Assembly (NCBI GenBank): GCA_024689485.1 | Contig: JAILDK010000087.1 | Coordinates: 1-58,675 of the forward strand | Length of the DNA: 58,675 nt | Source: Fibrobacter sp. | GTDB taxonomy: Bacteria; Fibrobacterota; Fibrobacteria; Fibrobacterales; Fibrobacteraceae | Reading direction: 5' to 3' | Part shown: in pieces, positions 1 through 58,675 of the stretch | Position numbering within the stretch: position 1 is the stretch's first letter | Layout of the letters: each line of letters opens with the position of its first letter | The notes under the pieces: generated by a model | The model's database searches: none | Seen by the model: only the letters and a program-made list of their open reading frames with translations | What the model was told of the DNA's origin: nothing | Made by a program: the position numbers and the translations under genes

Positions 1-51
1 GGCGGATTGATTTCGCAGGGATTGGGCTCGTCAATTTTTGAAAAAGTCTGA
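1..51 (+). CDS. 3' end of an upstream gene (partial)
   Basis: An open frame runs from the window edge to a TGA 8 bases before the next start. Only about 16 residues are visible, too few to identify. Frame 3 also stays open to a TGA at 39-41, so even the frame is uncertain. The same strand and tight spacing suggest it belongs to the polysaccharide operon that follows. Confidence 0.3.
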   Translation, partial: GGLISQGLGSSIFEKV

Positions 52-59
52 GAAATCAA

Positions 60-554
60 ATGAACCCGGATGCTCGTAAAAACAAGAAAAAAATTTTAGC
101 GGTCGCTTCGATTGGCGGTCACTGGATTCAGCTGTTGCGCATCACTGCTGGGCTTTCGTCTGATTATGAAGTCAGCTATGTCAGCTCCAACCCGAAATGG
201 GCGGAATCTGTCAATGGAAAATTCTATTCGATTTGTGAATTTTCTCGTTGGGACGCTTGGAAAATGTTTTTCTGCATCCCTTATGTGCTGATGATTCTGC
301 TGAAGGAAAAGCCTTACGTTGCCCTTTCGACAGGAGCGGCTCCGGGTCTTCTGGTTCTGCTTTTGGCGAAATATGTTTTTCGCAAGAAGACGATCTGGGT
401 AGACTCGATTGCCAATGTGGCGAAGCTCAGCGCCTGTGGAAGGTATGCTGTAAAGCTTGGCATTGATAGTGTTTATACCCAGTGGGAACACTTGGCGGTG
501 GGTAAAGTGAAGTTTGCAGGGAACGTCCTTGGCAAGTTGGGAGACGTCGAATGA
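60..554 (+). CDS. Alg14-like glycosyltransferase subunit (PssD/CpsF type)
   Basis: A 164-residue protein resembling the Alg14/PssD/CpsF family. In that family this subunit anchors and activates a separate Alg13-like catalytic subunit, and together they add a sugar from a UDP donor to a lipid-linked glycan at the inner membrane. Visible marks are the N-terminal Rossmann strand with SIGGH (residues 17-21), a hydrophobic segment near 70-82 and STGAAPG (90-96), which matches the donor-side loop of the family. It overlaps the next gene by ATGA, and that gene is the expected Alg13-like partner. The Shine-Dalgarno site is weak. The sugar transferred cannot be read from the sequence. Confidence 0.82.
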   Translation: MNPDARKNKKKILAVASIGGHWIQLLRITAGLSSDYEVSYVSSNPKWAESVNGKFYSICEFSRWDAWKMFFCIPYVLMILLKEKPYVALSTGAAPGLLVLLLAKYVFRKKTIWVDSIANVAKLSACGRYAVKLGIDSVYTQWEHLAVGKVKFAGNVLGKLGDVE

Positions 555-1024
555 TTTTTTGTACGATTGGAACCCAAGCCCCGTTTGATCGTTTTATTAA
601 AATGATCGATGCGGTTGCGCCTGCTCTTCAAGAAGAAGTTGTCGTTCAGACTCTGAAGGGTTCGTATGTTCCTCAACATGTGAAGGTTGTTGAATTTTTG
701 ACACCCAAGGAATTTAACGAACTTTTTGCCAAGGCTCGCTTGATAGTGGCCCATGCAGGAATGGGTACGATTATTTCTGCACTGTGCCAGGATAAGCCGA
801 TCATCGTGTTTCCGCGCCGTCGTGAATTGAACGAGCATCGGAGCAATCACCAGATTGCAACCGCGGACAAACTAAAAGAACTCGGCTATCTTTATACCGT
901 CGAAAATGAAGAACAGTTGAAAGAACTGCTTTTGACGGATAATCTGAAACCTCTTTGTCACATCGGTTCTGTAGCATCGCCTTCTTTGATTGAAGCTGTT
1001 CGTCACGATATCGAAACGCTTTGA
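551..1024 (+). CDS. Alg13-like glycosyltransferase catalytic subunit (PssE/CpsG type)
   Basis: A 157-residue protein matching the GT28 C-terminal fold of Alg13/PssE. Residues 4-10 (CTIGTQA) form the first strand-loop. HAGMGT (68-73) and the stretch RRELNEHRSNHQ (90-101) are the donor-nucleotide signature of GT28/MurG-like enzymes. Its start overlaps the stop of the Alg14-like gene by four bases, as expected for subunits of one enzyme. It probably adds an early sugar of the repeat unit. By family precedent the sugar is a hexose or N-acetylhexosamine, but this is not proven here. Confidence 0.85.
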   Translation: MIFCTIGTQAPFDRFIKMIDAVAPALQEEVVVQTLKGSYVPQHVKVVEFLTPKEFNELFAKARLIVAHAGMGTIISALCQDKPIIVFPRRRELNEHRSNHQIATADKLKELGYLYTVENEEQLKELLLTDNLKPLCHIGSVASPSLIEAVRHDIETL

Positions 1025-1046
1025 CCGATCAAGTGGGGGAACACTT

Positions 1047-2108
1047 GTGAAAACAGTTTTGTTTTTTCCTCAGGCGAAGACCCAGGAAAATTTTTACTTA
1101 GGAAATTTGTCGCGGACCATTTCGTCTCAGAATGAAGCGGTCGGTGTGAATCAACTTTTTCACGGACAGTGGAAAAAGTTTTTTTCTGCAAGCGTTTGCC
1201 ATTTGAACTGGCTCGAAAATGTGCGTGGAAAAAATGAAGTCCACTGCCTCGCCAACTTTCTTTTCCGTTTGGGATTTTTGATTTGCCTTAAGCTGTTTCG
1301 TAAAAAGATCGTTTGGACGGCGCACAACAAGGTGGCGCACGATCAAAAGCGCGGCAGAAAATACTCTCAAATTTTGATGAAGCTTTTGATGGCGTGGAGC
1401 GATAAGATCCATGTCCTATGTGAAGCGACGCTCCGAGAAATTCCGGGTCTAGAAAAGTATCAGTCGAAAGTCGTCTGCATTCCGCACGGGGATTATTTTG
1501 AAAACTTCGGCAGCGGTACGGTGAACATTCGAGAAAAATACGGAATGGATCCTTCCAAGAAGATCATCTTTTTTACGGGCAAAATAGGTCCGTATAAAAA
1601 TTTGGATTTGCTGATCGAAAGCTTTAATCGTTCGCACTTGGCGGATTCGAGCTTTGCCCTGCTGATCTGTGGCGCTTGCAAGGATTCAGCTTACAGGGAA
1701 AAAATCTCTGCAAAGGTTCAAGCGTCTCCGAGCGTTTATGCGGATTTCCATTTTGTGGAAAACGATTGCATGGGCGATTATTTGACACAGTCGGACTTGT
1801 TGATTGCCCCGTATGATATTTCAAGCTCCTTGAATTCGGGAACGATGTGGATGGCTTTTTCTTACCACAAGACGATGGTCCTCCCGGAAATCGGTTGCGT
1901 GCAAGGGGAAAAGGCAATTGTGGAAAACGCTTTTGTTTACCGCTATGCTTCGGCTGCGGAACATGCAGAGAAATTGTGCGAAGTCATGGAAAAACTCAAA
2001 GCCGAAACCGCCGAGTCTCTTTCGGAAAAAGGAAATCGGCTATATTCCTATATGCAGACGAAATCGTGGGAATCGCACAAACAAGAATGGCTTTCGCTTT
2101 ATGATTAA
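1047..2108 (+). CDS. GT-B glycosyltransferase (GT4-like)
   Basis: A 353-residue predicted retaining GT-B enzyme. The C-terminal half has the family's donor site: FFTGKIGPYKNLDLLIESF for the linker strand, then SDLLIAPYD and a Ser/Asn-rich loop before the acidic region. The reading frame is open further upstream, but I chose GTG at 1047 because GGGGA lies six bases before it and the start then falls just after the previous stop. Starting at the upstream ATG (990) would overlap the previous gene by 35 bases and add an implausible N-terminus. The acceptor is unknown, but the operon position indicates surface-glycan assembly. Confidence 0.8.
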   Translation: MKTVLFFPQAKTQENFYLGNLSRTISSQNEAVGVNQLFHGQWKKFFSASVCHLNWLENVRGKNEVHCLANFLFRLGFLICLKLFRKKIVWTAHNKVAHDQKRGRKYSQILMKLLMAWSDKIHVLCEATLREIPGLEKYQSKVVCIPHGDYFENFGSGTVNIREKYGMDPSKKIIFFTGKIGPYKNLDLLIESFNRSHLADSSFALLICGACKDSAYREKISAKVQASPSVYADFHFVENDCMGDYLTQSDLLIAPYDISSSLNSGTMWMAFSYHKTMVLPEIGCVQGEKAIVENAFVYRYASAAEHAEKLCEVMEKLKAETAESLSEKGNRLYSYMQTKSWESHKQEWLSLYD

Positions 2109-3303
2109 AGAATCGCTTCGGAAAAACGGAATCGGAAAATACCTGAAATGGCTCTGCATTTTCTTCAAATGCTGTCTCGCGAAAATCGCTCTTTTGGGGT
2201 TGAAGAAAAAATATTCCCATGTGTGGGTCTTTGCCGAACGCGGCGTGGATGCGCGCGATAACGCGCTGCACCTGTTTCGCTATGTGCAAAAAGAATGCCC
2301 TCAGGTAAAGGCTTTTTACATCATTTCGAAGGATTCCCCGGACCGTAAGAATTTTGAGTCCACAGATCACTTGGTAGATTTTGGCTCTTGGAAACATTAT
2401 CTGCTTTATTTGGCGGCAGAAGCCAAAGTCAGCGCTCACATTTTCGGTGGCGCTCCGGAACACAATCTTTTTTTGCGCATGGCAAAGGTCAAGCTGCTGA
2501 AGAAAATCTTTGTGACGGGTAAGTATATCTTTTTACAGCACGGCGTTACCCAGGCAGATGGCCCGTGGCTGCATGAAGATAAAGTTCACTTTGATCTTTT
2601 TATAACGGTTTCGGATCGCGAAACGAAATACATTATTGACTGTTTTGGGCATGCTCCGGAAGTGGTGAAAACGGTGGGATTTGCACGTTACGACGCTTTA
2701 CCGTTAAAGCATTCCCCGTCAAAGAAAATCCTTTTGATGCCGACGTGGCGTCATTTCCTTTCGGGAATCTCTGCGGAAAAATTCAAGACGTCCAAGTATT
2801 TTCAGAACATTTGCGGACTGATTCAGAATGCACGTTTGCAAAGTCTTCTCAAACAATATGGCTACCAGTTGATTTTTTATCCGCACTTTGAATTGCAAAA
2901 GTTTCTTTCGGATTTTCAGGGTCAAAATGAGCAGACCGTTTTCGCATCGTTTCAAAATTTTGACGTGCAAAAACTGATGATCGATTGCGACTTGATGATT
3001 ACCGATTATTCAAGCGTCCAGTTTGATTTCTCATATATGAAAAAGCCGATTGTCCTTTTTCAGTTTGACCGCGACGAATATCATGCGGGGCATCAGGGCG
3101 TCGGCTATTTCGATCCGGACCGCGATGGCTTTGGACCGGTCGGTTTGAATGTGGAACAGACCGTGGACCTAGTGGCGGGTTACTTGGAAAGAAACTGCGA
3201 ACTCGAAGACCGCTACGCGGAACGGATTGATTCGTTCTTCAAATACAATGATGCAGAAAACTGCAAACGGAATTTTGAAGTCATTCAGGAAATTTTGAAA
3301 TGA
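2101..3303 (+). CDS. CDP-glycerol glycerophosphotransferase family protein (TagF/TagB-like)
   Basis: A 400-residue protein of the family that transfers glycerol-phosphate or related polyol-phosphate from CDP-activated donors to a polymer at the membrane. The diagnostic segment ITDYSSVQFDFSYMKKP is near residue 300, preceded by FLQHGVTQ and MPTWRHF, which correspond to the HG-T and PT-R motifs of the family. I chose ATG 2101 because it overlaps the previous stop by eight bases; the open frame upstream is the previous gene read out of phase. A short hydrophobic stretch near residues 15-32 may associate with the membrane. A second family member lies at 8447-9577 and a CDP-glycerol-forming enzyme at 12192. 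Confidence 0.85.
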   Translation: MIKESLRKNGIGKYLKWLCIFFKCCLAKIALLGLKKKYSHVWVFAERGVDARDNALHLFRYVQKECPQVKAFYIISKDSPDRKNFESTDHLVDFGSWKHYLLYLAAEAKVSAHIFGGAPEHNLFLRMAKVKLLKKIFVTGKYIFLQHGVTQADGPWLHEDKVHFDLFITVSDRETKYIIDCFGHAPEVVKTVGFARYDALPLKHSPSKKILLMPTWRHFLSGISAEKFKTSKYFQNICGLIQNARLQSLLKQYGYQLIFYPHFELQKFLSDFQGQNEQTVFASFQNFDVQKLMIDCDLMITDYSSVQFDFSYMKKPIVLFQFDRDEYHAGHQGVGYFDPDRDGFGPVGLNVEQTVDLVAGYLERNCELEDRYAERIDSFFKYNDAENCKRNFEVIQEILK

Positions 3304-4436
3304 AAGTTTTGTTCGTTTTTAATAAGCCGTTTGATCCGTTTGCAGGAGGCGTTGAACGCGTAACTGCTTCGGTAATGCAGGGACTTGCAGAAGAAGGATG
3401 GGAAACGTTTTATTTGCAGGATACTGGAACGGAACTGTTTGAAAACGGAACCCCTGTGGATGTCCAGAAGTTTTTTGAAGAGCATGCGATTGATGTCGTC
3501 GTGCAACAGCTTGCGTATAACGGCGTTGTGGCGCGTTATCTGTCTCAAGAGAATTTGAAAATCCCTTATGTTGTCGCTTGGCATACGGCTCCGCCGACTT
3601 GGATAAAGTCCTGGCGGGTGGCGGCAACGCCTTCTTTTAAAGGTTTTGGCGGCGAAGCGAAGCGCCTTCTTCGATTGGCTTTTTTCCCGTTGTTTTATTA
3701 CAAGGAAATCAAACGCTTTCTGATGCGGTGGGAAGGTGTTTTGCCGCGAACTTCACGAGTCCTGCTCCTTTCTAACTCTATTTCCCCGGATTTTCAGAAA
3801 CTTCTTCGCTTGCCTGCAGATAAGATCAGCGCCATTCCAAACCCCCTGTCTTTTCCTGAAATTGCGAACCCAGAAATCTTAGACCACAAAGAAAAGGAAG
3901 TGGTAATCGTTTCGCGGATGGTGGATTTGTGTAAGCGAATCTCGCTTGCGTTAAAAATTTGGCATTTGGTCGAAGCGGATTCGGCTTCGAATGGCTGGCG
4001 CTTGAAAATTATCGGCGAAGGGGAAAATCTACAAGCGTACAAGAAATTGGCGAAGAAGTTGAATTTGCAACGGGTGGAATTTTTAGGTCGTCAGAATCCA
4101 CAGCCCTATTATCAAAAAGCATCGCTTGCCATGATGACGTCTTCCTTTGAAGGCTGGGGTTTGACTCTTACAGAATCGCAGCAGTTTGGAGCTGTTCCGC
4201 TCGCCTTTGGCAGCTATGCTTCTGCAAAGGACATCATTACGGACGGGGAAAACGGCTTTTTGATTCCGTATGGGAATCTTTCGCTGTATGCGAAACGTCT
4301 TCTCGAACTGATGCAGGATTCCGACAAGCGCATTCAAATGGCGAAGAACTGCTTGGAATCGGCGCATCGTTTTGAAATCCAAAAGATCGTTCCGCAGTGG
4401 AAAAAGCTCTTGCAGGATGTGGCCTCGAAAAGGTAA
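3300..4436 (+). CDS. Glycosyltransferase family 4
   Basis: A 378-residue GT-B enzyme. The N-terminal domain begins with FNKPFDPFAGGVERV, the glycine loop typical of GT4. The donor domain has VIVSRMVDLCKRISLALKIW, GEGENLQAYKKLAKKL, VEFLGRQN and SSFEGWGLTLTESQQFGAVP, which contains the EX7E-type element (about residues 283-295). ATGA overlap with the previous gene. It is probably a retaining hexosyltransferase of the surface polysaccharide; the specific sugar is not deducible. Confidence 0.88.
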   Translation: MKVLFVFNKPFDPFAGGVERVTASVMQGLAEEGWETFYLQDTGTELFENGTPVDVQKFFEEHAIDVVVQQLAYNGVVARYLSQENLKIPYVVAWHTAPPTWIKSWRVAATPSFKGFGGEAKRLLRLAFFPLFYYKEIKRFLMRWEGVLPRTSRVLLLSNSISPDFQKLLRLPADKISAIPNPLSFPEIANPEILDHKEKEVVIVSRMVDLCKRISLALKIWHLVEADSASNGWRLKIIGEGENLQAYKKLAKKLNLQRVEFLGRQNPQPYYQKASLAMMTSSFEGWGLTLTESQQFGAVPLAFGSYASAKDIITDGENGFLIPYGNLSLYAKRLLELMQDSDKRIQMAKNCLESAHRFEIQKIVPQWKKLLQDVASKR

Positions 4437-4441
4437 CTCCC

Positions 4442-5209
4442 ATGCTCTGGATTTTACTCTTTTCCCAACTGATGTATTCTAGCCTGCCGGTTCCAACGGA
4501 TGCTTTGCAAAAGGTGGATTCTTGGATTGAAAAATCTTCGCTTGCTGCGTGGGATGAAGATTCGAGCGGAACATTTTTGCGCTTAAAATATCCGGAAGGT
4601 TGTGTGGGAACTTCTAGGAAGACGGGATGTGCTCTTCAGTTCTCACTTCCCTTGGACGATTTACAGGCAAATGAATTGTGGAGCTCTTACGAAGTATTTT
4701 TTGAAGATGGCTTCGACTTTCGAAAGGGCGGTAAATTGCCGGGATTTTGCGGTGGAAAATGTTATACGGGGGGTGATAAACCGAAAGATGCAGACGGTTG
4801 GAGTAACCGGATCATGTGGAAAAAAGACGGCTTTTTGACCCAGTATGTTTACCATTTTAAGCAGGCTCGTAAATACGCAGACAATATCGTTTGGAATCTG
4901 AATGGGACCAAAGAGCGTAAAAAGATAGAGACAGGAAAATGGCATCGGATTGTGATGCATGTGACGCTCAATGATGTAGAAGGTTCTACTGTCCGCGATA
5001 ATGGGCGTTTGCAGACCTGGTTCGATGGGGATCTTGTCGTGGATGTGGATACGCTTCGCTTGCGCAATCGTGCGGATCAGACGATCGATCGCTTTTATTT
5101 TTCCACCTTTCACGGAGGCGGCGATCCTTCTTATGCGCCGCGGTGGGATTCCTTTATTCGTTTTCGAAATCTTCAGATTGTTCGAGAAGAGAAGGATCTT
5201 CTTCTGTAG
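4442..5209 (+). CDS. Secreted polysaccharide lyase 14-like protein
   Basis: A 255-residue protein starting with a short signal peptide (hydrophobic core LWILLFSQLMYSSL). The rest is a beta-jelly-roll resembling the PL14/alginate-lyase-like family, with the FRKGGKLPGFCGG segment, GWSNRIMW, a KWHRIVMHVTLN strand and a late W-F-D-G-DLVV strand. Family members cleave or bind uronic-acid glycans; catalytic activity here is inferred. ATG 4442 follows AAAGG and makes a proper signal peptide, whereas the ATG at 4397 lies inside the previous gene. The 3' end overlaps the convergent polymerase gene by 56 bases. Finding it inside a biosynthesis locus recalls AlgL in alginate synthesis. Confidence 0.7.
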   Translation: MLWILLFSQLMYSSLPVPTDALQKVDSWIEKSSLAAWDEDSSGTFLRLKYPEGCVGTSRKTGCALQFSLPLDDLQANELWSSYEVFFEDGFDFRKGGKLPGFCGGKCYTGGDKPKDADGWSNRIMWKKDGFLTQYVYHFKQARKYADNIVWNLNGTKERKKIETGKWHRIVMHVTLNDVEGSTVRDNGRLQTWFDGDLVVDVDTLRLRNRADQTIDRFYFSTFHGGGDPSYAPRWDSFIRFRNLQIVREEKDLLL

Positions 5210-6563
5210 CTTCGGCTTCTTCGAGTGCCTGGGCTTCAGCGGTTTCTTGCACTTCGCGGTGTAAAAAGCCGAGGGAGGTTCCAATGAACAAAAGACACAT
5301 TTCGGTGTTTCTGCCGATTTCTCCGGAAAGGATCAAAAATACAACGAGTAACGAAGTCTCGAGCATTCCTTGCATCGCTAATCGAGGGTGCTCTTTTCGT
5401 TGCACAAAGAAGGTGATGAAAATTTCTCCATAGAAAATCAGGAGTGCAAAGGCTCCAAAAAGACCGATGTCGAGGAGGGTGTAGAATATGATGGATTCAA
5501 GACCTTGAGTTTCTTCCTTGGAGTAGTACATGTTTCCTCTGTCGCCCGCATTGGCGAGGATAGAGTGGTTCGTGTAATACAACCCATGACCGAACAAGGG
5601 CTTATTGGCGAATTCCACCAAGGTAAACAGCAACTGCTGTTGGCGAAGCTCAAGAGAACTGCCACCTTCTTTAGACGAAAACGAGACTATCGCGTAGGAA
5701 GATAGGCTGACCGCCATCACTCCGTATAAAATCAGGGCGAGTAATTTTTTTCGGAAGGAAAGGGAATTCGTAAAATAGATGAGGCTTCCGAGGAGAACAC
5801 AACCCAAAGAGGTTCTTGACCCAGAAAGCAGAATCGTAATCAGTAAAGCGCCCAAAACGACTTTTTCACGATGGAGGTTGAACTTTTCTTTTGCATCCTT
5901 CAAGTAGGAGAGAGAAAAGAGGAACATGGTGGAAAGTAATGTTCCCAAAACCGTAGGGTGCTTTGTCGTAATGGAAATGCGCGTTCTCCAACTGGAGGTG
6001 CCGAAACCGTTGGTGATGCCGGCTGGTCCAAACATGTCTTTGGCTTTTGTGGAAGGGAACGCGGTAGCAATCGCTTCTCGAATGTAATTGTGGTTGAGGA
6101 GGTATTCGAAGAAACCGAAGCCGCAATAGACAAGGAAAAAAGTGAAGAGAATGCGAACGACTCTTTGCTCTTCCACTTCTTTCGCGCAAATAAAGACGGC
6201 GACTATGGGAATGTATTTGTCAAAGCAGTAACGGAAAACCTCGTAATAGTCATGCCCCCCACCTCCATTGGTGTAGGTAGTGATGAAGTAAGCTGCAAAA
6301 ATGGCGAAGAGTCCAAATTTAATGGGAAATTTCAGAAAATTCTTTTTGAATTCGTGAAAATTGAACAGCAGTTCTTTGCCAAAAAATAGATAGGGCAAAA
6401 GTTGGAATGGGGTCAGCTCCGGCTTTACGATGAGGGTGACATTGATGTAAAAGAAAACATTTACAAAAATGAGAGCGATCAGTTGTTGTTCTCGGGAGCC
6501 TTTTAGAATAAAAAAGACTAAAACGAAAAAGAAGATATAGGCGGCAAGAGATAAAAGAATCAT
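5154..6563 (-). CDS. O-antigen polymerase/ligase-like membrane protein
   Basis: A 469-residue protein with about ten to twelve hydrophobic segments from residue 3 to about 440, and a large polar loop between about residues 300 and 375 containing the GHGLYYTNHSI segment. This is the layout of Wzy polymerases and WaaL ligases, which join oligosaccharide units at the periplasmic face. LLSGSRTS (about 245-252) resembles the SGSRT element conserved in the Wzy_C family. The tail is acidic (EEAEATEEDPSLLEQSEDFENE region). The 3' end overlaps the lyase gene on the other strand. Polymerase fits better than ligase given the flippase upstream, but sequence alone cannot settle this. Confidence 0.75.
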   Translation of the reverse strand: MILLSLAAYIFFFVLVFFILKGSREQQLIALIFVNVFFYINVTLIVKPELTPFQLLPYLFFGKELLFNFHEFKKNFLKFPIKFGLFAIFAAYFITTYTNGGGGHDYYEVFRYCFDKYIPIVAVFICAKEVEEQRVVRILFTFFLVYCGFGFFEYLLNHNYIREAIATAFPSTKAKDMFGPAGITNGFGTSSWRTRISITTKHPTVLGTLLSTMFLFSLSYLKDAKEKFNLHREKVVLGALLITILLSGSRTSLGCVLLGSLIYFTNSLSFRKKLLALILYGVMAVSLSSYAIVSFSSKEGGSSLELRQQQLLFTLVEFANKPLFGHGLYYTNHSILANAGDRGNMYYSKEETQGLESIIFYTLLDIGLFGAFALLIFYGEIFITFFVQRKEHPRLAMQGMLETSLLVVFLILSGEIGRNTEMCLLFIGTSLGFLHREVQETAEAQALEEAEATEEDPSLLEQSEDFENE

Positions 6564-6572
6564 GCTCTTTTC

Positions 6573-7556
6573 CTATTTCGCAAGTATTTTCCGCTTAGCC
6601 TTGTCGTATTTGATGAAGAACCAATATAAAAGAGGGAAGAACAAGAATGTTCTTGCTCGGAATCTTTCTGAAATACGCAAGAGGGATGAGTTGTTGCGAT
6701 AGACTGCCGCATGACGCTTTTGGATTTCATCCAGTAATTCTTGATGGTTTCCTTTTTGGCGAGTTACAAAGCAGTAGCGCTTGGCGGAAAAATTCAAAAA
6801 GCTCAGGACGGCGCTGCGCAAAATATCGGTAGAACCGTTTTCCTTGTAAAATTGGATGGCTTCCATCTTTGCATCCAGGCCGTTCAAGGATCTTGGATCG
6901 GTGATCGCTTGGGAAATTCCCGTCGTTCGAATGAAGTAGTAATATAATTCCTGAGAGGTGAATGTCACCTTGTTTGCCGCATAAAGAGCTTTATAGGAAA
7001 AAAATTCGTCTTCGTTGAATTTGCCGACTTCAAATCGGAGATGGTCAAAAAGGCTGCGTTTGTACAGCTTATCCCAGGCGACAACGGTTTGCGTCGCGTA
7101 TTGGCTTTGATAAAGGCGCTTTGCCGCATCCTTGCCAGAAAGTGTATGGATGACTGGCGCTTTGCTAGAGGGCGAAACTGTTTCGGTAAACGGGGTGAAA
7201 TTGCAAACGGAAATATCCGCGTCGTTGCTTTTCAAAAGTTCGAAGAGCGTCGAAATCATTTCCGGATGGATGTAATCATCGGAATCGATAAAGGAAATGA
7301 ATTCCCCGTTTGCGATGTCGAGCCCCGCATTTCGTGCGTCGGAAAGTCCGCCATTCTTTTTGTGCACCACTCGGATTCGGGAATCCTTTTCAGCGTAATT
7401 GTCGCAGATTTGGGGACAGTTATCCGGAGAACCATCATCGACCAGAATGATTTCCAAATGGCGATAGGATTGCTTGAGGATGCTGTCTATGCAACGAGAT
7501 AGATAGGCTTCGACCTTGTAAATGGGGACGATGATAGAAATCAGAGGCGAATCCAT
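6573..7556 (-). CDS. Glycosyltransferase family 2
   Basis: A 327-residue GT-A enzyme with the classic N-terminus SIIVPIYKVEAYLSRCIDSI, the nucleotide-binding DDGS (40-43), GGLSDARN (69-76) and the metal-binding DSDD (91-94). Family 2 enzymes are inverting transferases using UDP or GDP sugars at the cytoplasmic face. The C-terminal end is basic with a hydrophobic patch near residues 305-317, suggesting membrane attachment. It sits nine bases after the stop-start junction with the polymerase gene. The sugar is unknown. Confidence 0.9.
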   Translation of the reverse strand: MDSPLISIIVPIYKVEAYLSRCIDSILKQSYRHLEIILVDDGSPDNCPQICDNYAEKDSRIRVVHKKNGGLSDARNAGLDIANGEFISFIDSDDYIHPEMISTLFELLKSNDADISVCNFTPFTETVSPSSKAPVIHTLSGKDAAKRLYQSQYATQTVVAWDKLYKRSLFDHLRFEVGKFNEDEFFSYKALYAANKVTFTSQELYYYFIRTTGISQAITDPRSLNGLDAKMEAIQFYKENGSTDILRSAVLSFLNFSAKRYCFVTRQKGNHQELLDEIQKRHAAVYRNNSSLLRISERFRARTFLFFPLLYWFFIKYDKAKRKILAK

Positions 7557-7560
7557 GCGT

Positions 7561-8427
7561 TTATTCTCTTCTTAACTCGTCGAGTTTATCCAAGAGCGCT
7601 GCCGATTGGGTGACGGAAATCTTTCGGCAAAAGAAGCATTTGCTTTGGATAATGTCGTCGTAATCGTCGATGTGAAGTGTACGGGGCAGGGGCTCTTTGG
7701 GAACCTTTCTTGTCCAATCGATATAACGCAAATTGTTCGGTACAATTTGACTTGCCATAGGACCGTTCATGATGATCATGTGGAAGAAGGATTCATCTGG
7801 AACAAAGGTCAAATAGAATCGTCGGACGAAAGAGCGGTGGGTCTTGCAAAAATGGAGGACGTAATGCACGACTTCTTGGCTGAGCGAAAACCATTGCGAG
7901 CCGTAGTAAAATTTTTCTTGGAGCGGTTTACGAATGGTGATGTAGGGAAGAAGTCTTTTTTGGATATCGTCTGTATGCCAAAGGATGTTCTTCCATTTGC
8001 CGCGTCGGTTGATGATGTCGTTGAAAGTGTAAATCTTTAAACGCCACTCAAATGGAGTGCCGTCTGCGATGTCGAGGTAGCTTTTGGTCGTGTTATTGAA
8101 AAATTCGTCAAACTTTTCGTTGGTGGAGCAAAAGTAATCTGCGCCGGAAAGCAAATGGAAATAGTCGAAGTGTTTGAAACTGTCGGCTTCTTTCAAAAGA
8201 TGGAGAGTTGCCTTGACAAGGCTAAATCCGCCCCAGTTGCAACTGACTCTTTTTTTAATCAGGGTGCAGTTGGGAATCTCTTCAAGACTCGAAAAATCTT
8301 CCTTGGACTTTTTATCGATGTGTACGAAAAAATAATGATTCGGGGAAACGAGGCTTTTAATAAGCCGAGCGACATGTGCTGGGTTGTTATGCGCGAGAAT
8401 CAAAAATGCATGAGTCTTGGAGTCCAT
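7561..8427 (-). CDS. GT14 beta-1,6-N-acetylglucosaminyltransferase-like (core-2/I-branching) enzyme
   Basis: A 288-residue protein of the Branch/core-2 family. The features are AFLILAHNNPAHVARLI at the N-terminus, YFFVHIDKKS, the CNWGGFSLVKATLHLL block, FHLLSGADY and FYYGSQWFSLS, followed by a FVPDESFFHMII segment with the expected acidic residues. Bacterial members add N-acetylhexosamine or xylose branches to surface glycans. I chose ATG 8427, which lies 19 bases after the upstream gene's stop; the longer open frame to 8568 would overlap that gene. A distal Cys-rich CFFCRK motif near the C-terminus is unusual. Confidence 0.83.
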   Translation of the reverse strand: MDSKTHAFLILAHNNPAHVARLIKSLVSPNHYFFVHIDKKSKEDFSSLEEIPNCTLIKKRVSCNWGGFSLVKATLHLLKEADSFKHFDYFHLLSGADYFCSTNEKFDEFFNNTTKSYLDIADGTPFEWRLKIYTFNDIINRRGKWKNILWHTDDIQKRLLPYITIRKPLQEKFYYGSQWFSLSQEVVHYVLHFCKTHRSFVRRFYLTFVPDESFFHMIIMNGPMASQIVPNNLRYIDWTRKVPKEPLPRTLHIDDYDDIIQSKCFFCRKISVTQSAALLDKLDELRRE

Positions 8428-8446
8428 ATGATCTAAATATAGGTAT

Positions 8447-9577
8447 TTAAGACTTTGTAATTTTTTTGTGAATAATCGTCGCGATGGATTTCGCCCCATT
8501 GCCTGAATCTTGAACACCGTATTTGGTGCAAAAAACCTGTATTTTGCTGTTATACTGTGTCTGGTCAAAATTCAAGATGCTTTGGTGTAAATCCGCTTCC
8601 GTTTTACTGATTGGGAACGGAAGGTCTTGCAGAGGAATGCAAAGGTTTCTTTCGTGCGAAAGATAGTCGTCAAAATCCTTTGCAAAAAGGAATACCGGTT
8701 TTTGAATCATGGCGACGTCGAACATGCTCGAAGAAAAATCGGTAATCAGAATATCGGAAATGGCCAAGAGTTCTTGCATGTCTGGGTAGTTGCATGCATT
8801 TACCACGTTGGGAGGCAAAGAAATGTCTTTGAACTTGGCGGCATCATTTGGATGAAGACGTAAAAGTAGGGTAAAATGTTTTTGGAATTTGGTCTCCAAC
8901 AATTCCGTCATCTTTTGAAAATCAAATGCGTGAAAATCAAAGGGAAAATTAGCTCGGAATGTAGGAGCGTATAAAACGATTCCTTCATTTTCTGGAATTT
9001 GCAATTCTTGACGGATGGCTTTGATCTTAGAATCGGGCGTCTGAAAAAGGACTGAAATGCGCGGAGAATCGCTTTTGATGACGGGTCCGTTGTACCAGAA
9101 TTTGGTCTTGTACATCTGAAGGCGAAAATCGCTGTTGGCGTACATCAGGTCTGTCTGGGCGGCATCGACTTTAGCCATCTGGACATATTCTTTGGGCAGA
9201 CTGGATTCTGCATCGGCTTCGATCCTTTTTAAGCCGAAAGGAGCGTGCCAGGTTTGAATGTAGAACTGTCCCTTTCGTTTTTTGAGGCTCATCGAGGAGT
9301 GCTTGATGTTATTGACCCAGACTTTGGCTGTCGCTAGGTGGTAATAGGCGAGAATGGATCGGTACTTGACAATCTGGATTTGGGGCGGGTGCGGTGTATT
9401 CAGGTCGGAGGCGAGCCAAACCAGTTTGATATCCGGATAGGATTTCATCAATTCAAGTGCAATATATTTGGGGTCGTCGCCGAGACCTTTCCCGTTGAAG
9501 TTTCGAAAAACCACCTTGTTTTGCAAAGGCAAAAAACGGAATAGATAGGTGCAAATTTGACGAATTAGATTTTTCAT
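8447..9577 (-). CDS. CDP-glycerol glycerophosphotransferase family protein (TagF-like)
   Basis: A 376-residue second member of the family. It opens with NKVVFRNFNGKGLGDDPKYIALEL, a very typical family start. It continues with QTWHAPFGLKRI (HG/P-type motif), LYAPTFRANF and LLRLHPND, and the signature ITDFSSSMFDVAMIQKP near residues 275-292. It should transfer a polyol-phosphate from a CDP donor. The start codon overlaps the stop of the flippase gene (TAATG), so the two are translationally coupled. It is only distantly similar to the copy at 2101-3303, suggesting two separate linkages, such as priming and elongation or two decoration sites. Confidence 0.88.
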   Translation of the reverse strand: MKNLIRQICTYLFRFLPLQNKVVFRNFNGKGLGDDPKYIALELMKSYPDIKLVWLASDLNTPHPPQIQIVKYRSILAYYHLATAKVWVNNIKHSSMSLKKRKGQFYIQTWHAPFGLKRIEADAESSLPKEYVQMAKVDAAQTDLMYANSDFRLQMYKTKFWYNGPVIKSDSPRISVLFQTPDSKIKAIRQELQIPENEGIVLYAPTFRANFPFDFHAFDFQKMTELLETKFQKHFTLLLRLHPNDAAKFKDISLPPNVVNACNYPDMQELLAISDILITDFSSSMFDVAMIQKPVFLFAKDFDDYLSHERNLCIPLQDLPFPISKTEADLHQSILNFDQTQYNSKIQVFCTKYGVQDSGNGAKSIATIIHKKITKS

Positions 9578-11034
9578 TACTTTTCTTGGCGCTTCTTGAA
9601 TTTATTCAGAAGTAAATTTTTGCAGTAGCAGTAAGATTCAATTTTGAGCAGATGAGACATGCCGACATAGAAAACAGCGGCGGTCAGGCACTGGGTCAAA
9701 AGAAGTACGTAAGGATTGGAAATCCAGAGCGAAAGCGGGAATACGACCGCAGCCATGCCAATCGATAGGAGTGTCGCAGGAGCGAGATCTCTGAGCTGCT
9801 CGAGCCGACTATAATTCAAAATTTTTTTATTCGGAGTCATGTTGACGAAAAGCGCGTAGACGGAATAGATTGGCATCGTAACAACAATCGCTTTGACTCC
9901 AAGAGGAATGGCGGCGATGACGAGAAGCAGGTAAACAGGCTTCTTGATGATTTCAAGTTTGAGAACCGCGTCGCTTCGCCCGATGGCTTTGAGCGCTTGG
10001 ATGTTGGTAATGGAAATGCTGCCGAACAGGTGTGCAAGGCAAATCATTTGCAGATAGAACACCGATTCAATCCATTTTTCAGTCAAGAGAATTTTGATCA
10101 GGGGCTCTGCGACAATGGCGAGAGTGCACATGCAAAAGTAAAGCAGGTAAGAACTGGTTGAGATGGCTCGGCGGGTCATCGATTTGATTTGCTCGGGATT
10201 GTCGCTGTGGTTTGCCATGGCGGGGAAGAGAACCGCACTCATCGTAGAATCCACGTTGTGGGCGATCAACTGGGCAAAATGTTTACCGCGGTTGTAAAAA
10301 GCCAAGTCCGCGGGTGTGTAAAAACGTCCGATAATGATTTGGCGCAGTTCGTTAAAAACGGTTCCGATAAAGTCGGCGCACAGAATTTTCCATCCGAAAT
10401 TCAAAAGGCCTTTGGCGCGAGTCCAAGAGAACATCAGTTTGGGGCGCCATTGGATGGTGTAATTCAAAATCAGCATGTTGAAGAACGTGCTGGACATGGC
10501 CTGGAATACAAGAGCCCAAACTCCGAAGCCATGATACGCCATAAAAATGCCGATGCCGCCCGACAAGAGAGAACTGCCAAGCGCAGAAACGAAGAACTTC
10601 TTGAACAGCATGTGCCGAGACGCGTATGCGCTCTGAATGGAATTGAAGGCGTTCAAAAAGAGGATGAGTCCATAAACTCGGATGACAGGCGTGAGCAATT
10701 CTATGCGGAAGAATGCGGACACCAGCGGTGCCGCAAAATACGTGATGGCGTAGAGGACTCCCGAAAACAGGATGCTGCAATAAAGGATCGTGGAAAAGTC
10801 CAACTGGTCCGCATCCTTTTTTTGAATGAGGGAAGTCGCAAGCCCGCTGTTGATGAAAACGTTTGCAAAGGTGATGAACAGCTGCACCATGGCGACGGCG
10901 CCATAGTCTTCTGGCATCAGGATTCGGGCGAGAATGACCGAAATGACGAAGGAAATCAATTGTCCGGAGATTCTTTCAGAAAATTTCCAAAAGAAACCGG
11001 AGAAAATTTTTTTTCTTTCTTGTGAGGAATCCAT
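9577..11034 (-). CDS. Polysaccharide flippase (WzxC-like, MOP superfamily)
   Basis: A 485-residue protein with about fourteen transmembrane segments. The N-terminus FFWKFSERISGQLISFVISVILARILMPEDYG is diagnostic of the WzxC/Polysacc_synt branch, as is FYTPADLAFYNRGKHFAQLI in the middle. It probably moves the lipid-linked repeat unit across the inner membrane for the polymerase encoded downstream. It lies nine bases after the preceding gene and overlaps the next gene by one base, so it is in an operon with the transferases. Substrate is inferred only from context. Confidence 0.88.
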   Translation of the reverse strand: MDSSQERKKIFSGFFWKFSERISGQLISFVISVILARILMPEDYGAVAMVQLFITFANVFINSGLATSLIQKKDADQLDFSTILYCSILFSGVLYAITYFAAPLVSAFFRIELLTPVIRVYGLILFLNAFNSIQSAYASRHMLFKKFFVSALGSSLLSGGIGIFMAYHGFGVWALVFQAMSSTFFNMLILNYTIQWRPKLMFSWTRAKGLLNFGWKILCADFIGTVFNELRQIIIGRFYTPADLAFYNRGKHFAQLIAHNVDSTMSAVLFPAMANHSDNPEQIKSMTRRAISTSSYLLYFCMCTLAIVAEPLIKILLTEKWIESVFYLQMICLAHLFGSISITNIQALKAIGRSDAVLKLEIIKKPVYLLLVIAAIPLGVKAIVVTMPIYSVYALFVNMTPNKKILNYSRLEQLRDLAPATLLSIGMAAVVFPLSLWISNPYVLLLTQCLTAAVFYVGMSHLLKIESYCYCKNLLLNKFKKRQEK

Positions 11035-11042
11035 TTTAGGCT

Positions 11043-12023
11043 CTAGATTAACCGACGCGGAGAAAATTCTCCCTGGTAATTGTACTCGACAGGTTCTCGC
11101 TTGCAGAGCCAGTCGTAGTCGATGTCGCTTGCGTCGTGGAATATCTTCATGTATCGAGCGTCATAGAACGGAAAGTCGATGATGTGCGGATTGTTGGTCA
11201 GCAACTTTTTGTTGTAGCAAACCGCTTCAAAATAGCGCAGACTGGCTCCGCTTTGACCTTCCTGTAAAACTTCAATGATCGTGTTGCTTTTGACCAGGTC
11301 GTTTAGCACGTTTGAATACGGCTGCCAATTTCCCTGGATGTAGTGGATGCCTTCGATTTCCGTGTATTTTTGGTTCTTGTAAACCATAACGTGAAAATCG
11401 CATTTTCCGCCGTGATTCGAAATCGCTTGGTAAAGGTGATTGATGAGACCTTCCCGGTTCCCTTTGATCCCGCCGACAAAATAGGCGTCAAATTCCGGGT
11501 TCTCGGGAACGGCGACGGGCTGTTTCGAGTAGTAATCAAAGCCGCGGAATGTATAACCGTATTTTTGGGCGTCTACAGGGTCAAAGGTATAGATTTTGTG
11601 CCAAACATCCAAGGAGAGCTTGGGTTTGATTTCCAAAAAACGGGGCGATTCCGCATTCATGGAATTAATCAGGTAAAGGTCCAGAATAGCACCTTTGGCT
11701 TTAAGCTTTTGTAGCAGATTCTCGTCGAGGCTTCGAAGAGCCGTGTCGATAATTAGGATATGCTTTGTCTGCTTGAGCAGGGAAAAGATATCGCTAAAGC
11801 CGAACCATAGATGTTTGCACGGCAACGGCAATAAACGGTTTAGTTTAGGACTAAAGTGAACACGCCGCAGAAACGAAAGTCCTGGAAAACGCAGGGTCTT
11901 GCGTTCGGAATAGCGGAGGTAAACCTGGGAATTGCTTTTCAGGTCGTCCAAAAGTCCTAAATGCTTTGCCCCGTAAGGGTAAAGGATAATGGTTTTGGAC
12001 GGATTTTGATTCCCTGCTTTCAT
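11043..12023 (-). CDS. Probable glycosyltransferase, GT-B-like (unassigned family)
   Basis: A 326-residue cytoplasmic protein with no clear family match by eye. The second half looks like the donor domain of a GT-B enzyme: FDAYFVGGIKGNREGLINHL, then VLNDLVKSNTIIEVLQEGQSG-SLRYFEAVCYNKKLLTNN. Here a Ser-Gly/Arg-Tyr-Phe-Glu-Ala loop precedes a 'fixed-up' strand, as in sugar transferases that bind a nucleotide. The first gene of the minus-strand glycan block, it starts opposite a divergent 168-base intergenic region with a cytidylyltransferase. Role: likely a transferase for the same polysaccharide. Confidence 0.55.
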   Translation of the reverse strand: MKAGNQNPSKTIILYPYGAKHLGLLDDLKSNSQVYLRYSERKTLRFPGLSFLRRVHFSPKLNRLLPLPCKHLWFGFSDIFSLLKQTKHILIIDTALRSLDENLLQKLKAKGAILDLYLINSMNAESPRFLEIKPKLSLDVWHKIYTFDPVDAQKYGYTFRGFDYYSKQPVAVPENPEFDAYFVGGIKGNREGLINHLYQAISNHGGKCDFHVMVYKNQKYTEIEGIHYIQGNWQPYSNVLNDLVKSNTIIEVLQEGQSGASLRYFEAVCYNKKLLTNNPHIIDFPFYDARYMKIFHDASDIDYDWLCKREPVEYNYQGEFSPRRLI

Positions 12024-12191
12024 AAATACAAAGTCCTAAATGGTCTCGATAAAATAGCTTTTTTTATAATGCGGGCTTTTGTAAACGGCTCAAATGAGGC
12101 TTTTGATAAGAAGCGATAAGTTTGATTTTGTGTTATTTTTTATTATTAGGCTTTCAACAGGTGATTTTGTTGCATTTCTTGGTGAAAACAG
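12024..12191. promoter_or_regulatory. Divergent intergenic region with candidate promoters
   Basis: This 168-base AT-rich gap lies between the divergently transcribed glycan block and the cytidylyltransferase gene. A perfect TATAAT sits at 12065-12070 on the plus strand, but no convincing -35 box is 16-18 bases upstream of it. Runs of T and A make several weak candidates on both strands. I see no hairpin or riboswitch-like fold. Confidence 0.35.
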
Positions 12192-12626
12192 ATGAAAAAG
12201 TATAAACTCGGCTATACGCAAGGCACTTACGATATGTTCCATATCGGGCATTTGAATCTTTTGCGCCATGCAAAAGAACAGTGCGAAACATTGATTGTCG
12301 GGGTGAATGCGGATTCTCTGGTCTTGCGTTACAAGAATAAGATCCCGGTGGTGAATGAAAAGGATCGTGCCGAAATTATCAAAGAATTGCGTTGCGTGGA
12401 TGATGTGCGCATTTGCGATACGCTGAAAAAAACGGTCGTTTGGAATGACCTCCATTTTGACGCCATTTTTATTGGCGACGATTGGAAGGGGAATGAGCGT
12501 TGGCTGCAGACGGAAAAAGATCTTGCTCCGCTGGGAGTAGACGTCGTCTATTTGAAGCATACAGAAGGGGTAAGCTCGACGCTTTTGCGTACGAAAGAAA
12601 CGGACAAGGTTGACGAACGTCCGTAA
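12192..12626 (+). CDS. tagD: Glycerol-3-phosphate cytidylyltransferase (TagD-like)
   Basis: A 144-residue nucleotidyltransferase that should make CDP-glycerol from CTP and glycerol-3-phosphate. The family's signatures are present: GTYDMFHIGHLNLL with HIGH at 17-20, the VGVNADSLV strand, and the C-terminal EGVSSTLLR segment equivalent to the RTEGISTT motif. Length fits TagD/GCT. Ethanolamine-phosphate cytidylyltransferase is an alternative, but those enzymes are usually larger. CDP-glycerol would feed the two TagF-like proteins at 2101 and 8447. The gene is convergent with, and directly abuts, the CotH-like gene (stop 12626, next stop 12627). Confidence 0.85.
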   Translation: MKKYKLGYTQGTYDMFHIGHLNLLRHAKEQCETLIVGVNADSLVLRYKNKIPVVNEKDRAEIIKELRCVDDVRICDTLKKTVVWNDLHFDAIFIGDDWKGNERWLQTEKDLAPLGVDVVYLKHTEGVSSTLLRTKETDKVDERP

Positions 12627-13853
12627 TTACAGATTCCCGTCCATCCACTGAATTCGACGCTTTATCCAGCTTTTTAACGAATCTACGGCTGCTGGATAGC
12701 TTCCTACGCTTTCGACAAAAGGCCACATGTATTCTTCGTCTAGAATGGGCCAACGCTTGAACTCGTTATGCGACACTTTTTCGAGTTTGGGGTACATGGC
12801 GTCGATGGTGTCGAGAAGGACTTCGAAGTCCGTATGGTGGGTGTTCCAAAAATCGCGGACTTTTTTTTGATACGCCTTGTTTCTAAAAATGTACCGATTC
12901 CAGCCGTAGTCGCGGACTCTCCAACCGGTCGGTTCGATGACTTTGTGGAAGGAAATTCCGTAAGCAAGGTCAAAGTCCCAAACAGGTCCCGCTTGAATCG
13001 GAGATCCTTTTTGCCAGGTCAGGTAGGCGCTCCGGCGGTTGCCGTCTTGATTCATGGAAAATTCCTGAATTAAAAAGTAGCGAGCAAAGTCGTTGACATC
13101 GATCCAATTGGCCAAGGAATCCAGATTGGTTACAGCGTTTGTCTGTAAAAAGGTTTCGAAGGCGATGATGTGATTTTTGAGCATGGCTTTGGACGAATCG
13201 CTCACGTTTTTCGGCGACCGAATTTGAAACAGATGATTCAGTGAGGAATAAAAAAAGGGTTTGTCTGTTTCTGTCGTGCTTCTTTCAAAAAGAAAACTGG
13301 AATCGTTTTCGGGAATGTTGACTCGGTTCTTTCCGACTTTGATCGTTTCCGTCAATTGGTAAAGTCCCATGTATTGACGGTTCAAATAAAGCTCGACAAA
13401 GCGGAGCTGCGGTGCGAATTCATCGCCGAGCGATTTCGCTAATTGGTAAGTGATGTAATTGCGTAAAAAGCTTCTGTCGCAGAAGAGGGCGACGAGCGCC
13501 CAGTCGCGATTCTTGGGCATTCCCAATAAGGCTTCCTTGTTTTCGAATTCCAGCTTGTACCCGTATTTGGTCATTTCAAAGGAGGAATTTCCCCGGCCTT
13601 TGATGGTTAAATATTTGACTTCGCTTTCGGGAATGTCTTTGCCGTAGATTTGCAGAAACGCGGGGACTTCGGTTTCCTTGTTTCGAATTTGCTGAAAGTC
13701 AACGGTTTCGATGACAAGGCGCGGCAGATCTGCATACGGATATTCGGAGTCGTCGAGCGGTAAATAGCTCGGCTCCACCTCGGATTCGTTCCAAAGGCAT
13801 TGGACGAAAAAAAGGCTGCAGAGAAGCAGAAGAATGTACCGCGTTTTGCTCAT
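12627..13853 (-). CDS. CotH kinase-family lipoprotein
   Basis: A 408-residue secreted protein. The signal peptide ends in a lipobox (LFFVQC), so it is probably lipid-anchored. The CotH fold is shown by TIKGRGNSSFEMTKYGYKLEF, GMPKNRDWALVA, GLYQLTETIKVG-NRVNI, FSMNQDGNR-SAYLTW and GPVWDFDLAYG, in the usual order. CotH proteins of spore coats are atypical protein kinases. In Fibrobacter-like and cellulosome-forming bacteria, CotH homologues are surface proteins of unclear role. ATG 13853 was chosen because it begins a proper signal sequence; an upstream start would add nine odd residues. Confidence 0.85.
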   Translation of the reverse strand: MSKTRYILLLLCSLFFVQCLWNESEVEPSYLPLDDSEYPYADLPRLVIETVDFQQIRNKETEVPAFLQIYGKDIPESEVKYLTIKGRGNSSFEMTKYGYKLEFENKEALLGMPKNRDWALVALFCDRSFLRNYITYQLAKSLGDEFAPQLRFVELYLNRQYMGLYQLTETIKVGKNRVNIPENDSSFLFERSTTETDKPFFYSSLNHLFQIRSPKNVSDSSKAMLKNHIIAFETFLQTNAVTNLDSLANWIDVNDFARYFLIQEFSMNQDGNRRSAYLTWQKGSPIQAGPVWDFDLAYGISFHKVIEPTGWRVRDYGWNRYIFRNKAYQKKVRDFWNTHHTDFEVLLDTIDAMYPKLEKVSHNEFKRWPILDEEYMWPFVESVGSYPAAVDSLKSWIKRRIQWMDGNL

Positions 13854-13916
13854 GGATTCTAGCAAAGTAGAAATAAACAAACGGAATATCGAAAAAGCTT
13901 GTTATATTTCCGACAA

Positions 13917-14741
13917 ATGGCCGTCCCGACGAAAATGTTCAAAATCTTTTTTGGAGCGTTGCTTGTAACGTGTGCTTTTGCCTATGCGACAGAAGTGGTT
14001 CGCCCGGTAACTTTGCCGCAGACATCCATCACATTCGGCGGAATTGCGGAACTGCGCGACGACGTTTACAGCGCAGATGCCCGATTTTCGACGGAAGTCG
14101 CTTTTTGCAAATGCTTTAGCCTTTTTAGCGACGTCTCTTACCGTTTTATTTCTTTGCAGTACGAAGTGGCGGATTTTGAACAGCAGCATGAAATTTTGGA
14201 TTTGAAGGTCAACGGCTTTAACGAATCTTACCTCGGATTTAAGCTTTTCCCGGTGGATTTTTTTGGCGTGAGCGCGAGCTTTCGCTTTGCTCCGGGGGAA
14301 GGAAGCCAGAATGACCGTTTTCAGCGCATTGCGGTAGAACCTCTGGCGGTTTACCCCTTCTCCAAATATCTGCTCTTGGGAGCTTCTCTCGGTTATTACA
14401 CGTTTATCGAACAGGACAATTTTCAGCCTGGCGATGAAATCGGCGGACAAGCTTCATTTGTATGGAAACCGTTCTATTCCTTGGAATCCAATCGGGGACT
14501 GCAACTTTCCTACGTCTTTTTACTCCGTCATCGCATCAACGAATCGCAGAATAAGAATCTGCTGCACCGTTACCAGAAAATGGACGATGCGTATTGGGGC
14601 TTCCGGATGCGCGGTGAAATCGCATACTTTTTCAAGGCTCTGCCGTTTGGCTACGGCTTTGGCTACGAGATGAACCGCGGAACGCTCTTCGGCTTTGAAA
14701 CGGGGCACCGCGTAGAACTCTTTCTCCGCTACGCATTCTAA
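13917..14741 (+). CDS. Outer-membrane beta-barrel protein
   Basis: A 274-residue protein with a signal peptide (FKIFFGALLVTCAFAYA) and alternating beta strands ending in the C-terminal sequence LFLRYAF. A terminal Phe is the insertion signal of outer-membrane barrels. There are no recognisable domain motifs. ATG 13917 comes after a TATATT at 13903-13908; ATG 13935 is an alternative start that still leaves a signal peptide. The upstream TTG at 13899 overlaps the promoter-like box and is unlikely. It abuts the convergent MORN lipoprotein gene with no spacing. Confidence 0.7.
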   Translation: MAVPTKMFKIFFGALLVTCAFAYATEVVRPVTLPQTSITFGGIAELRDDVYSADARFSTEVAFCKCFSLFSDVSYRFISLQYEVADFEQQHEILDLKVNGFNESYLGFKLFPVDFFGVSASFRFAPGEGSQNDRFQRIAVEPLAVYPFSKYLLLGASLGYYTFIEQDNFQPGDEIGGQASFVWKPFYSLESNRGLQLSYVFLLRHRINESQNKNLLHRYQKMDDAYWGFRMRGEIAYFFKALPFGYGFGYEMNRGTLFGFETGHRVELFLRYAF

Positions 14742-15893
14742 TTATTGAAAGTTCACTTCCATCGGACCGTTCTTGCCGAACTGATTCTTTCGCATGTAGA
14801 GCTTGCCCGTGGAGTCGTAATACAGCTGCTCGCCGAACGGGGCGTCGTCCTTGTAAAAGAGGCTGTCTTTGATTTTGCCGTTCTCGTACCAGTTTCTCCA
14901 AAATCCGTTGCGTTTGCCGCCTGCGAAGTTCCCTTCGCTTGCGAGCTTTTTCGAAGCTTCGTAATAGGAACGGAGCACCTTCTTTTCGCCCTTGTCCCAG
15001 ATTTCGACAAAGTCCAGTTTATGCCCGGGAAGCTTGTAACGGAGCGTGTCTTGTACAAGTCCTGCGACAAAAGTCGTTTCGGCGTCGATGCCGTTATCAC
15101 CGAGTTCACCGTAAGCAATGCCGTTCCCGTTTTGAAAAACGCTTGTCTTTTGAACGGAACCGTCTTTTGCAAAGTAGGTCCAGACGGAATCGCGGATGCC
15201 GTTCTTGTAAAATCCTGTGAGGAACGCTTTTCCCGTCTTCGGAAAATCACTGTAATAGCCCCCGGCGGCCCGGAAGAATTCCGCTTTGCCGTCTAGGACG
15301 CCCTGTTTGTATTCGAGGATCGATTCGACGGAGCCGCCCGGGTAGAAGGTTTTGACACTGCCGTCCAGGACGCCGAACTTGCAGTTTTCAAAACGCATCG
15401 GCTTTCCGTTTTGCGCGTAGGTTTCCCGGATGCCCGATGCGGAATTCTTGAAGCAGGAATTCTTTTCTTTGAGGGAATTTTCTTGGCGGACCATGCGGAT
15501 GTTTCCGGGCGTTGCGTAATATTCAAGCCAGGTTCCTGTGGGCTCTCCGCTTTGATAGAAGTGTTTCCAGGCGACGGTTCCGTCTTGGAAGAAGCCTTTC
15601 CATTCGCCCTGCTTTTTGCCGTTCTCGTATTCGCCTTGGGCCTGTACTTTGCCGTCGGTGAACCATTCCGTCCAAGTGCCTTCCCGCAGTCCGTTCTTGT
15701 AAACGCCGGATTCCGCGAGGTCGCCGTGCGAAGTCCAACGCTTGAATTCGCCATGGGGCTTGCCGTCTTTGTAGGCGACTTGTGTTTTTCGAATGCCGTT
15801 GTAATGCGCCGTTTCGCGCACGTCTTGTTCACCACAGGCGCAAAAGAGGGCTGCACAGAGGGTAAAAAGGGCGAGATTTTGACGTTTACTCAT
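14742..15893 (-). CDS. MORN-repeat lipoprotein (YwqK-like)
   Basis: A 383-residue protein with a signal peptide and lipobox (ALFCAC). The mature part is built from about eleven copies of a 20-24 residue MORN-variant unit, with the pattern G-x-Y-K-[ND]-G-x-x-x-G-x-W, for example GVYKNGLREGTWTEW and GEYENGKKQGEWKGF. Such repeats form extended beta-hairpin sheets that mediate protein or membrane contacts. YwqK-type proteins are sometimes annotated as antitoxins, but nothing here supports that. Its partner is unknown. The adjacent barrel gene on the other strand ends at the preceding base. Confidence 0.8.
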   Translation of the reverse strand: MSKRQNLALFTLCAALFCACGEQDVRETAHYNGIRKTQVAYKDGKPHGEFKRWTSHGDLAESGVYKNGLREGTWTEWFTDGKVQAQGEYENGKKQGEWKGFFQDGTVAWKHFYQSGEPTGTWLEYYATPGNIRMVRQENSLKEKNSCFKNSASGIRETYAQNGKPMRFENCKFGVLDGSVKTFYPGGSVESILEYKQGVLDGKAEFFRAAGGYYSDFPKTGKAFLTGFYKNGIRDSVWTYFAKDGSVQKTSVFQNGNGIAYGELGDNGIDAETTFVAGLVQDTLRYKLPGHKLDFVEIWDKGEKKVLRSYYEASKKLASEGNFAGGKRNGFWRNWYENGKIKDSLFYKDDAPFGEQLYYDSTGKLYMRKNQFGKNGPMEVNFQ

Positions 15894-15926
15894 ATTGATA
15901 ACTTAGAAAAAAGGTAATTTCGGAAT

Positions 15927-16718
15927 ATGGTAGGGAATCGTTTTCAGTCTATCTCGGAAATTTTAAAGAGTCGAATCAATACCCCTTTGGTGTGGGGCGT
16001 TTTGCTTTTGACCCTGGTCTTGACCATCCTGTTTTATTTTTCACAAAAACAGCAGTTTGAAATTTATAACCGATACAGCGAAACGCTTTCGGATTACAAA
16101 TTCTTTGAAACGCGTGTGATGCGCAAAATGGAGCAGGTCCGCGTTCAGCCGGAGCACGATCCGACGCTTTTGATGTCTTCATTGCGCAGCTTGCGTGAAA
16201 CGGCGGTCTCGTTGCATACAGCATCGGAAAGCGCGCGTAAAGTCGACTGGATGCCGCCGGAAAGGGATTTTGCGGCGTTTGAAGAATCGGTCCTCGCCTG
16301 GGTCGCTTCGGTGCGACGTTATGAACCTTTGCGCGCCAACTGGCTTGAAGAGGCGAAGGTGCTGGTGCTGGATTTGAGCCGTTGGAAATTGTCTGCGGCG
16401 GAACCTTTGATTTTGACGCTGGATTCTGCAAGGCTTGGCTATGCGGTCCAGGGGAATGATTCCCTGTTGAAAGCGGTGCCGGATTCCTTGGCCAAGCGTT
16501 ACCGCGATCTTTTGGAACGCAACGAAGATCTTTCGGAAATTTGGAATCGAATCGATAACGATGAATCCTTGGTGCGCTGCGAAAATCTGTTGCAAGCTTT
16601 TAAAATGCAGACGCTCAAGAATCGAGAAGTTAAATTCTGGATCCAGCAGGTGTTCTACCTGGTGTCGATCGTCTTGCTCCTGTTCACCCTGTTTTTTGTT
16701 ATCCGTTCGAGGAAGTAA
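15927..16718 (+). CDS. Membrane protein with two TM segments and a periplasmic helical domain
   Basis: 263 residues, not recognised. One TM helix is near residues 20-38 (PLVWGVLLLTLVLTILFYF) and a second near 240-259, followed by a basic RSRK tail. The roughly 200 residues between are mostly charged and helical, with heptad-like spacing, and would face the periplasm. The layout recalls sensor-like or scaffold proteins without a catalytic domain. A purine-rich AAAAAAGGT lies before the start. The next gene starts on the base after its stop, so it is the first gene of a three-gene operon with 16719 and 17219. Confidence 0.65.
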   Translation: MVGNRFQSISEILKSRINTPLVWGVLLLTLVLTILFYFSQKQQFEIYNRYSETLSDYKFFETRVMRKMEQVRVQPEHDPTLLMSSLRSLRETAVSLHTASESARKVDWMPPERDFAAFEESVLAWVASVRRYEPLRANWLEEAKVLVLDLSRWKLSAAEPLILTLDSARLGYAVQGNDSLLKAVPDSLAKRYRDLLERNEDLSEIWNRIDNDESLVRCENLLQAFKMQTLKNREVKFWIQQVFYLVSIVLLLFTLFFVIRSRK

Positions 16719-17222
16719 ATGTCTCGCACTTCGCGAATCCTCTTTTTGATGATAGCCGCCTTCTTCAGCTTTATGGCGTCGTACCTTTTTATGCATACGA
16801 AGCCTTTTTACAAAAGCCTGTCGGGTGAAGAAGATCTTTTTTATGGCAAGATTTCGTCGGTCGCGTTTCCGCGCGGTTGGACGGGAACCGGGATTCCGCT
16901 GTTTGACAAAACCTTTATTTGCTTGAACGAAGACCGCGGTGCAACTTTTGTGCTCGCCTTGCCGGGAGATCAAAAGGAAATTCTCGCGGAATGGATTCCG
17001 TTCTGGGCGGAAGTCGGCCCAGCTGCGATTGAACTGCGCGGCGTGCGTATTTCAAAATCGGAGTGGATTGTGACGGGTCTTGAAGGCAACGATTTGGCTC
17101 TCGATCCGGGAGAGATTCGTGAATACCATGTGCGGTCGGTGCTGTGGTATGCGGTGTTGAATATTGGACTTGTCATTCTCGCGATCCAGGCTTTGCGGAT
17201 TGCGCTGAGGCGTAAGAAATGA
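16719..17222 (+). CDS. Membrane protein, two TM segments (unknown function)
   Basis: A 167-residue protein with the same topology as its upstream neighbour but shorter: TM1 near 7-25, a beta-rich extracytoplasmic segment of about 110 residues, TM2 near 142-161, then the basic tail ALRRKK. The outside domain, with YGKISSVAFPRGW and a LRGVRISKSEWIVTGLEG stretch, recalls small soluble beta domains seen in DUF3592-type proteins, but I cannot assign it. It starts directly after the previous stop and overlaps the next gene by ATGA. Confidence 0.6.
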   Translation: MSRTSRILFLMIAAFFSFMASYLFMHTKPFYKSLSGEEDLFYGKISSVAFPRGWTGTGIPLFDKTFICLNEDRGATFVLALPGDQKEILAEWIPFWAEVGPAAIELRGVRISKSEWIVTGLEGNDLALDPGEIREYHVRSVLWYAVLNIGLVILAIQALRIALRRKK

Positions 17223-17953
17223 GATTCCTTGCGATTCTCCTTTGCCTTGTCTCGCTTTCGTTTGCGGCGAAAGCGGACTCGAAGTCGAATGCGAAAAGTT
17301 TTACGGCGGATTCTTTGCTGATCTCGGTCGGCACCTTCACGAGTCCGTCTGCGGTCTGGCACAAGGGCGCGCCCAAGCATCCCCAGGTTTACGTCTGGTT
17401 CCACGGCGGCATGCAAAGCTCCAAATGCGCCAAAGGCTACGAAGCGGGCGGCATGCTCGTCCCGTTCCTTGAAAAATCCAAAAAGGAAAACATCGTCGTC
17501 AGCGTTTCCGCTTGCAAGGAAAATCACTGGCTCACCCCGGTCGTTCTGAAGACCGTGGACGCAATGCTCGATTCCGTACAAGCCCGCTATCAGATTCAAA
17601 TCGACACGGTCTCGCTTGTCGGTGTCTCGGACGGGGGACTCGGAATAGCGGGCTACACGCTCTACGGCAAACGCGCGGTGCGCGCAAGGCTTCTCGTGAG
17701 CACGAACCTTTCGGCGGTCTCCGACGCCCAGAACCTTTCGAAGGCTCTCCGGGTACGGCAGGGATCCTGGACCTTTTTGCAGGGCGGCTCCGACAGCCTT
17801 TACCCGTCGAACCGGGCTGTTCCGTGGATGGACGAGTTCTGCTCCATTTTAGGCGCGAAACAGTGCATTATCCACTTCGATAACCGCGGGGAACATGACT
17901 GGTCCTGGTGGACTTCGAATCGGGAAGGCTGGATCCGCGAGTTTGTCCCTTGA
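17219..17953 (+). CDS. Secreted alpha/beta-hydrolase (esterase-like)
   Basis: A 244-residue protein with a signal peptide (FLAILLCLVSLSFAAKA). Alpha/beta-hydrolase marks are VWFHGGM (60-65; the HGG oxyanion loop) and the nucleophile elbow GVSDGG (Ser137). A late acid candidate occurs near ILGAKQCIIHFD, and the catalytic His probably lies in RGEHDWSWW near 226. The fold is closest to feruloyl/acetyl-xylan-type esterases or PHB-depolymerase-like hydrolases, which would suit a fibre degrader. The substrate is inferred, not shown. It overlaps the membrane-protein gene by four bases. Confidence 0.78.
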   Translation: MRFLAILLCLVSLSFAAKADSKSNAKSFTADSLLISVGTFTSPSAVWHKGAPKHPQVYVWFHGGMQSSKCAKGYEAGGMLVPFLEKSKKENIVVSVSACKENHWLTPVVLKTVDAMLDSVQARYQIQIDTVSLVGVSDGGLGIAGYTLYGKRAVRARLLVSTNLSAVSDAQNLSKALRVRQGSWTFLQGGSDSLYPSNRAVPWMDEFCSILGAKQCIIHFDNRGEHDWSWWTSNREGWIREFVP

Positions 17954-17977
17954 CAAAAGCGGGGAATTTTTCAAAAT
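17950..17977 (+). promoter_or_regulatory. Promoter of tRNA-Leu
   Basis: A perfect -35 TTGACA is at 17950-17955, and a -10 CAAAAT at 17972-17977 (4/6 to TATAAT) follows after a 16-base spacer. Transcription would begin about eight bases before the mature tRNA. The -35 box contains the TGA stop of the hydrolase gene. Confidence 0.6.
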
Positions 17978-17992
17978 TTGACTCACACACTC

Positions 17993-18076
17993 GCGGGTGT
18001 GGCGGAATTGGTATACGCGCTAGATTCAGGTTCTAGTGTTCGCAAGGACATGAAGGTTCAAGTCCTTTCACCCGCA
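17993..18076 (+). tRNA. tRNA-Leu (anticodon CAG)
   Basis: 84-base class II tRNA. The acceptor arm GCGGGTG pairs with CACCCGC (18069-18075), with discriminator A at 18076. The anticodon stem CTAGA/TCTAG encloses the loop TTCAGGT, giving anticodon CAG, which reads CUG. The long variable arm (TGTTCGCAAGGACA) is typical of leucine tRNAs. The T arm contains GGTTCAAGTCC. The 3' CCA is not encoded (the next bases are TAA), so it must be added by the nucleotidyltransferase. Confidence 0.95.
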
Positions 18077-18078
18077 TA

Positions 18079-18109
18079 AGTCTCGTCTCTCAAGGACGGG
18101 ACTTTTTTT
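18079..18109 (+). terminator. Intrinsic terminator of tRNA-Leu
   Basis: Nine-bp stem AGTCTCGTC/GACGGGACT (one G-U pair) with a seven-base loop, followed by seven T residues directly after the tRNA gene. Confidence 0.85.
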
Positions 18110-18169
18110 ATGCTCGGAATTTGAAGGCCTTTGGGCTCTCCGAGATTTTGAATTCATTATATTAGGGGC

Positions 18170-18595
18170 ATGAAGCCTTTACTTGGAATTTTTACCGCGC
18201 TTATTTTTGCCCTGTTCTTTGCGGCTTGCAGTGACAACAGTTCGTTCAGCACCTGTCAGGAAACGACGGTCGCTGGGCTTTCAAAGCTTTCGGCGGAAAC
18301 GGAAAACGCTTCGTTCTGCCGCACGATCTATGGCGAAGTTTCTTACCAGTTCACGGGACGTTGCGCCCGCAAGGGATGCTTTTTCTTGTACGATGTCGAT
18401 GAAAACGGCAACCGTGTGAAGGGCGACAGCATTTACCTTTCGGATACGTCCGCGTTTGCGAAAAGTTGGAAGGACACTGCGGCGGTGCACCTGACCCGTG
18501 TGACGGGAAACTATTATCCGAACCGTGATTATACGTGTGAATCCTTGGCGGACCAGGAATGCCAGCGAGCCTTTTATGTGCAAGACGTCGAATGA
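18170..18595 (+). CDS. Small secreted lipoprotein, Cys-rich
   Basis: A 141-residue lipoprotein: signal peptide with lipobox FFAAC, then a mature part with about seven further Cys residues, probably paired as disulfides in the periplasm. The middle stretch GRCARKGCFFLYDVDENGNRVKGDS resembles a compact beta domain. Function unknown. A TATATT box lies only six bases before the ATG (18158-18163), so transcription may start at or very near the start codon. The start of the following acetyltransferase lies just past its stop. Confidence 0.65.
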   Translation: MKPLLGIFTALIFALFFAACSDNSSFSTCQETTVAGLSKLSAETENASFCRTIYGEVSYQFTGRCARKGCFFLYDVDENGNRVKGDSIYLSDTSAFAKSWKDTAAVHLTRVTGNYYPNRDYTCESLADQECQRAFYVQDVE

Positions 18596-18605
18596 TTTGA
18601 ACGAA

Positions 18606-19145
18606 ATGCCCGAAGAGGTTCTTGAAGGGGAACGGGTGACGCTCGCCTTTTTGGAACCGGAAGATTCGGAAGAAGTTTTATACCTGGTTGATTCTTCGCG
18701 GGAATCGCTTGGCATGTGGCTTCCCTGGGTGGAAACTTTTACGGAAATCGGCGACGCCTACAATGCGATTTCCGCATACCAGATGCAGCGGGACATGGCA
18801 AACGGCGGCGCCTTTGGAATTCGAAGGCTGGAAGACGGCGCACTGATCGGTGAAGTCATTTTGCAGTGGATCGATTGGAAGAACCGTTCGGCGTCGTTTG
18901 GATATTTTTTGGGGAGCGCTTTCGAGGGGGAAGGGCTTGCGACCGAAGCCTTGAACCTTGCCCTCGGCTACATTCAAAATTTGGGAATTCACCGGGTGGA
19001 AATTTCTGCCGCCGTGGAAAATAAAAAGAGCTGCGCTCTTGCCAAAAGGCTCGGCTTTGAACAGGAAGGCATTGCAAAAGATGCGGAATTTCTGCACGGA
19101 AAATGGCAAAATCACGCGAAATTCGCCAAGATTATTCCAAATTAG
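18606..19145 (+). CDS. GNAT-family N-acetyltransferase (RimJ/RimL-like)
   Basis: A 179-residue GNAT protein. Family marks: LEGERVTLAFLEPEDSEEVL at the N-terminus, GEVILQWIDWKNRSASFGYFLG, then FEGEGLATEALNLALGYI (the acetyl-CoA pyrophosphate-binding element) and VENKKSCALAKRLGFEQEG. RimJ/RimL-type enzymes acetylate protein N-termini, often of ribosomal proteins, but many relatives act on small molecules. I chose ATG 18606 as it follows the previous stop and gives the usual family length. ATG 18576, overlapping the previous gene, is also possible. Confidence 0.8.
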   Translation: MPEEVLEGERVTLAFLEPEDSEEVLYLVDSSRESLGMWLPWVETFTEIGDAYNAISAYQMQRDMANGGAFGIRRLEDGALIGEVILQWIDWKNRSASFGYFLGSAFEGEGLATEALNLALGYIQNLGIHRVEISAAVENKKSCALAKRLGFEQEGIAKDAEFLHGKWQNHAKFAKIIPN

Positions 19146-19197
19146 AATGTATTCTCTCGGTTACAAAGGTAAACATTTAACCTAGGCACCCCCTCGT

Positions 19198-19203
19198 TAT
19201 ATT
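19198..19203 (+). promoter_or_regulatory. Candidate -10 box upstream of TIGR02147 gene
   Basis: TATATT 25 bases before the ATG at 19228, in an 82-base intergenic gap. No good -35 is seen at the right distance, so this is tentative. Confidence 0.35.
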
Positions 19204-19227
19204 TTACCAAACAGCTATTTTATAAGC

Positions 19228-20082
19228 ATGGAACCAAGTGCAGAAGAAAATATGAAGCCGTCCATGCCGGACGTTTTGCAATACACGAACTACCGTGTAT
19301 TCCTGCACGACTATTATGCCTATAAGAAGTCGACATCGGCGGCTTTCAGTTTGCGTTTCTTTGCCGCGAAGGCGGGACTTTCGAGCCATGCGCATTTGAA
19401 GCTCGTGATGGACGGCAAACGGAATATCACCAAGAATACGGTCGTGAAAATCATCCAGGGGTTGAACCTGACCGATGAACGCGCTGCCTATTTCGAAAAT
19501 CTGGTGTTCTTCAATCAGGCGAAGACGGACAAGGAAAAGGCTTTCTACTACGGAAAGCTCGTCAAGTCGACACCGGGTTCCCGTTTGCATAAAATGGACC
19601 AGGCGCAGTTCCGCATCTTTACGGAATGGTATCACTCCGTGATCCGTGAAATGGTGGAACTTCGGGGCTTTAATCCGGCTCCGGAATGGATTTCGAGACG
19701 TCTTGGCGGCACGATTACGCCTGCCCAGGCTGCGGAATCCTTAAACCTGTTGTCTTCTCTTGGACTGATTTCCAGAACGGCGAACGGATACCGCCAGGCG
19801 CAGTCTTTGATTACGACCGATGACGAGGTGAACGATCTGCTGGTGAAACAGTACCACCGTCAGATGCTTGACCTGGCAAAAGACTCGATGGAAGACGTTC
19901 CGGCAGAAAAAAGGGATATTTCGGCGGTGACTTTTGCGATTCAGCGCAAAGATTTCCCTGCTTTAAAAAAACATTTACAACTCATGCGAAAAGAACTATT
20001 AGATTTCTCTAGTGAGGCGGGGACAGGAGAGGATGTCGTTCAAGTGAACATCCAACTGTTCCCATTAACGCGAGGAATGTAA
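19228..20082 (+). CDS. TIGR02147 (DUF4423) family regulator, copy 1
   Basis: A 284-residue cytosolic protein of the family first defined by its expansion in Fibrobacter. Residues 18-80 (YTNYRVFLHDYY, then SLRFFAAKAGLSSHAHLKLVMDGKRNIT) look like a helix-turn-helix DNA-binding unit. ERAAYFENLVFFNQAK, FTEWYHSVIREMVELR, SLGLISRTANGYR and the closing VVQVNIQLFPL are the conserved DUF4423 blocks. The same blocks occur in the copy at 37442-38290. The role is inferred to be transcriptional regulation. It shares the TAATG overlap with the lipoprotein gene downstream, so the two are translated together. Confidence 0.88.
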   Translation: MEPSAEENMKPSMPDVLQYTNYRVFLHDYYAYKKSTSAAFSLRFFAAKAGLSSHAHLKLVMDGKRNITKNTVVKIIQGLNLTDERAAYFENLVFFNQAKTDKEKAFYYGKLVKSTPGSRLHKMDQAQFRIFTEWYHSVIREMVELRGFNPAPEWISRRLGGTITPAQAAESLNLLSSLGLISRTANGYRQAQSLITTDDEVNDLLVKQYHRQMLDLAKDSMEDVPAEKRDISAVTFAIQRKDFPALKKHLQLMRKELLDFSSEAGTGEDVVQVNIQLFPLTRGM

Positions 20083-21308
20083 TGCGGTTTGGTCGATTCT
20101 CTATTGGTGCGCTTCTTTTGTACGCCTTTATCTTAATGGCGTGTAGTACGTCGTCGGATCATGCGGGAATCGAAATTGGAAATCCGGAAATCCAGGCCCA
20201 TTCTTTTTCGGCACACTTTTTTGTGGATTACGGTTCGGGCGAAAATGCGGATTCTGTCCAGCTGGACGGATTGCATTTGGCGCTTTCGAAACTTTCGGCT
20301 TATTCCAGCTATTATATCTATGTGAGCTTCGATGCGGAAGACGGCTTGACCCTTTGGCCGGATGTTTCGTCCGATGCACCGATGACGATTGCGTTTACGG
20401 AAGATTCCCTTTCGGAAGAAGAAAATTGGCTGAGCGCCTTTGGCGATATTTCGATCGATGATGAAGGCCTTTTGAAAGAAATCGGAGCGCATTTTGCTCC
20501 GGTCGCTGCGGATCCGCAGGTGACGGGCTCGATCCAGATGGCGGATGTGGCTGTGCCGTTTACGTTCTCGCTTTCGGGCTTGGATTCGTTTGAAGTCCGC
20601 TATATGCAGGATCAGCTGGACACGGCGGAAAATGGAGCGATCTCTTTGACGGTGCGCTTTAGTGTGCCGGACTGGGTCGATGGTCTTTCGCTTTCGACGG
20701 CTGCACTCGACGGCGATACGGTTCGTTTCGATGCGTTGCACAATGCGGCTCTTTGGGATTCGTTGACGACGCGTTTTGTGAAGTCTTTCTCGGCGTCGCA
20801 CTACGTTGTGAATTATGCGGACGGTGCAGCGGAAGAGGATTATGCAGAAGATCTGCTTGCGCAGTATGATGTAATCGATTCCAACTGGGTTTCGAACGGT
20901 ACGTTTGAAAACGGCGAAGGCTGGATTGTGGTGCGTCAGCTTGGCGGCTACGCGGACACCTCTGTTTTGAACAATATCATGACGGTGAACGTGACGTATC
21001 CGGGACCGTACAGCTACAGCGTGCAGCTGATCCATGAAGATATCCCGCTTTTGAAAGATCGCAAGTACAAGCTTGTGTTCACCGCTTACGCGCAGGATTC
21101 GGCGAATGTCACGGTGCGCATCGGTTCTTACAGCACCTATAATACCGAAGCCTTCCAGGAACATGTGACGCTTGAACCGGTCTGGAGATCGTATGAATTC
21201 GAATATACGGCTCTGGTCGATGATCTCTTTGCTCGCCTGGAATTCAACGTGGGCAAGAACCAGACGAAGTATCAGTTCAAGGATGTGAAGATTTACCGCA
21301 TCGACTGA
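20082..21308 (+). CDS. Lipoprotein with C-terminal carbohydrate-binding-like domain
   Basis: A 408-residue lipoprotein (lipobox ILMAC). After the lipid anchor comes the GIEIGNPE segment, then about 250 residues of beta-rich sequence without a known domain. Residues 283-408 form a jelly-roll resembling CBM4/9: NGTFENGEGWIVV, YSYSVQLIHEDIPLLKDRKYKLVFTAYAQ, and VKIYRID at the end. It is translationally coupled to the TIGR02147 gene upstream. The second pair at 36240-38290 has the same order, which makes a functional link likely: perhaps the lipoprotein senses or binds glycan at the surface. The 3' end overlaps the EamA gene by 32 bases. Confidence 0.75.
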   Translation: MRFGRFSIGALLLYAFILMACSTSSDHAGIEIGNPEIQAHSFSAHFFVDYGSGENADSVQLDGLHLALSKLSAYSSYYIYVSFDAEDGLTLWPDVSSDAPMTIAFTEDSLSEEENWLSAFGDISIDDEGLLKEIGAHFAPVAADPQVTGSIQMADVAVPFTFSLSGLDSFEVRYMQDQLDTAENGAISLTVRFSVPDWVDGLSLSTAALDGDTVRFDALHNAALWDSLTTRFVKSFSASHYVVNYADGAAEEDYAEDLLAQYDVIDSNWVSNGTFENGEGWIVVRQLGGYADTSVLNNIMTVNVTYPGPYSYSVQLIHEDIPLLKDRKYKLVFTAYAQDSANVTVRIGSYSTYNTEAFQEHVTLEPVWRSYEFEYTALVDDLFARLEFNVGKNQTKYQFKDVKIYRID

Positions 21309-22188
21309 TGGTGTAAACGCCAAGAATAATCAGCAAAATAGCGAGGGCCTGACTCGGCCCGAAAATCGCAAGTCCGACAGCGACAGAGACGACCGAAGAA
21401 ACGGTCGGCTGTACGTAATTGTACATGGCGACGATCGTCGGCGAAAGAGTCTTTTGCGCATGCATCATCAAAAGGTAGGCGAGGAAAGTTCCGCCGAGAA
21501 CGACAAAGGAAATTTCGGCCCAGGTGACGGCTTGGACTTGTGCGAAGGGGATTTGCATCACTTGCGGGAGTGTCAGCGGCAAAGTGGTGACAGCCGAAAA
21601 GGTGAACATCCACTTCATGCAGGTGATGGTATTGTAACGGCTGATGACGTTCTTGAACAGTGCAAGGTAAACGGCAAAGCAGCACTGCGCAAGGACGCAG
21701 AGAAGGTCGCCGGCGATGTTTCCCGCTTTTGCATTAGAAGCCGTTGCGCTTCCGAGAATGAGGATCAACGCGCCGCTTAAACCGAGCGCAATGCCGAGGA
21801 CTTTTTTCCAGGTGATGCGCTCGTTCAAAAAGATGGCAGAGGAAATCAGGGCAAAGATCGGAAGGGAAGTCGTGGCGATGGTCGCATTGATCGGCGAAGT
21901 GATAGAAAGCCCGACGTTGTAGCACGTCTGATTCCCGACGATCGAAAAGAAGCCCGCGCCAAAGAGCTTGAGCAGATCGCGGAAGGGAACTTTTTCGTTC
22001 CGCGTTTTTGCGGTGCAAAGGGAAATGAGCCAAAAGCAAATCGCGGCGCCTGTCGTGCGGAAGAAAACCATGTCGATGCCCGTGATGCCCGAAAGCATCG
22101 CCGCTTTCCCAACCGGAGCCATCAGCCCCCAGATCGCCGCCGCGGAAAGAAGACAAAGATGCGCATGGAGAATTTTGCTGTTTTGCAT
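21277..22188 (-). CDS. EamA/DMT-family transporter
   Basis: A 303-residue inner-membrane protein with ten hydrophobic segments in two EamA repeats of five. SAAAIWGLMAPVGKAAM opens repeat 1 and AGNIAGDLLCVLAQCCFAVYLALFKNVI opens repeat 2. The NYVQPTVSSVVSVAVGLAIFGPS segment near the end is the conserved EamA finish. Family members export amino acids or metabolites. ATG 22188 starts the first TM repeat properly. The open frame continues upstream through a tandem repeat and should not be included. Confidence 0.85.
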   Translation of the reverse strand: MQNSKILHAHLCLLSAAAIWGLMAPVGKAAMLSGITGIDMVFFRTTGAAICFWLISLCTAKTRNEKVPFRDLLKLFGAGFFSIVGNQTCYNVGLSITSPINATIATTSLPIFALISSAIFLNERITWKKVLGIALGLSGALILILGSATASNAKAGNIAGDLLCVLAQCCFAVYLALFKNVISRYNTITCMKWMFTFSAVTTLPLTLPQVMQIPFAQVQAVTWAEISFVVLGGTFLAYLLMMHAQKTLSPTIVAMYNYVQPTVSSVVSVAVGLAIFGPSQALAILLIILGVYTISRCGKSSHP

Positions 22189-22237
22189 AAAACGCTCGTC
22201 AAAAATTTTCGTCCCCAAATTTACAAAGGATGAACCC

Positions 22238-22520
22238 CTCGCAAACACACCGCCCAACCAAAGCTCCATCCCCGCCCCCGCCGCAAGGCAAAGAACTTCT
22301 CTTTCAAGAAAAAAACGTGCCCGTCCGCAGCCCCCCTCGCAAACACACCCCCCAAAACAAGGCTTAAAGCCCGCCTCCGCCGCAAGGCAAAGAACCTCCC
22401 TTCCAAGAAAAACTGTGCCCCTCCGCAGTCCCTCTCGCAAACACACCCCCCAAAACAAGGCTTAAAGCCCGCCTCCGCCGCCAGGCAAAGAACTTCCCGT
22501 CCAAGAAAAAAACGTGCCCT
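22238..22520. repeat. 98-bp tandem repeat, three copies
   Basis: The anchor word CTCGCAAACACAC begins at 22238, 22336 and 22434, so the period is exactly 98 bases. The last two copies are nearly identical for about 70 bases; the first has diverged in its middle. Each unit also holds GGCAAAGAAC followed by a C-rich arm. The unit is not a multiple of three and carries no start-like context. Confidence 0.85.
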
Positions 22521-22521
22521 A

Positions 22522-22588
22522 GGGGGTAGATGCAAGAAAGGGGGACCTCGGGCTTCGTAACTCTGAGAGGTCCCCCTATCTTGCCCCC
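22522..22588. repeat. Long imperfect hairpin element
   Basis: Inverted repeat: GGGGGACCTC (22540-22549) pairs perfectly with GAGGTCCCCC (22567-22576), loop 17 bases. The stem extends outward with GCAAGA (22532-22537) to TCTTGC (22579-22584), across an AA/TA mismatch, and then GGGG against CCCC. It is not followed by a T run and so is unlike an intrinsic terminator. Confidence 0.75.
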
Positions 22589-22621
22589 GGCCGGGCAGGC
22601 CAAGCGGTTCGTTCCGAACAA

Positions 22622-22812
22622 AAGCCTCCCTGCTGCAGGGAACCCTCTCGTCAGAGGTAGCATTCCTTGCCAAGGTAAAACCTCCCTGCCAAGGTAAAAC
22701 CTCCTTGCCAAGGTAGACCCTTTCCTGCCAAGGTAAAGCCTTCCTGCCAAGGAAAAGCCTCCTTGCCAAGGTAGACCCTTTCCTGCCAAGGAAAAGCCTC
22801 CCTTGCTAAAGG
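22622..22812. repeat. Array of 19-20-bp units with short palindromic cores
   Basis: The word TGCCAAGG recurs at 22668, 22687, 22706, 22726, 22745, 22764 and 22784, with a worn copy at 22804, giving steps of 19 or 20 bases. Each unit is a tiny palindrome (CCTTGCCAAGG or close) plus an A-C-C-T-C-rich spacer. Upstream units keep the spacer but change the core: CCCTG-CTG-CAGGG, then CCTCT-CGTC-AGAGG. Read on the minus strand, the spacer is GGAGG-C/T-TTTAC. Confidence 0.8.
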
Positions 22813-22831
22813 AACGAACCTTTAAAAAGAA

Positions 22832-22856
22832 AAACCTCGGTATTGCACCGAGGTTT
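22832..22856 (-). terminator. Terminator of the decarboxylase operon
   Basis: On the minus strand, AAACCTCGGT pairs with ACCGAGGTTT across a five-base loop, followed by TTCTTTTT. It sits 20 bases past the stop of the beta-subunit gene. Confidence 0.85.
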
Positions 22857-22876
22857 CTCTTTGAAAAGTTCAGACT

Positions 22877-24040
22877 TTAGGCAAGTCTCGAAATCATGTA
22901 ACCTGCGCAGATGGCGGTACCGATCACACCCGAAACGTTCGGACCCATGGCGTGCATGAGAAGGAAGTTCTGCGGATCGTACTTGGCGCCTTCCACCTGG
23001 GAAACGCGCGCGGCCATCGGAACAGCCGACACGCCAGCGGAACCGATCAACGGGTTCACCGGGTTCTTCGGGCTGCACCAGTTCATGATCTTTGCAAGGA
23101 GAAGTCCTGCGAAGGTCGAGAAGCCGAAAGCAACGACACCCATCGCAATGATCATCAAGGTCTTCGGCTGCAGGAAGATGTCTGCGGACATCGTCAAACC
23201 GACGGAAGTACCGAGGAAGATCGTCACAATGTTCATGAGTTCGTTCTGAGCCGTCTTCACGAGACGTTCCACGACACCCGCTTCCTTGAAGATGTTACCG
23301 GTCATGAGCATAATGATCAGAGCGGAAGCATCCGGAACGACGAGCACGCAGACAACCATCACGAGCACTGCGAAGGTGATGCGTTCAAGCTTCGAAACCT
23401 TGCGGAGGCTCTTCATGCGAATGACGCGTTCCTTAGCGGTTGTCATCGCTCGCATGATAGGCGGTTGAATCAGCGGCACGAGTGCCATGTAAGTGTAAGC
23501 CGCGACGGCGATTGGCCCAATCAGGTGCGGCGCAAGCTTGTTGGCCGTAAAGATGGACGTCGGACCGTCTGCACCACCGATGATACCGATGGAAGCAGCT
23601 TCACCGAGAGTGAATCCACCAAAGGCGACAGCGCAGAACATCGTAATGAACACGCCGAACTGAGCACCACCGCCGAGAATCAGCGTACGCGGATTTGCGA
23701 TCAGCGGTCCAAAGTCGGTCATGGCACCGACGCCGAGGAAGATGATAGGTGGGAAGAGCTCGAGATGAATGCCTTGGCTGATGTAGTAGAAAAGACCGGC
23801 AGTCGGAGTGAACATTCCTTCGATGCCCCAGCCGCCTTCATAGAAGCCGCGGGACGGAATGTTGACGGCGAGAGCGCCGATCGCAATCGGCAAAAGAAGT
23901 AAAGGCTCGTACTTCTTGACGATTGCGAGATACATCAGCACAATGCTGACGAGCCACATGACGATCATCGGACCCGAGATTGCGGAGAATCCCGTGCCGT
24001 TGACGAACATGTCTGTGACTGAGTTTAAGATACCACTCAT
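22877..24040 (-). CDS. Na+-pumping decarboxylase beta subunit (MmdB/OadB/GcdB family)
   Basis: A 387-residue integral membrane protein with about ten TM segments. It decarboxylates the carboxybiotin carried by the biotin protein and couples this to Na+ export. The diagnostic GIIGGADGPTSIF (about 153-164; Asp158 is the essential acidic residue) is intact, and the C-terminal SAVPMAARVSQVEG and MGPNVSGVIGTAICAG motifs are conserved. Last gene of the operon, 12 bases after the biotin-carrier gene. The family alone does not distinguish methylmalonyl-CoA, oxaloacetate and glutaconyl-CoA decarboxylases. The context favours methylmalonyl-CoA. Confidence 0.93.
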   Translation of the reverse strand: MSGILNSVTDMFVNGTGFSAISGPMIVMWLVSIVLMYLAIVKKYEPLLLLPIAIGALAVNIPSRGFYEGGWGIEGMFTPTAGLFYYISQGIHLELFPPIIFLGVGAMTDFGPLIANPRTLILGGGAQFGVFITMFCAVAFGGFTLGEAASIGIIGGADGPTSIFTANKLAPHLIGPIAVAAYTYMALVPLIQPPIMRAMTTAKERVIRMKSLRKVSKLERITFAVLVMVVCVLVVPDASALIIMLMTGNIFKEAGVVERLVKTAQNELMNIVTIFLGTSVGLTMSADIFLQPKTLMIIAMGVVAFGFSTFAGLLLAKIMNWCSPKNPVNPLIGSAGVSAVPMAARVSQVEGAKYDPQNFLLMHAMGPNVSGVIGTAICAGYMISRLA

Positions 24041-24052
24041 AGGAGGCCCTCT

Positions 24053-24484
24053 TTAGGCGATAGTCATCAAGACTTGGCCTTCGGTTACGGAGTCTTGTTC
24101 CTTGACAGCGATCGAAGTGACGGTACCGTCGCACGGGCAGACGATAGAGTTTTCCATCTTCATGGCTTCGAGAACGGCAACTTCCTGGTTCTTCGTCACC
24201 TTGTCGCCGACCTTGACCTTGAGCTTGAAAACGATACCCATCATCGGGCTCGGAACCGGGGTGCCTTCACCAGCCGGAGCTGCGGCAGGAGCCGGAGCCG
24301 GGGCAGCGGCAGCCGGAGCAGCGATCGGGGCTGCAGCCACAGGAGCGGCAGCGACCGGAGCAACCGGAGCAACCGGAGCAACCGGAGCGACAGGAGCAAC
24401 TGCGGCCGGAGCTGCGTTGCCGAGAACTTCGACTTCAACGTCGTAGGTCTTGCCTTCAAACGTAATGCGGATAACTTTCTTCAT
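24053..24484 (-). CDS. Biotin carboxyl carrier subunit (MmdC-like)
   Basis: A 143-residue carrier protein. The C-terminal biotinyl domain has the EAMKMEN site (Lys109), with SPMMGIVFKLKVKVGDKV before and the VTEGQVLMTIA strand after. The N-terminal 20 residues form the short strand pair found in decarboxylase carriers. Between lies a 50-residue Ala/Pro linker of APV repeats, a flexible arm that lets biotin swing between the carboxyltransferase and the membrane beta subunit. Operon position fits MmdC. Confidence 0.93.
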   Translation of the reverse strand: MKKVIRITFEGKTYDVEVEVLGNAAPAAVAPVAPVAPVAPVAPVAAAPVAAAPIAAPAAAAPAPAPAAAPAGEGTPVPSPMMGIVFKLKVKVGDKVTKNQEVAVLEAMKMENSIVCPCDGTVTSIAVKEQDSVTEGQVLMTIA

Positions 24485-24502
24485 AGTAGTTTCCTCTTGA
24501 GC

Positions 24503-25309
24503 TTAGAGCCCGTTGGATTGTAATTCTGTACGACCCTGAGTAGTCCAAGCCCATTCGGTCGAGTTTTGAGATTTGAATTTGACGATTTTCACTGGACCGC
24601 CGAGGACTTCGGCTGCGGCGACTGCGAAGATCACAGCGAGCTTTTCATTCGAGAGACCCGGATGAATTTCCAAAGCGGAAACCGCAGCGATGCTGAGGAA
24701 GGCCTGGAGCTGCTTGTTTGTGAATCCCGGGTGCACGCTCGGTGCGTCCGGATCGCCAAGACCCTTGGAAAGATCGATCTTGATCGGTTCCGAAGAAGCG
24801 GCGGCAGCAGGGGCTGCCTTGGCAGCGACCGGAGCCTTTTCCTTCTTCGAAAGAATCGGCGTGATAACCTTGTTCATCACATAGCTCATGAAGTATGTGA
24901 GGAACATAATGCCGATGATCACGACCATCACGATGATAAGGCCCGTCGCCTGGAATTCGGCAAGCTTGCCGAGTGTAAAGGTTTCGACCTCACCCTGTTC
25001 CGTGACGTATTCGTCACCGAGTTTGGCTTTCGCAATCGGAAGAGCCTTGTTGGCTCCGTTGACAGTTCTTACGCTGTCCTGGCGAGCGTTAGCTTCACGC
25101 GACTGCGCATTCGTCTTATAGAGAATGGAGACTTTATGACCGCCTTGGTAGATCTCAACGACTGCCGAGTCGGGCATCAAAGTCAGCTGCTCTTTAAGCG
25201 GAGCGCTAATCGAGTCTGGCATAATAGCCAGCTGTTCCTTAAACCGTTCTGGAACGGGATAAGGTCCAGTCGCTTTGACGACGCCTTCTTGTTGTGTTGC
25301 TGTTGTCAT
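24503..25309 (-). CDS. OadG-like membrane anchor subunit with N-terminal extension
   Basis: A 268-residue protein. One TM helix (about residues 112-132, TGLIIVMVVIIGIMFLTYFMS) is followed by a charged and Ala-rich linker. The C-terminal block HPGLSNEKLAVIFAVAAAEVL and the WAWTTQGRTELQS finish correspond to the OadG/delta family, which anchors the carboxyltransferase to the pump. The 110 residues before the TM are not usual for OadG; they contain two similar segments, KEQLAIMPDS and KEQLTLMPDS, perhaps from an internal duplication. The start overlaps the alpha gene's stop by four bases (25306-25309). Confidence 0.8.
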   Translation of the reverse strand: MTTATQQEGVVKATGPYPVPERFKEQLAIMPDSISAPLKEQLTLMPDSAVVEIYQGGHKVSILYKTNAQSREANARQDSVRTVNGANKALPIAKAKLGDEYVTEQGEVETFTLGKLAEFQATGLIIVMVVIIGIMFLTYFMSYVMNKVITPILSKKEKAPVAAKAAPAAAASSEPIKIDLSKGLGDPDAPSVHPGFTNKQLQAFLSIAAVSALEIHPGLSNEKLAVIFAVAAAEVLGGPVKIVKFKSQNSTEWAWTTQGRTELQSNGL

Positions 25310-26859
25310 AGAGGACTCAACCCGTGTTTCTTATTTGGACGTTTGACACGCTTCGAGAGCAAGGTTCTCAGAGCGAGCGAAACCTTAGCGCGGGTTTCTG
25401 CAGGATTGATGACATCGGTAATGATGCCGGATTCTGCAGCCTGGTAAGGCTTCGAGAACTTCTCGCGGTAGTCGTCGACGAGCTGCTTGTAAAGAGCATC
25501 CTTGTTTTCGGCTGCTGCGAGTTCCTTCTTGTAGATAATCTTGGCTGCGCCTTCAGCGCCCATCACGGCGATTTCAGCAGTCGGCCAAGCGTACACGACG
25601 TCACCGCCGAGATCCTTGGAAGCCATGGCGATGTAAGCACCACCGTAGGCCTTGCGCATGATGACCGTGACGAGAGGAACCGTGCAGGATGCATAAGCGT
25701 AGAGCATCTTTGCACCGTGGCGGATAATGCCGCCGCGTTCCTGGGCAAGACCCGGCATAAAGCCCGGGACGTCGGTCAGGGTCACGATAGGAATGTTGAA
25801 CGCGTCGCAGAAGTTCACGAATTCTGCGCCCTTGTCGGAAGAATCGATATCGAGGCAGCCGGCCTTGTACTTCGGCTGGTTCGCGACGATGCCGACGACC
25901 ATGCCGTTGATGCGGCCAAAGCCCGTGATGATGTTCTTCGCGAAGTCGCGCTTCACTTCGAGCCATTCGTTCGGGTCGACGAGACGTTCGATCACCTGGT
26001 AGGCGTCGAGCGGGTGGTTTGCGTCTTCCGGAATGATCTGGTTCATGCTCGGATCGTCATCGAGTTCGATGTCGGTGAGCTTGTGCGGCGGAAGTTCGGA
26101 ATTGTTGGACGGGAGGAAGCTGAGGAGCTTCTTGATGATCTGGGAAGCGTGCTTGTCGTCGTTGGCGACGAAATGGACGTTTCCGGAAACCGTTGCGTGA
26201 GCAGCTGCCGAAGCGAACTTTTCGAGCGGAGCTTCTTCACCGGTGGAAGCCTTGATCACCTGCGGGCCGCAGATGAACATGTTCGAATTGTCCTTGAGCT
26301 GAATGCAGAAGTCCATGAGGGCCGGGCTGTAGGAAGCACCGCCTGCGCACGGGCCAGCGATGACTGCGATCTGCGGTACGACGCCCGAAGCGAGAACGTT
26401 AGCACGGAAAACCTTGCCGTAGCCTGCGAGGCTCTTCACGCCTTCCTGAATACGAGCTCCACCGGAGTCGTTCACGGAGATGATCGGCGTGCCGAGTTCG
26501 ATTGCGCGCTGCATGGCTTCGGACATCTTCTGGGCGTGACGGCTACCGAGGGAACCGCCGCTGACCATGAAGTCCTGAGAAATCACGGTGACCGGGCGAC
26601 CATCGATGTTGCCGATGCCGGTCACAACGCCGTCACCGGCGAGCTTCTTCTTTTCAAAGCCGAAACCGCGGACGTCGTGGTCCACGTACATGCCTGCCTC
26701 TTGGAAGGAACCGTCGTCGACGAGGTCAGCGACGCGTTCACGTGCAGAGAGGAGACCCTTTGCATGACGTGCTTCGAGTTTCTCCGGACCGCAACCAGAG
26801 GTGAGAGCGTACTTGCGACGCTCTTCAAGTTGATCGAGTAATTCTTGTTTAATAGCCAT
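25306..26859 (-). CDS. mmdA: Decarboxylase alpha subunit, carboxyltransferase (MmdA-like)
   Basis: A 517-residue carboxyltransferase that moves CO2 from methylmalonyl-CoA (probable substrate) to carrier biotin. Diagnostic regions: RHAKGLLSARERVADLVDDGSF, the oxyanion segment SGGARIQEGVKSLAGYG, GPCAGGASYSPALMDF, and FVNFCDAFNIPIVTLTDVPGFMPG in the C-terminal half. Length and motifs match MmdA and propionyl-CoA carboxylase beta. The membrane and OadG-like partners in the same operon make decarboxylase the better call. A good Shine-Dalgarno (AAAGGAAAC) precedes the start. Note that Fibrobacter is known for succinate as main product. Confidence 0.9.
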   Translation of the reverse strand: MAIKQELLDQLEERRKYALTSGCGPEKLEARHAKGLLSARERVADLVDDGSFQEAGMYVDHDVRGFGFEKKKLAGDGVVTGIGNIDGRPVTVISQDFMVSGGSLGSRHAQKMSEAMQRAIELGTPIISVNDSGGARIQEGVKSLAGYGKVFRANVLASGVVPQIAVIAGPCAGGASYSPALMDFCIQLKDNSNMFICGPQVIKASTGEEAPLEKFASAAAHATVSGNVHFVANDDKHASQIIKKLLSFLPSNNSELPPHKLTDIELDDDPSMNQIIPEDANHPLDAYQVIERLVDPNEWLEVKRDFAKNIITGFGRINGMVVGIVANQPKYKAGCLDIDSSDKGAEFVNFCDAFNIPIVTLTDVPGFMPGLAQERGGIIRHGAKMLYAYASCTVPLVTVIMRKAYGGAYIAMASKDLGGDVVYAWPTAEIAVMGAEGAAKIIYKKELAAAENKDALYKQLVDDYREKFSKPYQAAESGIITDVINPAETRAKVSLALRTLLSKRVKRPNKKHGLSPL

Positions 26860-26920
26860 TTCTAGTTTCCTTTAGGATTCCATAGTTGCGATTGAAAAAT
26901 AGAATTCCAAAGAGAAGAGG

Positions 26921-28414
26921 TTATTCTTTCATCGTTCCTTTTTCGAGGAAATTGAGATGCATATTGAACGCTCGGTCAAGAGCGAACGGAATATGCTTTC
27001 CTTTCGAGGACCGCAGACTGTAATCTAAAAAATCATTGAGCTGTTGGCGATAGTCTGGATGGGCACAATTTTCAATTATTTTGTGCGCACGAGACACCGG
27101 ATCGAGCCCGCGGAGGTCCGCCAGACCTTGCTCCGTGACAAATATGTGAGTTTCGTGATCGGAGTGATCCAAATGTGTCACAAATGGGACAATCGCGCTG
27201 ATTGCGCCGTCTTTTGCCGTTGACGGCGTCATGAAAAATCCGAGCAGACAATTTCTCGAAAAATCGGCGGATCCACCGATGCCGTTCATGATCGAAGAAC
27301 CGCAAACGTGCGAAGAATTCACATTGCCGAAAATATCGCATTCGAGAGCTGTGTTCATGGAGATGACACCGAGACGGCGGATCACTTCCGGATGGTTTGA
27401 AACTTCTTGCGAGCGCAGCACGAACTTTTTTTGGAGCGTCGCCGCGTTCCGCTTAAAATATTCGCGGGCGTCTGCGGAACACGTGAGAGCGGTACCGCTT
27501 GCACCGATGAGTTTGTCTGCTTTGATCAGTTCAAAGACCGCTTCCTGGATGACTTCGGTGAAAAGGCTCACCGGCTCTTGCAAGGAATCGCGCGCCATGG
27601 CGGTGAGCACCGCGTTTGCGACGTTGCCGACGCCGCTCTGGTAAGGAAGCCCTGCGGGAAGGCGTCCCTTTTTGCGTTCGTGCGCCAGGAATTCGAGAAT
27701 CTGGCCGCCGATGGTTTTGGAAACTTCGTCGGGTTCCGTAAACGGTCGGATGGTATCGCCCTGATTTGTGCGGACAATCGCCACGATCTTTTTCGGATCG
27801 ACTTGGACGTAATCCTTTCCGCCGCGGTCGAGAACATTCACCACCGGAATCGGATGCGTGTACGGGGGAAGTTCCGGCAGGTAGCAGTCATGAATGCCGC
27901 AGAGAGCGTCTCCGTAAATGGAATTCAATTCCACGATGATGCGGTCCGCCATTTGCAAATATTCGACGGAATTTCCGCAGGAAGTGGTGAAACGGATTTT
28001 ACCGTCGGATGTCACTTCGCTCGCTTCGATGATTGCGGTCGTCGGGCGCGGTAAAGAGCCTGTGCGGACGAGATGCCCCATGATGCCGAGGTGAGCGTCT
28101 GTATAGAAAATTTCGCCGCGGTTGATCGCCGAACGCAAATCTTTATTCGACTGGTAAGGCGCTCTCCATTTGATCGCCTTGGCGCGGGCTAAGGCTCCGT
28201 CGCATTCGTCGCCCGTCGAGGCTCCGGAAAAAAGCGTAATCTGGAAAGGCTTTCCGTTTGCGTGTAAACGTTCCGCCCTTTTGGCGAGAGCCGTGGGGAC
28301 CGCTTTGGGGTAGCCGGCGAGAGTGAATCCGGAAACGCCAAGAACTTCTCCATCTTGAATCAGTTCTGCCGCTTCCTCTGCAGAAATTTCTTTGGAAACT
28401 AGGTCAGAAGTCAT
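26921..28414 (-). CDS. Acetyl-CoA hydrolase/transferase family CoA-transferase (succinate/propionyl type)
   Basis: A 497-residue class I CoA-transferase of the SCACT/Cat1 group, which exchanges CoA between acetyl- or propionyl-CoA and succinate. Marks: GFTLAGYPKAVP, LFSGASTGDECDG, QSGVGNVANAVLTAM, and SLFTEVIQEAVFELI, which carries the predicted catalytic Glu. The C-terminal EQGLADLRGLDPVSRA is typical. In an operon with the decarboxylase it would recycle CoA: propionyl-CoA plus succinate gives succinyl-CoA plus propionate. Acetate specificity is equally possible. Start overlaps mutY's end by 11 bases. Confidence 0.88.
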   Translation of the reverse strand: MTSDLVSKEISAEEAAELIQDGEVLGVSGFTLAGYPKAVPTALAKRAERLHANGKPFQITLFSGASTGDECDGALARAKAIKWRAPYQSNKDLRSAINRGEIFYTDAHLGIMGHLVRTGSLPRPTTAIIEASEVTSDGKIRFTTSCGNSVEYLQMADRIIVELNSIYGDALCGIHDCYLPELPPYTHPIPVVNVLDRGGKDYVQVDPKKIVAIVRTNQGDTIRPFTEPDEVSKTIGGQILEFLAHERKKGRLPAGLPYQSGVGNVANAVLTAMARDSLQEPVSLFTEVIQEAVFELIKADKLIGASGTALTCSADAREYFKRNAATLQKKFVLRSQEVSNHPEVIRRLGVISMNTALECDIFGNVNSSHVCGSSIMNGIGGSADFSRNCLLGFFMTPSTAKDGAISAIVPFVTHLDHSDHETHIFVTEQGLADLRGLDPVSRAHKIIENCAHPDYRQQLNDFLDYSLRSSKGKHIPFALDRAFNMHLNFLEKGTMKE

Positions 28415-29609
28415 GCGTTAAAATTACGATTTTTTGCGCAAAACTGGAAATGATTTTTTGGGGAAGTTCCTGTTTTGGAATCCAGGTGCCTGTGAGCCCT
28501 TTGTGGGACTTGGCTTCCACGCATAAAACGCGGCATTGGATTTTGTAACGGGTGATCGAATGTTCGACGGTTCCGGTGAAAGCAAAGCGTTTGACGTTTT
28601 CCGGGGAAATCATATTTTCGGCGATGCCGGGGAAAACATTTTTGAACGCATCCGCGTATTCGAACATCGGAAACGTCAGCTGATTTTTGAGGAACGGCGA
28701 CTTGGGTGAAGATTGCAGTAAAAAATTTCCCTTGGAATCGCAAATGGCGATGGCAAATCCGATCCAAGAAACGTACTGCGTTTGTTTTTTGGGCGGGAAT
28801 TCCGAGGCACGTCCGTTTTGAAAGGCTTGGCAAATTTTTTGAAGGGGGCAACTTTCGCAGAGCGGATTTGCTTTTTTGCAAACGGTGCGTCCGAGTTCCA
28901 TCAAAGCTTCATTTGTGAGGAATGCGTCGCCCGCATTTGCCCAGAGCGAAGCCTGTTCCCAATAGGCGTCTTTGGAAGCTTTGTCCTTGGTCGGTAAAAA
29001 ATCCCATTCGGAAAGGCGCGAAAAAATGCGGACGAGGTTGCCGTCTAGAATCGCTTCGTTCTGGTGAAAGGCAAGGCTTAGAATGGCGCCTGCAGTGTAC
29101 GCGCCGATTCCCGGGAGAGCTTCTAAATCTTTGCGGTTTTCGGGGAACTGGCCGTTTGCGTTTTGAACGATTTGTTTTGCGGTCTTGTGAATGTTCCGTG
29201 CGCGGCTGTAATAGCCGAGCCCTTGCCAGTGCAACAGAACCGCGTCTTCGCTTGCGTTTGCGAGCGTTTGCACGGTAGGGAAGTCTTGCATCCACTTTTT
29301 GTAGGCGGCTTGAACGGCGGAAACCTGCGTCTGTTGCAGCATCGTTTCGCTGATCCAAACCGCATACGGATCGCGTTTAGAGAATAAGTCTAAGGGTCGC
29401 CAAGGAAACTCGGCGTGGTTCTTTTCGAACCATGCGCAGAGCGCCTTATTTGCCGAGGTAAGCTTCGTGGTAAACCTTTTTGTAGAATTCCCACTGAGCA
29501 GCGGCGGCCTTTTCGAGCGTGTAATCCTTGCTGCGGCTGTAGGCGTTTTCGCGAACCTTTTGGTAGGCGGATTCGTCGTGGCGAAGGGCGACGCACTTTT
29601 CGAGTTCAT
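28404..29609 (-). CDS. mutY: A/G-specific adenine glycosylase (MutY), start uncertain
   Basis: Removes adenine mispaired with 8-oxoguanine. Core features are WISETMLQQTQV, the helix-hairpin-helix LPGIGAYTAGAILSLAF, AILDGNL with the catalytic Asp, and an iron-sulfur motif C-X6-C-X2-C-X5-C (CKKANPLCESCPLQKIC). A NUDIX-like domain follows from about residue 285. The core should begin near the CAWFEKNHAEFPW stretch (about residue 59). No ATG, GTG or TTG occurs between the upstream gene's stop and that point, so the only ordinary start is 29609, inside the glycosyltransferase gene. This gives a 164-base overlap and a basic 50-residue N-terminal tail. Confidence 0.85.
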   Translation of the reverse strand: MNSKSASPFATTNPPTKRFAKTPTAAARITRSKRPPLLSGNSTKRFTTKLTSANKALCAWFEKNHAEFPWRPLDLFSKRDPYAVWISETMLQQTQVSAVQAAYKKWMQDFPTVQTLANASEDAVLLHWQGLGYYSRARNIHKTAKQIVQNANGQFPENRKDLEALPGIGAYTAGAILSLAFHQNEAILDGNLVRIFSRLSEWDFLPTKDKASKDAYWEQASLWANAGDAFLTNEALMELGRTVCKKANPLCESCPLQKICQAFQNGRASEFPPKKQTQYVSWIGFAIAICDSKGNFLLQSSPKSPFLKNQLTFPMFEYADAFKNVFPGIAENMISPENVKRFAFTGTVEHSITRYKIQCRVLCVEAKSHKGLTGTWIPKQELPQKIISSFAQKIVILTHDF

Positions 29610-30855
29610 TTAGCCAGGCGGCGGTATCGTCTGCCGGGAGAACCTTTCCACAGCCTTTTTCAAAGACGATGTCCTGCGGGCCGCCCTTGTCTGTCACAAT
29701 TGCGGGAGTTCCCGAGGCGAGAGCTTCGACGACCACGTTTCCGAAGGTGTCCGTGGTGCTCGGGAAAAGCAAAAAATCGGCGTCGGCGTAAAGACCGGCG
29801 AGGGTTTCGCCGCCTTGCACACCTGCAAAGTGGACTTCCGGAGCGCTTGCAAAATCCTTTTTGAGTTCTTCCAAGTACCAGCCGTCTCCGACGAACATCA
29901 GTTCGGCGTCGTCATGCTTTTTGCGAAATTCCATCCACAGATTGCGGAGCAGCGGAAGGTTCTTTTCTTTGGAAATTCGGCCGACGTAAACGAAGCGGAC
30001 TTTTCCCTGCAGGCTCGAGAACTTTTCCCACGTGCCTTTGCCGCGGAAGTCCGGACTGTAATTTTCGAGAGGAATGCCGCGACGGATGATTTCGATCTTG
30101 TCGAGCGGAACCTTGATGTCGTTGTGCAGAATGTTCTTGTAATCTTTGCACGGGCTGACGACCGGGCGGGTGAAGCCGTAGAAGATCTGCATGAGCATCA
30201 AAACGTAACGGTGCATCCACTTTGCCTTGACGAGAGTCTTTGCATAAGTGGGAACGTCGGTGCGGTAATGGCTGATCACCTTGATGCCTGCGATCTTTGC
30301 GCAGAAGGCGATTGTCCAGGCTCCCGGACTCGGCGTTTCCAGTTCAATGATATCGACCGGGTAACGCTTGAGCAAGCGGAGAATGGGACGCACGTGTGGA
30401 ATTGCGAGTTCGCTGTTGGCGTAACCGAGCTGTTCCATGCTAAAAACGCGCGGGAGCAAAATCACGTAGCCGTTTTCCACGACGCCGCAAGGACGCGTGT
30501 TGAAGGCGCTGCCGACGAGGGCTGCCTTGTAACCGTGGCCTCGCATGTAGGAAATCACATGGCGCAGATTGTTCGCAATTCCGTTGACTTCATCCAGGTT
30601 ATCGGAATAGAAGGCAACGCGGATATCGTCTGCGGAATGCTCCTTGCGCTTCTTCTTTAAAAAGAATCGGAGCTTGAGCAAACGCGGAATGTTGCGAAGG
30701 ACCTGCCAGAACACCACTGGTGGAATCATGCAAGTGCGAATGTTTCCTGGAGGCTGGTGCTTAAAAGAAAAGTATTCAGGGAACGTACTCGAAACGGTCC
30801 GGCCAAAAATCGGCGGGCGGGAATCGTAAGTGTTGTTCGAATCTTCAGTTGCCAT
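29446..30855 (-). CDS. Glycosyltransferase family 4 (GDP-mannose-type alpha-mannosyltransferase-like)
   Basis: A 469-residue GT-B enzyme. Visible marks: FYSDNLDEVNGIANNLRHV (glycine-loop variant as in MgtA/PimB-like transferases), ISHYRTDVPTYA, IIRRGIPLENY, FVYVGRISKEKNLPLL, ELMFVGDGWYLEEL, and FPSTTDTFGNVVVEALASGTPAI with the EX7E-type Glu. The N-terminal 60 residues are polar and basic, with no TM. It is likely a mannosyl- or glucosyltransferase for an envelope lipid or polysaccharide; the donor is inferred. First gene of a segment with mutY, which overlaps its 3' end. Confidence 0.85.
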   Translation of the reverse strand: MATEDSNNTYDSRPPIFGRTVSSTFPEYFSFKHQPPGNIRTCMIPPVVFWQVLRNIPRLLKLRFFLKKKRKEHSADDIRVAFYSDNLDEVNGIANNLRHVISYMRGHGYKAALVGSAFNTRPCGVVENGYVILLPRVFSMEQLGYANSELAIPHVRPILRLLKRYPVDIIELETPSPGAWTIAFCAKIAGIKVISHYRTDVPTYAKTLVKAKWMHRYVLMLMQIFYGFTRPVVSPCKDYKNILHNDIKVPLDKIEIIRRGIPLENYSPDFRGKGTWEKFSSLQGKVRFVYVGRISKEKNLPLLRNLWMEFRKKHDDAELMFVGDGWYLEELKKDFASAPEVHFAGVQGGETLAGLYADADFLLFPSTTDTFGNVVVEALASGTPAIVTDKGGPQDIVFEKGCGKVLPADDTAAWLNELEKCVALRHDESAYQKVRENAYSRSKDYTLEKAAAAQWEFYKKVYHEAYLGK

Positions 30856-30896
30856 AGTACGTATGCGTAAAAATCCAAATTGCGAAAAGTGAAGGC

Positions 30897-31667
30897 CTAC
30901 TGGCGAAGCTGTTCCTGGTTGAAGGCGACGCAGTCTGCATAACGGGTTCCCGCTCCTCCAAAAATATCCAGGGAGCTGCCGATGGTCAAGTCCACCCGTC
31001 CACCGGAAATCTCCTTACAGCGGACTAAATCGTTTGTACTCTTCGCTCCGCCCGCATAAGTGACTGGAATCGGGCTTTTTTCGGCGAGAAAACGGATCAG
31101 ATCTTCGTCCATGCCGCGTTCAAGGCCTTCAACGTCCGCCGCGTGAACGAGAAATTCGTCGCAGTAAGAGCCGAGCTTTTGCAGAAGAGCTTCATCGACG
31201 ACGGCGTCGGTCACGGTCTGCCAGCGGTTTGTGGCGACATTCCAACCGTTTGCGGTACGGCGGCAGCTCAAGTCCAGAACGAGATGTTCCTTGCCCACGG
31301 TTTTCGAAAGTTTTTCGACCTTTTCCATGTCAAGATGTGCACCGTCAAAGACCCAGCTGGTGACAATCACATGGCTTGCGCCTGCATCGAGATATTCCTG
31401 GGCGTTATCCGGGTTGATGCCCCCGCCGACCTGAAGACCGTTCGGGTATGCGGACAGGGCTTCTTTTGCCGCTTCCACGTTGCCCTTGCCGAGCATGATC
31501 ACGTGGCCGCCTTTTAAGCCGTCTTTCTTGTAAAGGTTTGCGTAGTAAGAAGGGGACTTTTCACTCACGAAGTTCGTCTTGGGAGTGTCGCTGTCGGAAA
31601 GGGTTCCGCCGACGATCTGCTTGACTTTGCCTTGGTGAATGTCGATACAGGGACGAAAAAGGGTCAT
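30897..31667 (-). CDS. hisA: HisA, eukaryotic-type (phosphoribosylformimino-AICAR-phosphate isomerase)
   Basis: A 256-residue (beta/alpha)8 isomerase of histidine biosynthesis. The sequence follows the yeast His6 pattern and not ordinary bacterial HisA: FRPCIDIHQGKVKQIVGGTLSD, PKTNFVSEKSPSYYANLYK, LQVGGGIN, VIVTSWVFD, VLDLSCRRT, HAADVEGLERGMD, VTYAGGAKS and DLTIGSSLDIFGG. The catalytic Asp of strand 1 (CIDIH) is present. ATG 31667 was chosen as it follows the upstream stop by one base; the open frame upstream runs into the lipocalin-like gene. No other his gene lies in the window. Confidence 0.9.
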   Translation of the reverse strand: MTLFRPCIDIHQGKVKQIVGGTLSDSDTPKTNFVSEKSPSYYANLYKKDGLKGGHVIMLGKGNVEAAKEALSAYPNGLQVGGGINPDNAQEYLDAGASHVIVTSWVFDGAHLDMEKVEKLSKTVGKEHLVLDLSCRRTANGWNVATNRWQTVTDAVVDEALLQKLGSYCDEFLVHAADVEGLERGMDEDLIRFLAEKSPIPVTYAGGAKSTNDLVRCKEISGGRVDLTIGSSLDIFGGAGTRYADCVAFNQEQLRQ

Positions 31668-31668
31668 A

Positions 31669-32709
31669 TTAGAGTCCGGTAATGCTCCAGTCGTAAACGT
31701 AACCGTCTGCGGCCTTGGAGCGTCCACGCCAGAAGAAAATTTCACCGCCGAGCATCACCTTGGTCGCCTTTTTGGCGAGCCAGCCGTCAAAGTTTTCGAG
31801 CATGGAGAACTTTTGACGCGGCTTCGACATGTCGAGAGTCAAAGTGTCTGCAACGTTTTGCCACGTGATTTGCAACGCGGCTTTCGGAAATTTAGAACCT
31901 TTATACGGCTTTCCGTTTTCGAGGATGTCTTTTGGGAACAAAACATTCGACTGGTCGCCCTTCTTTTCGATCAGGTAACCAAAAGGGACTCCGTCTTCGT
32001 CGAGGGCTAAGCGTCCGGCGTAAGCGCCACGGGTCGCTTCGCTCACGTTGAAGGCGCGGGCGGCGAGATCGGTCGGGTTGCCGGACTGCCAAGTGTGTTC
32101 CAAGTAGCCGTAGCCTTTGACTTCGAGAGTATCACCGTTGTGGGCGATTTTACCTTTGACGCGGCCGTAGGGAATGAGGACGGCTGCGCCGTAATAACCG
32201 TCGCCGATTTTCCATTTGCCGTCGCCTGGAACTTTGCCCTTGTTCGCACTGGTGAAGGTGATGTCGAGCAGGAATTTGCCGAATTCTTCCTTGTTTGCGG
32301 TAAAGAGAACGCGGTGGCCTTTTCCGGGGAGACCTTCCATGATGTATTCATCCTTGATGGAGATCTTGTTCTGGTCTTTGTATTCCTGGATGCGTTCGAG
32401 CGGATATTGGCGGCCGATGTTCGACTTTTTGCCTTTGAGATTGAAGAACGAGATGTCGCAGCCGATCTTTTTTCCGGATGCCGGAATGACGATGGTCGCG
32501 TAATTGACGTAGGCGCGGGTCCCGTTGTCGAAGATGAATTGATAGGTCCAAGCCTCGGTATTTTTTTCGGATTTGAGGTTTTTTGCGAAAAAATCCGATT
32601 TGTCGACGTTACGGATGTTTGCGGAAGGCGCTTTGACGTCGGATGCAAATGCGTAGAATGCCATTCCCGAAACCGTGAGAATGGTAAAAATGTTTTTCAG
32701 AATGGCCAT
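31669..32709 (-). CDS. Secreted lipocalin-like (AttH/CrtC-type) protein
   Basis: A 346-residue protein with a signal peptide (NIFTILTVSGMAFYAFA). The GYGYLEHTWQSGNPTDLAARAF segment (about residues 198-220) resembles the conserved Gly-Tyr-x-Glu-His-Trp motif of AttH/CrtC/Svf1-type beta-barrels. The rest is beta strands with many Gly and Trp. These folds bind lipids or lipid-like ligands. The substrate is unknown. Leads the minus-strand operon that continues with hisA. A lipid-binding role is inferred from fold only. Confidence 0.6.
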   Translation of the reverse strand: MAILKNIFTILTVSGMAFYAFASDVKAPSANIRNVDKSDFFAKNLKSEKNTEAWTYQFIFDNGTRAYVNYATIVIPASGKKIGCDISFFNLKGKKSNIGRQYPLERIQEYKDQNKISIKDEYIMEGLPGKGHRVLFTANKEEFGKFLLDITFTSANKGKVPGDGKWKIGDGYYGAAVLIPYGRVKGKIAHNGDTLEVKGYGYLEHTWQSGNPTDLAARAFNVSEATRGAYAGRLALDEDGVPFGYLIEKKGDQSNVLFPKDILENGKPYKGSKFPKAALQITWQNVADTLTLDMSKPRQKFSMLENFDGWLAKKATKVMLGGEIFFWRGRSKAADGYVYDWSITGL

Positions 32710-32789
32710 GCTCCTAACATAGAAAATTGAACTACATTTGACACATTATTTTATGCTGAATGCAAGTTCTATTCAACTAGGGAGGTCAT

Positions 32790-34052
32790 ATGAACTTGAA
32801 ATTGTTGGCTGGAGTAAGCGTATTGGCGTTTGCTTCTGCATTCGCACAAGATGGCTACTACGCGGAAAATCCGGCTCAGGAAGCGGCTCCGGTAGCAGAA
32901 GCCCCGGCAGAAGAACCGGCAGCTTCTCCGTATGAAACGGAACCGGTCGCACAGGCTCCGGTCGCTGCTCCGGCTCCGGCTGCAGAAGCTCCGGCTGCTC
33001 AGACTTCGGGCTCGCTTTTGGCAAAGCTCGACGTTCTTCGTGGCAATTCTTATAACTTCGTCGGTAGCGAACTTGCTGCAACGACGGTTGGCGATCAGTT
33101 GGATTACCCGTACATGATGGCTCTTGGCCAGTTCTTGTATGTGGAACCGACGAACGCTCTCGGTTACGTCGCTTTCAACAAGGGTCTCACCTTCTACGGT
33201 GGTCTTGATAATTCTTCTTCTAACGTCGGTCTCTTCACGGCTGGTATCGCTACGGCAGGCTTCGGTCTTGGTTTTGACATCGGTCTTTCCAAGAGCTTCG
33301 TGAGCGAAGGCGATGACGACGCTACCGTTGTGAATGCGGGTGATGACTTCGGCGTGACTTTCGCAATGCCGCTCGGCGCCTATGCTTTGAGCTTGGAAGC
33401 AGATTGGCTCACGGTGATGGATGAAACGACGACGGATAACTTTGAAGCCGATTACTGGGATTTGAGCTTGATCGCTCGTTTCTCGAATTCTCCGAGTGCA
33501 ACGACTCTTGGCTGGACGGCGGGTGCTTTGCTCCTCCGTCATTCCATTACGGAAGAACTGACCTTTGCTGGTAATTCTTCTACCGCTTCGGATGCGGAAA
33601 GCCGCGTTGAAATCGATCCGTACTTCAATCTCGCCGTTCAGGTTCTTGGTAACGACATGGCTCGTGTCATGATCGGTTCCAACAACACTCTTGGCATTCA
33701 GATTTATGACGGCGGTGATACGGGCATCAAGTCTCACACGGAATTCGGACTTCAGCTTGAACCGAACATCTGGGCAGACTTCGCGCTCAATGAAAACTTC
33801 CTCTTCTTCGGTGGTGTGTCTCACAACGTTCTTCTCTTCGGTTACGAATCTGTGAAGTATGTTGATGGCGGTAAGCTTTCTGCAATCCAGCTCCATACGG
33901 AAGTGACTCGTGCTCAGCTCGGTCTTCGTGCCCAGTACAAGATGCTTGCTGTCGAAGCAAGCTTGACCGACGAAGTTTACACCAAGACAGTGGCTGCTAT
34001 TTTCAACGGCGACAACATTGTTGCTGATCTCGGCATCTTCCTCAACTTCTAA
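32790..34052 (+). CDS. Outer-membrane barrel protein with Pro/Ala-rich N-terminus
   Basis: A 420-residue protein. Signal peptide (LKLLAGVSVLAFASAFA), then a 50-residue Glu/Pro/Ala stretch (repeats of EAPA, APVA), then about 350 residues of beta strands with Gly/aromatic alternation, finishing in DLGIFLNF. That fits a surface or periplasm-spanning barrel; the Pro/Ala part could bind peptidoglycan or act as a spacer. Codon use with high C at third position and a very strong Shine-Dalgarno (GGGAGG, 6 bases before ATG) suggest high expression. The next gene is a tiny lipoprotein. Confidence 0.78.
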   Translation: MNLKLLAGVSVLAFASAFAQDGYYAENPAQEAAPVAEAPAEEPAASPYETEPVAQAPVAAPAPAAEAPAAQTSGSLLAKLDVLRGNSYNFVGSELAATTVGDQLDYPYMMALGQFLYVEPTNALGYVAFNKGLTFYGGLDNSSSNVGLFTAGIATAGFGLGFDIGLSKSFVSEGDDDATVVNAGDDFGVTFAMPLGAYALSLEADWLTVMDETTTDNFEADYWDLSLIARFSNSPSATTLGWTAGALLLRHSITEELTFAGNSSTASDAESRVEIDPYFNLAVQVLGNDMARVMIGSNNTLGIQIYDGGDTGIKSHTEFGLQLEPNIWADFALNENFLFFGGVSHNVLLFGYESVKYVDGGKLSAIQLHTEVTRAQLGLRAQYKMLAVEASLTDEVYTKTVAAIFNGDNIVADLGIFLNF

Positions 34053-34069
34053 TTTAAGGAGAATGAAAA

Positions 34070-34210
34070 ATGAAAAAGACTTTGATCGCTATGATGGCTA
34101 TGCTTTTCGTTTCCTTAGCTCTTGTCGCTTGCAGTTCGGATAGCGTTTCCGGCAGCTGGGATAGTGGCATTGTGGACAACTCGCTTTTCACGACCGAATC
34201 TGAAGAATAA
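34070..34210 (+). CDS. Tiny lipoprotein (46 residues)
   Basis: Below the usual ORF cutoff. ATG 34070 follows AAGGAGAATG. The protein has a signal peptide with lipobox ALVAC, then 25 residues of Ser/Asp-rich sequence (SSDSVSGSWDSG) and an acidic end. It lies 17 bases after the barrel gene and shares its terminator, so it is probably co-expressed. The size and type resemble entericidin-like or Lpp-like small lipoproteins, but no family is recognised. Confidence 0.7.
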   Translation: MKKTLIAMMAMLFVSLALVACSSDSVSGSWDSGIVDNSLFTTESEE

Positions 34211-34233
34211 GCGTTGTCCTTTTAATGGAAACT

Positions 34234-34269
34234 AAAAAAAGGAGTCCTCTTTCGAGGGCTCCTTTTTTT
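34234..34269. terminator. Bidirectional terminator
   Basis: A GGAGTCCTC stem with its partner GAGGGCTCC, TTTC loop, flanked by seven A on one side and seven T on the other. It ends the barrel/lipoprotein operon on the plus strand and the GH5 gene on the minus strand. Confidence 0.88.
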
Positions 34270-34288
34270 ATTGGGGATTGTGTGAGAC

Positions 34289-36181
34289 TTAACGGATCGA
34301 AATTGCGGTCTGCTTGCTTCCGATGCGAAGGATGTACTTGCCGGAATTTGCAACGTTCAAGTTCAGGCTTGAGCCGTTTGCGCGACCGCTTGCCATGACC
34401 TGTCCGAGCATGTTCGAGAGCATGTACTTGCTGCCGTTTGCGATTCCGTTCACGGCGATGTTCTTGCCTTGCACAGAAACGTTCAGCGGGGAAACCTTGG
34501 ATGCAATCGTCGGAAGAGCGGTCGTCGTATCGATTACGACCGGGCTGTAACCCGTGACTTCTTCTTCGCACTTCAGGTCTTCAATCCAGAGGGAAGTGTC
34601 AAAGAAGTCGTTCGTGACCACAAAGCGGAATGCGGTTGCGGCATTCAAAACCGGATAGGTCGGGATGCCTGCCTGCCAGCCGTTGCTTGTCATCCAGCCG
34701 AGATCCACGTGAACGGTTTCCCATTCCGGAGCGTACGGCATTTCGACGAACGGATAGTCCCAAACGCCCACGCCGAAGTAGTCAACGCTCGCATTCCAGT
34801 CGTAGTAAAGGGTGAACTGGTGGTTAGCGCCTTTGTACTTGTAGCTCACCATTTTGCAGTTCGAAAGATCAACGCCTGCGCCGAAGGTGTATTCTGCGCG
34901 GATGTACGGAGCGTAGTCAAATCCTGTGCCGACCGTGTCAAGAATCATGTCGTCCATTTTGACCGTGGTCGATGTGGAGTTGTCGGTGAACGTGGAGTTA
35001 CCCTTGTCACCTTGTTCGTCACCGTAGTCGTTGATGTCGCTTGTGGCGCTCCAGGTGCCCGAAATTTCGCTTGCACTTCCGTAGGTGACGGTGCCCGGGA
35101 GACTGTCGGAAATGGAAGTTTCCCAGTTCAAGTTCTTCGTGTAAGTCGTTTTGGCCGGGAGGATGTTTGCCTTGATGTAGTTATCGACATCCGTATTTTC
35201 GAGGTAAGGCTTTTCCACGTCCCACTTGGCCATGGAAAGTTTCTTTTCGCTTGTCCAGGCGAGGAAGGCTTCGAGCTGGGTCTTGTAAGAAGCGTTCGTG
35301 AAGATGTCGTCGATGCCGCCCCATTCCGTGACGAAAACGCTCAAACCGTTTGCCATTGCCGTGTTCGAACTGGCGATGTGGCTTGCGGTCTGGTGCAGGT
35401 TTGCGTAGAAGTGGTAGGTGTAGGCGATGTTGTTATCCTGAACCGGATTTGCAACCGCGTCGCCAGCCATTGAAGACCAGGTCGGCGTTCCGATGACGAC
35501 GAGGTTGTTCGAATGCTTACGGATTTCGGTGAGGACCGTGTCGGCATAAGCCTTGAGGTCGTCCCAGCTTTCGCTGACCGGTTCGTTGTAGATTTCAAAA
35601 ATCACGTGCGGATATTTGCCGTAACGTTCTGCCATGCGGCCGAAGAATGCGGCGGCGTCGGATGCGCTAAAGCAGGTCGTGTTGTCGTTGAATTTATACT
35701 TCGGCGTTTCGTTCGGATGAATGCAGTTGTAGTAGCCGCCTTCACTGTGCCAGTCGATCAAAACGTAAACGTCGTTTGCAATCGCAGCCTGCACGACCGT
35801 ATCCATTTGAGATTCAAAATATTCCGGACGGGTCATGTAACCGCCGTGACCCCAAGGCGGAACAACGCCCATCGCAGAGCGCACGAGTTCTACATTCCAA
35901 GCTCCGACGAGAGTGTCGATAAAGGAATGTCCGTAGAAGCTCGAACCGTACGGCCAATACTGACTCCAGGTCAGGCTCATGCCGCGGACCTGAACTTCTT
36001 TACCGTCGACCACGCCGTCGACAGAACCGTAGATACGGCCTTCGCCCGCAGCGTTTGTACCGGTTTGCAGTGCACCGTACTGGCTCACAGGGCCCACACG
36101 GGTCGGTTGAATCGTTGCAAAGGCACTGCTTGCGAGTGCGAATGCGCAAAGGGCTGTTACAGCCTTCATGGATTTTTTCAT
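34289..36181 (-). CDS. GH5 endoglucanase with C-terminal sorting-type domain
   Basis: A 630-residue secreted glycoside hydrolase. Signal peptide (KAVTALCAFALASSAFA). The GH5 barrel spans about 40-345, with acid/base Glu200 in IYNEP and nucleophile Glu286 in VFVTEWGG, plus YVLIDWH (139-145). Residues about 365-560 form a carbohydrate-binding jelly-roll-like region. The last 45 residues (YMLSNMLGQVMASG-..-SGKYILRIGS) match a Fibrobacter/Por-type C-terminal sorting domain, so export may need a type IX-like system. Start ATG 36181 has GGAGAGAGA before it. It lies downstream of the TIGR02147-lipoprotein pair and may be controlled with it. Confidence 0.9.
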   Translation of the reverse strand: MKKSMKAVTALCAFALASSAFATIQPTRVGPVSQYGALQTGTNAAGEGRIYGSVDGVVDGKEVQVRGMSLTWSQYWPYGSSFYGHSFIDTLVGAWNVELVRSAMGVVPPWGHGGYMTRPEYFESQMDTVVQAAIANDVYVLIDWHSEGGYYNCIHPNETPKYKFNDNTTCFSASDAAAFFGRMAERYGKYPHVIFEIYNEPVSESWDDLKAYADTVLTEIRKHSNNLVVIGTPTWSSMAGDAVANPVQDNNIAYTYHFYANLHQTASHIASSNTAMANGLSVFVTEWGGIDDIFTNASYKTQLEAFLAWTSEKKLSMAKWDVEKPYLENTDVDNYIKANILPAKTTYTKNLNWETSISDSLPGTVTYGSASEISGTWSATSDINDYGDEQGDKGNSTFTDNSTSTTVKMDDMILDTVGTGFDYAPYIRAEYTFGAGVDLSNCKMVSYKYKGANHQFTLYYDWNASVDYFGVGVWDYPFVEMPYAPEWETVHVDLGWMTSNGWQAGIPTYPVLNAATAFRFVVTNDFFDTSLWIEDLKCEEEVTGYSPVVIDTTTALPTIASKVSPLNVSVQGKNIAVNGIANGSKYMLSNMLGQVMASGRANGSSLNLNVANSGKYILRIGSKQTAISIR

Positions 36182-36239
36182 TGTATCTCTCTCCGAGCCC
36201 AAAAGCGGCTCCTGGTTTTTCCGTCGCAAATTCAAAGGC

Positions 36240-37445
36240 TTAGAATCGCATGCCTAAGCTTGGCCACATGCTCGGCGAAATTCCATCAAAACGCACATTG
36301 TCCAGATAGATTTCCGCATCGCTTTCGACCATAAAATTCAAGGAGTTCACCGCAACGAGTTCCGTGTCGAAATCTTCGGCGGTAAAGGTAAAGTGTTGCC
36401 ACTCGTCGGTAAGCGTGACGGGCCACGTTTTGTGATATTCCCGTTCGCCGTCGTCGCTGCGCTTGGTGATTTGCAAAAAGAGTTCACCCGAGCCTTTCGC
36501 GTCAAACGAAATCGCGGTGGCGCTTCTCAAGTCGTAGAAGGAGAACATGTCGTCTTCTTCAAAGTCGTCTCCGATGGTGAAGCCCGCGACGCCGTAATGG
36601 CCCAGCGTTTCTTCGTCCAAATCAAAAATCAAATGCAAACTGCTACCGTCTTTGGCACTGTCGCCGGAGACGAGAATGTTCGGGCTAGAGATGCCGTCTT
36701 GAACGCGGCTTCCGCCGCCTTGCAACGAATCGGTGCAAATGAACCACCAGCCCTGTCCAAAGCTTTTGCCGAGAAGCGTCTGGCGGGATTTCCAGTTTTC
36801 AAAATCCTCGACAACGGTAAAGATGTTTTCGGCGATGTCGATGTTGTTCGTCGTTGCACTTTCATCGAGGCCGGTTTCCATTTGGTAAGAGAATTTTCCA
36901 AAGTAGCCTTCGACGAATGCGTAGTGGACGCCTTCCGGGATGTTTTGAATTTCGAAGTTCCCGCTTGCATCGGTTACGGCGGACTTGTCGAGGATGTAAA
37001 CGGTTGCGCCTTCGACGCCCTTGCCGTTGTTGGTAATGGTTCCTTTCAGCGACGCGCTGGCGACCGCGGCGAGTGTTTGCGACGGGTTTTTGCCGAGATC
37101 AACCCAGCGCATCACTGAAAGAGAGTCTCCGGAATGAGTTTCGATCAGCTGAATGGAAGACTTGTCTTCGGCGCGGATCGTGGACTTGAATTCCAAAGTC
37201 CCGGACTCATTTAAAGTGTCTTCAAAAGCGACTTTTATCGTGTCTTCGTGCAAAACCCAGACGCGGGCTGCAGCACGGGCAAGCGGATCGCCGCTCGAAT
37301 TGGTGACCGTGATGACGCCGGCAAGTTCCGTTTCGCCTGCGTTGCTGCCGGTACCGTTAGCCACGGGATCGTTACTGCAGTTGCTGAAAATAGCGGCGCA
37401 AAGGGCGAGGAAAAAGAATGCGAAAATCTGCGAAAGGAGCTTCAT
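36240..37445 (-). CDS. Lipoprotein with regulatory-like and CBM-like domains
   Basis: A 401-residue lipoprotein (lipobox FSNC). Residues about 35-125 form one beta domain (GVITVTNSSGDPLARAAARVWV...), residues about 130-185 a carboxypeptidase-regulatory-like fold with GVEGATVYILDKSAVTDASGNFEIQNIPEG, and about 200-400 a CBM11/CIA30-like jelly-roll (GSSLHLIFDLDEETLGHYGVAGF, SFDAKGSGELFLQI). It overlaps the TIGR02147 gene by ATGA and is followed 58 bases later by the GH5 enzyme. It may bind plant polysaccharide; a sensor role is inferred from the pairing. Confidence 0.75.
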   Translation of the reverse strand: MKLLSQIFAFFFLALCAAIFSNCSNDPVANGTGSNAGETELAGVITVTNSSGDPLARAAARVWVLHEDTIKVAFEDTLNESGTLEFKSTIRAEDKSSIQLIETHSGDSLSVMRWVDLGKNPSQTLAAVASASLKGTITNNGKGVEGATVYILDKSAVTDASGNFEIQNIPEGVHYAFVEGYFGKFSYQMETGLDESATTNNIDIAENIFTVVEDFENWKSRQTLLGKSFGQGWWFICTDSLQGGGSRVQDGISSPNILVSGDSAKDGSSLHLIFDLDEETLGHYGVAGFTIGDDFEEDDMFSFYDLRSATAISFDAKGSGELFLQITKRSDDGEREYHKTWPVTLTDEWQHFTFTAEDFDTELVAVNSLNFMVESDAEIYLDNVRFDGISPSMWPSLGMRF

Positions 37446-38290
37446 GCGTTCTTCTCCTTTGCGTGCATCTTTGCGCGCGGAACCAGTTGAAATCCGACGT
37501 GGCATACGCGGTCAGGATTTGCGTCTTCTTGGGCGATGGCTAAAATTTTTTCACGGAGCGCAGCGATTTCGGCACGGACCTTTTCGAAGCCTTCTTTCGA
37601 AAGGCTGCAGGTGACGCTCGTGATGCTGCGATCGTCGCTTGTAAAACTGTCATAGACTTCGCCGTTGATTTCCAGATTCTTTAAATGGTACTTGCGAAGA
37701 ATCGTGGAACGCACGCGCGGCGGTGTCGAAACGACTGGACTTGTAACCGTGTATTTGCCGTTCTTGTCGCAGACGATAAAGCCCGCTTCGATCAAGTAGC
37801 GAATGCCGCTTTGAACTTGGGGCGCACGAAGAGGCGGATTAAAAAATCTGCCGATTTTTTCCGCCGAAGTCCCTGCCGGAACGAGCGGAAGAAGATCTCG
37901 CAGAACGGGATAGTACCATTTGGAAAAGAATTGGAGTGCGGAATCCTGCAAAGCGTACTCCTGCTTGCTCGCACGGGCGGCGAGAAGCTTTCTCAACAAA
38001 CACTCCCGCTTGTCGACGTTTTTTTCGTTTCCAAATTGAACCAGTCCCAAAAAGTAATCCGCTTCCTCGCCGCGCAAATCCCAAGCCTTGGCAAGAACTT
38101 TGGCGTTTGCACTGGAAAGGGGACGGGAACCGTCTAAAATTCGAGAGAAGAATGCAGAACCCGGAACGCCTGCAGCTTCCTGAATGGAACGCATCGAAGC
38201 GCCTTCGGACTGCAACGCTTCCAAAACCGCGTGAATGTACTCGCGATAATCGAAATACATAAATACACTGATTTTGGAAACATTATTCAT
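37442..38290 (-). CDS. TIGR02147 (DUF4423) family regulator, copy 2
   Basis: A 282-residue relative of the protein at 19228. YFDYREYIHAVLEALQ and MRSIQEAAGVPGSAFFSRILDGSRPLS form the HTH-like part. EEADYFLGLVQFGNEK, FFSKWYYPVLRDLLPLV, and the closing VCHVGFQLVPR match the copy-1 blocks. Identity between the two copies is limited outside the blocks. A TATATT (38298-38303 on the minus strand) lies seven bases before the ATG, so the true start may be the ATG at 38260 (ten residues shorter). It probably controls the lipoprotein and GH5 genes. Confidence 0.87.
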   Translation of the reverse strand: MNNVSKISVFMYFDYREYIHAVLEALQSEGASMRSIQEAAGVPGSAFFSRILDGSRPLSSANAKVLAKAWDLRGEEADYFLGLVQFGNEKNVDKRECLLRKLLAARASKQEYALQDSALQFFSKWYYPVLRDLLPLVPAGTSAEKIGRFFNPPLRAPQVQSGIRYLIEAGFIVCDKNGKYTVTSPVVSTPPRVRSTILRKYHLKNLEINGEVYDSFTSDDRSITSVTCSLSKEGFEKVRAEIAALREKILAIAQEDANPDRVCHVGFQLVPRAKMHAKEKNA

Positions 38291-38476
38291 ATTGCTTAAT
38301 ATAAGTTAAAATACGAGGTGTGGAATGTAAAATATGATAAAAATAAAAAGTAAATACATAATATTTGGAAACACTTAAAAGCGCCTAAATTTTAGGAATT
38401 TTGCAAAATTTCGCCGTTTTTAGGGTGAACAAAGGACGACTGCATTTCTATCATTTCAAAAAATCAGGGAGAATTT
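38291..38476. promoter_or_regulatory. Divergent AT-rich intergenic region
   Basis: A 186-base gap between TIGR02147 copy 2 and the aminotransferase. It contains the minus-strand TATATT described above and TATCAT (38449-38454) before the aminotransferase, which also has GGGAGA just upstream of its ATG. No fold or repeat recognised. Confidence 0.4.
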
Positions 38477-39661
38477 ATGCGAGCACTCAGTTCGAGAACG
38501 TCCAAATTTACCGAATCCGTGATTCGTCAGATGACACGCATTGCAAATGAATATGGCGCGATCAATCTTTCGCAGGGATTTCCGGATTTTGATCCTCCCC
38601 GCGAAATTCTCGACCGTTTAGCGGAAGTCGCTTACACGGGTCCGCATCAGTACCAGGTTTGCGCAGGCGCCAAGGCTTTTCGCGATGCCGTGGCAAAAAA
38701 GTTTGAACATTTTTCGGGCATGGCGATTGACCCGGAAAGCGAAATCGTCGTCACGTGCGGCAGTACTGAAGCGATGATGGCTTCCTTGACAAGCATCATC
38801 AATCCGGGCGATAAGGTGGTGATCTTTTCCCCGTTCTATGAAAACTACGGGGCGGATACAATCCTTTCGGGAGCGGAACCGATTTATGTGCCGTTAGTTC
38901 CGCCGGATTTCCATTTTGAAAAGGAAGCTTTGGAAAACGCTTTCAAGCAGGGCGCCAAAGCGATGATTCTTTGCAATCCTTCGAACCCTTGCGGTAAAGT
39001 TTTTACGCGGGAAGAACTCGAATTCATTGCGGAACTCGCGATTCGATATGACGCCTATGTGGTGACGGATGAAGTTTACGAACACATTGTTTATGCGCCG
39101 CACAAGCACATTTATTTGAACACGCTTCCGGGAATGCGCGAACGCACGATCGTTTGCAATTCGCTTTCGAAAACGTATTCGATTACGGGCTGGCGCCTGG
39201 GCTATGTGATCGCTTGCCCGCGGATCATTGACCGCGTGAAAAAGGTGCATGACTTTTTGACGGTCGGCGCGGCGGCGCCTCTCCAGATTGCGGCGGTGAC
39301 GGGCCTTGAATTCGGCGATGAGTATTACAAGGAACTGCAGGCGCATTATACGCACATGAAAGAAATTTTTGTGGGCGGTTTGAAAAAGCTTGGCTACCGT
39401 TTGACGGAACCGCAAGGTTCTTACTTTGTGATGCTCGACGTGAGCGAATTCGGGGTGAAGGACGATTACAAGTTCTGCGAATGGATGATTAAGAACGTCG
39501 GCGTCGCGGCGGTTCCGGGGTCGAGCTTCTTCAGGGAAAAAATTGACAATCTTGTAAGATTTCATTTTGCAAAGAAAGACGAAACCTTACAAGAAGCTTT
39601 GAAACGGCTTACAACGCTCCGGGAAAAGGCTCTCGCGGCAAAAGACGTCGATTGGAAGTAG
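38477..39661 (+). CDS. PLP-dependent aminotransferase (class I/II)
   Basis: A 394-residue fold-type I aminotransferase. NLSQGFPDFDPP (substrate-binding loop), CGSTEAMMASL, CNPSNPCGKVF, VTDEVYEHIVY and the PLP lysine in NSLSKTYSITGWRLGY (about residue 232) are all present. The sequence is closest in style to methionine/aspartate/kynurenine-type enzymes (YbdL-like). Next to meso-diaminopimelate dehydrogenase, it might serve lysine or amino-acid metabolism, but the gap between them contains its own promoter-like region. Substrate is uncertain. Confidence 0.88.
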   Translation: MRALSSRTSKFTESVIRQMTRIANEYGAINLSQGFPDFDPPREILDRLAEVAYTGPHQYQVCAGAKAFRDAVAKKFEHFSGMAIDPESEIVVTCGSTEAMMASLTSIINPGDKVVIFSPFYENYGADTILSGAEPIYVPLVPPDFHFEKEALENAFKQGAKAMILCNPSNPCGKVFTREELEFIAELAIRYDAYVVTDEVYEHIVYAPHKHIYLNTLPGMRERTIVCNSLSKTYSITGWRLGYVIACPRIIDRVKKVHDFLTVGAAAPLQIAAVTGLEFGDEYYKELQAHYTHMKEIFVGGLKKLGYRLTEPQGSYFVMLDVSEFGVKDDYKFCEWMIKNVGVAAVPGSSFFREKIDNLVRFHFAKKDETLQEALKRLTTLREKALAAKDVDWK

Positions 39662-39721
39662 AAATTTAGGAACCGGATTTTTTAAATTAGAGCGCGCAAA
39701 CAAAACAACAAAGGATTCAAT

Positions 39722-40705
39722 ATGACTAAGATCGGCATTATCGGTTATGGTAACCTCGGCCGCGGCGTGGAAAGCGCTGTGAAGTATGCACCGGACATGG
39801 AACTCGTCGCTGTGTTCACCCGTCGCGATCCGGCGACCGTGAAGATTCAGACGGCTGGCGTTCCGGTGGTGAACGTGAACGACGTCGCCGCTTGGAAGGA
39901 CAAGATCGATGTGATGATCCTTTGCGGTGGTAGTGCAACGGACCTGCCGAAGCAGACTCCGGAATTTGCAAAGCTTTTCAACGTGATCGATTCCTTCGAC
40001 ACCCACGCAAACATTCCGCAGCACTTTGCCGCCGTGGACGCAGCCGCCAAGGCCGCTGGCAAGGTTTCGATGATCTCCGTCGGTTGGGATCCGGGTCTCT
40101 TCTCTTTGAACCGCGTGTATGCAGATGCGTTCCTCGCAGACGGCAAGACTTACACGTTCTGGGGCAAGGGCGTTTCCCAGGGTCACTCGGACGCTGTCCG
40201 TCGTATCGCTGGCGTGAAGAACGCAAAGCAGTACACGATTCCGGTGGACGCAGCTCTCGAAGCGGTCCGCAGCGGTTCGAACCCGGAACTCTCTACCCGT
40301 CAGAAGCACACGCGCGAAGTCTTTGTGGTGGCTGCTGAAGGTGCAGACAAGGCTAAGATTGAAAACGAAATCAAGACGATGCCGAACTACTTCTCGGATT
40401 ATGACACCACGGTGCACTTCATCGACGAAGAAGAATTCGCCAAGAATCACTCCGGCATGGCTCACGGTGGCTTTGTGATCCGTTCTGGAAAGACCGGTTG
40501 GGACAAGGAATTTACGAACGTGATCGAATACAGCTTGAAGCTCGGTTCGAACCCTGCCTTTACCACGAGCGTTCTCGTTGCCTATGCACGTGCCCTCGCC
40601 CGTATGTACAAGGAAGGTGCTCGCGGCTGCAAGACGGTTCTCGATGTTCCGCCATCCTACCTTTCTACCAAGAGCGACGAAGAACTCCGCAAGGAACTTC
40701 TCTAA
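39722..40705 (+). CDS. ddh: meso-diaminopimelate D-dehydrogenase
   Basis: A 327-residue NADPH-dependent dehydrogenase that makes meso-diaminopimelate directly from tetrahydrodipicolinate, ammonia and NADPH. Start KIGIIGYGNLGRG (GxGxxG at 8-13), CGGSATDLP, NVIDSFDTHANIPQHF, ISVGWDPGLFSLNR, WGKGVSQGHSDAVRRI, HGGFVIR. These match the Ddh family throughout. This short pathway bypasses the acylated intermediates of the usual DAP route. Confidence 0.95.
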   Translation: MTKIGIIGYGNLGRGVESAVKYAPDMELVAVFTRRDPATVKIQTAGVPVVNVNDVAAWKDKIDVMILCGGSATDLPKQTPEFAKLFNVIDSFDTHANIPQHFAAVDAAAKAAGKVSMISVGWDPGLFSLNRVYADAFLADGKTYTFWGKGVSQGHSDAVRRIAGVKNAKQYTIPVDAALEAVRSGSNPELSTRQKHTREVFVVAAEGADKAKIENEIKTMPNYFSDYDTTVHFIDEEEFAKNHSGMAHGGFVIRSGKTGWDKEFTNVIEYSLKLGSNPAFTTSVLVAYARALARMYKEGARGCKTVLDVPPSYLSTKSDEELRKELL

Positions 40706-40728
40706 TCTTCGAGAAAAGCTTACAAATG

Positions 40729-40758
40729 AAAGGGTCGCAGTTTTGCTGCGGCCCTTTT
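40729..40758 (+). terminator. Terminator after ddh
   Basis: 12-bp stem AAAGGGTCGCAG/CTGCGGCCCTTT (one wobble pair) with a five-base loop, ending in T residues. It sits between ddh and dut. Confidence 0.8.
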
Positions 40759-40759
40759 C

Positions 40760-40765
40760 TATATT
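40760..40765 (+). promoter_or_regulatory. Candidate -10 box of dut
   Basis: TATATT 21 bases before the ATG at 40787, followed by AAAAAAGGA as a Shine-Dalgarno. No clear -35, which would fall in the terminator. Confidence 0.35.
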
Positions 40766-40786
40766 GTTTTCAAAAAAGGAATTTTT

Positions 40787-41224
40787 ATGGCAGAACAAAC
40801 TATCCAGATTCAGTACTTGGATGATTCGATCAAACGCTTGGAATACATCGGTGGAAAATCCGACTGGATCGATCTTGCCGCTGCAGAAACCGTGACGCTC
40901 AAAAAGGGTGAATTCCGCCTGATTCATTTGGGCGTCGCCATGAAGCTTCCGCAAGGCTATGAAGCCCACATCGCTCCGCGCAGCTCCACGTTCAAAAACT
41001 GGAAGATTCTGCAGGTGAATTCCGTGGGCGTCGTGGACTGCAGCTACTGCGGCAAGGAAGACTGGTGGAGAATGCCGGTGCTTGCCACCGAAGATGTGAC
41101 GATCGAAAAGGGAAGCCGCATTGCGCAGTTCCGCATCATGGAAAATCAGCCGAAGCTGAACTTTGTGGAAACCGTTCTCGAAGACAAGAACCGCGGCGGT
41201 TTTGGCAGCACGGGTAAGAAGTAA
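40787..41224 (+). CDS. dut: dUTP diphosphatase (dUTPase)
   Basis: A 145-residue trimeric dUTPase hydrolysing dUTP to dUMP and PPi. All five motifs: LHLGVAMKLPQGYEAHI-type motif 1, PRSS (motif 2), NSVGVVDCSYCG (motif 3, with the catalytic Asp), EKGSRIAQFRI (motif 4) and RGGFGSTG (motif 5, phosphate-clamp). The start has a TATATT -10 (40760-40765) and AAAAAGGA. Confidence 0.96.
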   Translation: MAEQTIQIQYLDDSIKRLEYIGGKSDWIDLAAAETVTLKKGEFRLIHLGVAMKLPQGYEAHIAPRSSTFKNWKILQVNSVGVVDCSYCGKEDWWRMPVLATEDVTIEKGSRIAQFRIMENQPKLNFVETVLEDKNRGGFGSTGKK

Positions 41225-41247
41225 AATTCAAAATTGTTCGCAGGCTT

Positions 41248-43491
41248 TTACGATTCGTTCAAGAATTCCATGAACTTGTCGTAAGGGCTTTTTTCCGGAG
41301 GCAGAGCCTGTTCTACGGGCTCGCCTTTTATTTTGCTTCCGATGAATTCCTTGAGGCGCGTATAACGGAGCTGCATGCGGTTGTTGCGAATCGCTTCGTC
41401 AAAGGCTCCGTTCCCGGAAAGAATCCAAACGTGTCCTTTGGCACGGGTAATTCCCGTGTACAGCAAGTTCCGCTGCAACATGCGAAAGTGCGAAGAATCC
41501 AGGACAAGAATCACGGCGGGGTATTCGCTGCCTTGGCTCTTGTGAATGGTGCAGGCGTAAGCGAGCGAAAGCTCGTCCAGTTCATCGCCTTCGTAGCCCA
41601 CCAAATGGCCTTCAAAGTCGACGGTGATTTTTTGATCGTTTTTGACGAGCGCAATGATCCGTCCGACGTCGCCGTTGAAAACGTTCTTTTCGTAATTGTT
41701 CCGGAGTTGCATGACGCGGTCGCCACTGCGCCAGGTAATGCCCTGCGATTTGAATTCCTTGGGCGAGTCGTTCAAAAGCTTTTGCAGAAAAGCGTTCAGT
41801 TCGATGGTGCCGAGAGGTCCCTTGTGCATCGGCACGAGCACTTGCAAATCTTTGATCGGGCCTTTTAAGGTCTGCGGAATGCGTTCCGTGACGAGCTCCG
41901 CCAAAATGTCCAAAGCTTCTTCCGGTTCTTCAAACGGAATGTAGTGGAAGTTGTTCCCTTCAACAGGGGAAGGCTTTCGCCCTTGATTGATAAGCGTCGC
42001 CTTTTCGGCGATGTCGTTACCGCCCGCTTGGCGGAAAATGCGTTCCAGTCGAATGCAGGGAATTTCGGGAATCGCAAGCAGGTCGCGCAAAACGTTTCCC
42101 GGTCCAATGCTCGGCAGCTGATCCTTATCGCCGATGAGCACAAGGTGCGTGCGTTCGGGGAGAGCCTTCATAAGGCCCGCGCAGAGCCAGGTGTCGACCA
42201 TCGAAAATTCGTCGACGATCATGATGCCCGTTTCGATGGGAAAGTTCTCGTCGCGGGTAAAACGGCGCGTTTCCGGATTGATTTCGAGCAGGCGGTGTAA
42301 AGTCTTTGCGTCGTGGCCGGTGACTTCTTGCATGCGGCGGGCGGCGCGGCCCGTGGGAGCGGCGAGGGTCACGTCCACTTCTTCGGATTCGGCGAGGGCG
42401 AGGATTCCCTTTAAGAGGGTCGTTTTACCGGTGCCCGGACCGCCGGTGATAATAAAGATTTTGCTTTGGAAGGCGCGGACGATGCCCGCCTTTTGAACAG
42501 GATCGTAGGTAAAGCCTTGCGCCGATTCAAAGGCGGAAAGGAACGCTTCGAGTTCTTTCGAATCTCCGAATTCGGCCGTTTCGCCTTCTTGAATTCGGGA
42601 GCTGACAAAGTTTGCAACAAAGGCTTCGGAACGGGCGAGGCTCGGAATCGAAACCTTGCCGTCGTCGTCCAAAATCTTTTGCGCCTTCAACAGCTGTTCC
42701 AAGGCGTACAGCAGATCGTCGTAAGCCTCTTGGCTGTTCAACTGCAAACGCAGTTCGTTCGCCGCATTCGACAGGAGCGTTTCCTTGGGAAGGAACGTGT
42801 GCCCTTCGCCGGAAGAGGCTTTGACCATCGCATAGCAAATGCCCGCTTCCAAACGTTCTTCGCTCCATTCGGGAATGCCGACCTTGCGGGCGATTTCGTC
42901 TGCTTTTAAAAATCCAATGCCCCAGACTTCTTCGCAAAGAATGTACGGGTTCTGAGTGATAATCGAAATGGTATTTTCGCCGTACTGCCGCCAAAGGCGC
43001 AGCGCCACGCTGCCCGTGATGCCGTGGCCGTACAAAAAGAGCATCGTTTCGCGGCTTTCGCGCATCTGCTTCCAGTCTTGCAAGAACTGCGTGACCTTTT
43101 TGCCGGAAAATCCTTTGATCTTCTTTTTGGCGAGTTCGTCTCCGTCGCCGTCGAGAATGTTCACCAGGTCATCGCCGAAGGTGTCCACCAGGCGTTTGGC
43201 GGTGGCTTCGCCGATGCCCTTAAAAAGTCCGCCCGAAAGATAGGCGACAAGGCCTTCTCCCGTTTCCGGAAAGATGACTTCGCTTTGGGAACAAAAGAAC
43301 TGGCGACCGTACTTCGGGTGCACCTTCCATTCGCCCTGCATCCGCAGATTTTCGCCGACGGAAAGCTCCGGGAATGTGCCTGTCACGGCGACCGGGCGCG
43401 CTTCGCCTGCCACAATGAACTTGAGCACCGAAAATCCATTTTCGATGTTGCGGTAGGTGATGGTTTTGAGCGTGCCTTCGATCTGATCCAT
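41248..43491 (-). CDS. recD2: RecD2-type helicase
   Basis: A 747-residue SF1B 5'-3' DNA helicase acting in replication/repair without RecBC. N-terminal OB-like domain (GTLKTITYRNIENGFSVLKF), helix-hairpin-helix region near 85-160, Walker A ITGGPGTGKTTL (about 352-361), Walker B MIVDEFSMVD, RAAR-box AAPTGRAARRM, and later helicase motifs AYACTIHKSQGSEYP and YTGITRAKGHVW. Length fits RecD2 (YrrC). A single gene with no operon partner visible. Confidence 0.94.
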   Translation of the reverse strand: MDQIEGTLKTITYRNIENGFSVLKFIVAGEARPVAVTGTFPELSVGENLRMQGEWKVHPKYGRQFFCSQSEVIFPETGEGLVAYLSGGLFKGIGEATAKRLVDTFGDDLVNILDGDGDELAKKKIKGFSGKKVTQFLQDWKQMRESRETMLFLYGHGITGSVALRLWRQYGENTISIITQNPYILCEEVWGIGFLKADEIARKVGIPEWSEERLEAGICYAMVKASSGEGHTFLPKETLLSNAANELRLQLNSQEAYDDLLYALEQLLKAQKILDDDGKVSIPSLARSEAFVANFVSSRIQEGETAEFGDSKELEAFLSAFESAQGFTYDPVQKAGIVRAFQSKIFIITGGPGTGKTTLLKGILALAESEEVDVTLAAPTGRAARRMQEVTGHDAKTLHRLLEINPETRRFTRDENFPIETGIMIVDEFSMVDTWLCAGLMKALPERTHLVLIGDKDQLPSIGPGNVLRDLLAIPEIPCIRLERIFRQAGGNDIAEKATLINQGRKPSPVEGNNFHYIPFEEPEEALDILAELVTERIPQTLKGPIKDLQVLVPMHKGPLGTIELNAFLQKLLNDSPKEFKSQGITWRSGDRVMQLRNNYEKNVFNGDVGRIIALVKNDQKITVDFEGHLVGYEGDELDELSLAYACTIHKSQGSEYPAVILVLDSSHFRMLQRNLLYTGITRAKGHVWILSGNGAFDEAIRNNRMQLRYTRLKEFIGSKIKGEPVEQALPPEKSPYDKFMEFLNES

Positions 43492-43524
43492 GAGTTAAAG
43501 ATGCTAAAATTTCCCTTTAAAACC

Positions 43525-43553
43525 AAAAGGAATGCCTTTGCAGCATTCCTTTT
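43525..43553 (-). terminator. Terminator after the 31-residue ribosomal-type gene
   Basis: 11-bp perfect stem AAAAGGAATGC/GCATTCCTTTT with a seven-base loop and T-rich flank on the minus strand. Confidence 0.78.
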
Positions 43554-43593
43554 AGCAATTTCCGTATGTCTTCGGAAAGAGATCAGCTAAAAA

Positions 43594-43689
43594 CTAGCGG
43601 ATTTTCTTCTTCTGACGGTCACGACGACGACGCTTCTTACGCTTGTGAGTCGCAATCTTCTTACGCTTTCTTTTCTTTCCGCAAGGCAT
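43594..43689 (-). CDS. AURKAIP1/COX24 (mS38-like) small basic protein
   Basis: A 31-residue protein missed by length cutoffs. More than half of the residues are Lys or Arg: MPCGKKRKRKK, then IATHKRKKRRRRDRQKKK and IR. This fits the AURKAIP1/COX24 domain of small ribosomal-subunit proteins found in Bacteroidota and relatives, usually starting MP-x-GKKRKR and containing ATHKRKKR. It would bind rRNA in the 30S subunit. Its own terminator follows it. Identification is by motif, length and composition. Confidence 0.82.
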   Translation of the reverse strand: MPCGKKRKRKKIATHKRKKRRRRDRQKKKIR

Positions 43690-43836
43690 GTGCTTATCTC
43701 CAAAAAGGGTGAAACTTCAGTTTGAACGCCCCCAAAGAGAGAAAATTTTACCCTCTTTGTCAAGGGCGAACCTTCTTCTTGAAAGGGCTAAGTGGCGATT
43801 TTCGCCAAAAAAGGCAAAAATCAAAGTAAAAAATCT
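43690..43836. other. Short intergenic region
   Basis: A 147-base gap upstream of the mS38-like gene and past the stop of the transporter gene. It has a small hairpin TGGCGA-TTT-TCGCCA followed by six A on the plus strand and a TTGACA-like word on the minus strand. No gene is seen. Confidence 0.4.
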
Positions 43837-44529
43837 TTAAGCTTTCTCGCTCGGATGCGGAATTCCGAGTTTTTTCCGCAATTTGTAAATCATCAGGTAG
43901 GCGATCGGGGTGGCGCAGATCGCTTCGACGCCCAGTTTAAACACGTACTGGATTCCGATCATCGAAAGCAGGTCGATAAACGGAGCGGTGCCTGCAAAGG
44001 CGAGAATCACAAAGAGGCCCGTGTCGAGCATGTGGCCGATGACCGAGCTTCCGATGGTGCGCACCCAAAGGTGCTTTCCGCCGGTCTTTTCACGGATCTT
44101 GATCAGCGACCAGGAATTCGAAAGTTCGCCGATCAGGAACGAAATCAGCGAGGCGATCACAATGCGCGGCACGTATCCGAAGATCTGCGCATAGGCGTTC
44201 GCCGTTTCCGCCGTGTAATCCGGATAGGGCAGGTAAACGCCCACGGTCGTCGCAAGGACCATGAGAACGTTGCAGAAGAAGCTCAAGACGATCACCCGCT
44301 TGGCGGCCTTAAATCCCCAAATTTCGGTGAGGACGTCGCCGAGCATGTACGCAAAGGGGAACGTAATCGTCCCGGCGTCAAAGATCGTAATGCCGAAGAT
44401 CGAGATGAGCTTGACCGCCATTAAATTCGCGGTCAGGTATAATGTGATGAGGCTTCCCGAGATCAGAAGCAGGGCGGTATGGCTTGCTTCTTCACGGTTT
44501 TTAACAAGGTTTTCCGTAACTTGGTTCAT
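43837..44529 (-). CDS. Queuosine precursor transporter (YhhQ/VUT family)
   Basis: A 230-residue membrane protein with six hydrophobic segments. Family marks: NLMAVKLISIFGITIFDAGTITFPFAYMLGDVLTEIWGF, and ISFLIGELSNSWSLIKIREK, then TIGSSVIGHMLDTGLFV. Members import preQ0/preQ1 for tRNA queuosine. No que genes are in the window, so a salvage lifestyle is plausible but unproven. Confidence 0.88.
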   Translation of the reverse strand: MNQVTENLVKNREEASHTALLLISGSLITLYLTANLMAVKLISIFGITIFDAGTITFPFAYMLGDVLTEIWGFKAAKRVIVLSFFCNVLMVLATTVGVYLPYPDYTAETANAYAQIFGYVPRIVIASLISFLIGELSNSWSLIKIREKTGGKHLWVRTIGSSVIGHMLDTGLFVILAFAGTAPFIDLLSMIGIQYVFKLGVEAICATPIAYLMIYKLRKKLGIPHPSEKA

Positions 44530-44561
44530 AGTGCCGCTAAAAATAGTTAAATTCGCCTGTA

Positions 44562-45578
44562 ATGAAAGCCTATATCATCCGCAGACTTCTTTTAATGATT
44601 CCCACGATTTTGGGAATTACGATCGTCTGCTTTGCCCTGGTGCAGCTGATTCCCGGCGGCCCGGTAGAAGAGATGATTGCAAAGGTCCAGTCCGCGGCGG
44701 CTGCCCACGGCGGCGTGAGCGCTTCCAAGTCGATTTCCCCGGAGCAGATTGCGCAGATTCAGAGCTATTTCGGTTTTGACAAGCCGGCGTGGGAGCGTTA
44801 CTTGGATTGGCTGTGGAATGTGATCCATTTGGATCTTGGAACGTCTTATACGTATGGGCTTCCGGTTTGGGACGTGATTTCTTCGCGGTTTCCGATTTCG
44901 CTCGCTTTCGGTTTGACGTCTTTTTTGCTGAGCTATCTCGTGTGCATTCCGCTTGGCCTTGCGAAGGCGGTGAAGAACCATTCGCTGTTTGACAAGGTTT
45001 CGTCTGCGGTGATTTTTTCGGGTTACGTGATGCCGGGTTATGCGCTCGGTATTCTGCTCATCATCTTTTTGGCGGGGGGATCTTTCCTCGACATTTTCCC
45101 GCTCGGCGGAGTCGTTTCGGAAGATTTTGAAGACCTGACTTTTACAGAAAAGATCGGCGACGTTCTAATGCACTGGACGCTCCCGATGATCTGCTACATG
45201 ATCAGCGAATTTGCGTTCCTCACCTTTTTGATGAAGAACAGCGTTTTGGAAGAACTCGGCCGCGATTACATGCGGACGGCGATGGCAAAGGGTCTTTCCT
45301 TTAGACAGGCGCTTGTACGCCACGCGCTGCGCAATGCGCTGATTCCCATTGTGACGCGCCTTTCGGAAGTGTTCACGCTTTTGTTTGCCGGCGCCCTTTT
45401 GATTGAAAAGGTTTTTGATATCGACGGCATGGGCCTTTTGTATTACAACTCCATGGTGAACCGCGATTACAACGTGGTGATGGGAGTGATTCTGCTTTCG
45501 AGCGTGCTTACGATGTTCGGGCGTTTGTTCAGCGATATCCTGTACACCTTTGTCGATCCGCGGATTAGGTTCAACTGA
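44562..45578 (+). CDS. yejB: Peptide/microcin ABC transporter permease (YejB/DppB-like)
   Basis: A 338-residue inner-membrane permease with six TM segments. IRRLLLMIPTILGITIVCFALVQLIPGGPVEE is a typical YejB/DppB start; the loop GLSFRQALVRHALRNALIPIVTRLSE carries the EAA motif that contacts the ATPase. It overlaps the next gene (stop and start share bases). The gene order and the N-terminal sequence of the neighbour suggest YejB rather than DppB. In E. coli YejABEF imports microcin C and peptides. Confidence 0.88.
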   Translation: MKAYIIRRLLLMIPTILGITIVCFALVQLIPGGPVEEMIAKVQSAAAAHGGVSASKSISPEQIAQIQSYFGFDKPAWERYLDWLWNVIHLDLGTSYTYGLPVWDVISSRFPISLAFGLTSFLLSYLVCIPLGLAKAVKNHSLFDKVSSAVIFSGYVMPGYALGILLIIFLAGGSFLDIFPLGGVVSEDFEDLTFTEKIGDVLMHWTLPMICYMISEFAFLTFLMKNSVLEELGRDYMRTAMAKGLSFRQALVRHALRNALIPIVTRLSEVFTLLFAGALLIEKVFDIDGMGLLYYNSMVNRDYNVVMGVILLSSVLTMFGRLFSDILYTFVDPRIRFN

Positions 45579-46615
45579 TGCGATTCCTTTCCCCTGAAAT
45601 GCAGAAGAAGCTCTGCCAGTTCAAACGGAACAAGATCGCGTTCGGTTCGCTTTGCGCATTGCTTTTGATGTATGCGTTTTCGCTCCTTTCGCCGTGGCTT
45701 GTGAACGACGAACCTTTGATTTTGCGCTATGAGGGAAAGACGTATTTCCCCGCGTTTGTGACTTATGCGGAAACGGAATTCGGCGGAACCTATGAAACGG
45801 AACCGGATTATCCGGTGCTGATTGCAGATGCAGAAGATGCCGGCAAAAACGTTTGGGCTTTGATGCCTTTGATTGCGCAAGATCCTTTGAAGGCAGATCT
45901 TTCCGCAGATGGGACGCCTCCTTTTGCGCCGAGTTCGGAACATCTTTTGGGAACGGATGCGCACGGGCGCGATGTGCTTTCGAGGCTCATTCACGGTTTT
46001 CGCATTTGCATGAGCTTTAGCCTGCTTTTGACGCTGCTTGGCACTTTCCTTGGAATTGTGATCGGCGGCATTCAAGGTTACCTCGGTGGAAAGTGGGATA
46101 TTTTCATGCAGCGCGGCATTGAAATCTGGTCTTCGCTCCCGTTCCTTTACGTGGTGATTTTGATCGGGTCGATTTACGGCAGAAGCTTTGTTCTGTTGAT
46201 TGCGATCATGGCGATTTTCAACTGGATTTCTTTGAGCTATTACATGCGCGCGGAATACCTGAAGCTCCGTTCGCAACAGTACGTGCGTGCGGCGAAAATG
46301 CTCGGCATGGGCCATGTGAGAATCTTCTTCAAGGAAATCCTCCCGAACGCTCTCACTCCGGTGATCACGCTCTTTCCGTTTACGCTGATCGGCGGCATCG
46401 GAAGTTTGACGTCTTTAGACTTCTTAGGCTTTGGCCTGGAACCGCCGACGCCCAGCTGGGGCGAACTCATGAGCGAAGGCTTGAACAATCTTTACGCACC
46501 GTGGATTTCCATTTGCACGGTTGCCGCTCTCTTCATCACGTTACTCCTCACCACCTTTGTCGGGGAAGGCATTCGCGATGCGATGGACCCGAAATCCGGA
46601 GACCGCTATGAATAA
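45578..46615 (+). CDS. yejE: Peptide/microcin ABC transporter permease (YejE-like)
   Basis: A 345-residue permease. A long periplasmic loop after TM1 with NDEPLILRYEGKTYFPAFVTYAETEFGGTYETEPDY is the hallmark of YejE. The middle GTDAHGRDVLSRLIHGFRI, and the EAA loop MLGMGHVRIFFKEILPNALTPVI, fit the DppC/YejE group. Overlaps the upstream gene by one base and the ATPase by eight, so the complex is made from one message. Confidence 0.9.
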   Translation: MRFLSPEMQKKLCQFKRNKIAFGSLCALLLMYAFSLLSPWLVNDEPLILRYEGKTYFPAFVTYAETEFGGTYETEPDYPVLIADAEDAGKNVWALMPLIAQDPLKADLSADGTPPFAPSSEHLLGTDAHGRDVLSRLIHGFRICMSFSLLLTLLGTFLGIVIGGIQGYLGGKWDIFMQRGIEIWSSLPFLYVVILIGSIYGRSFVLLIAIMAIFNWISLSYYMRAEYLKLRSQQYVRAAKMLGMGHVRIFFKEILPNALTPVITLFPFTLIGGIGSLTSLDFLGFGLEPPTPSWGELMSEGLNNLYAPWISICTVAALFITLLLTTFVGEGIRDAMDPKSGDRYE

Positions 46616-47390
46616 TGCACAGGCTCCGGTCATTCTTTCGGCCCAAAATGTTTCGGTTGCCTTCGGCGAAAAGCAGGTGACGTTCGACGTTTCGTTCGAC
46701 ATTCACGCGGGGGAATTCTTTGCACTTGTCGGCGAATCGGGCAGCGGCAAAAGCGTGACCTCGATGAGCCTTCTCGGGCTTTTGCCAAAACCTTCGGCAA
46801 AGGCGATTTCGGGCTCGGCGATGTTTGACGGTAAGGATCTTTTGAAGCTTTCGCTTTCTGAACTGCGCAAGGTCCGCGGCAAAAAGATTTCCATGATTTT
46901 CCAGGAACCGATGCAGGCGCTCGACCCGGTTAGAACCATTCAGAGTCAGCTTTTGGAAGCGATTCCGGAGGTTCCCAAAAAGGAAGCCTTGGAGAAGATT
47001 CGCGAATTTTTGAAGTCCGCAGGCTTTGCGGATCCGGAACGCGTGATGCGCGGTTACCCTTGCGAAATGAGCGGCGGTATGCTGCAGCGCGTTTGCATTG
47101 TGATGGCGCTTTTGCCGCATCCGGATTTGATCATTGCAGATGAACCGACGACCGCGTTAGACGTGACGGTTCAGGCGGCGGTGCTCGCCGTGCTCAAACG
47201 CATGGCGGTGGAATCTCACACGGCGGTGCTGCTCATTACGCACAATATGGGGCTCGTGGCGCAGTACACGGAACGCGTTGCCGTGATGTATCAGGGTCGG
47301 ATTGTAGAAACGGGAACGAGCCGCGACATTATTCTGCATCCGAAGGATGCTTATACCCAACGACTCATCGCGGCGATTCCGCAGGGTTAA
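46608..47390 (+). CDS. ABC transporter ATP-binding protein (half-length YejF/OppD-like)
   Basis: A 260-residue single ATPase domain: Walker A GESGSGKS (42-49), signature MSGGMLQRV, Walker [13 protein letters not shown], and the switch His in LLITHN. YejF of E. coli has two such domains in one chain, but only one is present here, and no second ATPase follows (next genes are on the other strand). It may form a homodimer, or use an ATPase encoded elsewhere. No periplasmic binding protein is nearby either. ATG 46608 overlaps the permease stop. Confidence 0.88.
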
Positions 47391-48799
47391 AAGCGAAAAC
47401 CGATCGAAGCGTCAAAGGCAAAGCCTGTGCGGAACGGCAGGTATTCCGTTTTGGATGGAGCCTTTCCGTCTTCTGCGTTGCCGGTCAGCGAAACGACGAC
47501 TTCATTTCCATTCTCATCTGTTTCGATCAGTTCCTTATTCAAAATAAGAGGCGCGATCTGGTAAGCGCTTGCGTCTAAAAAGAAACGCCGCTTCGGAGTT
47601 TCGACCTTGAAGGATAAGCCTGCGATGACGCCGAAGGTACTGAGAGAACCTTCATAAGTTCTCTTTCTCACCTGGGTCATAATGAGCGCGGTCGTCACAT
47701 TTTCCTGTGCACCGTCCAGCTCTCCTTGGGCAAAAAAGAAGTCTGCAGAAATTCCCGGGCGCAGGTGAAATTCTCCCGGTGAAAATTCAAAAGTCCGCTG
47801 GATCTTTGCGTGGGAAAGGAATCCCGAAAGATCGCCGTACATGCGAAAGTTGACCTTGTAAAAGCTGAGCGAAAGCGACTGCAACAGGGAATAGTCCAAG
47901 GCTCGCTGCGGGGCCAAAGTTTCAAAAAAGCGTTCCGCGTGGCGGGGAATTTCTAACTGCAAAAAGAACGCTCCGGCCTGCAGATCCCACTTGGAATTTT
48001 TATAGGCGAGGTTTGCCCCTTCCAAATTGCCGCGCAGTTCCAAATAGCCAAAACGCTTCACGTTGTTTTCTTCGGAACGGAGCATAAAAAACTCCGCATT
48101 CAAATGTGCCCACAGGGCAAAGAATTGGAGCGTGCCGTCGGCCCCGCGATATTCATAATTCAAACGTCCAAGGAATCCTTCGCTTGAATCGCGGATTGCG
48201 TAATGCACGTCTTCAAAAGGCGCACGCCGTGTATGCAAAAAGTCCCAGTTGACTTCTGCAACGTGGTGGTGAAATTTGGAACCGATAAAGGCGCCTTTGG
48301 TTCTGTAACGCGCTTCGTATTCCAAATCCATGGTATCGAGCAGCCCGTTGGGAACAAGAGTTGTCCACTGCGCTTTTAAGGTTCCGATGGAACCGCCGCC
48401 TAAACGCGTGCCGATGTAAAAAAGAGAATCGCTTAACTGAAAACTGGAAACGGCGAGAGCTCGCAAGTGTTCATCGTTCCCGGCGACAGAAGCTTCTAAA
48501 ATCAGATGGCGGAATTTTCCGCGGGTGCGGATTTCCATTTCGGAAACGGACATTTCCGGCTTGAGCTTCCAGGTTTTGTAAGTCCAAGAACCGTTGGTTT
48601 CATAATGGCGCAGCTTTGCGTCCACATCGAAAACGTCTGTGCGAACAGAATCCAGAATTTGACATCCGAACACATTCGCACTGGCGTCATTTTCGTTTAA
48701 TAAAAAAAGCCCGCTACAGCGGGCGATACCCGTCTCCGTCCACTCTGCAAAAACGCATGTTGCAACAGTCAGAAAGAAGACGAGTATTTTTTGAATCAT
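47387..48799 (-). CDS. Secreted outer-membrane beta-barrel-like protein
   Basis: A 470-residue protein with a signal peptide (ILVFFLTVATCVFA) and alternating amphipathic strands, ending in [11 protein letters not shown], the C-terminal insertion pattern. No domain recognised; many strands contain aromatic pairs. It starts nine bases after the Ser-rich lipoprotein gene. Its first codons contain an intrinsic-terminator-like hairpin (see the terminator at 48702-48724). The 3' end overlaps the ABC ATPase gene by four bases. Confidence 0.72.
   Translation of the reverse strand: MIQKILVFFLTVATCVFAEWTETGIARCSGLFLLNENDASANVFGCQILDSVRTDVFDVDAKLRHYETNGSWTYKTWKLKPEMSVSEMEIRTRGKFRHLILEASVAGNDEHLRALAVSSFQLSDSLFYIGTRLGGGSIGTLKAQWTTLVPNGLLDTMDLEYEARYRTKGAFIGSKFHHHVAEVNWDFLHTRRAPFEDVHYAIRDSSEGFLGRLNYEYRGADGTLQFFALWAHLNAEFFMLRSEENNVKRFGYLELRGNLEGANLAYKNSKWDLQAGAFFLQLEIPRHAERFFETLAPQRALDYSLLQSLSLSFYKVNFRMYGDLSGFLSHAKIQRTFEFSPGEFHLRPGISADFFFAQGELDGAQENVTTALIMTQVRKRTYEGSLSTFGVIAGLSFKVETPKRRFFLDASAYQIAPLILNKELIETDENGNEVVVSLTGNAEDGKAPSKTEYLPFRTGFAFDASIGFRF
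48702..48724 (-). terminator. Terminator-like hairpin within codons about 26-33 of the barrel gene
   Basis: On the minus strand GCCCGCT pairs with AGCGGGC across a two-base turn and is followed by seven T. It lies after the signal peptide, inside the open frame, roughly 85 bases past the lipoprotein stop. It is a strong intrinsic-terminator shape. Confidence 0.6.
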
Positions 48800-48808
48800 T
48801 GGAAGGAA

Positions 48809-50707
48809 CTACTTACCCATGTCAAACAGCATCACTGCGAAGAGGTATGCCATCTTTTCCTGAGTCATATTCGGGAACACACCGTTGATGGTTGGGTCCG
48901 GGAAGATGATGTAGTCGGAGACATCATCGATGTCGATTTCGTCGTCCATGAGCTGGGAATAGAACGAAGTAAGCGAAATGGTAGTATCACCCTCTGCGTT
49001 GGTGAAGTAGACGAGATTCGGAATCGTTTCTTCCGAAATATAGGCGAAGAGGGTTTCGCTTTCCGTTGTGCGGCAAATTGTTGGGCGTATGATTTCGAGT
49101 GGGTATACGTCGCTGATCGAATCTGAGGCTGGACCAACTGTGTCAACGACGTTAAGCCAGCAACCGTCCCAATCGAGTTTGAGCGTATAGAATTCATGGT
49201 CATCTGTGATGTAATAACCACTATTTTTGCCGAAGTAAGTGGAAGTGATGTGTGGGTAGCGATCTATGAACCAAATTTCGAGAATGTAGTCTGCCACGCG
49301 TTGCATTCCGACAGGTTGTTCCGAAGCCCATACGTAAGAAGTCGAGTCGTAGTAGAAGTCGAGCCATTCATTGTAGGCGACACTCTTGTAATACGGGAAG
49401 AAATCCTGGATGCCATCGGTGATGGTGAAAAATTTCTTCGGGCAGATTTCAATTTCGAAGTTTTCGCCGAGCGTCACGGTAACGGATGTGCGAATCGCCT
49501 GCTGGACGGAGTCAAGAACGGTGATCACCTTTTTGACGTCGGCGGTCGAAATGTCGCCCATTTCGCCGTCGCTGATGGCGAGAGCTGCGGAAGTTGCCGT
49601 ATTAGAATTGGCGCTGTCGAGAAGGGTCTGGAGACCGTTCTTCACGTTGCCCACGGCGCTGTCGAGCATGTCCGGGATAGAAGCGTATTTGGTCTTCCAG
49701 GCGTCTTTCACCGTGAGGAAGCTTGTGCTGTCGCTCATCAGGTGGTAAATCTGCTGGACGGATTTTTCGTAGATGCTGTAGGCGGATTCGCTTTCATGAG
49801 GATTGTCCACCGCTATGAAGTTAACGATCCAGTTGTAAGAACCGTCTATCGAAGCGTCGAGATTGTAAGAAGCGAGGAGGGTGAGTGCCGCTTCCGTAGC
49901 CTGGAGAGCACCGGCGGAAATCTGGAATTCACCCTTGCCCAAGGTGAGCGTGTTTCCGTCGATAGTCAATCCAAAGCGGTAGTCGTTGTCGATCAAGTTC
50001 TTGAAAATATCAAGAGCCTGCTGCACGGTCGGGAGGGCGCTCGATTCGATGATGCTCTGCACGCGGTCCGTGATCAAGGTGCTATCAACTTGAAGGGCGG
50101 ATTCCATGATTTCGCTGGCGTAGTTTTCTGCCTGGTAAATATTGACCAAGGCATATTTCTGCGTTGTGGAGCCGTTCAGAATCGTGTCGGTAATCGACTT
50201 GACTTCCGGGTCGTTGACGAGGTTTGCCACGGTAGCGAGAGCGTAACCGAGCTGGGCTGCGCAGTTGTTTTCATCCTTTTTGAGGGCCGCGCTGAAGAGA
50301 GCTTCGGTTTCTGCGATCTGATCGCGGAAGCTTTCGTAATTCGAGACGGATTTAAAGGCGTCTTCGGAAGTATAGACCACGTTCATGAGCGAAGCGGTCG
50401 CTTCATTAATCTGAGCCTGGAGTTTGCTGTCTTCCGTTGTGGCGCAGTCGCCGAGAACAACCTTGGCGGAGCTGCTCGAAGAAGTGCCCTTCGAAGCGGA
50501 AGAAGTTTCCTTGGAGTTCGAAGAAGTGCCCTTGGCGTCTGAAGACGTTGCCTTGGAATCCGAGGAAGAACCCTTGGAATTGGAAGAGCTTTCTTCTGCG
50601 ACAGAAGAGCTGCTGTCTTCTTCGTCCGGGGCGCTCGAACCTTCGGAACAAGCGAAGAAAAGAGAGCAAGAGGCTACAATCAGCCCCAGCATACGGAATT
50701 GTTTCAT
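48809..50707 (-). CDS. Lipoprotein with Ser-rich linker, Fibrobacter type
   Basis: A 632-residue lipoprotein (lipobox LFFAC). After the anchor comes a 60-residue Ser linker with repeated SSxSKx(T/S)S units, then about 540 residues of mixed alpha/beta sequence without recognised domains (helical repeat style near 95-330; beta strands towards the end). Ser linkers after the lipid anchor are common in Fibrobacter surface proteins and hold a domain away from the membrane. I chose ATG 50707, because the ATG at 50719 has the Shine-Dalgarno GGAGGA directly behind it, before 50707. Confidence 0.72.
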   Translation of the reverse strand: MKQFRMLGLIVASCSLFFACSEGSSAPDEEDSSSSVAEESSSNSKGSSSDSKATSSDAKGTSSNSKETSSASKGTSSSSSAKVVLGDCATTEDSKLQAQINEATASLMNVVYTSEDAFKSVSNYESFRDQIAETEALFSAALKKDENNCAAQLGYALATVANLVNDPEVKSITDTILNGSTTQKYALVNIYQAENYASEIMESALQVDSTLITDRVQSIIESSALPTVQQALDIFKNLIDNDYRFGLTIDGNTLTLGKGEFQISAGALQATEAALTLLASYNLDASIDGSYNWIVNFIAVDNPHESESAYSIYEKSVQQIYHLMSDSTSFLTVKDAWKTKYASIPDMLDSAVGNVKNGLQTLLDSANSNTATSAALAISDGEMGDISTADVKKVITVLDSVQQAIRTSVTVTLGENFEIEICPKKFFTITDGIQDFFPYYKSVAYNEWLDFYYDSTSYVWASEQPVGMQRVADYILEIWFIDRYPHITSTYFGKNSGYYITDDHEFYTLKLDWDGCWLNVVDTVGPASDSISDVYPLEIIRPTICRTTESETLFAYISEETIPNLVYFTNAEGDTTISLTSFYSQLMDDEIDIDDVSDYIIFPDPTINGVFPNMTQEKMAYLFAVMLFDMGK

Positions 50708-50821
50708 GATGTCCTCCATGTTAAACAGAATTCCACAAAAGATTTAAGGAGAAATTAACAAAAAAACGGCCTTGTTGAAAGACCGTTTGGTATAAAAAGT
50801 TACGAAAAGCTTGCAAAAAAA

Positions 50822-51739
50822 TCAATGAAACTTGGAATCGATGTACTTCCAGGCGGCGACGGCTGCGTTCGAGCCGTCCGCGATTGCCGTGGTCAGCTGC
50901 CGAACGTTCTTTTGCCGGCAATCGCCCGCGACAAAAATCCCTTCGGATTTTGTCGCCCCGCCTTCATTCGACACAAAATATCCTTCCGCATCCAGATCCG
51001 TCAAATCCGCAAAAGCCTGATTATTCGGAACCTGACCGATGGCGATAAAGGCGGCATCGGTCTTGAGGAACTTTTCAGAACCGTCGAGCTTGTCTGTGTA
51101 ACGGATCTGCGTCAAATTTCCGGAACCTTGGAATTCTTCGATTTTCACATTGGGCAACCAGAAAATATTCGGAATGCCCTTCGCACGTTCCATGAGATTT
51201 TCGTCGGCGCGGAACTCGTTGCGGCGGTGCAGAATCGTCACCTCCGAAGCGAGCGCAGAAAGGTAAATCGCATCGGTAATCGCCGTATTCCCGCCGCCGA
51301 TCACTGCCACCGGGCGACCTTTGAAAAAGGCTCCGTCGCAGAGGGCACAAAAAGAAATTCCATGGCCCTGGAATTCCTCTTCGCCGGGAATGTTCAAAAG
51401 GCGATGCTTTGCGCCTGTCGCAAGGATCACGGCACGCGCTTCAAAATTGCCGTCGTCCGTGACCACGACGTGCGTGCCGTTTTCACCTTTTTCAATGCGC
51501 AATGCCGCTGCCAGTTCAAATTCCACGCCCAAGGCGGAAACCTGTTCGTACAAATTATCGGCAAAGCTCATTCCGCTCATCTTGGCGATGCCCGGATAGT
51601 TTTCCACGAGCGGAGACTTGGCAATTTGACCGCCAATGCCTTCTGCGTCGAGAATCTTGACCGTTTTACCGGCGCGCGCCGCATAGAGTGCGGCGGTGAG
51701 CCCTGCCGGACCTGCGCCTATAATCAAAACATCTGTCAT
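50822..51739 (-). CDS. trxB: Thioredoxin-disulfide reductase
   Basis: A 305-residue flavoenzyme. FAD-binding GAGPAG (8-13), catalytic CALC (Cys131, Cys134) in GHGISFCALCDG, and GGGNTAITDAIYL plus the NADPH-binding HRRNEF. Length and motifs fit TrxB well. It sits 14 bases after the nrdD-thioredoxin fusion gene, so it probably reduces the thioredoxin-like domain of that enzyme. Confidence 0.95.
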   Translation of the reverse strand: MTDVLIIGAGPAGLTAALYAARAGKTVKILDAEGIGGQIAKSPLVENYPGIAKMSGMSFADNLYEQVSALGVEFELAAALRIEKGENGTHVVVTDDGNFEARAVILATGAKHRLLNIPGEEEFQGHGISFCALCDGAFFKGRPVAVIGGGNTAITDAIYLSALASEVTILHRRNEFRADENLMERAKGIPNIFWLPNVKIEEFQGSGNLTQIRYTDKLDGSEKFLKTDAAFIAIGQVPNNQAFADLTDLDAEGYFVSNEGGATKSEGIFVAGDCRQKNVRQLTTAIADGSNAAVAAWKYIDSKFH

Positions 51740-51753
51740 CTTCGCCTTCTACT

Positions 51754-54165
51754 TTAGCCTTTGACGAACTTCTTGATGTTCGAAACGTTCTGGATCACTT
51801 CCACGTGATCGCCTTCGAACACGACGAGAGTCGGAGCCTGCTTCACGTCGAACTTTTTGGTGAGGTCGACTTCGACTTCGGCGTCCACGACTTTGTAAGA
51901 GTAATGGTCGCTGTCGAGAATGGACTTCGCCATTTTGCAGTTCGGGCAAGTTTTGGTGGTGAAGAGCATGGCGATTTTTCCCATGTCCGCTGCCGGGGCT
52001 GCTGCAGTTGCGCTTGCAGTGGCTGCGGTTGCTGCGGCTTTCGGCGCTTCGGTCGAAGCCTGAGCCGTTTCGCGGGTAATCGTGTGCGTGAGCTTTGAAG
52101 CTTCTGTGTTGTAAACCTGGCGGTCGTTGTATTCCTGCAGCTTGCCGTCGTTCCAGTTTTTGACCGGGCGGTAGTAACCGGTAATGCGGCTCCACGTTTC
52201 GGTAGGCTTTCCGCAGTGCGGGCAAACCTTTTGTTCGCCGTTCAGGTAACCGTGATCGGCGCAAATGGAATACGTCGGAGAAAGCGTGTAGTACGGAAGC
52301 TTGTAGTTTTCGGCAATCTTTTTTACGAGATTTGCGGCGGACTTCCAGTTCGGCAAACGTTCCCCGAGGAACGCGTGGAAAACGGTTCCGGAAGTGTAAA
52401 GCGTCTGCAGCTGGTCTTGCACGTCGAGGGCGCTGAAGATGTCTTGCGTGTAGCCGACCGGCAAGTGCGAAGAGTTCGTGTAGTACGGGGAACCGTTTTC
52501 GTTTGCGGTCACGATATCCGGGAACTGAGCCTTGTCATGCTTAGCAAAGCGGAACGCGGTGGATTCTGCCGGCGTCGCTTCCAAGTTGTAAAGGTCGCCG
52601 TACATTTCCTGGTAATCGGAAAGGCGCGTTCTCATGTGGTTCAGAACTTTCTTGGCGAATTCCTGCGCTTCCTTGTGCGTCAGGTCCTTGCCGAGCCACT
52701 TGGCGTTCAGGGTGGCTTCGTTCATGCCGACGAGACCGATCGTGGAGAAGTGATTGTTGAAGGTACCGAGGTAATGCTTGGTGTACGGATAGAGGCCTTC
52801 GTTCAAAAGCTTCGTGACTGTGGTACGCTTGACCTTGAGAGAACGGGCGGCGATGTCCATCATCTTGTCGAGGCGGGCGAAGAAGTCGTTTTCGCTGCTC
52901 GAAAGATAGGCGCAACGCGGCAGGTTGATGGTGACGACGCCGATTGAGCCCGTGCTTTCACCGCTGCCGAAGTAGCCGCCGGACTTTTTGCGCAGTTCAC
53001 GCAGGTCGAGGCGCAGTCTGCAGCACATGGAGCGCACGTCGGAAGGTTCCATGTCGCTGTTGATGTAGTTCGAGAAATACGGGGTGCCGAACTTGGAGGT
53101 CATTTCGAACAGAAGACGGTTGTTTTCGGTTTCGGACCAGTCGAAGTTGCGGGTAATAGAATAGGTCGGAATCGGATACTGGAATCCGCGTCCGTTGGCG
53201 TCGCCTTCGAGCATCACCTCGATGAACGCCTTGTTCACCATGTCCATTTCCTTTTGGCAATCTTTATACTTGAACGGCATTTCCTTGCCGCCGACAATCG
53301 CGTTCAATTCTGCGAGATCGTTCGGAACCGTCCAGTCGAGAGTAATGTTCGTGAACGGCGCCTGCGAACCCCAGCGGGACGGCGTGTTCACACCATAAAT
53401 AAAGGATTCAATGCTCTTCTTGGTCTGTTCGTAAGAAAGGGCGTCTGCCTTGACGAAGGCAGAAAGGTACGTATCGAAAGAAGAGAAAGCCTGAGCGCCA
53501 GCCCATTCGTTCTGCATGATGCCGAGGAAGTTCACCATCTGGTTGCAGAGCTGCGGCAAGTGCTTGGCCGGTGCGGAAGTGATTTTACCCGGAACGCCGC
53601 CGAGACCTTCCTGGATCAGCTGCTTCAAAGACCAACCGGCGCAATAGCCGGTGAGCATCGAAAGATCGTGAATGTGGATGTCCGTATTGCGGTGGGCATC
53701 GGCGATTTCGTTGTCGTAAATTTCAGAGAGCCAATAGTTCGCGGTGATTGCGCCGGAGTTCGAAAGGATCAAGCCACCGACGGAATATGTGACCGTCGAA
53801 TTTTCCTTGACGCGCCAGTCGGAAGTTTTGACGTAACCGTCGACCGTCTTCTTGTAATCGAGAAGGGCGGACTTCATGTTGCGCACTTTTTCGCGTTCAC
53901 GACGGTACAAGATGTAAGCCTTTGCCACATCTTCATAGCCGCCGCGCTGCAGAACGCGTTCCACGCTGTCTTGCACATCTTCGACGGCGATCTTGCCGTT
54001 TTTGATTTTGTCGTTAAAATCGGCGGTCACCTTCAACGCCAAGAAGTCGATGGTGTCGTCGGTATATTCTTTATCTTTCGCCTTGAAGGCTTTTAATATT
54101 GCACCGCGAATTTTTTCGATGTTGAAGTCGACAAATTCTCCGTCGCGTTTGATGACTTGATACAT
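51754..54165 (-). CDS. nrdD: Anaerobic ribonucleotide reductase NrdD fused to a thioredoxin/glutaredoxin-like domain
   Basis: An 803-residue class III reductase making dNTPs without oxygen. ATP-cone: YQVIKRDGEFVDFNIEKIRGAILKAF (1-30). The barrel domain carries the conserved DIHIHDLSMLTGYCAGW stretch. A Zn-type CADHGY-..-CPHC site comes near 645-660, and the glycyl-radical loop RITGYYRPV with Gly663. After an Ala-rich linker (about 697-727) follows a small domain, IAMLFTTKTCPNCKMAKS with CPNC at 740-743 and a cis-Pro QAPTLVVF. Start has AGGGGAA. The fused domain likely supplies electrons in place of formate. Confidence 0.92.
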   Translation of the reverse strand: MYQVIKRDGEFVDFNIEKIRGAILKAFKAKDKEYTDDTIDFLALKVTADFNDKIKNGKIAVEDVQDSVERVLQRGGYEDVAKAYILYRREREKVRNMKSALLDYKKTVDGYVKTSDWRVKENSTVTYSVGGLILSNSGAITANYWLSEIYDNEIADAHRNTDIHIHDLSMLTGYCAGWSLKQLIQEGLGGVPGKITSAPAKHLPQLCNQMVNFLGIMQNEWAGAQAFSSFDTYLSAFVKADALSYEQTKKSIESFIYGVNTPSRWGSQAPFTNITLDWTVPNDLAELNAIVGGKEMPFKYKDCQKEMDMVNKAFIEVMLEGDANGRGFQYPIPTYSITRNFDWSETENNRLLFEMTSKFGTPYFSNYINSDMEPSDVRSMCCRLRLDLRELRKKSGGYFGSGESTGSIGVVTINLPRCAYLSSSENDFFARLDKMMDIAARSLKVKRTTVTKLLNEGLYPYTKHYLGTFNNHFSTIGLVGMNEATLNAKWLGKDLTHKEAQEFAKKVLNHMRTRLSDYQEMYGDLYNLEATPAESTAFRFAKHDKAQFPDIVTANENGSPYYTNSSHLPVGYTQDIFSALDVQDQLQTLYTSGTVFHAFLGERLPNWKSAANLVKKIAENYKLPYYTLSPTYSICADHGYLNGEQKVCPHCGKPTETWSRITGYYRPVKNWNDGKLQEYNDRQVYNTEASKLTHTITRETAQASTEAPKAAATAATASATAAAPAADMGKIAMLFTTKTCPNCKMAKSILDSDHYSYKVVDAEVEVDLTKKFDVKQAPTLVVFEGDHVEVIQNVSNIKKFVKG

Positions 54166-54893
54166 GTGGATTCCCCTTCCTCTGATGTTAAGTCCTGGAC
54201 TCCGCGAAGTTCCACGTTCGGAACGTAGGCGGAAACGATTTCTTTAAAGTGGTTCATGCCTTCTGCATCAACCGGGTGCAGTCGAAGATTGCCGACCAGG
54301 TTTCCCGAGTCGACGAACTGCTGTAAGTAATAAGGCTCATTTCCGTGGATCCATTCTCCGATTTTGTAGAAGGATTCTGCATCGTGAAATTCGCTTGTGA
54401 CTGTTGTGCGGAATTCAAACGGCTGGTTCCCCGTGAGCAAAAAATCGACGCTCTCCTCCACAGCCGAGGTATCGTAACCTGGAATGCCGACGGTTTCGCC
54501 GTAACGTTCCAAGGAATTTTTGATGTCTACCGCCACATAGTCGAGAAGTCCCCCTTCCGAGAGTCTTCTAAGGCGTTCCGGGGAAGTACCGTTGGTATCG
54601 AGCTTGACCTGGAATCCCATATCCCGGATCTGGAGAATAAAATCTTCAATGCCCGACTGCAGCAAAGGTTCGCCGCCCGAAACGCAGACTCCGTCCAAAA
54701 TGCCCTGGCGCTTGCCGAGGAACTGGAAGAAGTCTTCGATCGAAACGTCCGGGGCCTGAAAAGCGTTCGGGACCACCAAGGACGCGTTATGGCAGAAGGG
54801 ACAACGCCAGTTACAGCCCCGAGTGAACACGGTGCAAGCGAGTTTGCCCGGAAAGTCGAGGAGAGTTAAACGTTGTAGTCCTTGCAGTACCAT
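54093..54893 (-). CDS. nrdG: Anaerobic ribonucleotide reductase activating protein (radical SAM)
   Basis: A 266-residue radical SAM enzyme that forms the glycyl radical on NrdD. The cluster motif is CNWRCPFC (Cys27, Cys31, Cys34). VCVSGGEPLLQ, KLDTNG and YVAVDIKN are later SAM-binding parts. ATG 54893 gives the normal VLQGLQRLTLLDFPG start; the longer TTG start is less likely. It overlaps nrdD by 73 bases, with a polar C-terminal tail. Two candidate NrdR boxes lie 44 bases upstream. Confidence 0.92.
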   Translation of the reverse strand: MVLQGLQRLTLLDFPGKLACTVFTRGCNWRCPFCHNASLVVPNAFQAPDVSIEDFFQFLGKRQGILDGVCVSGGEPLLQSGIEDFILQIRDMGFQVKLDTNGTSPERLRRLSEGGLLDYVAVDIKNSLERYGETVGIPGYDTSAVEESVDFLLTGNQPFEFRTTVTSEFHDAESFYKIGEWIHGNEPYYLQQFVDSGNLVGNLRLHPVDAEGMNHFKEIVSAYVPNVELRGVQDLTSEEGESTCIKSSNATENLSTSTSKKFAVQY

Positions 54894-54936
54894 ACTTGGA
54901 ATAGTAATAAATCTTGTGGGGGAATGCAACAGAAAT

Positions 54937-54952
54937 CCACAATATTTTGTGT
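54937..54952. promoter_or_regulatory. NrdR box 1
   Basis: Minus-strand word ACACAAAATATTGTGG matches the NrdR consensus acaCwAtATaTwGtgt at 14 of 16 positions and is nearly palindromic. It lies upstream of the nrdG start at a typical distance. Confidence 0.7.
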
Positions 54953-54967
54953 ACGGAATGTAAAAAA

Positions 54968-54983
54968 CTACTATCTATGGGAT
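54968..54983. promoter_or_regulatory. NrdR box 2 (degenerate)
   Basis: Core CTATCTATGG matches CwAtATaTwG at 8 of 10, flanks poorer. It starts exactly 31 bases from box 1, the usual three-turn spacing of paired NrdR boxes. Confidence 0.45.
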
Positions 54984-55043
54984 AAGTTGTTGATTTTTAA
55001 GGGATTAGGACGATTGGATTGTAACGAAATTGTAAGGAAGGAG

Positions 55044-55074
55044 AATTGACAATTGACAATTATCAATTAACAAT
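55044..55074. repeat. Heptamer direct repeat
   Basis: Four tandem units of the form AATTxxC (AATTGAC, AATTGAC, AATTATC, AATTAAC) and a partial one. The centre also forms a small inverted repeat, AATTGA/TCAATT. Confidence 0.6.
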
Positions 55075-55088
55075 GATTTGTAAGAGAG

Positions 55089-55142
55089 CCTTTACTGCGG
55101 AAGGGAGCTTTTACTGCGGAAGGGAGGCTTCTTTCCGCGGAG
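55089..55142. repeat. 19-20-bp repeat units with GGGAGG spacer
   Basis: Two nearly identical units, CCTTTACTGCGGAAGGGAG and CTTTTACTGCGGAAGGGAGG, then a partial unit with TCCGCGGA. GCGGAA in unit 2 pairs with TTCCGC in the partial unit. Flanks (CTTTTAC...GGGAGG) match the spacer of the array at 22622-22812. Confidence 0.6.
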
Positions 55143-55143
55143 C

Positions 55144-55179
55144 TAATACCTTATACCTAATACCTTATAACTATATACC
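55144..55179. repeat. 14-bp direct repeat
   Basis: TAATACCTTATACC at 55144-55157 and TAATACCTTATAAC at 55158-55171, then the fragment TATATACC. It ends at the stop of the MATE gene. Confidence 0.55.
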
Positions 55180-55181
55180 GC

Positions 55182-56594
55182 TTAGGCTTTGACGTCGAGC
55201 AGGTGCTTGCGCCATTTTCCGCTCTTCCAACGGTACAGGAAGAACAGCGGGGCGGTGCTGTACACGGCGACGACGGCGATCCATGCGTAATGGGCCGGCA
55301 AATGGAACACGTAGGCGGTCACGTAAAGGGATCCTGCGACAAACCAGTTCATGAGCGCGCTTGCAAACATCACCCATAAAGTGTCTCCTGCGCCACGGAG
55401 TGCTCCCGCATAAATCACGAGCAGAACTTCCACAAAAATATACAGCGCTGCAAAACGGAGCATAAAGAGGCTCATCGGCCGGGCGTTTTCAAAAATGGAA
55501 ATCGCCGAAGCCGCAGCGCTCGCGTCGGGCCTAAAAATGTCGGCGAGGACGCCCGGCAAAAAGATGAACAGCACACCGATAATCGCGGAATACGCCCAAC
55601 CGATCCGCAGCCCCGAATAAGTGGACCGCGTTGCGGCTGCGCCTTCCTTTGCGCCCACGTAACGTCCCACCAGGCTCGTCGAGGCGACTTCAAGGCCCAT
55701 CAGCGGCACGTACGCCACCATGTCCCAGTTGAACATGATCGACGATGCGGTGGCGGATTCCGGACCGAGGGCGTGGAACATCAAAATCAAAAGCTGGAAA
55801 GCCGTCATGTTCAAAAACATTTCGACGCCAGAGGGAATGCCCCTTTTTAAGAGTTCCACTGTCAAAGGCTTGCTGAAGGCGAAGGAATTTCGCGTGTTGA
55901 AACGCTTGTGGTAAGATTTGCTGAAAAATTTGGCGAAAAGGATTACCGTGGAGACGGCGTTCCCGATAAGGGTTCCGTAGGCGGCGCCTGCAATGCCCAT
56001 CGCGGGAATCGGGCCTGCGCCGTAAATGAGGAAGAAGTTGCAGACCACGTTTACGATCATGCCCACGAACGCGGCCTTCATCACGATTTTGGTTTCACCG
56101 ATGCCGCTAAAAAAGCACGGAGCCGCATTGCGCACCAGGTTGATGATGCCGCCGAACATCAAAATGTTGAAGTAGGTTTTTTGGTACTGCAATTGGTCGG
56201 CAGGGAGATGCTCCAAACCGAAGACGATGTGCCCCAGGGGAATCGTCAAGTATAAAAGCGGAACGCAGATGAGCGACAGGTAGATCGCCTGCATAAAGAC
56301 TTTGGCGCAGTCGCCGTGCTTTTTGGCGCCAAGGCGTTGCGCGACCATGGCGGTCGTGTAGCTGATCGCTCCGGTAAAGAACGTGATGAGGGCGAGCTGG
56401 ACTGCCCCCGCGCCGAGTGCCGCATTCATTTCGGCGGGGCCGAGCTTGGAAAGGAAAAGCCTGTCGATAAAGGTCATGAAGGTGTCGAAGCTCATCGAAA
56501 GGAGCATCGGCAGGGCGACGGTGAAAACATCTTTAACGTCGCCGTTCTTTTTGAATTTTCCAGGCTTGTAAAGTTTGTTGAAAAATGCGAACAT
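55182..56594 (-). CDS. MATE-family efflux transporter
   Basis: A 470-residue exporter with twelve hydrophobic segments in two MatE repeats. FTVALPMLLSMSFDTFMTFIDRLFLSKLG begins repeat 1 and FSKPLTVELLKRGIPSGVEMFLN begins repeat 2; GLEVASTSLVGRYVGAKEGA is the conserved loop after TM8. Such proteins use Na+ or H+ gradients to expel cationic drugs or metabolites. Substrate is unknown. Confidence 0.88.
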   Translation of the reverse strand: MFAFFNKLYKPGKFKKNGDVKDVFTVALPMLLSMSFDTFMTFIDRLFLSKLGPAEMNAALGAGAVQLALITFFTGAISYTTAMVAQRLGAKKHGDCAKVFMQAIYLSLICVPLLYLTIPLGHIVFGLEHLPADQLQYQKTYFNILMFGGIINLVRNAAPCFFSGIGETKIVMKAAFVGMIVNVVCNFFLIYGAGPIPAMGIAGAAYGTLIGNAVSTVILFAKFFSKSYHKRFNTRNSFAFSKPLTVELLKRGIPSGVEMFLNMTAFQLLILMFHALGPESATASSIMFNWDMVAYVPLMGLEVASTSLVGRYVGAKEGAAATRSTYSGLRIGWAYSAIIGVLFIFLPGVLADIFRPDASAAASAISIFENARPMSLFMLRFAALYIFVEVLLVIYAGALRGAGDTLWVMFASALMNWFVAGSLYVTAYVFHLPAHYAWIAVVAVYSTAPLFFLYRWKSGKWRKHLLDVKA

Positions 56595-56641
56595 AATTTC
56601 AAATGTAGAAAAGATGCTCGGGTGGGGTGGAAGGTCTCGCG

Positions 56642-57082
56642 TTAGGATTCACTAACGAAGATTTCTTGCGGTAAAATTCCGATGATTTCGAGAAACTCAC
56701 GGGGAGTGACGACAATAGGATTGCGTGGAAAATGTTTTGTGTTTCCGGTGACTAAATGAGTATGGGTCTTGTTCCCGTGAGCTAATGCGACAGAATAAAA
56801 GACGATGTCTTTTGGATCGGGCATTTCTTCTTTTACTTCGATTAGTTTTTCTTCATGAATTCCTAAAAGTTTGATTTGTTCGATGACCTCAATAATTCGT
56901 TCTTGATTAAAGCCGAATTTTTTCCGCTTTAGGACGAGGCTGTACTCTTCTAGAATCTGCTCGTTGAATACAGGTATGACGAGACCTTCGAAAACGGATT
57001 GAAGGACGAAGCCTGGAATTGAGTCCCATTTTAGGAAAGCGGAAACGATGACGTTAGTGTCGATAACCGCGAAAAATTTCAT
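56642..57082 (-). CDS. PIN-domain toxin (COG1569 type)
   Basis: A 146-residue PIN-fold nuclease. DTNVIVSAF (Asp8) and the later acidic set in EMPDPKDIVFYSVAL are the metal-binding residues. FEGLVIPVFNEQILEEYSLVL is typical for the family of RNase-like toxins paired with RelB-type antitoxins. It overlaps the antitoxin gene by ATGA. Confidence 0.82.
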   Translation of the reverse strand: MKFFAVIDTNVIVSAFLKWDSIPGFVLQSVFEGLVIPVFNEQILEEYSLVLKRKKFGFNQERIIEVIEQIKLLGIHEEKLIEVKEEMPDPKDIVFYSVALAHGNKTHTHLVTGNTKHFPRNPIVVTPREFLEIIGILPQEIFVSES

Positions 57083-57411
57083 TTCCGTCTCCGGGCTGCG
57101 GAAATTTCTGAGTTGATTTCGTCAAGGCTCATGTCGGCAGCGCCTGCTTTTTCTGCATCGGCGGAAAGCTGTTGCATGGTTTTGAGCATGTGGCTTGCGA
57201 CAGGGTTTGCGTTGTAAATGGCGCGTCTTTCTGCGGCGTATGCAGGTGCGCTTGCGGACATAACGTCAAAGGGAATCCGGCGTTCTCGAACGACGGCGCG
57301 AGCAAAGACGTTGATTGCGGTGCTCATGGACATTCCAAATTCTTCGCAGAGTTTGTCGAACTCTTTTTTTAGAGAACTGTCCATTCGAATGCTGAAAGTC
57401 GTTTGTGCCAT
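57079..57411 (-). CDS. RelB/DinJ-family antitoxin
   Basis: A 110-residue antitoxin. The ribbon-helix-helix start is AQTTFSIRMDSSLKKEFDKLCEEFGMSMSTAINVFARAVVRERRIPF, near-perfect DinJ style. The remainder is Ala-rich and probably wraps the toxin. ATG 57411 has a purine-rich AGGAGCAATT before it; the longer open frame to 57507 adds an unlikely basic segment. The antitoxin commonly binds its own promoter, in the AT-rich region just upstream. Confidence 0.87.
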   Translation of the reverse strand: MAQTTFSIRMDSSLKKEFDKLCEEFGMSMSTAINVFARAVVRERRIPFDVMSASAPAYAAERRAIYNANPVASHMLKTMQQLSADAEKAGAADMSLDEINSEISAARRRK

Positions 57412-57575
57412 AATTGCTCCTTGTCTGTAGTCTAAAATATATAAAAACGCACCTAAATGCAACCGAATGTGTTTTCTTTTTATAAAGACAGGGCGCTGGG
57501 GCAACATGGCGTTGTGATTGCCACGACCCTACGGGGCTCGCAATGACATGGGGGAATGTTGCAATGACAGGGGGA
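57412..57575. repeat. Intergenic REP-like repeat
   Basis: A 164-base gap. It contains an imperfect hairpin ATTGC-..-CCC-TAC-GGG-..-GCAAT (57517-57544), and a direct repeat, GCAATGACA-(T)-GGGGGA, at 57540 and 57561 (step 21). The half nearest the antitoxin is AT-rich with TAAAATATATAAAA, a likely promoter for the toxin-antitoxin operon. Confidence 0.5.
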
Positions 57576-58675
57576 TTAAATATCCAGATCGGGGGCGATG
57601 TGGATTTGGTAATCGGGGTAGGCTGCGCTCACTTCTTTGCTCAGAATTTCGAGAGCTTCTTCCGGCAAAATGTCAAAGCTGATGACGACATCGAAGCGGA
57701 TGGATTTTTCTTCGGTGTCCACAAAGAATCCGTGCATTTGCAAAGCCCAATCGTGAGCCTTTACGATGTGCAGAACGTTACTGCGGATCTTTGCCGCGGC
57801 GTCGTCCTTGGTATTGTAAGAGTAAACGCCGACGCCGGTGAGGAGCACGCCGGTTTCTTGGTGCACTTTTGCCTGGAGCTTACGGGTGAGCACGTCGAGA
57901 TCTTCCACGGTCATCGTGTCGGGAAGTTCCAGGTGAACGGAACCGATCGTTTTGTTCGGACCGTAATCGTTCAGGATCACGTCATAGGCACCGCGCACGG
58001 GTTCTTCGGCGTTGAGGACTTTTTTGATGCGTTTCACAAGTTCGCGGTCGTTGCGTTTTCCCAAAATATCGTCGAGGGTGTCCCTCAGCATTTCGATGCC
58101 GGACTTGATGATGAAAATGGAAATCACGACGCCCACGTAGGCTTCGAGCGAGATGCCCGTGGTGATAAAGACGATCGCCGAAGCGAGAACGGAGAGCGAA
58201 AGGATCGCGTCGAAGAGAGCGTCTGCGCCGGATGCAACAAGTGCGCCCGAGTTCACGCGTTCACCCTGGCGTTTGACGAATTTGCCGAGGATGAGCTTGA
58301 CGACGACAGCCGATGCGATGATCACGAGAGAGACCGTGGAGTAGTCAGCTTCTTCGGGGTGAATGATTTTTTTCACGGATTCGACGGCAGAGGTGCCGCC
58401 CGCGTAAAGGACGATTGCCGCGACAATCATGGCGCTCAGGTATTCGATACGACCGTAACCGAGCGGATGCTTTTTGTTCGGGAGCTTGTTCGAAAGCTTG
58501 GCGCCCACGATCGTGATGACCGAGGAAAGCGCGTCGGAAAGGTTGTTCACCGCGTCGAGAGTGACGGCGATGGAGCCTGTGATAAATCCGACTGCCGCTT
58601 TGAAGGCGGAGAGGATAACGTTCGTGACGATGCCCACAATGCTTGTGCGGACGATGACTTTGCTGCGGTTTTCAA
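57576..58675 (-). CDS. Cation diffusion facilitator transporter (5' end beyond the window)
   Basis: At least 366 residues; the frame runs off the window edge, reading NRSKVIVRTSIVGIV before the GTG at 58637, which is a normal internal CDF start sequence. Thus the true start lies outside. DAVNNLSDALSSV carries the metal-binding DxxxD of TM2, GRIEYLSAM follows TM2, and ASGADALFDAILS is the TM5 site. The C-terminal cytoplasmic ferredoxin-like domain (EEPVRGAYDVILNDYGPNK...) is followed by an unusual second half with similar features. It exports Zn2+, Co2+ or Fe2+, by family. Confidence 0.88.
   Translation of the reverse strand, partial: ENRSKVIVRTSIVGIVTNVILSAFKAAVGFITGSIAVTLDAVNNLSDALSSVITIVGAKLSNKLPNKKHPLGYGRIEYLSAMIVAAIVLYAGGTSAVESVKKIIHPEEADYSTVSLVIIASAVVVKLILGKFVKRQGERVNSGALVASGADALFDAILSLSVLASAIVFITTGISLEAYVGVVISIFIIKSGIEMLRDTLDDILGKRNDRELVKRIKKVLNAEEPVRGAYDVILNDYGPNKTIGSVHLELPDTMTVEDLDVLTRKLQAKVHQETGVLLTGVGVYSYNTKDDAAAKIRSNVLHIVKAHDWALQMHGFFVDTEEKSIRFDVVISFDILPEEALEILSKEVSAAYPDYQIHIAPDLDI

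Follow-up and report, generated by a model that had tools for sequence, protein, structure and literature searches.

Genomic Context

The window analysed here, a stretch of 58,675 nucleotides, belongs to a draft genome of Fibrobacter sp. (G000) that comprises 132 contigs. The mini-palindrome array at 22622-22812 is intergenic, and it lies between oadB (22877-24040, minus strand, PF03977), which encodes the beta subunit of oxaloacetate/methylmalonyl-CoA decarboxylase, and a gene for an EamA-family transporter (21277-22188, PF00892), which comes next on that strand. A hairpin with 22-nt arms at 22820-22868 on the minus strand, recognised by repeat and hairpin analysis, follows oadB as its probable terminator, and the array is located downstream of it. 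Read from the EamA side, the gap harbors a 98-bp repeat, a conserved 76-nt element, a group of edge palindromes, the array and the terminator, after which oadB is reached. The 98-bp repeat, detected by TRF as 2.9 copies at 22235-22519, represents a second tandem expansion of the gap and is situated just upstream of the EamA gene, beyond the 76-nt element.

Anatomy of the Array

The array of mini-palindromes reported at 22622-22812 by the first-pass annotation was recovered by TRF, repeat families and a palindrome search. Its tandem part (22663-22812, minus strand), which is also matched by the covariance model R1 described below, consists of eight mini-hairpin units of 19-20 bp with the cores CCTTGGCAAGG, CCTTGGCAGGA/G and CCTTTAGCAAGG, and the palindromes themselves measure 11-16 nt. 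A period of 19 with 7.3 copies (22664-22803) and a period of 58 with 2.4 copies and 91% matches were both returned by TRF, which together indicate a three-unit higher-order repeat. On the minus strand, the cores are ordered as one CCTTTAGCAAGG, seven of type CCTTGGCAAGG or CCTTGGCAGGA/G, and then CCTCTGACGAGAGG and CCCTGCAGCAGGG, the last being followed by GTTCGGAACGAAC just beyond 22622-22812. Seven perfect palindromes, defined by arms of at least 5 and a loop of 1-6, were counted in 22600-22815, where dinucleotide shuffles gave 1.39, while the non-tandem edge at 22600-22660 alone contained three against 0.26, and none of the 1000 shuffles reached either count.

The idea that the array is coding sequence or an artefact of assembly is very improbable. 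Two minus-strand ORFs do cross it and the genome is a draft, but the unit lengths of 19, 19 and 20 bp shift the reading frame, and recognisable units were found at the orthologous gaps of two other assemblies, one of which (G003) is a single closed contig; the draft state could leave the array length open to assembly error. A CRISPR was likewise considered and was rejected on anatomy, as cores and linkers both repeat and the units are 19-20 bp.

The cores of the tandem part differ mostly by one or two substitutions, and CCTTGGCAAGG, CCTTGGCAGGA/G and CCTTTAGCAAGG are, as read from their sequences, few-substitution variants of one ancestor. Where a right arm has become CAGGAA, the palindrome has moved outwards to TTTCCTTGGCAGGAAA with six pairs, so that the shift keeps the symmetry. 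The clearly different cores, CCTCTGACGAGAGG, CCCTGCAGCAGGG and GTTCGGAACGAAC, are confined to the edge at 22607-22657 and are found in a sister species as well. The minus-strand linker AGG[C/T]TTT[A/T] occurs at six of the ten junctions, the other four being occupied by AAAGGGTCTA (twice), AATGCTA and GTT, so that the spacer within the array cannot be called constant. Across loci, the linker AGGCTTT recurs next to five cores (CCTTGGCAAGG, CCGTGGCACGG, CCATTGGCATGG, GACCGCGAAGCGGTC and GTTCGGAACGAAC), and the proposed combination of a constant spacer with changing palindromes holds loosely on that scale only.

Three palindromes of the edge, all assigned to the minus strand, were delineated by palindrome search and genome comparison. 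The first, CCTCTGACGAGAGG (22644-22657), recurs with a single arm change in the sister genome G003, and the second, TCCCTGCAGCAGGGA (22627-22641), is identical there. The third, GTTCGGAACGAAC (22607-22619), is linked via AGGCTTTT to the preceding palindrome and is present in G003, with one change, and in G004. Common descent of these palindromes with the array core is at most possible, given how much their sequences differ.

The 76-nt Hairpin Element

The 76-nt element (22525-22600, minus strand) forms a hairpin with 18-nt arms at 22532-22549 and 22567-22584, which are 94% complementary and enclose a constant loop, CTCAGAGTTRCGAAG; its predicted RNA fold has an energy of -35 kcal/mol (z -4.6). 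Three copies exist in the genome, namely in the oadB-EamA gap, upstream of tRNA-Val (contig C108), and upstream of a gene on contig C44 which we take, from its sequence, to be dapL (LL-diaminopimelate aminotransferase); apart from 22525-22600 of the window, the element was recorded at L026:5464-5540, L027:518-593, L159, L160 and L162, copies in sister genomes included. An exact search with the core of the element in about 85,000 species genomes retrieved it, outside its own genome, from this Fibrobacter clade only, in the entries 'Fibrobacter sp. UBA4373' and 'Fibrobacter sp. RGIG10307' (yak rumen).

At the oadB site, the element is identical at 75 of 76 positions (99%) between G000 and its orthologue in G004, where oadB is 93% identical, and the dapL and tRNA-Val copies are identical in G000, G002 and G004 save one inserted G. 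In G003, the hairpin is mostly lost at all three sites and only remnants are left. Two sequence types of the element were distinguished in alignment A4, in which two differences are two-sided with the pair kept, from A-T to G-C in CAAGA/TCTTG and from A-T to C-G in GGGGGACC/GGTCCCCC, and one difference breaks a pair. A peptide encoded by the plus-strand ATG frame through the element was considered and rejected, since six of the seven differences between the types would alter an amino acid. The conservation of the hairpin, which exceeds that of coding DNA, suggests that at least this part of the intergenic sequence is not junk, and it may represent an undescribed functional element, which is more interesting than the array itself and deserves follow-up.

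Beside the tRNA-Val copy of the element, 40-bp tandem arrays with GCGAACGRAGTGAGC were observed (L027:160-470; G004:C38:33015-33430), which amount to 11 copies in G004 and three in G000 at the tRNA-Val site; 11 other genomes of the family lack them.

Related Sites in the Genome and in Sister Genomes

Short relatives of the array are present at the two other loci that carry the 76-nt hairpin, where one or two mini-palindromes with the same linker stand beside it; they read CCATTGGCATGG-AGGCTTTT-CCGTGGCACGG upstream of dapL and CCATTGGCATGG-AGGGTTTA upstream of tRNA-Val. The census of such sites drew on searches and on the direct reading of about 420 kb. R1, a covariance model of linker-core-linker, was run on ten genomes of the family, and its matches at E < 0.05 in G000, G002, G003 and G004 were located only at the oadB, dapL and tRNA-Val sites; no convincing match was obtained in G001 or G005-G009. 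The long array is therefore unique, yet it is part of a small family. Two-mismatch pattern matches beyond the three loci were mostly unrelated sequence and occurred at the frequency of the reversed control. A unique array with cores explained by single mutations, which the first-pass annotation had set against its own reading, was encountered in the tandem part, but neither in the edge palindromes nor in the relatives elsewhere.

Orthologous sites were identified for all three loci in G003 and in G004 and for the dapL locus in G002. The oadB-EamA gap contains eight TGGC-type units in G000, two in G003 and one in G004, whose oadB genes are 96.4% (G003) and 93.2% (G004) identical to that of G000. 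The tandem expansion is thus recent, and the slippage that had been proposed as the source of the mini-hairpins is supported by these data as far as copy number is concerned. The 98-bp repeat is likewise a single copy in G003 and G004 and is expanded only in G000, which, taken together with the unit counts, reveals that the gap underwent two expansions in the lineage to which the window belongs.

Covariation of the Cores

Between loci, the cores change on both sides, as exemplified by CCTTGGCAAGG, CCGTGGCACGG and CCATTGGCATGG, and the third core pair is T-A, G-C or, in the 12-nt core CCATTGGCATGG, A-T. In 11 linker-core-linker units with an 11-nt core, 97.7% of the cells are paired, compared with 85.3% in shuffles, and one core pair is altered on both sides in six cells (T-A or T-G versus G-C). 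These counts were taken from alignment A3, which holds 11-nt cores only, as the indel of the 12-nt core was placed outside the loop in the MAFFT alignments A1 and A2; the alignment was built around the palindrome by the analyst's choice. The covariation signal is weak because it stems from a single pair and roughly two independent events.

In E. coli, quasipalindrome template switching makes imperfect inverted repeats perfect (PMC7202029), and the two-sided core changes are consistent with either hairpin upkeep or such template-switch repair, between which they do not separate. The sites known from that work resemble the present cores in that perfection of inverted repeats would explain the two-sided changes, but they are known as a type of mutation and not as the cause of repeat arrays, and their role here is hypothetical. 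It is conceivable, though rather unlikely, that the mosaic of 76-nt hairpin and mini-hairpins as a whole is a structural element selected for in this clade, and that perfect palindromes with ever different sequences are rebuilt between its similar linkers by hairpin-templated replication, which would amount to an active palindrome-generating process in the genus.

RNA Structure and Protein Binding

The array and the 76-nt hairpin might together constitute a structured RNA of the minus strand, such as a leader, an attenuator or a small RNA, whose hairpins are kept by selection, an explanation that we hold to be unlikely but the most serious competitor of the reading given below. Folded as minus-strand RNA, 22500-22865 is far more stable than shuffled sequences (z -7.4), with z -3.6 for the array alone and z -2.3 for the plus strand; one-sided core changes would correspond to U-G pairs in minus-strand RNA, and the near identity of the big hairpin between G000 and G004 described above points in the same direction. 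The terminator, the big hairpin and mutual pairing of the repeats, however, account for much of the z-score. The array is located beyond the probable oadB terminator, a scan of 21900-23100 for sigma-70-like promoters came up empty, and Rfam at the gathering threshold yielded only a tRNA (17993-18076) in the whole window and no match in the array region. At the dapL and tRNA-Val sites, moreover, this strand of the element runs antisense to the gene downstream, and in G003 little of the big hairpin is left at any of the three sites.

Binding sites for a dimeric regulator or a nucleoid protein are an improbable alternative, which draws on the palindromic cores and their regular spacing of 19-20 bp, about two helical turns, but is contradicted by the interchangeability of the cores, by the one or two copies in sister species, and by the presence of three loci only in the genome at inconstant places relative to promoters. 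The earlier suggestion that each core serves as a protein-binding or RNA-hairpin site was not borne out; the array is positioned beyond the terminator, single units fold weakly as RNA, and the orientation of the element relative to neighbouring genes is inconstant. The mini-hairpins most likely have little or no function.

Proposed Origin of the Array

The array is probably a lineage-specific minisatellite that arose by tandem expansion inside an older intergenic palindrome mosaic. This mosaic consists of one 76-nt hairpin and one to several mini-palindromes with AGGCTTT-like linkers, placed at three fixed sites of the clade. One mini-hairpin unit would then have been amplified at the oadB-EamA gap by replication slippage or by unequal recombination between the short repeated linkers, and either process would account for the number of copies, for the higher-order repeat and for the deletion-like states of the relatives. 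Hairpin-templated (quasipalindrome) correction or weak selection for the hairpin may keep the cores symmetrical. Among these steps, the copy-number expansion at the gap is shown by comparison of the orthologous sequences, the polymerase-slippage step is inferred, and the upkeep of symmetry by template switching or weak selection is suggested by few two-sided changes. As one and the same orthologous gap holds one, two or eight units, it can be traced how a palindromic repeat grows and how it stays symmetrical.

Relation to Known Repeat Families

Intergenic minisatellites, or VNTRs, are composed of units arranged head to tail, in numbers that vary among close relatives. The array shares this organisation, with eight, two and one units in close relatives and an inner higher-order repeat, but it differs from them in that each unit carries a palindrome and that different palindromes are strung on a similar linker.

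That the units are REP/BIME elements which owe their spread to a REP-associated tyrosine transposase (RAYT) is the least credible account, with hardly any probability left to it. The array resembles these elements in its clustered short intergenic palindromes with stems of 4-7 bp and short loops (PMC3733652, PMC8266576), and GTAG follows some of the cores on the plus strand (22656, 22714 and 22772). REPs, however, are marked at one end by an invariant tetranucleotide, GTAG or CGTC (PMC3733652), and the other cores of the array have GTAA or GGAA, so that the family has no constant tag. Its palindromes are intergenic and measure 11-16 nt in units of 19-20 bp, and those of REP/BIME are intergenic palindromes of 20-40 bp. 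Three loci per genome, as obtained with R1 and by pattern search, contrast with tens to thousands of dispersed copies. No Y1_Tnp (PF01797) match was obtained in G000 or G004, which leaves the genome without a RAYT-type gene; PF01797 is present in some relatives but is unlinked to the three loci as far as examined. The sites occupy orthologous positions in different species and thus give no sign of recent movement.

Heptamer repeats such as TAACTGA (PMC4679880) are also intergenic short tandem repeats, but their units are 7 nt long, AT-rich and not palindromic. Repeats of this kind were observed elsewhere in the genome, in a second and far more dispersed intergenic family at 55030-55200 of the window (also L199, L200, L202 and L206), which has 33 further matches in the genome. 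In this family, AT-rich heptamer-like repeats (CAATTAACAATTATC, CTAATACCTTATAA) are interleaved with quasi-palindromic units around CTACTGYGGAA / TTTACAGTRGAA, and some units are spaced by GGGAGCTTTTAC, which resembles the array linker. A search of the literature on palindromic repeats of Fibrobacter retrieved nothing specific. On contig C8 of the sister genome G002 (L219:1462-1520 and 1657-1690), after a FabZ-like gene, the sequence AGGCTTTTGTTCCGAACGGGCTTTTGTCCCGAACGGAACTCTACTGCGG combines the linker GGCTTTT with other palindromes and adjoins a core of this second family, an arrangement that suggests modular mixing of linkers and palindromes.
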